Shown: in pieces, positions 1 to 45,691 of the stretch
How the letters are laid out: each line of letters opens with the position of its first letter
How positions within the stretch are numbered: the first letter of the stretch is position 1
Assembly: GCA_937896195.1 (NCBI GenBank)
Contig: CALBNC010000115.1
Span: forward strand, 1 to 45,691
Direction of reading: 5' to 3'
From: an uncultured Gammaproteobacteria bacterium
GTDB lineage: Bacteria > Pseudomonadota > Gammaproteobacteria > PS1 > Pseudothioglobaceae
Length of the DNA stretch: 45,691 bases
Made by a program: the position numbers and the translations under genes
Notes under the pieces: model-generated
The model's input: the letters and a program-made list of their open reading frames with translations, nothing else
Told to the model about the DNA's origin: nothing
The model's database searches: none

Positions 1-21
1 AAAACAACCCTGCTTTAAAGG

Positions 22-1059
22 CTAGACAATAGGCAGTAGTGTTTTCCCGATAAAATGCGGCCATTCATAGCGAATTGGGTAGTTTCTACGATAATATTCA
101 AAATTTTCGATATTTTTAATCGCAACTGTATCTTGCTTAAAGTCGTAAATTTCATTGAGAGAGTCAAGTAAATTATCACTTTTTAACTCCAAAATACCAG
201 GATTTATCAAATTTTTGACACTTTCTCGTTGTTTTTCGCTAAAAAATTCACATAAAGCCTCATAAACCATAAAACTACCCATAAATTTGGCATCAACTGA
301 GTGACCTGCGATATGAGGTGAGGCTAAATAGGCACTATTTTGCAAGTTTTTATTGATATTTGGCTCATTTTCCCAACAATCGATCACATTTTCGAGCGTT
401 TGCGTTTTTTCCCAAATTTTTTCATCAATCACACCGCCACGCGCGGCGTTAAAAAGAATGGTATTTGCACTAATATTATGAAAATTATGCTTATTTAATA
501 GATTAAATGAAGGAAATTCACCATTAAACGTTAATGGCGTATGAAAAGTCACGATATCAGCACTTAAAGCTGTATCTAAATCTACAAAATTAGGTAATTC
601 TTCATTTTTTTGTCTTATTGGGTCGTTTAATAACGTTTTAATGCCTAATAACTCTGCTTTAGCAGCTAAACGAGAGCCAACATTGCCCACACCGATTATT
701 CCCAAAGTTTTTTGTTGATAATCAAACTTATGTTTATCTGCTAAGTTCACAATGGTGCTAATCACAAATTCAGCCACTGCCATTGAGTTGCACCCTTGTG
801 CTGAGAAAAATTCAATGTCATTATCTTTAAGATAATCTTGATCAACATGATCCAATCCAGCCACTGTTGAGCCTACAAATTTAATTGAGCTACCTTCAAG
901 CAATGCTTGGTTAACTTTTGTGCGTGAACGTACGATTAATATGTCACAATCTTTCACAGAATCAGCGTTAATGTCTCGGCCAGCCATAGTGACTACATCG
1001 CCAAATTGTGAGAATATTTCGCTATATGCATAGCAGGCATCATCAATAATAAGTTTCAT
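22..1059 (-). CDS. pdxB: Erythronate-4-phosphate dehydrogenase
   Basis: 345 aa ORF; D-isomer 2-hydroxyacid dehydrogenase fold with [16 protein letters not shown] motif, RSRTKVN and SPHIAGHS motifs typical of PdxB. Confidence 0.9.
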
Positions 1060-1061
1060 GG

Positions 1062-1730
1062 TTACCAGTTAATTTGTTTTAAGTTATGCATTTTAAGATA
1101 CTCGTTAGTCTTGGAGAAATGTTTACAGCCAAAAAAACCTTTATAAGCTGAAAAAGGGGAAGGATGCGATGCGCTCAATACTAAGTGTTTAGCCGGATCA
1201 ATTAACTCTGCTTTTTTATGGGCATGCGCTCCCCAAAGTAAAAACACTAAGTTTTGTTTACGCTCACTAAGTAGAAGAATAACTGATTCTGTAAATTCAA
1301 CCCAAGGTGTTTTGGAGTGTGATGCTGGTGAGTTTTTTTCGACCGTGAGCGCGCTATTTAGAAGTAATACACCTTGAGACGCCCAGCGCTCTAAATTGCC
1401 ACTAGCATTTGGGGTAATACCTAAATCTAACTCCAACTCTTTGTAAATATTGATCAGTGAAGGTGGTGTTTTGATACCGTCGGGCACAGAAAAACTCAAC
1501 CCATGTGCTTGGCCTACATTGTGATAAGGGTCTTGACCTAAGATAACGACCTGGGTATTTTCAAAACTACTAAGTTCAAAAGCTTTAAAGCGATCGCTTT
1601 CAGGAGGAAGAATAATTTTTCGTTGAGATTTTTGATACTCAAAAAAATCGCACAATTGCTGATAAGAATCGCGCTGAAATAATGGCCCAAGATGCTCAGA
1701 CCAGTCGTTATTTATAATCCTGCCCACCAT
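1062..1730 (-). CDS. ung: Uracil-DNA glycosylase (family 1)
   Basis: 222 aa ORF with [21 protein letters not shown] and [10 protein letters not shown] motifs. Confidence 0.95.
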
Positions 1731-2212
1731 AATCTAAAGCGATAGCCCAGTGTGGTAACGTAACCCACTTCGGTAAATTGAATTTGACCTTTGGTATTAA
1801 CAAAGAAACTGCTTGGCGTGCCTTTAACGCCAAATAACTTTGCAATAGAGCCAGATTGGTCGTTAATAATATTATCAGGTTTCATGTTATTTTCTTCAGC
1901 ATACGCATAAATTTCAAGATCACTGCCCGACTGGATGGCAATATTAAGCACCTTGTAGTCTTCTGATATAGCTTGAATGTTGTCATTTTCAAGATTGCAA
2001 ACAGGACACCAAGTTGCCCAAAAATGAATGAGAGAACCTTTATCTGGCATTGGGTTGGAATTCATAACTTCGCCACTAAGTGTCTGCGAGCTGAAACTTG
2101 GTACAAGGCCTATTGTTAAATCTTGTTGTTGATAAACGCGAATAATAAAAATGGCTAAAATAACCATCATAAATTGCATGATAGTTTTTCGATTTGGTCG
2201 TTTAATTTTCAT
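1712..2212 (-). CDS. TlpA-like membrane-anchored thioredoxin-fold protein
   Basis: 166 aa; N-terminal TM, WATWCPVC active site, VKGTPSSFFV cis-Pro motif. Confidence 0.85.
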   Translation of the reverse strand: MKIKRPNRKTIMQFMMVILAIFIIRVYQQQDLTIGLVPSFSSQTLSGEVMNSNPMPDKGSLIHFWATWCPVCNLENDNIQAISEDYKVLNIAIQSGSDLEIYAYAEENNMKPDNIINDQSGSIAKLFGVKGTPSSFFVNTKGQIQFTEVGYVTTLGYRFRLWWAGL

Positions 2213-2239
2213 ATTTGATATTATATCTTAAGGATGGTT

Positions 2240-2890
2240 ATGACTGATTGGATACAGCGCTGGAAGGATAATAAAATTGGTTGGCATCGAGATGATCCTA
2301 ATTCTAAATTAATTGAATTTGTGAGTTGTCTTCAATTAAACACTGGCGATACGGTCTTTGTGCCATTATGTGGCAAAAGTAAAGATATGATCTACCTAGC
2401 TCAACAAGGCTACAAAGTGATTGGTGTTGAGCTAAGCGCTTTGGCTGCCGAGCAGTTTTTTACTGACAATAAAATAGCGTATCAAGTGAGTCAAGAAGAA
2501 GACTTTAAGATTTATGCATCTGAAAATATTACTATTTATTCTGGTGATTTTTTTAAATTAACTAGGCAGCATCTGGTTATTGTTGAAGCCGTTTATGATA
2601 GAGCTGCTTTAATAGCATTACCAGCGGGGTTAAGGGTGAAATATGCACAACACTTATACTCTATAATAGTCAAAGGTTGCCGGATATTATTGTTAACTTT
2701 AAATTATCCGCAATCAAAAATAAGTGGCCCGCCTTATGCAGTAAATAAGGATGAAGTGGCGTCACTTTATAATGATGGGTTTGAGTGTCAACTATTACAA
2801 TGTTTTAATGACATAAAAAATGAACCCAAGTTTCAGCGTGAAAACGTTGATTTTATTGAAAAAGCAACTTATTGTTTGCGTAAATATTAA
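2240..2890 (+). CDS. tpm: Thiopurine S-methyltransferase family protein
   Basis: MTDWIQRWKDNKIGWH and VFVPLCGKSKDM motifs; the second ATG (2240) is better placed relative to AAGGA than the ORF-track start at 2234. Confidence 0.85.
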   Translation: MTDWIQRWKDNKIGWHRDDPNSKLIEFVSCLQLNTGDTVFVPLCGKSKDMIYLAQQGYKVIGVELSALAAEQFFTDNKIAYQVSQEEDFKIYASENITIYSGDFFKLTRQHLVIVEAVYDRAALIALPAGLRVKYAQHLYSIIVKGCRILLLTLNYPQSKISGPPYAVNKDEVASLYNDGFECQLLQCFNDIKNEPKFQRENVDFIEKATYCLRKY

Positions 2891-2900
2891 AAGGAAAAAA

Positions 2901-3242
2901 ATGGCTAAGAAAATAAAAGGTGTAGTGTCACAATTTGGTACTAAAGGATATGGTTTTATTACAGGTGACGATGATGAAAAATATTTTGTTCATCAAAAAA
3001 ATATCTTTAATAAGTCACGCTTAAAGGCAGGAACAAGAGTTATATTTAGTGCGCAAGAATCTGAAAAAGGTTTGGTAGCAAGTGATGTAGATCTTGAAGA
3101 TGGCGCGAAAATGGCAAGGATAAAATCTGGAAAAACTTCTTCTGGCTTATCAAATGGCACCATTAAAATTGCATTTGCAATATTATTTATCGCTCAAGCG
3201 GCTATGATTTACCAAGTATTTTTTGTAAGTGTTGCTGGTTAA
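2901..3242 (+). CDS. Cold-shock-domain protein with C-terminal transmembrane helix
   Basis: Start corrected from 2820 to the ATG at 2901 preceded by AAGGA; CSD signature GTKGYGFITGDDDEKYFVH; C-terminal hydrophobic helix IKIAFAILFIAQAAMIYQVFFV. Confidence 0.8.
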   Translation: MAKKIKGVVSQFGTKGYGFITGDDDEKYFVHQKNIFNKSRLKAGTRVIFSAQESEKGLVASDVDLEDGAKMARIKSGKTSSGLSNGTIKIAFAILFIAQAAMIYQVFFVSVAG

Positions 3243-3848
3243 ATGAAAAAGATTTTTCTATTGGCGTTCTTGTCACTTTCTTTAGGGGGTTGTCTTTCAA
3301 CACCTGCGGTGAGAGTGAATAATATTTGCTCGTTAATGGATGAAGAAGTCAGTTGGTATCGTTCTGTTAAGGCGGCTGAGAAAAAATACGGTACACCTGT
3401 TCACGTCTCTTTGGCGATTATGTATCAAGAATCTCATTTTGCTTCGGATGCCAAGCCACCTAGAGAAAAATTGTTTGGCGTCGTGCCATGGTTTAGACCG
3501 ACAACGGCTTTCGGCTTTGCTCAAGTAACTGATGATACTTGGGAATGGTATCAGCTAAAAACAGGTAATCATAGTGCAGATCGCGATGATTTTGACGATG
3601 CGGCGGATTTTGTAGGTTGGTATATTGTGCAATCGTCAAAACGTTTTGGTATTGCTAAATCTGATACCTATAATCAATATTTGGCGTATCACGAAGGTCA
3701 TGGCGGTTTTAAGAGTAAGACTTACAACAAAAAGCCTTGGCTGAAAAAAGTAGCTCAAAAAGTTGACGACAATGCACAACGCTATAAGCGTCAACTTAAG
3801 CAGTGCTCATCTGAGCTAAATAGCAATAGTATTTGGAGTTTATTTTAA
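3243..3848 (+). CDS. Lipoprotein with lytic transglycosylase (SLT-like) domain
   Basis: Lipobox LSLGGC; SLAIMYQESHF and GFAQVTDDTW SLT-like motifs. Confidence 0.75.
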   Translation: MKKIFLLAFLSLSLGGCLSTPAVRVNNICSLMDEEVSWYRSVKAAEKKYGTPVHVSLAIMYQESHFASDAKPPREKLFGVVPWFRPTTAFGFAQVTDDTWEWYQLKTGNHSADRDDFDDAADFVGWYIVQSSKRFGIAKSDTYNQYLAYHEGHGGFKSKTYNKKPWLKKVAQKVDDNAQRYKRQLKQCSSELNSNSIWSLF

Positions 3849-4150
3849 TGCCTAGTTGGTATAAGGCACTTAATCAAGCGCCTAAAGAAGGCACCATGGT
3901 TAAGGTACAAGTAAACAATCAAAAACTATTTGTTACCTTGAATAATGGGCAATTGTATTGTGCACAAGATCGATGTCCTCATGAAGATATTGAGCTAACA
4001 TTAGGCTGTCTTAAGGGTAATCGTGTTAAGTGTTCGTTGCACGGATTTAGCTTTGATTTAGCCACTGGTGATAGCTCAGAGCAAGATGTGGATAACCTGC
4101 AAACTTACGCAGTCAAGCAAGAAAATAACGAAATTTATATAGAGGTTTAA
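3848..4150 (+). CDS. Rieske [2Fe-2S] ferredoxin-like protein
   Basis: CPH-x15-CSLHG Rieske motif; start corrected to ATG 3848 (TAATG overlap with upstream stop). Confidence 0.85.
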   Translation: MPSWYKALNQAPKEGTMVKVQVNNQKLFVTLNNGQLYCAQDRCPHEDIELTLGCLKGNRVKCSLHGFSFDLATGDSSEQDVDNLQTYAVKQENNEIYIEV

Positions 4151-4152
4151 TC

Positions 4153-5223
4153 ATGAGTAATGACTCTAAAGCATTAATGAAATCCATTATTCAACGTGTG
4201 GCAACTGGCCCGGATTTGAGTAAGGATATTGATTTTGAAGAAGCTAAAAATGGAATGCAAGCCATTTTGCGTGGTGAGATTGATGATGTTCAATCAGCTA
4301 TTTTCTTAATTGCTTTGCGTATGAAGCGCGAAACAATGGAAGAAAACCAAGGAATTTTAGCAGCAATTCTAGCAGAAAGCGATCAGCAATCTGTTGATGT
4401 GGATCAGTTGGTAGACTTAGGTGATCCATATAGTGGCTACAATCGCTCTATTCCTATTTCATCTTTTTTACCCCCTGTTTTGGCCGAGTTAGGCTTGCCT
4501 ACTGTTATCCACAGTCTGGATGCGCTTAGCCCTAAATTTGGCTTAACACATCGACATATTGTTCAAGCTTTAGGCTTAAGTGTTGATCATTCAACTGCTG
4601 ATGCTAAAGCTCGATTAGAAGATGCTTCAATAGGTTGGAGTTATATTGACCAAGCAAGTTATTGCGAGGGTTTACATAATATGGTTGGACTACGTGATCG
4701 AGTTATTAAGCGAACTGTTATTAATACAGTAGAGACGCTAATCGGCCCATTGCGCGGCAGAAAAACACACTCTATTTTGGGTTATGTGCACAAGCCTTAT
4801 CCGCCAATTTATGCCGAATTAGTTAAATCTTCTGGCATGGATAGTGCTTTGTTAATCCGTGGCGTTGAAGGCGGCGTTATTCCATCTCTTCGTCAAAAAG
4901 GCTTAATGGTTTCTTATGAAGGTAATATCGAAAAAGATCGGGTAGATATTGAGCCTGCATCTCTAGGCATTGATCAAGATATGAGAGCGATTTCATTTCC
5001 AGCTGAAATGGATGTACATAAAGATATCCCAGCATTGGCACAATATACGGTGAAGCTAGGAAAAGCAGCTTTAGCAGGAGAAAAAGGTATGTTCTATGAT
5101 GGATTAGTGCTTAGTGCATCACTTGTACTTTGGCATACTAAAAAAGCTCAAACATTACCTGAAGCAGCAGAGATGGTTAGAATCGTTCTAGATTCAAAGA
5201 AAGCTCTGGATCGTTTGCGATAA
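4153..5223 (+). CDS. TrpD2/YbiB-like glycosyltransferase family protein (anthranilate phosphoribosyltransferase-like)
   Basis: 356 aa; GPDLSKDIDFEEAKNGMQAILRGEIDDVQSAIFLIALRMK matches the TrpD N-terminal domain; large C-terminal domain. No other trp genes nearby. Confidence 0.7.
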   Translation: MSNDSKALMKSIIQRVATGPDLSKDIDFEEAKNGMQAILRGEIDDVQSAIFLIALRMKRETMEENQGILAAILAESDQQSVDVDQLVDLGDPYSGYNRSIPISSFLPPVLAELGLPTVIHSLDALSPKFGLTHRHIVQALGLSVDHSTADAKARLEDASIGWSYIDQASYCEGLHNMVGLRDRVIKRTVINTVETLIGPLRGRKTHSILGYVHKPYPPIYAELVKSSGMDSALLIRGVEGGVIPSLRQKGLMVSYEGNIEKDRVDIEPASLGIDQDMRAISFPAEMDVHKDIPALAQYTVKLGKAALAGEKGMFYDGLVLSASLVLWHTKKAQTLPEAAEMVRIVLDSKKALDRLR

Positions 5224-5266
5224 AAATCTCAAGTTAGTTGTTTAAAATTTGATATATCTAAAATCT

Positions 5267-5294
5267 AAAAAAAAGCCGCTTAGCGGATTTTTTT
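5267..5294 (+). terminator. Rho-independent terminator after TrpD2-like gene
   Basis: AAAAAAAAG-CCGC-TTA-GCGG-ATTTTTTT. Confidence 0.8.
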
Positions 5295-5448
5295 GTTATG
5301 AATTTTTTTTAATTATATCTATTTTAAAGTTAACCTTATAATTTGGATACTTTGATCGTATCATTATATGAAAAAAACAGAAAAAATAATAGATTAAAGA
5401 GAACTTTTCAGGAGTAGTATGCTGAATAAACATTCGAGGGATTGAGCG

Positions 5449-6948
5449 GTGCCAACTACATCAGAATTAATTTTTAATTTAATGCCAACTTTGTTTGTTT
5501 GGTTATTAGGAATTGTATTTGCTATCATCGTAGTAACCTTTGTATTTGACATTAGTCAAAGTAAGAATGCTATTTTAAGAAACTATCCTGTTGTTGGGCA
5601 TTTCCGCTATTTGTTTAGCAATTTAGGAGAGTTTTTTCGTCAATATTTCTTTGCGATGGACCGTGAAGAGATGCCATTTAATCGAGCTGAGCGTCAGTGG
5701 GTTCATCGAGCCTCAAGTGATAAAGATAATACGATTGCCTTTGGATCTACTAAAAATCTCAATATACCAGGTTCAATTATTTTCATTAATTGCCCATTTC
5801 CAATGTTGGATAGTGACGCCGTTCAAACTAGAGCTGTAACAATTGGCGAAGGTTATAGCAAGCATCCTTATAAAGCTAGTTCAATCTTCAATATCTCAGG
5901 CATGAGCTATGGCGCTATTTCTAAACCTGCAGTGTTGGCATTGTCTGGCGGTGCAAAAAAAGCAGATTGCTGGATGAATACAGGTGAGGGTGGGTTAAGC
6001 CCTTACCATCTTAAAGGCGGTGCAGATTTAGTGTTTCAAATTGGCACTGCTAAATATGGCGTAAGAAACGATGATGGTAGTTTGAGTGATCAAAAATTAG
6101 CTGATATCGCTCAACATGATCAAGTAAAAATGTTTGAAATTAAAATATCACAAGGGGCTAAGCCAGGAAAAGGTGGAATTTTGCCAGGTATTAAGGTTAA
6201 CACTGAAATTTCAAAAATTCGAGGCATACCAAAAGGTATAGATTCTATTTCTCCTAATCGCCATATTGAAGTATCAAGCTCCAGTGAGCTACTAGATATG
6301 ATTAATCATGTTCGAGATATTACTGAACGGCCTGTTGGGTTTAAAACAGTTATTGGTCACATAAGATTTCTAGAGGATTTATTGGATGAAGTTAATAAGC
6401 GTGGTGTAGAGTCAGCACCTGATTTTATTACTATTGATGGTGGCGATGGTGGCACGGGTGCAGCACCTATGGCATTAATGGATAATGTAGGTTTACCTTT
6501 AAGAGAAGCCTTACCTTTAGTTGTTGACACAATTTTAAAACATGGGTTGGAAGATAGAATTAAATTGATTGCTTCTGGCAAGATGATTACCCCTGCAGAT
6601 GTTGCTTGGGCAATATGTGCTGGTGCTGATTTTGTGACGTCAGCGCGTGGTTTTATGTTTGCTATTGGTTGCGTTCAATCACTCAAGTGTAATAAAAATA
6701 CTTGTCCAACAGGTATTACTACACATAATAAACGCCTACAAAAAGGGCTAGATCCCGAGAATAAATCAGTTAAAGTTGCCAATTATGTAATGAATATGAC
6801 AAAAACAGTAGAAATGATCGCACACTCGTGCGGAGTTAAAGAGGTGCATCTCTTAAATCGAACGCATGTTAGAATTGTACAGCCTGATGGCAAGTCAATC
6901 CCTATGAACGAATTATATCCACTATGTACTGAAGGAGAGAACGAATGA
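5449..6948 (+). CDS. Membrane-anchored FMN-binding glutamate synthase-domain protein
   Basis: GTG start; N-terminal TM; GltB-like FMN domain (TIDGGDGGTGAAPMALMDNVGLPL) and 3Fe-4S motif CVQSLKCNKNTCPTG. Confidence 0.85.
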   Translation: MPTTSELIFNLMPTLFVWLLGIVFAIIVVTFVFDISQSKNAILRNYPVVGHFRYLFSNLGEFFRQYFFAMDREEMPFNRAERQWVHRASSDKDNTIAFGSTKNLNIPGSIIFINCPFPMLDSDAVQTRAVTIGEGYSKHPYKASSIFNISGMSYGAISKPAVLALSGGAKKADCWMNTGEGGLSPYHLKGGADLVFQIGTAKYGVRNDDGSLSDQKLADIAQHDQVKMFEIKISQGAKPGKGGILPGIKVNTEISKIRGIPKGIDSISPNRHIEVSSSSELLDMINHVRDITERPVGFKTVIGHIRFLEDLLDEVNKRGVESAPDFITIDGGDGGTGAAPMALMDNVGLPLREALPLVVDTILKHGLEDRIKLIASGKMITPADVAWAICAGADFVTSARGFMFAIGCVQSLKCNKNTCPTGITTHNKRLQKGLDPENKSVKVANYVMNMTKTVEMIAHSCGVKEVHLLNRTHVRIVQPDGKSIPMNELYPLCTEGENE

Positions 6949-8582
6949 AAGCGTCAGACCTATTTATAAAAGCGTTAGAGAATGAAGGGGTAGAGTATAT
7001 TTTTGGCATTCCTGGTGAGGAAAATCTAGATTTCCTAGACTCGTTACGTGACTCAAAAATTAAGTTTATCTTAACGCGCCATGAGCAAGCAGCAGCTTTT
7101 ATGGCGGCTACTTATGGCCGTCTAACTGGTAGGGCTGGTGTATGTTTAGCGACTTTAGGTCCAGGCGCAACTAATTTAGTAACCGCTATTGCTTATGCAC
7201 AACTTGGTGGTATGCCATTAGTGGTAATTACAGGGCAAAAACCAATTAAAGAAAGTTTACAAGGGAAATTCCAAATCCTAGATATTGTTAGAATGATGGA
7301 GCCCTTGGTTAAAGATTCTGACCAGATTGTTTATGGAAGGCAAATTCCTTCATTGGTACGTGGTGCATTTCGTATTGCAGAAGAGGAGCGTCCGGGTGCT
7401 GTGCATCTAGAATTACCAGAAGACATTGCCAGAGAAGAAGTGGCAGATGACAGTGTCTTTCCTAGGCAAACGATCCACCGGGTATTCGCCAGTGAGCGCG
7501 CAATTGAAAAAGCAGTTGAAGCTATAAAGGCTGCTAAAAGACCTTTATTATTGGTGGGTGCAGGCGCCAATCGTAAGCGCATTAGACAGCCATTGTCTGA
7601 CTTTGTTCAAAAGACAGGTATTATGTTTTTTAATACTCAAATGGGTAAAGGTGTATTGAGTGGCGATGATGCTAATTTTATTGGAACCGCAGCATTTTCT
7701 TCGAATGACTATGTGCATGAAGCTATTAAGAAAGCAGATTTAATCATTAATGTGGGTCATGATATTATTGAAAAGCCACCATTTATCATGAAAGGCAATG
7801 AGCAAAAAGTGATTCACGTTAACTTTCATTCGGCACAAATTAAAGATATTTATTATCCACAGGTTGAGGTGGTTGGTGATATCTCCAATTCAATGGACCG
7901 AATCAATGAGGCTCTAAACGAATGTTATGCTTGTAATCGAGAATGGATAGAGCCGACTCGTGAAAAAATTCGAAATGCTATTCATTCTTTGGATGATGAC
8001 GCATCTTTTCCAATGTTGCCACAACGTGTAGTGGCAGATGTTAGGAAGGTGCTTAAAGATGATGGCATTGTGACATTGGATAATGGCATGTTTAAACTTT
8101 GGTTTGCCAGACATTATCATACGCATCAACCTAATACATTATTGCTGGATAATGCTTTAGCAACTATGGGTGCTGGCTTGCCATCTGCAATAGCGTGTGC
8201 GTTGATGTATCCAGAGCGTCAAGTAGTGGCGGTGTGCGGGGATGGTGGCTTTATGATGAACTCCCAAGAGCTGGAAACAGCCGTAAGACTAAAACTTAAT
8301 TTGATCACAATCATTTTTAATGATAGTGGTTATGGCATGATTAAATGGAAGCAAGCTGCTCAAGATCTTCCTGATTTTGCTCTTGATTTTAACAATCCAG
8401 ATTTTGTTATGTATGCAAATAGCTATGGCGCTACTGGGCATAGAATCACCTCTAGTGAAGAGCTTATTCCTACTATGGAAAAAGCATTTGCTGATGGTGG
8501 CGTGCATGTGATTGATTTACCGATTGATTACTCTCAAAATACCAAAACTCTATTGGATGATTTGAAACAATTTCAAAACTAG
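6945..8582 (+). CDS. Thiamine-diphosphate-dependent enzyme, acetolactate synthase large-subunit-like
   Basis: GIPGEENLDF, RHEQAAAFMA, TPP motif GDGGFMMNSQELETAVRLKLNLITIIFNDSGYGM; ATGA overlap with upstream gene. Confidence 0.85.
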   Translation: MKASDLFIKALENEGVEYIFGIPGEENLDFLDSLRDSKIKFILTRHEQAAAFMAATYGRLTGRAGVCLATLGPGATNLVTAIAYAQLGGMPLVVITGQKPIKESLQGKFQILDIVRMMEPLVKDSDQIVYGRQIPSLVRGAFRIAEEERPGAVHLELPEDIAREEVADDSVFPRQTIHRVFASERAIEKAVEAIKAAKRPLLLVGAGANRKRIRQPLSDFVQKTGIMFFNTQMGKGVLSGDDANFIGTAAFSSNDYVHEAIKKADLIINVGHDIIEKPPFIMKGNEQKVIHVNFHSAQIKDIYYPQVEVVGDISNSMDRINEALNECYACNREWIEPTREKIRNAIHSLDDDASFPMLPQRVVADVRKVLKDDGIVTLDNGMFKLWFARHYHTHQPNTLLLDNALATMGAGLPSAIACALMYPERQVVAVCGDGGFMMNSQELETAVRLKLNLITIIFNDSGYGMIKWKQAAQDLPDFALDFNNPDFVMYANSYGATGHRITSSEELIPTMEKAFADGGVHVIDLPIDYSQNTKTLLDDLKQFQN

Positions 8583-8589
8583 GCTAAAT

Positions 8590-9969
8590 ATGTCAAATTT
8601 ATTACAGGTTAAGCAGGCTTATACAGGTGAAGTATTAAAAGAACTTCAAATGCATGATAGCAGCCAAGTAGATCAAATGCTGTCCAATGCGCAAAAGAAA
8701 CATCTTGAAGGCGCGTTGCCGATTTATGAGCGTATCAATATTCTAAGAAAGTTAGCAGATTTAGTGGCTAATGAGCATGAGCAGTTTTCAAAACTAATTG
8801 CCAATGAAGGTGGAAAGCCAATCCGTGATGCACGAGTTGAAGTTACACGTGCAGTTGGTGGTATTCATATTGCTATTACTGAAATTCAAAGTATTAAAGG
8901 TTTTGAGGTGCCGATGGATTTAAGTGCTGCAGGCGCTGGACGAAAAGCCTTTACAATTTTAGAACCTATTGGTGTAGTGGTAGCAGTGAGTGCTTTTAAT
9001 CATCCATTGAACCTAGCTATTCATCAGGTTATTCCTGCAGTGGCAGCAGGCTGTCCTGTAATTATCAAGCCAGCAGCGGTTACACCCTTGTCGACATTAC
9101 GACTAGCAGAACTTATTTTACAAGCTGGCCTGCCAGAGGGTTGGGTACAAGTTGCATTAACTAATAGAGAAAATTCTGAAAAATTAGTGACAGATTCACG
9201 TGTTGCTTTTTTTAGCTTTATTGGCTCTGCTAAAGTAGGCTGGTATCTTAAATCAAAACTTGCACCTGGTACTCGTTGCGCTTTAGAGCATGGCGGTTTA
9301 GCGCCACTTATTTTTGATCAGTGTTCAGATGAAGAGGCATTTGCTAATGGTGTTGTTAAAGCTAGTATGTATCACTCTGGACAAGTTTGTGTATCTGTTC
9401 AACGTGTTTATGTGCCGCAAATCCGAGCAATTGAACTAGCGCAAAAAATTGCCGATATCGCTTCTAAACAAGTAGTTGGCGATGCAATCAATGAGGATAG
9501 TGATTTAGGTCCTCTTATCCTACCTAAAGAGACAGACAGAATAGAATCTTGGGTTAATGAAGCAGTTCAGCAGGGTGCGCAAGTGATAACAGGTGGGAAG
9601 CGAATTAACGATGTAAGCTATGAACCGACTGTTTTACTTAATCCATCTAAAAAATCTAAAGTATCTACTAGTGAAATTTTTGGCCCTGTTGTTTGTGTAT
9701 ATGGCTATCAAGATATTGATGATGCAATTACAGATGCTAATAGCCTAGATGTCTCATTCCAGGCATCTGTGTTTAGTGATGATATATCTAAAGCAATGGA
9801 TATTGCTAAGAGGTTAGAGGCTTCAGCAGTTATGATTAATGATTACACAACTTTCAGAGTAGATTGGATGCCATTTGCAGGTCGCAAACATTCAGGCTAT
9901 GGAATCGGTGGTATTGGTTATAGCATGAAAGATATGCTTGAACATAAAATGCTGGTAATTAAAGGCTAG
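8590..9969 (+). CDS. NAD(P)-dependent aldehyde dehydrogenase
   Basis: 459 aa; AFNHPLNLAIHQVIPAVAAGCPVIIKPA, FSFIGSAKVG, GQVCVSVQRVYV catalytic Cys, EIFGPVV. Confidence 0.85.
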   Translation: MSNLLQVKQAYTGEVLKELQMHDSSQVDQMLSNAQKKHLEGALPIYERINILRKLADLVANEHEQFSKLIANEGGKPIRDARVEVTRAVGGIHIAITEIQSIKGFEVPMDLSAAGAGRKAFTILEPIGVVVAVSAFNHPLNLAIHQVIPAVAAGCPVIIKPAAVTPLSTLRLAELILQAGLPEGWVQVALTNRENSEKLVTDSRVAFFSFIGSAKVGWYLKSKLAPGTRCALEHGGLAPLIFDQCSDEEAFANGVVKASMYHSGQVCVSVQRVYVPQIRAIELAQKIADIASKQVVGDAINEDSDLGPLILPKETDRIESWVNEAVQQGAQVITGGKRINDVSYEPTVLLNPSKKSKVSTSEIFGPVVCVYGYQDIDDAITDANSLDVSFQASVFSDDISKAMDIAKRLEASAVMINDYTTFRVDWMPFAGRKHSGYGIGGIGYSMKDMLEHKMLVIKG

Positions 9970-11687
9970 CTTTTAAATTGGTGATTATAGAGCGAGGCAT
10001 ATTCACCTTTTTGATCTAGTAATTCTTGATGAGAGCCCTGCTCAATAATATTACCTTGATGCAAAACAACAATTCTGTCGGCCTTTTGAATAGTGCTTAG
10101 TCTGTGCGCTATGATAATAGTAGTTCGATCTTTTTGCATTTCATCAATAGCTTCTTGGACTTGTTTTTCAGTGGCAGAGTCTAGTGCTGAAGTTGCCTCA
10201 TCTAAGATTAAAATAGGACTATCTTTAGCGATTGCTCTAGCGATGGCCAAACGTTGGCGTTGACCTCCAGAAAGCTTAGTACCATCTTCACCAATTTCAG
10301 TATCAAAACCGTCTTCCATTTGCTCAATAAATACAGATGCATTGGAAACATCAGCAGCATGCTTAATCTTTTGTTCACTCATCACTTGGGTTTGACCCAG
10401 CGCAATATTACCTTTGACAGTGTCATTAAATAAACGTACATTTTGATCAACAAAAGAGATTTGAGAGCGTAATGAATCAATATCAAACTCTTTAATATCA
10501 ACACCATCAATGCTAATAGATCCTTGTGTTGGACTGTAAAAACGAGTAATTAATTGAATAAGGGTGGTTTTCCCACTACCAGTTGAACCAACCAAGGCAA
10601 TGGTTTCACCAGGGGTGATGTCTAAGTTTATTTTATTAAGAACAGTTTTTCCGGTTTGATAGTCAAACGAAACATCGCTAAATTTAATGCCACCTTTTGA
10701 ATTTGATAAAATTTTTGATCCTTGATTTTTCTCTTCTTGCTCATCAAGCAGTCCAAACACACTTTCACCAGCAGCCATAGCAGTTTGTAAAGGTTTGTTG
10801 ATATTAACCAAGCTTTTGGCAGGTTTGATAAGCATACCCATCGCGGTAAAGAAAGATAAGAATTCACCTGCACTCATTTGCAACGAAGTGGATGAAAAAT
10901 ACACCACACTGCCTAAAGATAGCCCGATTAAGATGTTAACAAAGCCTGTGTTAAAAGCGCCTGTCATGTCTACCTTAAAGCGCTGTTGACGGATATTTTT
11001 AATAAGGTTATTAAACTTAGTGCTTTCTTGGTTTTGCGCATGATAAATTTTAACCAAGGATGAGCCTGAAATATTTTCATCCAATAGGTGTGTCATATTG
11101 CCCATTGATTGTTGCACCTTGGTGCTGGCACTACGCATGCGATTTGATGAAAGCTTAACTGCTAAATACACCAGTGGCAGAATTATGATTAAACTCGAAC
11201 TTAGCTGCCAGTTCTTATAGAAAAGGTAGCCGATAAGAATAATCACCGTCATTGACGACTTAATAAAATCAAGCCAAATTGTGGAGGCTGCCGCTGCAAT
11301 TTGCTCGACATCAAAGGTCAGCTTTGATAAGGTTTTTCCAGTGGGGTGTTGATCAAAATAAGCGTTGGGTAGTTTGAGCAGTTTGGAAAACATAGCCTCC
11401 CTTAAATCCATAATCACTTTATTAGATACCCAAGAGCTGGCCGCTGTTGAGGTGAGGGCAAAAATAGAGCTTAAGACAATCACCCCAAATAGTGCCGATG
11501 CATAGAAAAAGGCCGAACTTTCGCTGCGTTCACTGGCAAATAATTCATCAACAATTTGTCCAGTAATCTCTGGAATAGCGCTTTCTAAAGCGGTTGCCAG
11601 CATCATCATCACCGAGGTAAAGATGAGTTTGCCAATGTGTTGCTTTAAGTAGAAAAATAGGCGGGAGACGAATTGTTTGTAATGCAT
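9966..11687 (-). CDS. msbA: ABC transporter with fused ATPase and permease (MsbA-like lipid A exporter)
   Basis: TM domain plus Walker A GSTGSGKTT, signature LSGGQRQRLAIARA, Walker B ILILDEATSALD. Confidence 0.75.
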   Translation of the reverse strand: MHYKQFVSRLFFYLKQHIGKLIFTSVMMMLATALESAIPEITGQIVDELFASERSESSAFFYASALFGVIVLSSIFALTSTAASSWVSNKVIMDLREAMFSKLLKLPNAYFDQHPTGKTLSKLTFDVEQIAAAASTIWLDFIKSSMTVIILIGYLFYKNWQLSSSLIIILPLVYLAVKLSSNRMRSASTKVQQSMGNMTHLLDENISGSSLVKIYHAQNQESTKFNNLIKNIRQQRFKVDMTGAFNTGFVNILIGLSLGSVVYFSSTSLQMSAGEFLSFFTAMGMLIKPAKSLVNINKPLQTAMAAGESVFGLLDEQEEKNQGSKILSNSKGGIKFSDVSFDYQTGKTVLNKINLDITPGETIALVGSTGSGKTTLIQLITRFYSPTQGSISIDGVDIKEFDIDSLRSQISFVDQNVRLFNDTVKGNIALGQTQVMSEQKIKHAADVSNASVFIEQMEDGFDTEIGEDGTKLSGGQRQRLAIARAIAKDSPILILDEATSALDSATEKQVQEAIDEMQKDRTTIIIAHRLSTIQKADRIVVLHQGNIIEQGSHQELLDQKGEYASLYNHQFKS

Positions 11688-11696
11688 TGATAATAA

Positions 11697-13406
<1,710 letters not shown>

Positions 13407-13736
13407 ATGTTTAAAAAGGCGCTAGAGCACTGGGATGATGATTTTTCTCAGTATTTTAAGCGTGCTTTTAGCACTTTAAATCTTGACGACCTACCTCTTT
13501 CTCAGCACTGCTCTCACAGTGGCGTCATTGATAAAGATAATATTGAGATCACCATCCTATCCAAGTCAATGAATAAGCAGGTTGCTAGCTTAACAATAGG
13601 TGTATTTTTTTGTGAAATATTATCAGGTTGTGCTTGTAGCGATGACCCTTCACAAGCTATGAGTCACGAAAATGCATATGCAGAGCTGCATATGACGATC
13701 GAGCGTGCTGATGCACGTATAAAATTTTTAGATTAA
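13407..13736 (+). CDS. Hypothetical protein, His/Cys-containing
   Basis: 109 aa ORF beginning directly after the pyrG stop (TAAATG); no family recognised. Confidence 0.6.
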   Translation: MFKKALEHWDDDFSQYFKRAFSTLNLDDLPLSQHCSHSGVIDKDNIEITILSKSMNKQVASLTIGVFFCEILSGCACSDDPSQAMSHENAYAELHMTIERADARIKFLD

Positions 13737-13741
13737 GAGTT

Positions 13742-15151
13742 TTAGCGCTTTTTTCTTTTCTTAATAAACTGCATTAAGCGACGTCTTTTAGTTAGCTGCC
13801 GTGCGTTTAATTCATTCTTATTATCTTTAAAAGGATTCTCTCCACTCTTATATTCGATTCTTAAAGGTGTATTGGTTAACTTTAAGGCATTGATAAAGAA
13901 ATTCTTTAAGTAGCGGTCATACGCATTTGGAACGCTTTGAAGGTGGTTTCCATGAAAGGTAAGTGTCGGCGGAAAGACATCTGTTTGATTAACGTATTTA
14001 ATTTTTAAACGTCTGCCTTTAACAGGCGGTGGCTGATGGCCATGATTAGCCGCTTCCAGAATTTTGTTCAAGGTTGAAGTTGAATGCTTAGTACCGGCAT
14101 TTGTATACGCTCTAACAATAGGTGCGAAGAGCTTTCCAACACCTGATCCATGAAGGGCAGAAATATAATGCACACTGGCATAATTAACAAATGAAAGTTT
14201 AACGTTTAATTTCCGTTTAACTTCTAATTTTTGATACTCATCTAAGCCATCCCATTTATTCAGCACAATAAGCAATGCTCGGCCTTTATCAGCAATCATA
14301 CCCAGTAGAGTTGCATCTTGTTCTGTGACACCTTCACGAGCATCTAATACCAAAATAACCACATGCGATCGATCCAATGCGTCAATAGCTTTAATAATTG
14401 AGAAGATTTCTATTTTTTCATGAGTAGAGCTCTTACGTCTAATACCAGCAGTATCAATTAAGGTGTATTTTTGATCTTCACGCTCAAATGGAATATAAAT
14501 ACTATCACGCGTAGTGCCAGGCATATCAACTGCCATTACTCTTTCTTCACCTAAAATTCGGTTGATAAGCGTTGATTTTCCAACATTAGGCCTACCAAGT
14601 ACTGCAACAGCAATACCATCAACTTCCACTTCCTCTTCTTCGAATTGCGGCTGAGGCAGTAGGGGTAAGGTGTACTCAATTAATTCAGCAATACCTTGGC
14701 CGTGCTCTGCTGAAATCAGCCTAGGTGTACCAAGGCCTAATTCATAAAATTCAGCTGCTTTGACTTCATCCAAACCTTCAGATTTATTACAGACAAGAAT
14801 TATTTCTTTTTTGAGTCGTCGTAAGCGTGAAGCAATTTCTAGGTCTAAGCCAATAACACCATCACGACTGCTAACAATAAAGTAAATAACATCAGATTCT
14901 TCAAGTGCATTTAACACCTGACCTTCGATACCACTATCAATGATATTATCTTTGTTAGTTAAGCCACCAGTATCAATAATGGTGGCAAATGTTTCACTAT
15001 CATCATCTAGCAAAACTTCTGCATATTGGCGATCACGTGTTAAACCCTCAAAGTCAGATACTAGTGCCTGACGAGAGTGACTTAAGCGATTAAATAAGGT
15101 TGACTTGCCGACATTTGGGCGTCCAACAAGAGAAATAGTAGGTAGGCCCAT
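13742..15151 (-). CDS. der: GTPase Der (EngA)
   Basis: Two G domains (GRPNVGKSTLFNRL and GRPNVGKSTLINRI) and KH-like C-terminus. Confidence 0.97.
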   Translation of the reverse strand: MGLPTISLVGRPNVGKSTLFNRLSHSRQALVSDFEGLTRDRQYAEVLLDDDSETFATIIDTGGLTNKDNIIDSGIEGQVLNALEESDVIYFIVSSRDGVIGLDLEIASRLRRLKKEIILVCNKSEGLDEVKAAEFYELGLGTPRLISAEHGQGIAELIEYTLPLLPQPQFEEEEVEVDGIAVAVLGRPNVGKSTLINRILGEERVMAVDMPGTTRDSIYIPFEREDQKYTLIDTAGIRRKSSTHEKIEIFSIIKAIDALDRSHVVILVLDAREGVTEQDATLLGMIADKGRALLIVLNKWDGLDEYQKLEVKRKLNVKLSFVNYASVHYISALHGSGVGKLFAPIVRAYTNAGTKHSTSTLNKILEAANHGHQPPPVKGRRLKIKYVNQTDVFPPTLTFHGNHLQSVPNAYDRYLKNFFINALKLTNTPLRIEYKSGENPFKDNKNELNARQLTKRRRLMQFIKKRKKR

Positions 15152-15164
15152 GGTATTTTTATAA

Positions 15165-15779
15165 TTAGTTAAGGTCGGCTAGTTTAATGTTAATTAAACT
15201 TTGTAATTCTGAGTCTCTAGAAATTTGACTCAAGGCAAGTTTGTATTGCTCTTTAGCTTTATCAATTTGATTATCAGCAACATAAATATCACCTTTTAAT
15301 TGACTATATAAGCCATTAAACTCACCGGGTAATTTACTATCAAGCGTATTAATCGCCTCTTTAAACTTACCCATCTCAAGTTGAATGCTAGCCATTCTCA
15401 TATTGGCGACGATAGCAATTAAATCATTATCAGCACTTACTAGAGTTGATAAATGTTGTAAAGCTGATTCATAGTCTTGTTTTTTAACAGCATTTTTTGC
15501 TAGCATCAAACCAGCTTGTTGCGTGTATCCACTGTCAGAATGACTAGTACTTAGTGCTTCAAAAGCAGCCACACTGTCTGATGAGGCAGTGTTTAAGTAC
15601 AAAGATCTTGCTTGTATAGACTGTTGATTTTGGTATACTTTGTAAGCATCTAGCCCCCAAATACCACCCAATCCAAGCGAGATACCGACAACAATTTGAA
15701 GAGCATTTTCTTTAATCCATTTTTTGATTTGTTGAGCTTGCTCGTCTTCAGTTTTACCTACTTCAATAAAATTTTTCAT
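15165..15779 (-). CDS. yfgM: YfgM-like tetratricopeptide ancillary protein
   Basis: N-terminal EQAQQIKKWIKENALQIVVGISLGLGGIWG TM segment; position between hisS and der. Confidence 0.8.
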   Translation of the reverse strand: MKNFIEVGKTEDEQAQQIKKWIKENALQIVVGISLGLGGIWGLDAYKVYQNQQSIQARSLYLNTASSDSVAAFEALSTSHSDSGYTQQAGLMLAKNAVKKQDYESALQHLSTLVSADNDLIAIVANMRMASIQLEMGKFKEAINTLDSKLPGEFNGLYSQLKGDIYVADNQIDKAKEQYKLALSQISRDSELQSLINIKLADLN

Positions 15780-17044
15780 GTGTAATCCTTAAAATACTTA
15801 ATCGCCTTATCCAGGCTTAGGGTTTGTTGCGGCTCTTGAGATTTTAATGGTTTAATGCTAACTTGACCATTGCTTAACTCCTCTTCACCTAATATTAGTG
15901 CAAAGTCAGCACCGGCTTTATCTGCTTTTTTAAATTGACTCTTGAGACTACCCAAAGAGATATCATTATAGATAATTACTTCTGCAATAGCATCATGAAG
16001 TAAGCTGGCTATTTGCATAGACTTCAGTTGTGCATCGTCACTTGGCGTTATGATGTAAATAGAAATCTGCTTTGTTTTAATAGCTATTACTTGCTCTTCC
16101 ATTAATAAAATAAGGCGCTCTAAGCCAATAGCAAGTCCAACAGCTGTTGTTGGTTTGCCACCCATTTTTTCAACCAAACCATCGTAGCGTCCACCAGCAC
16201 ATATTGTCCCTTGTGCACCAAGATCTTGTGTTGTCCATTCAAAAACTGTACGATTGTAATAATCAAGGCCTCTGACTAGACGAGTATTAATGACAAAATC
16301 AATATCTAAGGCATTTAAATAGGTTTTAAATTTCTCAAAATGTTTTTCAGATTCATCATCTAGGTGCTCCATAAGCTTAGGTGCACCATTAATTAAAGAC
16401 TGCATATCTTTATTTTTGCTATCAAGAATTCTTAATGGATTGGTTTCAAGACGCCTAAGGCTGTCTTCGTCTAGCAGATTTTTGTGCGCAGAAAAATACG
16501 TCACTAGAATATCTCTAAAGCTTTTTCTTGCCTCACTAGAGCCTAGAGTGTTGATTTCAAGAGTGACATTTGTCAAACCTAATTTTTGCCACAGACTATG
16601 TGTCATCATCATTAGCTCAGCATCTACTTTAGCATCTGATGCACCAAATACCTCAAGACCAGCTTGATGAAACTGGCGGTAACGTCCTTTTTGCGGACGC
16701 TCATGTCTAAACATAGCACCTTGATAAAAAACTTTCTGAATGCCTTCGCGAGGTAGGTTGTGTTCAATCATCATACGCACACAACCAGCAGTACCTTCTG
16801 GGCGTAAGCTTAAAGAGTCGCCATTAGCTTCATTCCAAGAGTACATTTCTTTTTCAACAATGTCAGTTGCTTGGCCAATCGCACGACAAAAAGTGTCAGT
16901 TTTTTCAACCACAGGGGTGCGAATATTCTTATAACCATAAGAGATAAATAAATCAGCAATCGTACGCTCTACAAACGTCCAAAGATCAGAGTCTTCGGGT
17001 AGTAGGTCGTTCATGCCACGGATGGCCTGGATTTTTTTGCTCAT
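15776..17044 (-). CDS. hisS: Histidyl-tRNA synthetase
   Basis: IQAIRGMNDLLPEDS, RPEGTAGCVR, GRYDGLVEKMGG motifs. Confidence 0.97.
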   Translation of the reverse strand: MSKKIQAIRGMNDLLPEDSDLWTFVERTIADLFISYGYKNIRTPVVEKTDTFCRAIGQATDIVEKEMYSWNEANGDSLSLRPEGTAGCVRMMIEHNLPREGIQKVFYQGAMFRHERPQKGRYRQFHQAGLEVFGASDAKVDAELMMMTHSLWQKLGLTNVTLEINTLGSSEARKSFRDILVTYFSAHKNLLDEDSLRRLETNPLRILDSKNKDMQSLINGAPKLMEHLDDESEKHFEKFKTYLNALDIDFVINTRLVRGLDYYNRTVFEWTTQDLGAQGTICAGGRYDGLVEKMGGKPTTAVGLAIGLERLILLMEEQVIAIKTKQISIYIITPSDDAQLKSMQIASLLHDAIAEVIIYNDISLGSLKSQFKKADKAGADFALILGEEELSNGQVSIKPLKSQEPQQTLSLDKAIKYFKDYT

Positions 17045-17106
17045 TTGATTATTTGAGATAAGATTAAGAGGTTATTTTACCGACAATTACTTGTACCCAC
17101 TCTGTA

Positions 17107-17994
17107 TTAAGTGTCACTTGGTTTGTAATAAATTGAGATCGCAAAAAATACCAAAATAGCAAAAAATAATCGAATGCCAATTAGTAGAAAAATATCAGCT
17201 CCAAAAAATACAAATAGTAAAGTATCTTCAATAATAGCATGCGCTATCATTAAAAAATAACAAACAGAGACAACTTGCTTTTTGCTCATATATTGAGCTT
17301 CTTTCAGTAGTACACCAGCACCATATGTAATACCAATCAATAGACCAGTTATCATTGCCATGATAGTACTAAGATGATGATCAAATTTTTGTAAAAACTT
17401 GAAACCTTTGATTAAAGTCACGATAAAAATAACCAAACTCACCAAGATAATGATTTCAATCGTTAATAAAATAGCTTCGCTACTTTTTTGCAATAAAAAT
17501 TCGGTGAAGTTACTAGGCGATGTTTGAGTAGTTTGATATAAGGCATTTGCAACATGATCTGGATTACTAAACAAAAACTCTGTTGGAATGATTAGTAGAG
17601 GCATTAGTACAACGAAAGCCATAATCACTCTAAAACTAACAGAGTGAATCCAATTAATGCCTAGTTTTTTCATAATGGCTGATTCGACTGGAATAGAGTG
17701 CAGTACACCTAAAAATAAACCCAGTATTGTCCAATCATAAACACTCAATCCTAAAGGAGCAGCAAAAGCAATGGCAGCATACAAATTTAGAAAAACACCT
17801 GATGCCAATGCCAGTGCCGCTTCTGGTGGTAAATTAAGCAAGCTGGTTAAAGGTTCAAAAACTTGAGCAATAATCGGCATCCAGTCAAAATATATTAACA
17901 ATTCAGCTAACAAAAAATAAGGAATAACCGTAGATACAATAATTTTAGCAGTAGATAGAGAGCTACTTAAAAAGGCTTTAGTGTCAAAATTCAT
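17107..17994 (-). CDS. Nucleoside-recognition (Gate) domain membrane protein
   Basis: 295 aa polytopic membrane protein; GVLHSIPVESAIM and ATGVFLNLYAA-like Gate-domain context. Confidence 0.55.
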   Translation of the reverse strand: MNFDTKAFLSSSLSTAKIIVSTVIPYFLLAELLIYFDWMPIIAQVFEPLTSLLNLPPEAALALASGVFLNLYAAIAFAAPLGLSVYDWTILGLFLGVLHSIPVESAIMKKLGINWIHSVSFRVIMAFVVLMPLLIIPTEFLFSNPDHVANALYQTTQTSPSNFTEFLLQKSSEAILLTIEIIILVSLVIFIVTLIKGFKFLQKFDHHLSTIMAMITGLLIGITYGAGVLLKEAQYMSKKQVVSVCYFLMIAHAIIEDTLLFVFFGADIFLLIGIRLFFAILVFFAISIYYKPSDT

Positions 17995-18893
17995 AGATTG
18001 CTAATGCCATTAGGGACGTGCCCAGTAGGAACGTATTGAGAGGCAGATTTGCAGTGTGAGTGTTGATCGTCAAAGAAAATATCTGCACTAAATTCTTTTA
18101 AGAAGACACCCTTATCCAGTCCGCCTAGAAAAAAAGATTCATCAATACGAATGCCCCATTCACGCATAGTGTGAATAACACGCTTATGTGAAGGTGCAGA
18201 GCGCGCAGTAACTAGCGCCGTACGAATAGGGTTATTTTCAACAGGAAAAGCCGATTGAATTTTGTGTAATGACTTTAAAAAACATTTAAAAGGGCCAGCC
18301 TTTAACTCAATATTGGCGGATTTTCTTTCATTCTCTTCAAAGGCGTCAATGCCTCTTTCCTGAAATATCTTTTCAGATTCATCAGAAAAAATAACTGCAT
18401 CACCATCAAAAGCAATTCTAAGTTGGGTTTCATGAGAATCTTTAGAGCTTGATCCAACAATAGAGGCAGCTGCAAAACCAGATTCTAATGCCTTTTGCAC
18501 ATCTTGATAGTTGCTCGATAAAAATAGATCAGCTTCAAAAGCACCCACTAAGTTGTGAGTACTTTCCCCACGTGTAAAAGCTGCACGAGAAATATTTAAG
18601 CCATAATGCTCAATAGAATTAAAAATACGCAATCCCGTGTCTGCGCTATTTCTAGAAAGCAAGATCACATCAATTGGATTTTTCTTAGTATTAAGGGAGA
18701 GTAATTTTTTTACCAAAGAAAACCCTACGCCACGAGGCAAAATAACTTCTTCGTTCTCTTCTTGGTGCTTGGCATAAGCTTCAACACCTTGCTGTTTGAA
18801 AATTTGGTGTGATTCGTCTAAATCAAATAATGCCCTAGAAGAAATAGCAACCACTAATTTTCCTTTTGCTTTTGGATCTACAGCGTCTGCCAT
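17991..18893 (-). CDS. 5'-nucleotidase (NT5C-like family)
   Basis: LVVAISSRALFDLDES, AFDGDAVIFSDESE, LVTARSAPSHKRVIHTMREWG; start corrected from 18980 to MADAVDPK (overlaps yqiB by 16 nt). Confidence 0.75.
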   Translation of the reverse strand: MADAVDPKAKGKLVVAISSRALFDLDESHQIFKQQGVEAYAKHQEENEEVILPRGVGFSLVKKLLSLNTKKNPIDVILLSRNSADTGLRIFNSIEHYGLNISRAAFTRGESTHNLVGAFEADLFLSSNYQDVQKALESGFAAASIVGSSSKDSHETQLRIAFDGDAVIFSDESEKIFQERGIDAFEENERKSANIELKAGPFKCFLKSLHKIQSAFPVENNPIRTALVTARSAPSHKRVIHTMREWGIRIDESFFLGGLDKGVFLKEFSADIFFDDQHSHCKSASQYVPTGHVPNGISNL

Positions 18894-19333
18894 GATACTC
18901 CCTGGTATTTGTCTAGACAATAGTCTAGCCATCTTTCGATGAATAGATTCAATTCCCATTGTATATCCATATCGCCACATTGGGCTAAATATGGATGGTC
19001 ATTGTTTAAAACGGTTTCATTGCAAACTGAAAGCACCTCAACAAGCTGCGCATCAAAATATACTTTAAATTTAATATCTGGCTTTTGAACGTCGCCACTA
19101 AGAATGTGTGTCAAAGTAAAAATACCAGTATAGGTAAAGCGCTCTTCCACAATCAAGTAAAGGTCTGGATACTTAGAATGTTGAATAATGCTATTGTGAG
19201 CCGTTTGTTTAATAAGCGGAATAAGTTTTGTTAGTTTTTGATAATTCAGTTCAAATAATTGCGATACGTCACTGTAAGTCTTTGATTGACGCAAGTTATA
19301 TAAATCATTTAAATATTGAGATTCTAAATCCAT
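18878..19333 (-). CDS. yqiB: DUF1249 protein YqiB
   Basis: KLIPLI...FTYTGIFTLTH...ARLVEVLSVCNE-like pattern; adjacency to cpdA as in enterobacteria. Confidence 0.75.
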   Translation of the reverse strand: MDLESQYLNDLYNLRQSKTYSDVSQLFELNYQKLTKLIPLIKQTAHNSIIQHSKYPDLYLIVEERFTYTGIFTLTHILSGDVQKPDIKFKVYFDAQLVEVLSVCNETVLNNDHPYLAQCGDMDIQWELNLFIERWLDYCLDKYQGVSWQTL

Positions 19334-20052
19334 TGTGTTTTTAAATTAATTGTTCCATTTTTATTTAGCTCAAACTCATTAAAGCCAATTCTTGTTTCTT
19401 GGTTAAATTGTAAGGCGGTAGACGGACATGAGATGATTTTTTTTCCAAGTCGAGAAAATTCACTTGCTTCATGTGCATGGCCAAATACAATGCTACGTAT
19501 TTTAGAGTGTTTGTCTAATACTTTAAATAAATCTTGAGGATTTTCAAGTGATAATTCGTCATCCCAGCTGCTATTCATTGGCACAATAGGGTGGTGTAAA
19601 ATCACCATCACATGATCTGCATTAGAATTTAAACAAGCATTGTCAAGCTCTAATAAGGCAGCTTCACTCACTAAGCCACTAGTTTTTCCCGCTTGTACAG
19701 AGTTAATATGAATAATTTCCCAATTATCTAATCTAAAAGTTTTAAATAAGTGTTCTTTAAAAACTTGCCCTAGATTTTCTGCATCATCATGATTGCCTTC
19801 AATAACAAAAATTGGCTGCTTAATAGGTGAAAGCATCTTTTTCAAAATTTGATAAGAGCTCAGTGTGCCATGATGAGTTAAGTCACCACTGATTAATAAT
19901 GCATCAGACTTAACAGTTTGAATATACTTAATAACAGTTTGAAGGTTTTTTTGAGAATCAACCCCCATGACTAAACGCTGATCATCAATATGACAATCAC
20001 TAATTTGAATAAGTTTAGGCACGCCGGATAAAGGATACTCGTGAACTGACAC
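19324..20052 (-). CDS. cpdA: CpdA-type metallophosphoesterase
   Basis: ISDCHID, SGDLTHHG, EGNHDD, LHHP, FGHAHE motifs; start ambiguous (GTG at 20052 or GTG at 20022). Confidence 0.8.
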   Translation of the reverse strand: MSVHEYPLSGVPKLIQISDCHIDDQRLVMGVDSQKNLQTVIKYIQTVKSDALLISGDLTHHGTLSSYQILKKMLSPIKQPIFVIEGNHDDAENLGQVFKEHLFKTFRLDNWEIIHINSVQAGKTSGLVSEAALLELDNACLNSNADHVMVILHHPIVPMNSSWDDELSLENPQDLFKVLDKHSKIRSIVFGHAHEASEFSRLGKKIISCPSTALQFNQETRIGFNEFELNKNGTINLKTQWI

Positions 20053-21061
20053 CCGTTAAAAGCTCATAACTAATGGTGTCACTATAAGAGGCAACAGTTT
20101 CGACTCGAAGTTTGCTATCACCCCATAAGATAGCGATATCACCAACACTAACCTCTAAATCTCCAATATCAACACAAATAAGATCCATGGATACGCGCCC
20201 TGCCAATGTGCATAGAGTGTTGTTGATCATTACCGGCGTACCAGTTTTAGCATGACGAGGGTAGCCATCACCATAGCCAATACCAATAATAACTATACGT
20301 GAGTCTTTTTTGGCTGTCCAAGTTGCGCCATATCCAACACTCTCCCCAGCTTTAATTGTCTTCAAGCTAAGAATGGGAGCAGATAGCTTCATAGCAGGCA
20401 TTAGTTGTTCGTTAATGTTTGAAAATGGTGAAGCGCCATAAAGCATAATGCCAGGGCGTACATAGTCAAAGTGCGATTTATCTAAGCTCATGATCGCTGC
20501 TGAATTTGCCATAGAGCGAGAATAGTGCTGAATATTAAGCTTACTAAAGGTATCAAATTGTTGAGAATTTTTAATATGTGTAGGTTCATCAGCACAAGCA
20601 AAATGAGTCATGACAGATTCAATATGAATATTTGAATTATTTTTTAGCTGACTCAAAGTCTGCTCTAATTGGTCAATTGGAAGACCTAATCGATGCATAC
20701 CCGTATCAACTTTAATCCATAGATTAATGGGATCTTTACTGTTCTTGATAACTGTTAGTTGAGATAAATCATGAAAAACAAGATGACAATTTAGCTGAAT
20801 AGCTTCTTGCAAGTCAGTATCATTAAAAATTCCAGGTAATAACAAGATAGGTTTATTGGTCAGCTTTCTAAGTGAACGCACTTCACTAAGCTCGCTCACT
20901 GCAAGAATATCAGCTTGCATTAAAGGCTTTACTAAATCAAGATGATGGCCATAAGCATTAGACTTAACCATACTAATAATTTTTGAGTTAGGCGCATATG
21001 AGCGAACAACCGACAAATTGTGAGCAAGCGCTGATTGTGAAATAGCTGCTACAGCATGCAT
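20015..21061 (-). CDS. alr: Alanine racemase
   Basis: SMVKSNAYGH PLP-lysine motif, ALPxGxDxH-like KVDTGMHRLG, GYGDGYPR, SMDLICVD. Confidence 0.95.
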   Translation of the reverse strand: MHAVAAISQSALAHNLSVVRSYAPNSKIISMVKSNAYGHHLDLVKPLMQADILAVSELSEVRSLRKLTNKPILLLPGIFNDTDLQEAIQLNCHLVFHDLSQLTVIKNSKDPINLWIKVDTGMHRLGLPIDQLEQTLSQLKNNSNIHIESVMTHFACADEPTHIKNSQQFDTFSKLNIQHYSRSMANSAAIMSLDKSHFDYVRPGIMLYGASPFSNINEQLMPAMKLSAPILSLKTIKAGESVGYGATWTAKKDSRIVIIGIGYGDGYPRHAKTGTPVMINNTLCTLAGRVSMDLICVDIGDLEVSVGDIAILWGDSKLRVETVASYSDTISYELLTGVSSRVSFIRRA

Positions 21062-21067
21062 AAAAAT

Positions 21068-22513
21068 CTAGAAAGGCTCTTGGTCAAAGTTAGATAAATT
21101 GTTGTTGTAAGCCGTATCTATTTGGTCATCAGGCATACCATGAAACTGATCTTCATTGGCTAAGTTTTCAAAGCGTGCATACTCACCAATAAAGGCAAGT
21201 TTGAGTCTGCCAGTTGAACCATTTCTGTGTTTTGCAATTTGTAGATCTGCTTTACCAATTTCTTCAGGGTTTGAGTAAGAATCATCATGATATTGCTGAT
21301 CACGATAGATGAAAGCAATAATATCTGCATCCTGCTCAATAGAACCAGACTCACGTAAATCAGACATCTGTGGCATACGACCTTTGCCTGCTTTAGGGCG
21401 AGATTCCACACCACGGTTGAGCTGAGATAATGCAATAACAGGCACGTTAATTTCTTTAGCTAGTGCCTTAAGAGATCGAGAAATTTCTGAAATTTCTTGT
21501 ACTCGGTTTTCACCCCTTCCATGTACAACCATAAGTTGTAAGTAATCCACCATAATCAGTGCTAAATCAGGATATTGACGTTTAAGGCGACGACACTTTG
21601 CACGAATTTCGGTTGGGGTGATAGAGGGTGTTTCATCAATTAAAACGGTTGATTTTTCTAACGCTAAAACCGCATGATTAAAACTATTCCAATCCGTTTC
21701 AGTCATAGTGTCTTTAAGATTTTCACCTTTAATATGGCCAAAAGAAGTAATCATTCGCATCACTAAAGCTTCTGTCGGCATCTCTAAGCTAAAAACTGCC
21801 ACAGGTTTAGGCTCTTTGGCGGTAATAGCAACATGCTCAACAATGTTCATTGAAAAGGCGGTTTTACCCATGGAAGGGCGACCAGCAACAATAATAAGGT
21901 CACCATTTTGAAGTCCTGAGGTGAGTTTATCTAGCTCGCTAAAGCCAGTTTCCAAACCGGTAACACCTTCAGTTTCTTGCATTTCATGAACGCGATTAAC
22001 AACATCCTTGATGATATCTTTAACGTTAACAATATCTTTTTTACCGCGAGTTACTTGCTCAGCAATTTCAAAAATTTTCTTTTCAGAAAGATCAATAAGT
22101 TGCTGAACTTCCATTTCTTTTGGATTGTAAGCCGTATCTGCAATTTCATGACTGGCAACAATAAGTTGACGATACACACTTAGCTCACGAACATGTTTGG
22201 CATAAGCTTCAATGTTTGAAATACTGGGCGTGTTTTCAGCAATTTGAGCCAAATAAACAAAACCACCAATAGTTTCCTCATTGCCTGTTTTTTTAACATG
22301 CTCTTTAACCGTAAGAATGTCTGCTGGACGATCATGATGAAGTAGGGTGGAGATAGCCTCAAAGATAATTCGATGAGAGGCATTGTAGAAATCAACCTCA
22401 GTTAAAATGTCGGCAACCTGGTCCCAGGCATCATTATGCAGCAGTAGTCCGCCTAAAACAGCCTGTTCTGAATCGAGTGAGTTAGGTGGAATTTTTATGT
22501 TTTCGATGTTCAT
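21068..22513 (-). CDS. dnaB: Replicative DNA helicase
   Basis: PPNSLDSEQAVLGGLLL, Walker A GRPSMGKTAFSMN, LIMVDYLQLM, no intein. Confidence 0.97.
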   Translation of the reverse strand: MNIENIKIPPNSLDSEQAVLGGLLLHNDAWDQVADILTEVDFYNASHRIIFEAISTLLHHDRPADILTVKEHVKKTGNEETIGGFVYLAQIAENTPSISNIEAYAKHVRELSVYRQLIVASHEIADTAYNPKEMEVQQLIDLSEKKIFEIAEQVTRGKKDIVNVKDIIKDVVNRVHEMQETEGVTGLETGFSELDKLTSGLQNGDLIIVAGRPSMGKTAFSMNIVEHVAITAKEPKPVAVFSLEMPTEALVMRMITSFGHIKGENLKDTMTETDWNSFNHAVLALEKSTVLIDETPSITPTEIRAKCRRLKRQYPDLALIMVDYLQLMVVHGRGENRVQEISEISRSLKALAKEINVPVIALSQLNRGVESRPKAGKGRMPQMSDLRESGSIEQDADIIAFIYRDQQYHDDSYSNPEEIGKADLQIAKHRNGSTGRLKLAFIGEYARFENLANEDQFHGMPDDQIDTAYNNNLSNFDQEPF

Positions 22514-22528
22514 AGGTTTGTCTAAAGA

Positions 22529-22553
22529 ATAAAAAACCCTCTTGCGAGGGTTC
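22529..22553 (-). terminator. Rho-independent terminator of rpsF-rpsR-rplI
   Basis: Minus strand: AACCCTC-GCAA-GAGGGTT-TTTT. Confidence 0.8.
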
Positions 22554-22583
22554 TTAATTTTAACTCAATTTTAAGCTAAATTT

Positions 22584-23036
22584 TTACTCTTCTTCTTGCG
22601 CTTCAACGACTACTTTAATAGCAACTGAAATTGAAGAATGTAGAGTAACACTAACATCATACTCACCTGTGTGGCGAATAGCCTCAGGCATGTTAACGTT
22701 ACGTTTCTCGACTTCAAAACCTGCACTAGCCAAGCTAGCTGAAATATCAGCTGTTGTGATAGAGCCGAATAATTTACCTTCGTCTCCTGCATTAGCGCTA
22801 ATCGTACAAACTATACCAGCCATTTTAGTTTCAATAGCTTTTGCATCTTTAAGCGAAGCAGCTTCTTTGGCTTCTAAACCTGCTTTTAATACTTCAAATT
22901 CAGCTAAGTTAGCTTTTGTTGCTGGCTTAGCCTTACCTTGAGGGATTAAAAAATTACGTGCATAACCTGCTTTAACGTTAGCTAGCTGGCCTAAAGTGCC
23001 TAATTTTTGAATTGTTTCTAATAAAATTACTTGCAT
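22584..23036 (-). CDS. rplI: 50S ribosomal protein L9
   Basis: MQVILLETIQKLGTLGQLANVKAGYARNFLIPQGKA. Confidence 0.97.
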   Translation of the reverse strand: MQVILLETIQKLGTLGQLANVKAGYARNFLIPQGKAKPATKANLAEFEVLKAGLEAKEAASLKDAKAIETKMAGIVCTISANAGDEGKLFGSITTADISASLASAGFEVEKRNVNMPEAIRHTGEYDVSVTLHSSISVAIKVVVEAQEEE

Positions 23037-23047
23037 GATCAGGTCTC

Positions 23048-23302
23048 CTATTTCTTGTGCTTATCAGTGTAAGGAATAAGAGCTAAAAATCTAGCTCTCT
23101 TAATGGCAGTCGTTAACTGACGCTGAAATTTAGCGCTCGTACCTGTCATTCTTGATGGAGTGATCTTGCCACTTTCATCAATATTCTTTAATAATGTATC
23201 AACATCTTTATAGTCAATCTTGGTAACACCTGCCGCTGTAAAACGACAAAAAGAATTAACTTTAATTAGAGGTCTACGCTTTTTCTTTTGTTGCTTAGCC
23301 AT
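23048..23302 (-). CDS. rpsR: 30S ribosomal protein S18
   Basis: [20 protein letters not shown]...[25 protein letters not shown]. Confidence 0.97.
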
Positions 23303-23311
23303 AATATTCTC

Positions 23312-23659
23312 CTATTGTCTAACTGGTTTTTTATCTTCGTCTTTAGCAGTCATCATAATTGAAGGCTCAGTGATCGCTTTATCTTCAGAAAGGATTAAGT
23401 TTCTAAGGATTGCATCGTTAAAACGGAAGTTATAGTTAAGCTTATCAAGCGTATCTTGATCACATTCAATATTCATTGATAAGTAATGCGCTTTATAAAT
23501 TTTGTTGATTGGGTAAGCTAGGTGCTTACGGCCCCAGTCTTCTTCTCTATGAATTTGTCCACCACCTGTTGTGATGATTTCTTTGTAGTTATCCATCATT
23601 GTACTTACCTGAGCCGATTGGTCAGGGTGCACAATAAGTGTAATCTCATAATGTCTCAT
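23312..23659 (-). CDS. rpsF: 30S ribosomal protein S6
   Basis: Start corrected to [15 protein letters not shown] preceded by AAGGAG. Confidence 0.95.
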
Positions 23660-23843
23660 GAGTTGTATCTCCTTATGGTTATTAAAATAGCCTGCCACAC
23701 CATGTGATCAAGCAAGGGAACCACGTATTTTATACTACTTGGGTGTTTTTCACAATTATTAAGTCTACTTTTTATTAATACTTGTAAAGTGACTATATTC
23801 AAGAGATTTTGTTAAAATTCAATTAATATATTAAAAAATAATA

Positions 23844-24506
23844 ATGCAATTGTTTAATAATTTCAATTTTAGTCGATGGATTAAGTATTTGATTCTCATA
23901 GGAGGATTTTTATTTTCTGGGTATTTGTTGTATCTTAATACCTTGGTTAATGATCATTTTTATAACTTTAATAAGGTTGAAAAAATTAGTTACGAACAGC
24001 AATCTAAAGTGGCAATTAATATGCTTTTATTAACAGAAGATCAGTCATTCTTTCAACATTCAGGCGTAGATTTTAAAGAAATTATCAGAGTTTTACGAAA
24101 TTACTGGATGCATGGCAAGCCACTTCGAGGCGCCAGTACACTAACTCAACAGTTGATTAAAAATTCTCTATTAACCAGGGAGCAAACTATTGTGCGTAAG
24201 ATCAAAGAGGGTTTAATGTCGCTGTTGCTAGAAGCGTCTTTCGATAAGGAGTTTATTCTTAATCGCTATATGAATAGTGTTTATCTAGGGCAAAAGGGGT
24301 CTCAGCCAGTCTATGGGTTTGGTGATGCAGCGCAATTTTATTTTAATAAAAAAATAGCATTATTAAGCCCAGAAGAGATAGCAACATTAGTGGCTTTAGT
24401 GAAAGGGCCGGGTTATTATCATCCAGTTAAACATCCGCAAAGATTGGCCAAGCGAAGAGATTTGATTTTGCACTTATACAATAAGTATAAAAAGATTGTA
24501 AAATAA
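23844..24506 (+). CDS. mtgA: Monofunctional biosynthetic peptidoglycan transglycosylase (GT51)
   Basis: EDQSFFQHSGVDF, RGASTLTQQLIKN, NRYMNSVYLGQ motifs. Confidence 0.85.
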   Translation: MQLFNNFNFSRWIKYLILIGGFLFSGYLLYLNTLVNDHFYNFNKVEKISYEQQSKVAINMLLLTEDQSFFQHSGVDFKEIIRVLRNYWMHGKPLRGASTLTQQLIKNSLLTREQTIVRKIKEGLMSLLLEASFDKEFILNRYMNSVYLGQKGSQPVYGFGDAAQFYFNKKIALLSPEEIATLVALVKGPGYYHPVKHPQRLAKRRDLILHLYNKYKKIVK

Positions 24507-24510
24507 GCTT

Positions 24511-25170
24511 ATGAAAAATATTCTTGCTATTGATACTTGTACGGAAGTTTGTTCGGTTAGTTTGTATAGTCAATCAAATAAAACATCACGATATTTAAAA
24601 GATGTGCCTAAAAGCTCAGGCTTAATCTTGCCTTTGTGTGATGAAGTGCTTGATGAAACGGGGTTGAATGTTTCTGACATTGATTTAATTGTTTATACGA
24701 AAGGCCCAGGGGCATTTACCGGGGTTCGAATGTGTGTGAGCGTAGTGCAGGGAATGTCTTTAGCTTTTGATATTCCTACTTTAGGAATTTCTACTCTCGA
24801 GCTGGTTGGTTATGGCGCCAGCAAAAAATACCAAGTTAACAAAGTCGCTGTGGTACTTGATGCTCGCATGAACGAGGTTTATTGGGGGCTTTATAATCAA
24901 GGTGTCTTTACCAATGAAACACTAAGTAAGCCTAATGAGTTGCCACAGCTTGATTCTGACCATATTGGCGTAGGCACTGGTTGGGGCGCTTATGAGCAAG
25001 AGTTAACGGATGCAACGGGGGTAGATACTTGTCATGCTGATTTTTATCCCAAAGCAGAAAATTTAATTGATTTAGCATTGGCACACATTAAAAGTGGCGG
25101 ATCGTTGGATGGTAATTTGCCATTACCGACTTATTTACGCAACAATGTAGCTAAAAAATCCTTAAAATAA
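24511..25170 (+). CDS. tsaB: tRNA threonylcarbamoyladenosine biosynthesis protein TsaB
   Basis: ILAIDTCTEVCSVSLYS, KGPGAFTGVRMCVSVVQGMSLAFDIP. Confidence 0.9.
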   Translation: MKNILAIDTCTEVCSVSLYSQSNKTSRYLKDVPKSSGLILPLCDEVLDETGLNVSDIDLIVYTKGPGAFTGVRMCVSVVQGMSLAFDIPTLGISTLELVGYGASKKYQVNKVAVVLDARMNEVYWGLYNQGVFTNETLSKPNELPQLDSDHIGVGTGWGAYEQELTDATGVDTCHADFYPKAENLIDLALAHIKSGGSLDGNLPLPTYLRNNVAKKSLK

Positions 25171-25196
25171 TTCTCAAATTTTAATTATTATTTATT

Positions 25197-25937
25197 ATGT
25201 GGAAATGGATTCAGGCATTTGCCTCCCCTAAAAATTTCTATCAAACTAGCGCCAAGATTATTCCTTGGTTTTTGTATCTTTTTATCGGCTTAACGTTGAT
25301 CGGTTTATATTGGGCTTTGATCGCTTCTCCTGCAGATTACCAACAAGGTGAAAGTGTTCGTATAATGTATGTACATGTACCTGCTGCATGGATGAGTTTA
25401 TTTATTTATATCGTGATGGCGATTGCTGGCGCTATTGGTCTTATTTGGCAAATTAAACTAGCTAATATTGTGGCTAAGGTTTCTGCTCCGATTGGCGCTG
25501 CTTTTACATTTTTAGCACTGGTAACAGGTTCTGTATGGGGTAAGCCTATGTGGGGCACTTGGTGGGTTTGGGATGCGCGTTTAACTTCAGAGCTTATTTT
25601 GTTGTTTTTATACTTAGCTTATATCTCTCTTAATAGTGCCTTTGATAACCCAAAAACCGCCTCTAAAGCCAGCTCTGTTTTAGCGATTGTAGGTTTGGTT
25701 AATATTCCTATTATTTATTATTCAGTTGAATGGTGGAATAGCCTACATCAAGGCGCCTCCATTGGTGTTAATAAAGTATCAATGCAAATAGATATGTTTA
25801 TTGCATTGATGCTTATTAGTTTTGCCTTTAAATTTTTGTATGGTGCTTTAGTGTTAATGCGATCGCGAGACGAAATTTTAATCAGAGAACAAAATTCAAC
25901 CTGGGTAAAGACATTAATAATGAAAGGTGAGAAATAA
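25197..25937 (+). CDS. ccmC: Cytochrome c maturation haem exporter protein CcmC
   Basis: MYVHVPAAWMSLFIY and WGTWWVWDARLTSELILLFLY (WWD domain). Confidence 0.95.
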   Translation: MWKWIQAFASPKNFYQTSAKIIPWFLYLFIGLTLIGLYWALIASPADYQQGESVRIMYVHVPAAWMSLFIYIVMAIAGAIGLIWQIKLANIVAKVSAPIGAAFTFLALVTGSVWGKPMWGTWWVWDARLTSELILLFLYLAYISLNSAFDNPKTASKASSVLAIVGLVNIPIIYYSVEWWNSLHQGASIGVNKVSMQIDMFIALMLISFAFKFLYGALVLMRSRDEILIREQNSTWVKTLIMKGEK

Positions 25938-26098
25938 TGGAAATATTCACGCTATTAGCCTTTGACAAATATGCCAGTTATATTTGGTTTTCATACGGAC
26001 TTACTTTTATTACGATTGCACATCTTTTTATAAGAACTAAGAGTATTCATCGTGATACGATCAAACAATTACGTTCTAAATATTTAAGGGATTTATAG
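25937..26098 (+). CDS. ccmD: Small haem exporter protein CcmD
   Basis: 53 aa ORF MEIFTLLAFDKYASYIWFSYGLTFITIAHLFIRTKSIHRDTIKQLRSKYLRDL, TAATG overlap with ccmC, single TM; below the ORF-track size cutoff. Confidence 0.85.
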   Translation: MEIFTLLAFDKYASYIWFSYGLTFITIAHLFIRTKSIHRDTIKQLRSKYLRDL

Positions 26099-26099
26099 T

Positions 26100-26516
26100 A
26101 TGACTAAAAGACAAAATAGAATGGTGTTAGTGGCTTTACTGTTATCAGGCGCTGTGTTAGCTATCACTTTATTGCTTCAAGCATTAGGTAGTAATACAAA
26201 TTATTTTTATTCACCTACTGAAGTGGCCGAAGGAAAAGCACCAATTGGCAAGAATTTTCGCTTAGGCGGCCTGGTTGCTAAAGGCAGTGTGGTCCGCAAA
26301 GATATGCTGGTTAGTTTTGATGTGACAGATAATAAAAATAAATTTACAATCGAATATACAGGCATCTTGCCAGATTTATTTAGAGAAGGTCAGGGTATTA
26401 TTACAACAGGCTCATTAGTAGGTGAAACCTTTATAGCAACCGAGGTTTTAGCGAAGCATGATGAAAACTACATGCCGCCAGAAGTGGCTGATGCATTAGA
26501 GAAAAGTAAAAAGTAG
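26100..26516 (+). CDS. ccmE: Cytochrome c maturation haem chaperone CcmE
   Basis: RLGGLVAKGSV, TGILPDLFREGQGI, VLAKHDENYMPPEV (haem-binding His). Confidence 0.95.
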   Translation: MTKRQNRMVLVALLLSGAVLAITLLLQALGSNTNYFYSPTEVAEGKAPIGKNFRLGGLVAKGSVVRKDMLVSFDVTDNKNKFTIEYTGILPDLFREGQGIITTGSLVGETFIATEVLAKHDENYMPPEVADALEKSKK

Positions 26517-26518
26517 TT

Positions 26519-27058
26519 ATGGGTAAATTTCTACCACTAGCCATCTTTATTGTCCTTGCTTGGTTTTTGTATGATGGACTCGGACGTGATACCAAAAAAT
26601 TACCTTCACCTTTAATTGGAAAAGCCTTTCCAGATCTGATCGTAGAGGATTTTAACTCAGGTGAGAAATACTCCACTCAATCCCAATTAACAGGCAAAAT
26701 TACGTTGGTTAATGTTTGGGCTTCATGGTGTGTGACCTGTCGAGCTGAACACCAAATGTTGATGGATATTGCTCAATCTAAATCTGTACATATGATTGGT
26801 GTTAATTACAAAGATACACATAAAGAAGGTCAAGTTTTCTTAGATAGGTTGGGAAACCCTTATGACCAAATTATTTTTGACGAACAGGGAAAGCTAGGAT
26901 TAGAGCTTGGTGTTTACGCAACACCTGAAACTTTTGTTGTCGACAGTCAGGGAATTATTCGTGACAAGCGCATTGGACAGCTAACGCCACAGATTTGGAA
27001 AGAGCGTTTTTTACCGTTAATTCAACAGCTTAAAATATCAGCAAAAACCAAACCATAA
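26519..27058 (+). CDS. ccmG: CcmG/DsbE-type thiol:disulfide interchange protein
   Basis: NVWASWCVTCRAEH active site; GVNYKD, GVYATPETFVVD. Confidence 0.85.
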   Translation: MGKFLPLAIFIVLAWFLYDGLGRDTKKLPSPLIGKAFPDLIVEDFNSGEKYSTQSQLTGKITLVNVWASWCVTCRAEHQMLMDIAQSKSVHMIGVNYKDTHKEGQVFLDRLGNPYDQIIFDEQGKLGLELGVYATPETFVVDSQGIIRDKRIGQLTPQIWKERFLPLIQQLKISAKTKP

Positions 27059-27085
27059 AGTTTTCAATTTTTTTTTAAAAATCCG

Positions 27086-27113
27086 TTGACAGTATGGGTA
27101 TTTAATGGATAAT
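27086..27113 (+). promoter_or_regulatory. Sigma70-type promoter for hupB
   Basis: TTGACA (27086-27091), 16-bp spacer, GATAAT (27108-27113). Confidence 0.7.
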
Positions 27114-27190
27114 TCATCCAAAAGCAGTTTTACAAAAGCTTAACAAATTTCAATATTGAAATATGATTTACGAAATAGGAGAATAGAGTA

Positions 27191-27466
27191 ATGAATAAGT
27201 CAGATTTAGTAGCAGCAATTGCGGAGACTTCAGGTTTAACAAAAGCTGATGCAGCTCGCGCATTAGACGCAACAACAGGTGCAATCACTTCAGCATTATC
27301 ATCAGGTGATAGCGTAGCAATTACAGGTTTTGGTAGTTTCTTAGTAAGAGACCGTGCAGCACGCACTGGCCGTAACCCACAAACAGGCGCAGCGATTCAA
27401 ATCAAAGCATCTAAAGTGCCTGCATTTAAAGCAGGTAAATTACTTAAAGAATCAGTTAACTCTTAA
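27191..27466 (+). CDS. hupB: DNA-binding protein HU
   Basis: [27 protein letters not shown]...[21 protein letters not shown]. Confidence 0.95.
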
Positions 27467-27483
27467 GATTTTTTCAGTATAAT
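27456..27483 (+). promoter_or_regulatory. Putative tRNA-Val/tRNA-Asp promoter overlapping hupB end and terminator
   Basis: TTAACT (27456-27461), 16-bp spacer, TATAAT (27478-27483). Confidence 0.55.
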
Positions 27484-27525
27484 ATGCCCGGTGCTTAATC
27501 TTAAGTGTTGGGCATATGTTTTTTT
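27482..27525 (+). terminator. hupB rho-independent terminator
   Basis: ATATGCCC(27482-27489)...CTTAA/TTAAG...GGGCATAT(27510-27517) followed by 7 T. Confidence 0.75.
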
Positions 27526-27601
27526 GGGCGATTAGCTCAGTTGGTAGAGCGTCGCCCTTACAAGGCGAATGTCACAAGTTCAAGTCTTGTATCGCCCACC
27601 A
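27526..27601 (+). tRNA. tRNA-Val (TAC anticodon)
   Basis: GGGCGAT/ATCGCCC acceptor, anticodon loop CTTACAA, encoded CCA. Confidence 0.95.
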
Positions 27602-27613
27602 AAAAAACATTTC

Positions 27614-27690
<77 letters not shown>

Positions 27691-27845
27691 TTACTTTTTC
27701 AAGTATTGGCTCCCGAATTCAAATCAAATTTAAATAATCTAAAAACACCCTTTTTTTTTATAAACTTTTTCGTTTATAATCTTTGTTTTTCATTATTTAA
27801 ATTTTGACGCTTGTTAAACAAGCATCAATCCACCCCCTTATTATT

Positions 27846-29690
27846 ATGCTTAGTTCTATTAAAAACAAAACCAAAGGCTGGGTAGCCTATTTAATTGTCG
27901 GTTTAATCACTGTTCCTTTTGCTTTATTCGGCGTTAATGAATATTTCACTGGCGCATCTAATGTTGTCGTCGCTTCAATTGATGATGATGAAATCTCAAA
28001 AGAAGAGTTTTTAGCTGAATTTAATCCACAGAAAAGACGTCTACAAAAAAACTTAGCTGAGAAATACAATACAGATTTTGACACTGTTTTAAAGCAGTCA
28101 ATTGTTAATCAGATGATTGATAGACGTTTATTGGATCAGTTAGCTGAAAGTATGTCTCACGCTACAAGTGTTTCTGAGTTAAATGCTATCATCCAAACTA
28201 ATGATTTATTCCAAGATGAAGGTCGATTTTCATTGGAAAAGTATAAAAATCTATTAAGGCTAAATGGTTATACACCTTCTGAATACGAGTCTGTAAGATC
28301 AAAAGAGCTAACGCAAAATCAAATTAAATATAATTTACTAGACTCGGCTTTTATGCTGCCTTCGCAACTGGAAAAATTGCAAAACCTTAATGACCAGCAG
28401 CGTGAATTTTCATATATTAAACTAAGTGCTGATGATTACACATCTAAAGTTAATGTTGATGAAAAGAGTGTTGAAGATTATTACAACAATCAAAAAGAGT
28501 CATTCTTTACACCAGAACAAACCAAAATTGAATTTGTAGAGCTTTCTTTAGCTGAAGTAGCAAAGACCATTGAAGTTACAAATAATGAACTGCTTAGTTT
28601 TTACGAAGATGAACAGGCACGCTTTACAACTGAAGAAGAGCGTCAAGCTCAGCACATACTATTAACAACACAAGAAAATGCCAACAAGGTGCTAGACTTA
28701 CTTAACAAAGGTGGTGATTTTTCAAAATTAGCAGCGCAATATTCTCAGGATACAGGCTCAAAAGATACAGGTGGTGATTTGGGCTTGTTTGGCCGTGGTG
28801 TGATGGTGAGTACTTTTGAAGAGAGTGCATTTTCTATGCAAGAAGGCGATCTAAGTGGCTTGGTTAAATCTGAGTTCGGGTACCATATTATTAAATTAAA
28901 TAAAATTCAGGCCGGCACTGTTAAGTCTTTTGATAGTGTTAAATCAGAGTTAACACAGCTTTATACAGAATCTCAAGCACAGAAAGACCTATACAACTTA
29001 AGAGAGCAATTGGCTAATCTTGCTTATGAAGCCAACCTAGAGGAGGTATCTAGCCAAATGTCACTTAAAATAAACACGAGTGATTTCTTTGATAGAGATA
29101 GCACTAAGCTCGATGCTAAAATTGTTGAAGCAGCATTTAGCGATGTTGTACTTAACAAGGGTGAAAATTCAGAAGTTTTAGAGTTAGATAAAAATCGTTT
29201 TGTTGTGATACATTTAAAACAAAAATTACCTCAGCGTCAAAAAACATTTAAAGAGGTTAAGGGTGAGATTAATACTCATTTAACGCGTCTTTTAGCTAAA
29301 ACTTTTGTTGATAACATTGCCACTCAAATTGCCACTTCTTCTAAAGTTGGAGATCTGAAGTCTGTAGATCAGCTAATGAGTAAAAACTCACTTAAGTGGG
29401 AAGCTATTGGCTGGGTCAAGCGTGATACTACTAAAGCTGATATTTCAATTGTGAACAAGGTTTTTGCATTGCCAAAACCAAAAACCGATCCAGTCTTTAG
29501 TGCCCAGAGTTTAGATAGAAGAAATGCGCTTGTTATTAATTTAACTGGTGTAAAGATTTCTAAGTCTAAAGCCTCAAAAGCGAATCTTGAGAAGGTGTTA
29601 CTAGGTTTTGAATCTAATGAGGTTTTTGTTAACATCTTACAAACATTACGCGCCCAAGCAGAAATTAAGGTATTTAAATCTAAGCTATAA
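27846..29690 (+). CDS. ppiD: SurA N-terminal/PpiC-domain periplasmic chaperone PpiD
   Basis: MLSSIKNKTKGWVAYLIVGLITVPFALFGVNEYF; PpiC parvulin domain RQAQHILL...GGDLGLFGRGVM; start corrected to ATG 27846. Confidence 0.92.
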   Translation: MLSSIKNKTKGWVAYLIVGLITVPFALFGVNEYFTGASNVVVASIDDDEISKEEFLAEFNPQKRRLQKNLAEKYNTDFDTVLKQSIVNQMIDRRLLDQLAESMSHATSVSELNAIIQTNDLFQDEGRFSLEKYKNLLRLNGYTPSEYESVRSKELTQNQIKYNLLDSAFMLPSQLEKLQNLNDQQREFSYIKLSADDYTSKVNVDEKSVEDYYNNQKESFFTPEQTKIEFVELSLAEVAKTIEVTNNELLSFYEDEQARFTTEEERQAQHILLTTQENANKVLDLLNKGGDFSKLAAQYSQDTGSKDTGGDLGLFGRGVMVSTFEESAFSMQEGDLSGLVKSEFGYHIIKLNKIQAGTVKSFDSVKSELTQLYTESQAQKDLYNLREQLANLAYEANLEEVSSQMSLKINTSDFFDRDSTKLDAKIVEAAFSDVVLNKGENSEVLELDKNRFVVIHLKQKLPQRQKTFKEVKGEINTHLTRLLAKTFVDNIATQIATSSKVGDLKSVDQLMSKNSLKWEAIGWVKRDTTKADISIVNKVFALPKPKTDPVFSAQSLDRRNALVINLTGVKISKSKASKANLEKVLLGFESNEVFVNILQTLRAQAEIKVFKSKL

Positions 29691-29761
29691 GTTTTAATGT
29701 TATAGAAGGTTGGTTGTTTGCTATACTAACCCTCATATTGTTTTTATATTAAGAAATTGTC

Positions 29762-30691
29762 ATGGTGCAGAGATTTTTACAAGCAATCATATGCTCTTTT
29801 GTTGTCCTTTCATTTCCTGTTTATTCATTGGTTGTTCCTTCATCGGTAATTGATACTGATTGGTTAAGCGTAAACCTTGATGGCGTCGTACTTTTAGATG
29901 TACGAAAAGATCTTAAAAGTTTTTCTGAACAGGGTCATATTCTTGGCGCAAAACTTGTTGACACTAAAAAAGTTAGGGTAAGTCGCACGATTGACGGCGT
30001 TGAATTAACTCGAATGAGACCTGATCAGGCGCAATTCGAGAGCTTTATGTCGGCTCATGGTGTGTCTAATGATTCTGTTGTTGTGATTACCCATCAAGGG
30101 CAAACACCAGGGGATGTGGCAGGTGCGGCACGATTATTCTGGCAAATGAAGTATTACAATTTTCAGCAAGTAGCACTACTAAATGGTGGTAATGCAGCCT
30201 GGACCGCTAGTATGGAGGATTTAACAACGAATGCTTCAACTGCTAGTTTAGGCCGGTTAACTCAAATGAATGGCGTTAATGATGAAATATTGGCCACCAT
30301 TCAAGAAGTGAAATTAGCCATACTTGATCCTGGCGTTCAATTGGTGGATACTAGAAGTTTGCGTTTTCATGTGGGGTTAGACAGTCGAAGCTATGTGTAT
30401 GATTTGGGCCACATTCCCAGCTCTAAAGTTTTTCCTTATAAGTTTTTACATCCCGTGAAAGGTGTAATGGTTTTTCCAACTAAGCAGCAAATAAAAGCAC
30501 GTTTCAATGCGCTTAATATTGATTTAGATGCTGGCGTTATTCTGTATTGTAATAGTGCGTATGAATGCTCTTCTGTTTGGGTGGCTTTGCATGAAATATA
30601 TGGCAATCAAAACGTCCAAGTTTACGATGGTTCATTACATCAATGGACAAAAGATCCTGCTAATCCAATGACGATTAATCTGACTAAATAA
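29762..30691 (+). CDS. Secreted two-domain rhodanese-like sulfurtransferase
   Basis: Signal peptide; LLDVRKDLKSFSEQGHILGA, ALLNGGNAAWTA, second-domain YCNSAYECSSVW, VYDGSLHQW. Confidence 0.8.
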   Translation: MVQRFLQAIICSFVVLSFPVYSLVVPSSVIDTDWLSVNLDGVVLLDVRKDLKSFSEQGHILGAKLVDTKKVRVSRTIDGVELTRMRPDQAQFESFMSAHGVSNDSVVVITHQGQTPGDVAGAARLFWQMKYYNFQQVALLNGGNAAWTASMEDLTTNASTASLGRLTQMNGVNDEILATIQEVKLAILDPGVQLVDTRSLRFHVGLDSRSYVYDLGHIPSSKVFPYKFLHPVKGVMVFPTKQQIKARFNALNIDLDAGVILYCNSAYECSSVWVALHEIYGNQNVQVYDGSLHQWTKDPANPMTINLTK

Positions 30692-30704
30692 GCTTAGTTA
30701 TTTC

Positions 30705-30718
30705 TTGATGTAGATCAA
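30705..30718 (+). promoter_or_regulatory. FNR/Anr-type binding site
   Basis: TTGAT-GTAG-ATCAA, perfect match to the TTGAT-N4-ATCAA consensus; TAAAAT at 30741-30746. Confidence 0.7.
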
Positions 30719-30784
30719 TTTTTTTAGCTACGCATTCTTTTAAAATACTCCTATATAAATTAGATAAATAAAATAGGAATCCGT

Positions 30785-31810
30785 GTGAAGTCTAAATTAA
30801 TATTAATTGCATTATTTGTACCCTTGTTAAGCTTTTCAGGTGGTCAAGAGATATATTCTGAAAACTGTGAAAAATGCCATGGATTTTCTCAGCATGGCTC
30901 TATCGGCCTCCCACTTTATCGTTCAACTATTGCCAATCATTCTGATGGTTATTTAAAGAAAACAATTAGACATGGGCGTCCTGGCAGAATTATGCCGGGT
31001 TTTAATTTATCAGAGGCTCAAACTGCAAAGCTGATTCGCTTTTTACGCGCAGGTGTAAAAGCGCCCATATATACCTCTGAACCAATTGTTGGTGATATTG
31101 ATTCGGGAAAATATACTTATGAGCAATATTGTCTAAGATGTCATGGCACCGAACTTCAAGGTGGGGAAGGAACGGGTAAAAACTTTTCATGGCAAAAAGA
31201 TCGTGAAGTTTCTCCGCCTGCATTATCAAATTCAGGATTTTTGGCCGCGGCCGAAGATCAAATGATCAAGCGCATTATCATGAAAGGTATTAAAGATACT
31301 GAAATGATGTCGTTTGAAAAAGAGTTTAACTTTACCGATAAAATGGCAAATGACTTGGTTGCTTATATTCGATCACATCAAAAACCTGTCAGCACCCATC
31401 ATATTTCAGAAATTGCAGATGAGCCTTTAGTGTTTATTTACGAGAGTGGGCATGATCTGGCTACAACCACTGACAGGCTACGCGACTCTGCAGCGGCTTA
31501 CAACTTCAGGGTTTATCCATCTAGAACTTTATTTGAAGGTTTTGAAGAGGCAGCGAAAGAAGATCAAAAACAAGTGGTCATTCGTTTTTGTAATTTTAAA
31601 AATATGAAAAATTTCTTAAAGCTTGATCCTAGATTGGGCGTTATTCTACCTTGTCGGGCTACTGTCATTGAGGGTGAGGATGGCAAGGTGCGTATCTATC
31701 TTGAGAATTATATGCATGCAATAGAGCGATTTAACAACGAACAAATTTCTAGTGAGGCTAAAACATTAATTGATAATATGAAAGAAATGGTTGAGGAGGC
31801 GGTATGGTAG
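30785..31810 (+). CDS. Dihaem cytochrome c fused to C-terminal DUF302 domain
   Basis: GTG start; signal peptide; CEKCH and CLRCH haem motifs; C-terminal VVIRFCNFKNMKNFLKLDPRLGVILPCRATVIEGEDGKVRIYLEN resembles DUF302. Confidence 0.8.
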   Translation: MKSKLILIALFVPLLSFSGGQEIYSENCEKCHGFSQHGSIGLPLYRSTIANHSDGYLKKTIRHGRPGRIMPGFNLSEAQTAKLIRFLRAGVKAPIYTSEPIVGDIDSGKYTYEQYCLRCHGTELQGGEGTGKNFSWQKDREVSPPALSNSGFLAAAEDQMIKRIIMKGIKDTEMMSFEKEFNFTDKMANDLVAYIRSHQKPVSTHHISEIADEPLVFIYESGHDLATTTDRLRDSAAAYNFRVYPSRTLFEGFEEAAKEDQKQVVIRFCNFKNMKNFLKLDPRLGVILPCRATVIEGEDGKVRIYLENYMHAIERFNNEQISSEAKTLIDNMKEMVEEAVW

Positions 31811-32259
31811 TTAAGGTTTTAGCATTATGTGGATTGATTTTATCATCAAGTGTTTTTGCTGGTCATGATCAACTACTGATCGAACGGGTTAACGCTAAAT
31901 TTTCATATTCTTGGTTAGCGCTTGATAAAACTATTAAGGCACACAATTACAAGGCGGCTTATCTTCAGAGATGTGATTTTGCAATGAATGAGCGTCATTA
32001 TAAATCAGACAAATATCGTATCTTATTTTTTGGAAAATATGATGAAATGAAGTTAATGAGTAAAAAATATCCTGAAATGACACCCTTTTTTCCTTTAAAG
32101 ATTACAGTTATGGAGGAAGGCACACATAGTTTGCTTATTGCTACGCCGCCAATCGCTTTATTACCTTTGGTTAAAACGAATAAAGACAGAATGACTATAT
32201 TTCGCTGGAATGAAGATATGCAAAGCATCTTAAGTCAAGTTAAGAGTCAATATAAATAA
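31804..32259 (+). CDS. Periplasmic DUF302-like protein
   Basis: Signal peptide; YRILFFGKYDEMKLMSKKYPEMTPFFPLKITVMEEGTHSLLIATPP resembles DUF302; overlaps upstream gene. Confidence 0.6.
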   Translation: MVVKVLALCGLILSSSVFAGHDQLLIERVNAKFSYSWLALDKTIKAHNYKAAYLQRCDFAMNERHYKSDKYRILFFGKYDEMKLMSKKYPEMTPFFPLKITVMEEGTHSLLIATPPIALLPLVKTNKDRMTIFRWNEDMQSILSQVKSQYK

Positions 32260-32262
32260 TAG

Positions 32263-32297
32263 TAAAAAAAAGCCTTGAAATATCAAGGCTTTTTTTT
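32263..32297. terminator. Bidirectional rho-independent terminator
   Basis: AAAAAAAAGCCTTGA-AATA-TCAAGGCTTTTTTTT between convergent genes. Confidence 0.9.
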
Positions 32298-32314
32298 GAT
32301 TTAGAATAAATTAA

Positions 32315-33097
32315 TTATTCTGGACCTTTGTCATAAAAGTTATAACCAGAATCAATGTAGGTTACTTCACCTGTAATACCAGAAGCTAGATCAGAGCATA
32401 AGAAAGCAGATGCATTACCTACTTCTTCAGTTGTTACGTTACGCTTAAGAGCTGAAGAGCTAGCTGCATAGTCAAGTAACTTACCAAAGTCTTTAATACC
32501 AGAGGCAGCCAATGTCTTAATCGGGCCAGCAGATACAGCATTAACACGAATACCACGTTCAGGGCCGAGTGCAGCTGCCATATAACGCACATTTGCTTCA
32601 AGTGATGCCTTGGCAACACCCATGACGTTGTAGTTAGGGATGGCACGAATGGCACCTAAATAGCTAACAGTTAATAGCGCACCATTATCATTTAGCATAG
32701 ATGAAGCGTATTTAGCAAGTGCGGTAAAACTGTATGAACTAATGTCATGCGCTGCTGCAAAATTTTCACGAGTAGTCACTTCAACATAATTTCCATTAAG
32801 TGCTTCACGAGGTGCAAAAGCAACTGAGTGAACGATAATGTCAAAATTGTCCCAGTGTTTTTTAAGCTCTGTAAAAGTTTGCTCAATGCTTTCATCTGTT
32901 GCGACATCACATTCAATAACAATATTGGAGTTACATACTTCGGCACATTTATCAACGCGTTTTTTTAATTTTTCGTTTTGATAAGTTAGCGCAATCTCAC
33001 ACCCTTGTTTAGCCATTGCTTCAGCAATACCCCAAGCAATAGAGCGATTAGAAGCAACACCAACAATCAATGCTTTTTTTCCAGTCATGAAACCCAT
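32315..33097 (-). CDS. fabI: Enoyl-[acyl-carrier-protein] reductase (NADH)
   Basis: [42 protein letters not shown]; start corrected from 33109. Confidence 0.95.
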
Positions 33098-33180
33098 AAA
33101 ATCTCCCATATGTCATTAATAAAAAACAAATTATAACCTACACAGCACCTATAATAACGACCTGTTCTTGTAATTATTAA

Positions 33181-34647
33181 ATGTCAATGTTAGATATCTT
33201 CTTAACTCCAATTCGTGCATTTAGACTTAGATACATCCCTTTACTGTTGATTTATTTTTCATATGGTAGTGGTGTTTTTACAGCTATTGCTGAGAACTTT
33301 TGGGTCAAAGACACGCTCGATATGTCAGCTTCTGATTTGGCAGAGTTGGCTGTATGGCTAGGTGTGCCGTGGACGGTTAAAATGATTTTTGGCTCATTGG
33401 TTGACAGTGTTAATATTTTTGGATCTAATCGAAAATCCTATGTTTATATAGGTGCGGTGTTGATTACAATCAGCTCATTAATGATGATTGCCGTGGTGGG
33501 TGACTACGCAATTGTCGAGGATTTCTCTAAAAAAGCTGTCTATATTTTTGCCAGCGTGATTGCGGTGACTGGCTTTGTCATGCAAGATGTTGTAGCAGAT
33601 ACCATGACCACTGAGGTGATTGATAAAAATCAGCCTCAAGAAAAGATTAATCAAGAGTTGGCCACCATTCAAGTTTTAGCACGCTTATCTTTAGGCTTTG
33701 CAATCTTTATTACGGGCTGGATTGGTGGAGAATTGGCAGACGTATTTCATGATCATCGAGAAATAGTTTTCCAGATTTCTTTATTTGTACCGTTGTTATC
33801 TATTTTAGGCGTGAGCTTAGTGAAGCTTAATCCTGTGCCCATTTCTCCAATTAATAAGCAAGTGCTCTTTGGTGGCTTGATCTTTGCGGTGTTTATTGTT
33901 CTGATGGGCTACAACGACGTAGCTTATTCACAAGAAATTATTTTTGTTATTTCAATATCAGTAGTATTGTATTTGTTGTCTGGTCTTATTAACGACTTGG
34001 ATGCAAGCACCATTCGTCATATTAAAATGGCGATGATTATCATCTTTGTTTATCGAGCCATGCCATCGGTTGGTGCGGGTTTAAGCTGGTGGGAGATTGA
34101 CGTATTGGGCTTTGACGAATCCTTCTTTGCCAAGTTATCAGCCATTGGCGGTGGTATTGCTTTAGCAGGTATGTGGTTTTCTGCCAAATTTATTATTAAG
34201 CGAGATATTGCCGAAGTGCTCATCTTCTTAACCATTATTGGCACATTGCTATCAATGCCAATTGTGGCTATGTATTACGATATTCATACTCTGTTAGGCT
34301 TTGATGCACGAACCGTGGCTTTGGTTGACACTGCTATAGCCTCTCCGTTTGATTATATCGCCCAAGTGCTAATGCTGACCCTGGTGGCTATTTATGCACC
34401 CGAAGGTAAAAAAGGCACTTGGTTTGCATTGATGGCAAGTTTGATGAATATTGCACTGAGTGCTGGTGGCTTGTTTACCAAATACTTAAACCAAGTATTT
34501 GTGGTGAGTCGAGAAGTGGTAACTGATGGGGTGATTACAACGGCGCAGAATTACACAGAATTAGGTAGCTTACTTTGGGTGGTTATTATTATTGGATTTG
34601 TGGTGCCGATTGTTACCATTATTAAATACAACCCCAATAAAGCATGA
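33181..34647 (+). CDS. MFS/BT1-family (folate-biopterin transporter-like) permease
   Basis: 12-TM-like hydrophobic profile; GVPWTVKMIFGSLVDSVNIFGSNRKSYVYIG resembles BT1/PucC families. Confidence 0.65.
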   Translation: MSMLDIFLTPIRAFRLRYIPLLLIYFSYGSGVFTAIAENFWVKDTLDMSASDLAELAVWLGVPWTVKMIFGSLVDSVNIFGSNRKSYVYIGAVLITISSLMMIAVVGDYAIVEDFSKKAVYIFASVIAVTGFVMQDVVADTMTTEVIDKNQPQEKINQELATIQVLARLSLGFAIFITGWIGGELADVFHDHREIVFQISLFVPLLSILGVSLVKLNPVPISPINKQVLFGGLIFAVFIVLMGYNDVAYSQEIIFVISISVVLYLLSGLINDLDASTIRHIKMAMIIIFVYRAMPSVGAGLSWWEIDVLGFDESFFAKLSAIGGGIALAGMWFSAKFIIKRDIAEVLIFLTIIGTLLSMPIVAMYYDIHTLLGFDARTVALVDTAIASPFDYIAQVLMLTLVAIYAPEGKKGTWFALMASLMNIALSAGGLFTKYLNQVFVVSREVVTDGVITTAQNYTELGSLLWVVIIIGFVVPIVTIIKYNPNKA

Positions 34648-35117
34648 TCCAATACAAGTATTACTTCCTATCTTTAATATTGGTGATAGCAGATCAGCTT
34701 ACCAAAATGATGGTGCTCGGCTCTCTAGAGCTTTATGAATCAATTGAAATAACGAGTTTTTTCAGTTTAACCCATGTGCATAATTATGGTGCTGCATTTA
34801 GTTTTTTGGCTGATGAAGATGGCTGGCAGCAATACTTCTTGGTAAGTATCTCTGCAATAGCCAGTATTGCGATCATCCTATGGATGAGCAAAACCAGCAC
34901 AAATCAGCCTTACAAGCTCATAGCACTTAGTTTGATTTTATCAGGTGCCATCGGTAATTTAATCGACCGAGCAGTCTTTGGATTTGTGATCGATTTTATC
35001 AATCTTCATTATCAAGACTTTTATTGGCCAGTATTTAATGTGGCCGATACGGCTATTACTTTAGGCGTTATATTGCTATTATTGGTTGACTTTAAACAAG
35101 ACAAGGCTAAGCCATGA
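34644..35117 (+). CDS. lspA: Lipoprotein signal peptidase
   Basis: ADQLTKMMV, HNYGAAFSFL, GAIGNLIDRAVFGFVIDFI, FNVADTAITLG. Confidence 0.97.
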   Translation: MIQYKYYFLSLILVIADQLTKMMVLGSLELYESIEITSFFSLTHVHNYGAAFSFLADEDGWQQYFLVSISAIASIAIILWMSKTSTNQPYKLIALSLILSGAIGNLIDRAVFGFVIDFINLHYQDFYWPVFNVADTAITLGVILLLLVDFKQDKAKP

Positions 35118-36103
35118 GTGATTGTTTAATCATTGGTGGCGGTGCAATTGGCATGATGAGTGCTCGTTATCTTGCGTTATCTGGCGTAAAAGTCACCTTG
35201 ATCGACCAACAAGCCTGCGCTCAAGAGTCTTCTTGGGCGGGCGGCGGTATTATTTCCCCACTTTATCCTTGGAAATACGACGACTTGACCAATGAATTGA
35301 GTCTAGCCTCTCAAGTTGTATATGAGCAATTATGTGCTCAAATACTAGAAGATACTGGGCTTGATCCTCAGTATTTGAAGTCTGGATTATTAATGATGGA
35401 TGAGTATGACTCAGATGAGGCAATAGCATGGATGAAGCGTTATAACTTAAATTACCAGTCTCATCAGCAAGGTGCTCTATTTAGTGAGATTGCTCAAGTG
35501 CGCAATCCACGCTTGCTTAAGGCGCTCAAAGCCGACATTGTCAATAAAGGCGTTAAGATTATTGAGCATGTCAAGATTGAAAAATTATTAATTAAAAACG
35601 ATAAAGCATTAGGTGTGGTGAGTAGTAATAAAACCTATTTGGCAGATTGTGTTTTAGCTTGTTCAGGCGCTTGGAGTTCTCAGTGGCTAGATTTAAAAGA
35701 AGAAATATTTCCCATGAAAGGCCAGATGATTGTGCTCAAATCTAAACCAGATACAGTTGAGAATATTGTTCTGGATCAAGGACGATATATTATTCCTCGT
35801 CAAGATGGGCGTATCCTGGTAGGATCAACCATGCAAAATGTTGGCTTTGATCGATCAACAGATGATCAAACACGCAAAGCATTGCATGAGTTTGCTAGCC
35901 AAAGATTTAGCTCACTTGCCAATGCTCAGGTGGAGCATCATTGGTCAGGTTTTAGGCCGGCAAGTAAATCTGCCAAAGTCATGCTCGGTAAACATGCCAA
36001 GTTTGATAACGTTTTTTTAAATACCGGTCATTTTCGCAATGGTATTAACATGGCGCCAGAAAGTGCCAAAAGAATCACACAACTAATCAATCATGAAACT
36101 TAG
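35114..36103 (+). CDS. thiO: Glycine oxidase/FAD-dependent D-amino acid oxidase family
   Basis: IIGGGAIGMMSARYLALSG FAD motif, ESSWAGGGIISPLYPW. Confidence 0.8.
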   Translation: MSDCLIIGGGAIGMMSARYLALSGVKVTLIDQQACAQESSWAGGGIISPLYPWKYDDLTNELSLASQVVYEQLCAQILEDTGLDPQYLKSGLLMMDEYDSDEAIAWMKRYNLNYQSHQQGALFSEIAQVRNPRLLKALKADIVNKGVKIIEHVKIEKLLIKNDKALGVVSSNKTYLADCVLACSGAWSSQWLDLKEEIFPMKGQMIVLKSKPDTVENIVLDQGRYIIPRQDGRILVGSTMQNVGFDRSTDDQTRKALHEFASQRFSSLANAQVEHHWSGFRPASKSAKVMLGKHAKFDNVFLNTGHFRNGINMAPESAKRITQLINHET

Positions 36104-36644
36104 CCTTATATTTTTAGTCCTAACCTCAATAACAAGTGCCGCAAACGCCCAGCTTTTTAAAGTATCTGATCGAGGCACCATATTGAAAAATACCTCTTTA
36201 GAGCAAAGCTGTGTATTAGACGATCGATCAAAATTAGTTTGGGAGGTTAAGTTGGCCACCCAGGGTTTGCAAAACGCCCAAAATACCTATACTTGGTTTA
36301 ACACTCAAAGCGGCGTCCAAAATGGCGATTATTCGCATAATTGTCATTGGTCTGAATCTTGCAATACTCAGGCATATGTCAAAGCACTGAAAGATATCAA
36401 GCTTTGTCAGCAGTCAAATTGGCGATTGCCAACACAAGCTGAGCTTAAAACACTCTTGGTATATGGTGATAATGATTTATTAATTAATCAAAAATTTTTC
36501 CCAAATACTCAGCTTAAGTCTTACTGGAGTTCTGATGAATTAAGCACTAATATCGCCATTGACGTGCCGTTTTATTATGGCGGCAGTCAAGGTTCAGACA
36601 AATCATTTGATGCCTATGTTCGCCTGGTGAGTAATGCTAACTAG
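36093..36644 (+). CDS. Secreted DUF1566 (Lcl C-terminal domain) protein
   Basis: Signal peptide; WRLPTQAELKTLL and SYWSSDE motifs. Confidence 0.75.
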   Translation: MKLSLIFLVLTSITSAANAQLFKVSDRGTILKNTSLEQSCVLDDRSKLVWEVKLATQGLQNAQNTYTWFNTQSGVQNGDYSHNCHWSESCNTQAYVKALKDIKLCQQSNWRLPTQAELKTLLVYGDNDLLINQKFFPNTQLKSYWSSDELSTNIAIDVPFYYGGSQGSDKSFDAYVRLVSNAN

Positions 36645-38328
36645 AGAGATCGACCAAGCCTTACTTGCCAGCTATTCGGATGATATTCCCAATTTTTTAA
36701 AAAAAATTTATGCCGCTCGCAGCGTTAGCGAATCTCAATTATCATTAGGCTTATCAAATTTACTCACGCCAAATTTTGATCAACTAGATCGAGCCCTAGC
36801 TTTATTAGAGCAAGCTTTATTAGAGCAAAGACGTGTTTTAATCATTGGCGATTTTGATTGTGACGGCGCAACTGCCTCAGTCGTTGCGGTTAAATCTTTG
36901 CGTATGATGGGTGCTAAATATGTAGATTTTTTAGTACCAAATCGCTTTGAACATGGTTATGGGCTTTCGCCAGAAATTGTTCAACTGGCCATCAAAGAAA
37001 AACAGCCTGATTTAATCATTACGGTTGATAACGGCGTTTCAAGTTTTGATGGCACCAAGCTGGCTAAAGAATCAGGTATTAATGTCATTATCACCGATCA
37101 TCATCTGCCTAGTGACTCACTGCCAGAAGCTGATGCCATTATTAACCCAAATCTTAAGGGTTGTGAATTTTTAAGTAAAAATCTAGCTGGTGTTGGTGTC
37201 TGTTTTTATTTGTTTTCAGCGCTTAGAACCCACTTACAAAAAATTCAATATTTTACTAATAATAATATCCCATCGCCAGATCTACGCACTGTGCTTGATT
37301 TAGTTGCACTTGGAACAGTGGCTGATGTGGTGAAGCTTGATCAGAATAATCGTATTCTGATTGACCAAGGCATTAAGCGTATTCGCGAAAAACAATGTTC
37401 ACCCGGTATTTTGGCACTGTTAGAAATTGCCAATAGACCCCCAGAAACCTTGCAAGCCAGTGATTTGGGATTTGCAGTTGGGCCTCGACTGAATGCAGCA
37501 GGGCGCCTGAGTGACATTTCCCGCGGTATCAAATGCCTGCTAACAGATGATATGAATGATGCTAGACGCTATGCCAAAGAGCTAGAAGAATTTAACCAAA
37601 AGCGTAAAGAAGAGCAAGCGCGTATTCAAGATGAGGCGCAAGCCATTGTCGATATGCAAGAGCTGTCTGAAGGTAAATTTGCTCTAAGCCTATTTGATCC
37701 GTCTTGGCATGAAGGTATTGTTGGTATTGTTGCGGGTAAGCTTAAAGAGGATTATCACTGTCCAGTGGCGGTATTCGCTAAATCTGGAGATTTCTTAAAA
37801 GGCTCTATTCGCTCAATCCCCGATGTACATATTAAAGACTTACTTGATTTAGTTGATCGAAAAAATCCAGGCTTAATTCTTAAATTTGGTGGTCACGCTA
37901 TGGCGGCAGGGTTAAGCATAAAGCTAGAAGGATTTTCATCTTTTAAACAAGAGTTTAACAAAGCAATTAAAGCTCACCTTAACAACGAAATACCTAAAGT
38001 CGAATTATTAACAGACGGCCAACTTGAGCCGCGTGATATTTCACTAGACAATGCACAAATTTTGCAACAAGCAGGGCCTTGGGGGCAAAGCTTTGAGGAG
38101 CCTATCTTTTTTGGTGATTTTGAAATTGTTGAGCAAAGAATCGTTGGTGAAAAGCACTTAAAATGCCGATTAAAAGCTATTAATAGCAATCAAGTGTTTG
38201 ATGCCATTGCATTTTTCCAAGCCCCACTGGATTCAACACAAGTGAGTGTTGCTTATAAACTCTCAATTAACATCTGGCGTGGTAGTACATCGCTACAGTT
38301 GATGGTTGAGCAGATAAACGTTGCGTAA
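36634..38328 (+). CDS. recJ: Single-stranded-DNA-specific exonuclease RecJ
   Basis: GDFDCDGATAS, DNGVS, ITDHHLP DHH-family motifs. Confidence 0.95.
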   Translation: MLTREIDQALLASYSDDIPNFLKKIYAARSVSESQLSLGLSNLLTPNFDQLDRALALLEQALLEQRRVLIIGDFDCDGATASVVAVKSLRMMGAKYVDFLVPNRFEHGYGLSPEIVQLAIKEKQPDLIITVDNGVSSFDGTKLAKESGINVIITDHHLPSDSLPEADAIINPNLKGCEFLSKNLAGVGVCFYLFSALRTHLQKIQYFTNNNIPSPDLRTVLDLVALGTVADVVKLDQNNRILIDQGIKRIREKQCSPGILALLEIANRPPETLQASDLGFAVGPRLNAAGRLSDISRGIKCLLTDDMNDARRYAKELEEFNQKRKEEQARIQDEAQAIVDMQELSEGKFALSLFDPSWHEGIVGIVAGKLKEDYHCPVAVFAKSGDFLKGSIRSIPDVHIKDLLDLVDRKNPGLILKFGGHAMAAGLSIKLEGFSSFKQEFNKAIKAHLNNEIPKVELLTDGQLEPRDISLDNAQILQQAGPWGQSFEEPIFFGDFEIVEQRIVGEKHLKCRLKAINSNQVFDAIAFFQAPLDSTQVSVAYKLSINIWRGSTSLQLMVEQINVA

Positions 38329-38376
38329 AAAAACTAAAAGCCACTTAATTAGTTTTAAAAATATAGTAAATTTTAA

Positions 38377-38408
38377 GAATCACTCTTTTTAGGGTGATTT
38401 TTTTCTAA
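38377..38408 (+). terminator. recJ terminator
   Basis: AATCACTC-TTTTTA-GGGTGATT then T-run. Confidence 0.7.
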
Positions 38409-38705
38409 AAATCTAAAATAATCATTAATTATTGCTTAAAAATCCTTGTTTTAAGAGTTTTTAGTGTGATTATTGTTGTTTTAGTATGAATTTTAGCTAA
38501 TTAACAGCTTTTTAAGGCTTACTTAAAAATAGAGTTGATAAAAGCTCGAAAATTTTGGATTTTTTGAAGATGCCTTAGTTGATGTATTTTGAATGATATA
38601 AAACATTGAAATATACCAAACTGATTACGTTGAAAGGCTTAAATAACCCTTAAAATACTGGCCGCATCAAGGTAAAATACAGCCTTTTATTTTGATACTT
38701 TTATC

Positions 38706-40610
38706 ATGCCAATTATTACACTGCCAGACGGTAGCGAAAAATCTTTTGATCAAGCACTAACCGTTTTTGAAGTTGCTAAGTCTATCGGTTCTGGCCTTGC
38801 GAAAGCAACCCTTGCAGGCAAGGTAAATGGCGAGATGGTTGACGCCTCTTATTTAATCGAATCTGATGCCAGTGTATCAATTATTACTGCTAAAGACGAT
38901 GAAGGGCTTGAAGTAATTCGCCATTCTACTGCGCATCTTTTAGCGCAAGCTACCCAGATGCTTTATCCTGAAGCTCAAGTAACCATTGGCCCGGTGATTG
39001 ATAATGGCTTTTTCTACGACTTCGCTTATAAAGATGGATTTTCAGAAGGTGATTTAGCCAAGATTGAAAAGAACATGAAAAAGCTGGTCAAGCAAAGCCT
39101 TAAGATTGAGCGCTCTGAGATGAGTCGTGATGAGGCTATTGAGTTCTTTAAGGCGAAAGGCGAACATTATAAAGCAGAGATTATTGAATCAATCCCAGCT
39201 GACCAAACATTGTCTTTGTATAAGCAGGGCGATTTTATTGATTTATGTCGTGGTCCGCACGTACCCTCTACTTCAAGACTTAAAGCTTTTAAACTGATGA
39301 AGCTTGCAGGCGCCTATTGGCGTGGTGATAGCAAAAATGAAATGCTACAGCGTGTTTATGGCACAGCTTGGGCAACTAAAGAAGATCTTGAAGCACACTT
39401 ACACAGATTAGAAGAAGCTGAAAAGCGCGATCATCGTAAGATTGGAAAAACTCAAGATTTATTTCATATGCAGGAAGAAGCGCCTGGCATGGTGTTTTGG
39501 CATGAGAAAGGCTGGACTTTGTATCAAATCGTTGAGCAATACATGCGCTCAGTATTTAAAGATAATGACTATAAAGAGGTGCATACGCCACAGCTAATTG
39601 ACAGAACACTTTGGGAAAAATCAGGCCATTGGGATAAGTTTGGCGATGCGATGTTTACCACGAGTAGTGAAAATCGTGATTACGCAGTCAAGCCGATGAA
39701 TTGTCCGGCGCATATTCAGATTTTTAACCAAGGCCTTAAGTCTTACCGTGATTTACCATTGCGTTTGGCAGAGTTTGGCTCTTGTCATCGTAATGAGCCA
39801 TCAGGTACGTTGCACGGTATTATGCGTGTGCGTAATTTTGTACAAGACGATGGACATATTTTTTGTGCTCCTGAGCAAATTCAATCAGAAGTATCTAATT
39901 TTATTGATTTAACCTTTGATGTTTACAAGCACTTCGGCTTTGAAAATGTTGATATTAAGCTTTCAACCCGCCCTGAAAATCGTGTGGGTTCTGACGAAGT
40001 CTGGGATAAGGCCGAAGCAGCACTTGCTCAAGCGCTAGATGCTAAAGGCATTAAGTGGGACTTGCAAGAAGGCGAAGGTGCATTCTACGGACCTAAGATT
40101 GAATTTGTACTTAAGGATTGTTTAGACCGAGAATGGCAGTGTGGCACGTTACAAGTAGATTTCTCCATGCCAGAGCGCTTAGATGCGCACTATATTGCTC
40201 AGGATAATTCAAAGCAAACACCGGTTATGTTGCATCGCGCCATTGTTGGATCGATCGAGAGATTTGTTGGAATTTTGATCGAACATTATGAAGGTGCGTT
40301 CCCTTCTTGGTTGGCGCCAATTCAAGCAGTAATTATAAATATTTCTGAAAAACAGCTTGATTTTGTTAAAGAAGTTAACAAAAATTTAAAAAAACAAGGA
40401 CTTAGAGTGATTTCAGACTTGCGTAATGAGAAGATAGGCTTTAAAATACGCGAGCATTCCATGCAACGTTATCCGTATATTTTAGTAGTCGGTCAACGTG
40501 AAATGGAAAATAACGAAATTTCAGTACGTAGGCGCGGTGGCGAGGACTTAGGTTCTATGTCAATTGAAGCATTTGTAGAAATGACACAAAAAGAAGAAAT
40601 AGAGGAATAA
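38706..40610 (+). CDS. thrS: Threonyl-tRNA synthetase
   Basis: TGS domain start [36 protein letters not shown]. Confidence 0.97.
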
Positions 40611-40612
40611 TT

Positions 40613-41143
40613 ATTAAAAAACCAAATAAGATAAAAATCCGAGTTAATGACTATATTAAAGTTTCAGAAGTTCGATTAATTGACGCAGAAGGTGGACAAG
40701 TTGGTATTGTTGATACCAGTGAAGCAAAACAGAGAGCAGAAGAGGTTAGCTTAGATTTGGTAGAAGTATCTCCAAACGCTGTACCACCTGTTTGCAAGAT
40801 CATGGATTTTGGTAAATATATTTTTGAATTAAAGCAACAGCAGAAAGAAGCTAAAAAGAAACAAAAGAAAACCCAAGTTAAAACCATTAAATATCGTCCA
40901 GGCACAGAAGAGGGCGATTACCAAATTAAATTTAGAAATTTGGTTAAATTTTTAGACAATGGTGATAAGGTTAAAGTAAGTATTTGGTTCCGTGGTCGCG
41001 AGATGCAACACAGAGAGCTAGGTATGGAAATGCTAGACAGAATTGAAAAAGATTGTGAAGAATTTGCTAATGTAGAACAAAAAGCAAAGATGGAGGGTCG
41101 TCAGCTAGGCATGATGCTGGCACCCAAATCGAAAAAGAAGTAG
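40613..41143 (+). CDS. infC: Translation initiation factor IF-3 with ATT start codon
   Basis: ATT AAA AAA CCA AAT AAG... (I/M)[74 protein letters not shown] 7 nt upstream; ORF track starts too late at 40757. Confidence 0.9.
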
Positions 41144-41235
41144 CGATGTACTAAATAACACAGCGTTATTCAGTTTTGCCGTACCTAGATGTACTGTCTA
41201 CAACTGAATGCCTTGTTTAATTTGTACCTCGATCC
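41144..41235 (+). repeat. Imperfect palindrome in infC-rpmI leader
   Basis: CGATGTAC...ATTCAGTT (41168-41175) / AACTGAAT (41202-41209)...GTACCTCG; inner GTACCTAGATGTAC. Confidence 0.7.
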
Positions 41236-41299
41236 TTCTTTATTTATAAAAAGTTATTCAAAAGAATAACAAATATGTCCAAAGGACAAGGAGAAAATT

Positions 41300-41497
41300 A
41301 TGCCAAAGTTAAAAACCAATAGAGGTGCTGCAAAGCGCTTCAAAAAAACCGCGAGTGGCGGTTATAAGTGTAAACACTCTCACTTGCGTCATATCTTGAC
41401 CAAAAAGAGTACTTCTAGAAAACGTAGCTTACGCTCACCGGACACTGTAGAAAAAGCAGATGTACCGATGGTTCGTAGAATGTTACCGTATAGTTAA
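41300..41497 (+). CDS. rpmI: 50S ribosomal protein L35
   Basis: [37 protein letters not shown]. Confidence 0.97.
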
Positions 41498-41510
41498 GGG
41501 AGTATAGAAA

Positions 41511-41888
41511 ATGGCAAGAGTATCAAGAGGTGTGCAAGCGCACGCAAGACACAAGAAAATTTTAAAGAAAGCTAAAGGCTATTACGGCGCTAGATCAAAA
41601 GTCTACCGTGTTGCTAAGCAAGCAGTTATTAAGGCTGGTCAATACGCGTACCGCGATCGTCGTCAAAAGCGTCGTCAGTTCCGTAGACTTTGGATTGTCC
41701 GTATTAACGCAGAAGCACGTAACTGTGGTTTAAGCTACTCAAGATTGATTGATGGCTTAAATAAAGCAGAGATCGTCATTGATCGTAAAGTTTTATCAGA
41801 TATCGCAATTTTTGATAAACCTGCATTCGCCAAGATTGCAGATCAAGCAAAAGAGGCAATAGCGAAAGCGGCTAAAGCAGCCAAATAG
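41511..41888 (+). CDS. rplT: 50S ribosomal protein L20
   Basis: [39 protein letters not shown]. Confidence 0.97.
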
Positions 41889-41896
41889 CTAAAACT

Positions 41897-41925
41897 AAAG
41901 CCATGATTTATCATGGCTTTTTTTA
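41897..41925 (+). terminator. rplT rho-independent terminator
   Basis: AAAGCCATGA-TTTA-TCATGGCTTTTTTT. Confidence 0.9.
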
Positions 41926-41941
41926 TACCAAACTACAATAA

Positions 41942-42010
41942 ACATCTTTAAAAATCCATGATAACTTGTAAAAAGCAACTATATAAATTATCATGCATTC
42001 TTAAAGATGT
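41942..42010 (+). repeat. 69-bp symmetric interrupted palindrome upstream of pheS
   Basis: ACATCTTTAA (41942-41951)/TTAAAGATGT (42001-42010) and CATGATAA (41957-41964)/TTATCATG (41988-41995). Confidence 0.8.
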
Positions 42011-42022
42011 CTTAAAAACTAA

Positions 42023-43036
<1,014 letters not shown>

Positions 43037-43040
43037 ACAT

Positions 43041-45404
43041 ATGAATATTTCAACATCATGGTTACGTGAATGGATCTCACCTGTTGTTACAGACGAGATA
43101 TTGGCTGAACAATTAACAATGGCTGGCCTAGAAGTGGACGGCATTGAAACTGTCGCCCCAGCTTTTAGTAAAGTTGTTGTTGGGCATGTTGTATCTTGTG
43201 AAAAACATCCAGATGCAGACAAGCTAAACCTATGCCAAGTTGATGTTGGTGAAGCTGAAACTGTCCAAATTATCTGTGGTGCTAAAAATGTACGTACAGG
43301 TCTTAAAGTCATGGCCGCTTTGGTTGGTGCAAAGCTACCAGGTGATTTTAAAATTAAAAAAGCTAAGCTTCGTGGCGTTGAATCATTTGGCATGATTTGT
43401 TCTGAATCAGAACTGGGCATTAGTGATTCGTCTGAAGGTATTGCTGAGCTAGATGTAGAGGCAACAATTGGACAAGATGTTAGAGAATATCTAGATCTTG
43501 ACGATCATATTATTGAGCTTGATATTACGCCTAATCGTGGTGATTGCTTTTCAGTATTAGGTGTTGCCCGAGAAGTGAGTGCTAACTACAATATGGCATT
43601 CGTTATGCCGGATATTGAAATAACTGCTATGGGAAAATCAAGTGTTGCGACCAGTGTCAGTAATACTAGCGCTTGTCCTAAATATCTAACAAGATCAATC
43701 AAAGGTATTGACAACTCTGTGCAAACACCACAATGGATGGCTGACAAATTAAAACGCTCAGGTCAGTCTACGCATTCGCCAGTCGTTGACGTGACTAACT
43801 ATGTTTTAATGGAGTTAGGTCAACCTATGCATGCGTTTGATTTAGCCAAGATTCAGGGTGATATACAAGTTAGAAATGCTAAATTAGGTGAAACAGTTGA
43901 CCTGTTAAACGATTCAACCGTTGAGTTAAAAGATGACACATTGGTAATTACTGATGCAAAATCTGTCCTCGCTATTGCAGGCGTTATGGGTGGAGAAGCC
44001 AGCTCTACTCAAACAACAACAACAGATATCTTACTAGAAAGTGCATTTTTTGAGCCAGTCTCAATTGCCGGGAAAGCAAGAAATTATGGCCTACATACAG
44101 AATCATCGCTTCGTTTTGAACGTGGTGTAGATTTTAATATTACTGAGCTAGCACTTGATCGAGCCGCTCAATTGGTTATAGAAATTTGTGGCGGTAAAGC
44201 AAGTGAAATAACAAAAAGTGTTGATGAGTCAGCCTTGCCAAAGCTAGAGCCTATTACTATTACGCAAGCTAAAATTCAGAAAATATTAGGTTTTGAATTA
44301 GACAGTAATTGGATTGAAGAGAAATTCATCAATCTTGATTTTGAGATTAGCGATAAAACCAGTAATTCATGGACAATTATTCCACCAAGTTTTAGATTTG
44401 ATATTCGTATTCCTGCTGACCTTATTGAAGAATTGGCAAGACTATATGGCTATGACAAACTACCTGTTCAGAAATTATCATTAGATGCTAATATCAATGT
44501 GATTAAAGAAGCGCAGATTGATAAATATGATGTCATGCAAGCTTTGGTTAGTCGTGGCTATCAAGAAGTTATCACCTATAGTTTTATTTCTGAAAAGTAT
44601 CAAGATTTAATTAATCCATTGGCTAAAAAGATTACGCTAAAAAATCCAATTTCAGCAGACATGTCCACCATGCGCTCTTCACTTTGGGCGGGCTTATTGC
44701 AAACAGTAGAGTCTAATCAAAGACGTGGCCATACAGATGCACGATTCTTTGAAATTGGCTTGTGTTTTGATGGTGTGAAAGCTGACGAGCAATCAAACAA
44801 GTTGGCTGGTATTGTTTCGGGTAATCGATTTAATGCTCAGTGGTCAAGTGAGCTTCAACCACTTGATTTCTTTGATGCAAAAGCTGATCTTGAATCATTG
44901 TTAAGTTTTACATCTGCAACATTTGATTTTGAAGCTGCAGAACATCCCGCTTTACAAAAAGGCCAGAGTGCTAAAATTAGCCTAAATGGTGAGCAAGTTG
45001 GTTGGATCGGCGCATTATCTCCAGCAGTTCAAAAAGAATTATCACTGCCTAAGTGTTATTTGTATGAGGTTGATTTAAACGCAATCTTAGCTGGAAAGAT
45101 TGCCAAATATGAGTCTTTCTCATCTTATCAACAAGCGCAAAGAGATATTGCACTTGTGGTTGATCAAGCTACGCCAGTTGCCGCATTAACTCAAAGTATT
45201 AATGAGTTAAAGCAAACGCATTTTGTCAGTGTTAGCCTATTTGATGTATATTCTGGTGAGCACATTGAGTCTGGAAAAAAGAGTGTTGCATTAAGCTTAA
45301 CTTACCAATCGTTAGAGGCAACTTTGGCTGACGATGAAGTGAATACAAAAGTAGATGAAGTGCTAGCTTTAATGAAAGATAAATTTTCAGCCACACTAAG
45401 ATAA
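43041..45404 (+). CDS. pheT: Phenylalanyl-tRNA synthetase beta subunit
   Basis: MNISTSWLREWI; LELDITPNRGDCFSVLGVARE; FERGVD. Confidence 0.97.
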   Translation: MNISTSWLREWISPVVTDEILAEQLTMAGLEVDGIETVAPAFSKVVVGHVVSCEKHPDADKLNLCQVDVGEAETVQIICGAKNVRTGLKVMAALVGAKLPGDFKIKKAKLRGVESFGMICSESELGISDSSEGIAELDVEATIGQDVREYLDLDDHIIELDITPNRGDCFSVLGVAREVSANYNMAFVMPDIEITAMGKSSVATSVSNTSACPKYLTRSIKGIDNSVQTPQWMADKLKRSGQSTHSPVVDVTNYVLMELGQPMHAFDLAKIQGDIQVRNAKLGETVDLLNDSTVELKDDTLVITDAKSVLAIAGVMGGEASSTQTTTTDILLESAFFEPVSIAGKARNYGLHTESSLRFERGVDFNITELALDRAAQLVIEICGGKASEITKSVDESALPKLEPITITQAKIQKILGFELDSNWIEEKFINLDFEISDKTSNSWTIIPPSFRFDIRIPADLIEELARLYGYDKLPVQKLSLDANINVIKEAQIDKYDVMQALVSRGYQEVITYSFISEKYQDLINPLAKKITLKNPISADMSTMRSSLWAGLLQTVESNQRRGHTDARFFEIGLCFDGVKADEQSNKLAGIVSGNRFNAQWSSELQPLDFFDAKADLESLLSFTSATFDFEAAEHPALQKGQSAKISLNGEQVGWIGALSPAVQKELSLPKCYLYEVDLNAILAGKIAKYESFSSYQQAQRDIALVVDQATPVAALTQSINELKQTHFVSVSLFDVYSGEHIESGKKSVALSLTYQSLEATLADDEVNTKVDEVLALMKDKFSATLR

Positions 45405-45688
45405 TGTCGTTAAGTAAAAAAAATATCGCCGATGAACTTGTACGTGAGTTAGAAATGACGCATGCACAAGCCTTACAATTAACCAATGATTTCTTTGATC
45501 AGATTCAGGCCACTTTAGCCACGGGCGAAGAAGTCAAGCTGTCTAGTTTTGGTAATTTTGTTATTAGAGAAAAAGCCGCACGCCCTGGTAGAAATCCAAA
45601 AACAGGCGAATCCGTAGAAATATCAGCTCGAAAGGTTGTTAGTTTTAAGGCGGGACCAAAACTTAAGAAGCTTACCCAAATAGGCTAA
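45404..45688 (+). CDS. ihfA: Integration host factor alpha subunit
   Basis: MSLSKKNIADELVREL...FGNFVIREKAARPGRNPKTGE; TAATG overlap with pheT. Confidence 0.93.
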   Translation: MSLSKKNIADELVRELEMTHAQALQLTNDFFDQIQATLATGEEVKLSSFGNFVIREKAARPGRNPKTGESVEISARKVVSFKAGPKLKKLTQIG

Positions 45689-45691
45689 CTT

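Follow-up and report, generated by a model that had tools for sequence, protein, structure and literature searches.

The window, a stretch of 45,691 nucleotides that corresponds to contig C115 of a 1.42-Mb host genome, carries a two-gene cassette, cytD-D2, which is real, well conserved and, as far as we found, undescribed: those portions of the literature mentioning DUF302 that were accessible to us held no description of such a fusion or cassette. The first gene encodes a dihaem cytochrome c fused to a DUF302 domain and the second a DUF302 partner. We put at about one in two (probability near 0.5) the chance that, taken as a whole module, cytD-D2 is a periplasmic redox cassette of Sox-type sulfur oxidisers, expressed at low oxygen from a class-II FNR/DNR promoter and with a sulfur ligand bound by its DUF302. 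The locus is organized as follows.

29762 to 30691, + strand: secreted tandem rhodanese gene, upstream; an optional neighbour, found in some same-genus genomes only
30705 to 30718, no strand assigned: FNR/DNR-type box TTGATGTAGATCAA, a perfect TTGAT-N4-ATCAA palindrome, from the sequence and its retention upstream of orthologues
30741 to 30746, + strand: −10-like hexamer TAAAAT, 22 nt 3' of the box; a hexamer at 21–23 nt recurs in orthologues
30775 to 30778, + strand: Shine-Dalgarno-like AGGA, 6 nt 5' of the GTG, from the sequence
30785 to 31810, + strand: cytD, 341 aa, GTG start; Sec-type signal, two class-I cytochrome c domains and a C-terminal DUF302
30866 to 30880, + strand: haem c motif 1, CEKCH, residues 28–32; C28, C31 and H32 invariant in 73 sequences
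31130 to 31144, + strand: haem c motif 2, CLRCH, residues 116–120; C116, C119 and H120 invariant in 73 sequences
31547 to 31702, + strand: DUF302 domain (PF03625), CytD residues 255–306, from Pfam
31589 to 31591, + strand: Cys269, first of the DUF302 pair (FCN); cysteine in 71 of 73
31652 to 31654, + strand: Cys290, second of the DUF302 pair (LPCR); cysteine in 69 of 73
31793 to 31799, + strand: Shine-Dalgarno GAGGAGG for D2, inside the end of cytD, from the sequence
31804 to 32259, + strand: D2, 151 aa, secreted DUF302 partner without the Cys pair; 7-nt overlap with cytD
32264 to 32297, no strand assigned: hairpin with T-runs on both strands, scored on the − strand and from the sequence

The box, the hexamer, the haem motifs and the DUF302 C-terminus lie exactly where the original prediction had placed them. 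The signal peptide of CytD was read from the sequence only. The CEKCH and CLRCH motifs proved to fall within Pfam cytochrome c domains (PF13442, 1.1e-22), and with two CxxCH motifs in class-I domains CytD has the predicted features of an exported dihaem c-type cytochrome; these two haem c sites suggest that it transfers electrons. A Pfam search of 30785–31810 turned the "DUF302-like" C-terminus into a PF03625 domain above the cut-off (2.4e-9, 37.3 bits against 23). hmmsearch linked this domain to PDB 1q9u (E 8e-11), and the AlphaFold model of CytD (12 sequences, pLDDT 72) matched the same structure (E 6.7e-6, TM 0.82 by target), the predicted fold also matching dihaem cytochromes. The tandem cytochrome c domains are shared with the dihaem class-I cytochromes Kustc0458, QcrC, TsdA and CcoP, to which structural or profile matches were obtained; however, these matches never reach the DUF302 part, and no TsdA-type catalytic assignment is made for CytD. 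1q9u and 1j3m (DUF302/TT1751-like fold) have the fold, the profile and the CN...LPC cysteine pair in common with CytD but stand alone, whereas the DUF302 of CytD forms one secreted protein with a dihaem cytochrome c and has a Cys-less DUF302 as its partner. PDB 7tj1 is labelled as the fluoride transporter CrcB and yet has the DUF302 fold, and the NCBIfam CrcB model NF002454 weakly matches the DUF302 part of CytD; this label is probably a propagated naming error.

D2 had been described as a second, overlapping DUF302-like gene, and this homology was recovered by means other than its own Pfam score. Searched alone, D2 remained under the curated PF03625 cut-off (E 0.0038, 17.5 bits against 23), and phmmer of D2 alone against the PDB gave no match. 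PF03625 is matched by 41 of the 49 D2 family members (best 2.8e-8), hhalign scored D2 versus the fused DUF302 of CytD at 98.2% (E 4e-14), and the D2 model (pLDDT 90.7) matches the DUF302 structures 1q9u (Foldseek E 9e-9), 7tj1 and 1j3m. Taken together, the family profile, the profile-profile comparison and the predicted fold indicate that D2 is a DUF302 protein like the C-terminus of CytD. The sequence common to both genes is ATGGTAG, and the hairpin that follows D2 is probably a terminator shared with the convergent fabI gene.

A GTDB scan returned 285 relatives, of which the best 80 loci were analysed, the presence of D2 being established by an HMM search of all frames. D2 was directly downstream of cytD in 78 of these 80 loci, with ORFs mostly overlapping or touching; a first ORF clustering had left 14 loci apparently devoid of D2, and the HMM search reduced them to two. 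Since nothing else in the neighbourhood was conserved across the best 80 of 285, cytD-D2 is a free-standing two-gene cassette. Its architecture is well supported, and the direct link between DUF302 and a c-type cytochrome that had been proposed finds support in both the fusion and the near-invariant gene pair. In Thiothrix caldifontis (L095, 5974–8061), an extra stand-alone DUF302 gene, similar to the cytD C-terminus, is inserted between cytD and D2. In two single-contig genomes of the host family, G053 and G057 (L066 and L067), cytD is decayed by internal stops and frame changes, and D2 of G057 is fragmented too; the decay of cytD suggests that the module is dispensable in these two organisms.

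We then looked at the cysteines of the fused DUF302, which, like the Sox link described below, are new relative to the earlier account. Of 73 cytD sequences, 69 have both C269 and C290; the solved proteins 1q9u and 1j3m share this cysteine pair, which is missing from D2. The only orthologues without D2 among the best 80 of 285 (L084 and L085, from genomes G026 and G056) are also the only two without both cysteines. This joint loss looks like one evolutionary event and is therefore suggestive, rather than proof, of the cysteines and D2 working together. In the mechanism that we propose, the Cys-less DUF302 of D2 would associate with that of CytD in a hetero-DUF302 unit. In both genomes cytD is followed by NnrS and hemerythrin genes, an arrangement that would fit an assembly or protection role, that is, metal or haem handling for cbb3 or NirK, or NO defence, in which the DUF302 cysteines would bind copper or detect NO. 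A Bradyrhizobium DUF302 gene is listed as adjoining ccoG (PMC6515984). An NO-responsive regulator of the DNR type could also recognise the box described below, and the host has a CRP/FNR-type regulator beside nirK. We nevertheless regard such a role as unlikely, because the NnrS-linked versions are atypical, being the two that have lost the cysteines and D2, because the association with Sox would not be predicted, and because a metal chaperone would not be expected to carry two haem c groups.

The gap between the rhodanese gene and cytD is 93 nt long and contains TTGATGTAGATCAA, TAAAAT and AGGA. The exact TTGAT-N4-ATCAA motif occurs once in the window, for a chance expectation of 0.13. As claimed in the original prediction, the spacing between box and hexamer (exactly 22 nt) corresponds to the class-II FNR geometry: with the hexamer at the usual −12 to −7, the box is centred at −41.5 from a predicted start at 30753. 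In same-genus genomes the box was found 72–82 nt 5' of the start codon and the hexamer about 21–22 nt further on, whereas the box is absent upstream of cytD in G020 and G022; in G026 and G056, whose protein is 52–54% identical, TTGACTTAAGTCAA occupies the same position. In the GTDB scan, the box was kept in part: a 9–10/10 match lies upstream of 24 of 72 orthologues, compared with 16 of 379 neighbouring genes at the same loci (Fisher p 2e-11, an optimistic value given the relatedness of the loci), and no box of at least 8/10 was detected for 30 of the 72. Where a −10-like hexamer matched at 5/6 or more, it stood at 21–23 nt in 14 cases out of 16 (p 1e-8 if all 15 offsets are equal, and optimistic for the same reason). 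The box matches occur in Thioglobus, Thiothrix, Thioalkalivibrio and several further lineages of the Gammaproteobacteria, so that conservation of the predicted class-II geometry across orders is well supported. By spacing and conservation, the cytD promoter thus resembles class-II FNR/ANR/DNR promoters, in which TTGAT-N4-ATCAA lies 22 nt before the −10 hexamer and is centred near −41.5; it differs from them in that the target is an uncharacterised cassette and the activator a candidate only.

The host genome contains 24 perfect boxes, where extrapolation would predict about 4 and the reversed control gave 1. Many are intragenic; the intergenic ones are found 5' of ccoN, ccoG, a hemN/regulator pair, nirK, norC, nrdD and a few others (gene names read from the sequence, except for those checked by profiles). 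This genome-wide pattern and the cross-species conservation of the box rule out a chance palindrome. A search of the genome for an fnr, anr or dnr gene identified two CRP/FNR-type regulators above the PF13545 cut-off. The first one, on contig C77, adjoins the nap cluster and is FnrL-like (NF045989 5.8e-31, under the curated cut-off of that model); the second, on C112, sits between hemN and nirK. The FnrL-like regulator has an altered cysteine pattern with an extra Cys3, and a phenylalanine stands where FnrN/FnrL types would be expected to have their third N-terminal cysteine. This pattern, the presence of at least two CRP/FNR-type regulators that could share the site and the several orthologues without a box could mean that the box is read by another CRP-family protein, or is non-functional, the genes then not being oxygen-regulated. 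This seems very unlikely to us, since the box, its spacing and the −10 sequence are kept in distant genera, and since intergenic boxes across the genome stand before respiratory and anaerobic genes. With regulators at hand as well, FNR/Anr-class control of cytD-D2 by an FNR-like or DNR-like activator, as originally proposed, is strongly supported; such an activator would switch on the cassette when oxygen is scarce.

We next considered which organisms carry the cassette. The carriers among the best 80 of 285 comprise Thioglobus-type symbionts and free-living cells, Sedimenticola, Chromatiales, Thiothrix, Thiolapillus, Thiobacillus (including a strain of Thiobacillus denitrificans), Thioalkalivibrio, Thiogranum and other relatives. 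SoxB is present in 39 of 41 carrier genomes compared with 22 of 71 class controls (p 7e-12, inflated by relatedness; the controls are evenly drawn class members minus known carriers, with non-carrier status checked for part of them). Of the 41 carriers, 29 have Nap or Nar, a larger share than among representatives of the class (8 of 21, p 0.02), and within the host family cytD goes with NapA (7/11 against 4/49, p 2e-4) and with NorB (6/11 against 2/49, p 2e-4). A carrier is nearly always a sulfur oxidiser and usually a nitrate reducer.

In the window, cytD-D2 lies outside a sox cluster, its neighbours being the rhodanese gene and fabI, and outside the nap operon, the host nap genes being on C77. 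SoxYZ, found near 6 of the best 80 of 285 loci only, was rejected as an operon partner; a dedicated Nap/Nar partner was rejected as 12 of 41 carriers have neither, a dedicated nirK partner as NirK is absent from G001, G002, G006 and G011, and the rhodanese as an obligate partner as it is absent in G001, G006, G020 and G022. The closest approach to a nap operon was seen in G060 (L064, 3133–12776), where the operon that includes cytD-D2 also encodes a NapA/Fdh-like molybdoenzyme, proteins resembling NapG and NapH, a dihaem cytochrome and a CRP/FNR regulator, and contains hemN. The molybdoenzyme is left as NapA/Fdh-like, rather than called NapA, because NCBIfam scores formate dehydrogenase alpha higher and both scores are below cut-off. 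In G094, the genes next after cytD-D2 are hemN and one for a CRP/FNR regulator.

The G060 operon, the company of nirK, norC, ccoN and ccoG in the putative regulon and the link to NapA and NorB in the host family would also fit CytD being a conventional electron carrier in anaerobic respiration, delivering to Nap, NirK, NorCB or cbb3, with DUF302 domains that serve only for docking or dimerisation and have no part in sulfur chemistry. We hold this to be somewhat unlikely: the association with SoxB is tighter than that with Nap/Nar, several carriers (e.g., G001) have neither Nap, Nar nor NirK, and a conserved cysteine pair is unexpected in a docking domain.

The periplasmic electron-transfer function originally proposed is plausible and can be made more specific. 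In the reading that we prefer, a periplasmic redox cassette with a sulfur ligand, CytD would carry electrons between its own DUF302 and the periplasmic cytochrome pool feeding nitrate and NO reductases and the cbb3 oxidase. The cysteine pair of its DUF302 would hold a sulfur ligand for oxidation or reduction, namely a thiol, persulfide or sulfane derived from Sox or rhodanese chemistry. Such a ligand is suggested by the host range, by the adjacent rhodanese gene of some same-genus genomes, by SoxYZ near the 6 loci and by published DUF302 genes of sox clusters. These genes sit inside the sox clusters of Acidithiobacillia, Thiohalorhabdus and Sulfitobacter (PMC5037610, PMC5248467, PMC11034169), and a periplasmic role connected with trithionate has been speculated for them. 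They are tied to Sox-type sulfur oxidation, as is cytD-D2, but are single genes within the clusters, whereas cytD-D2 is a pair that mostly stands on its own, encodes haem domains and frequently has an FNR-type promoter. The linkage of cytD-D2 itself to sulfur genes is thin, being confined to the SoxYZ loci and to the rhodanese in some members of one genus, and presence in Sox bacteria does not by itself establish a Sox role; a function of DUF302 in sulfur handling may nonetheless be considered. Still more tentatively, DUF302 could be a cysteine-pair redox domain and cytD-D2 an unrecognised periplasmic sulfur:cytochrome c oxidoreductase, turned on at low oxygen in Sox bacteria, which, if true, would connect sulfur oxidation with respiration on nitrate or under microaerobic conditions.

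No biochemical activity of any DUF302 protein was found in the literature searched. To our knowledge, this widespread domain, whose structure was solved two decades ago, is still without a function. Its near-invariant pairing with haem c, the FNR-type promoter conserved across orders and the fact that nearly all sampled carriers have SoxB now point to a role open to testing: the coupling of sulfur to nitrate or to scarce oxygen by sulfur oxidisers of marine and sediment habitats. Oxic/anoxic proteomics have been published for Ca. Thioglobus autotrophicus (PMC6509183, PXD013243), and cytochrome genes have been knocked out in T. denitrificans (PMC3753534).

Further DUF302 genes were observed in the host genome. 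One on C77 (7581–8045, L072) is secreted and lies between a nap/SoxYZ-like block and genes for a multihaem cytochrome, FccAB-like proteins and the FnrL-like regulator. Another, on C94 (L073, 4944–5354), is located between gap and pgk, an unexpected glycolytic setting, and has no obvious signal peptide. On C66 (L075, 5699–6490), a secreted DUF302 protein of 263 aa is encoded divergently from a rhodanese gene, and together with the window this makes two DUF302-rhodanese neighbourhoods in the host genome.
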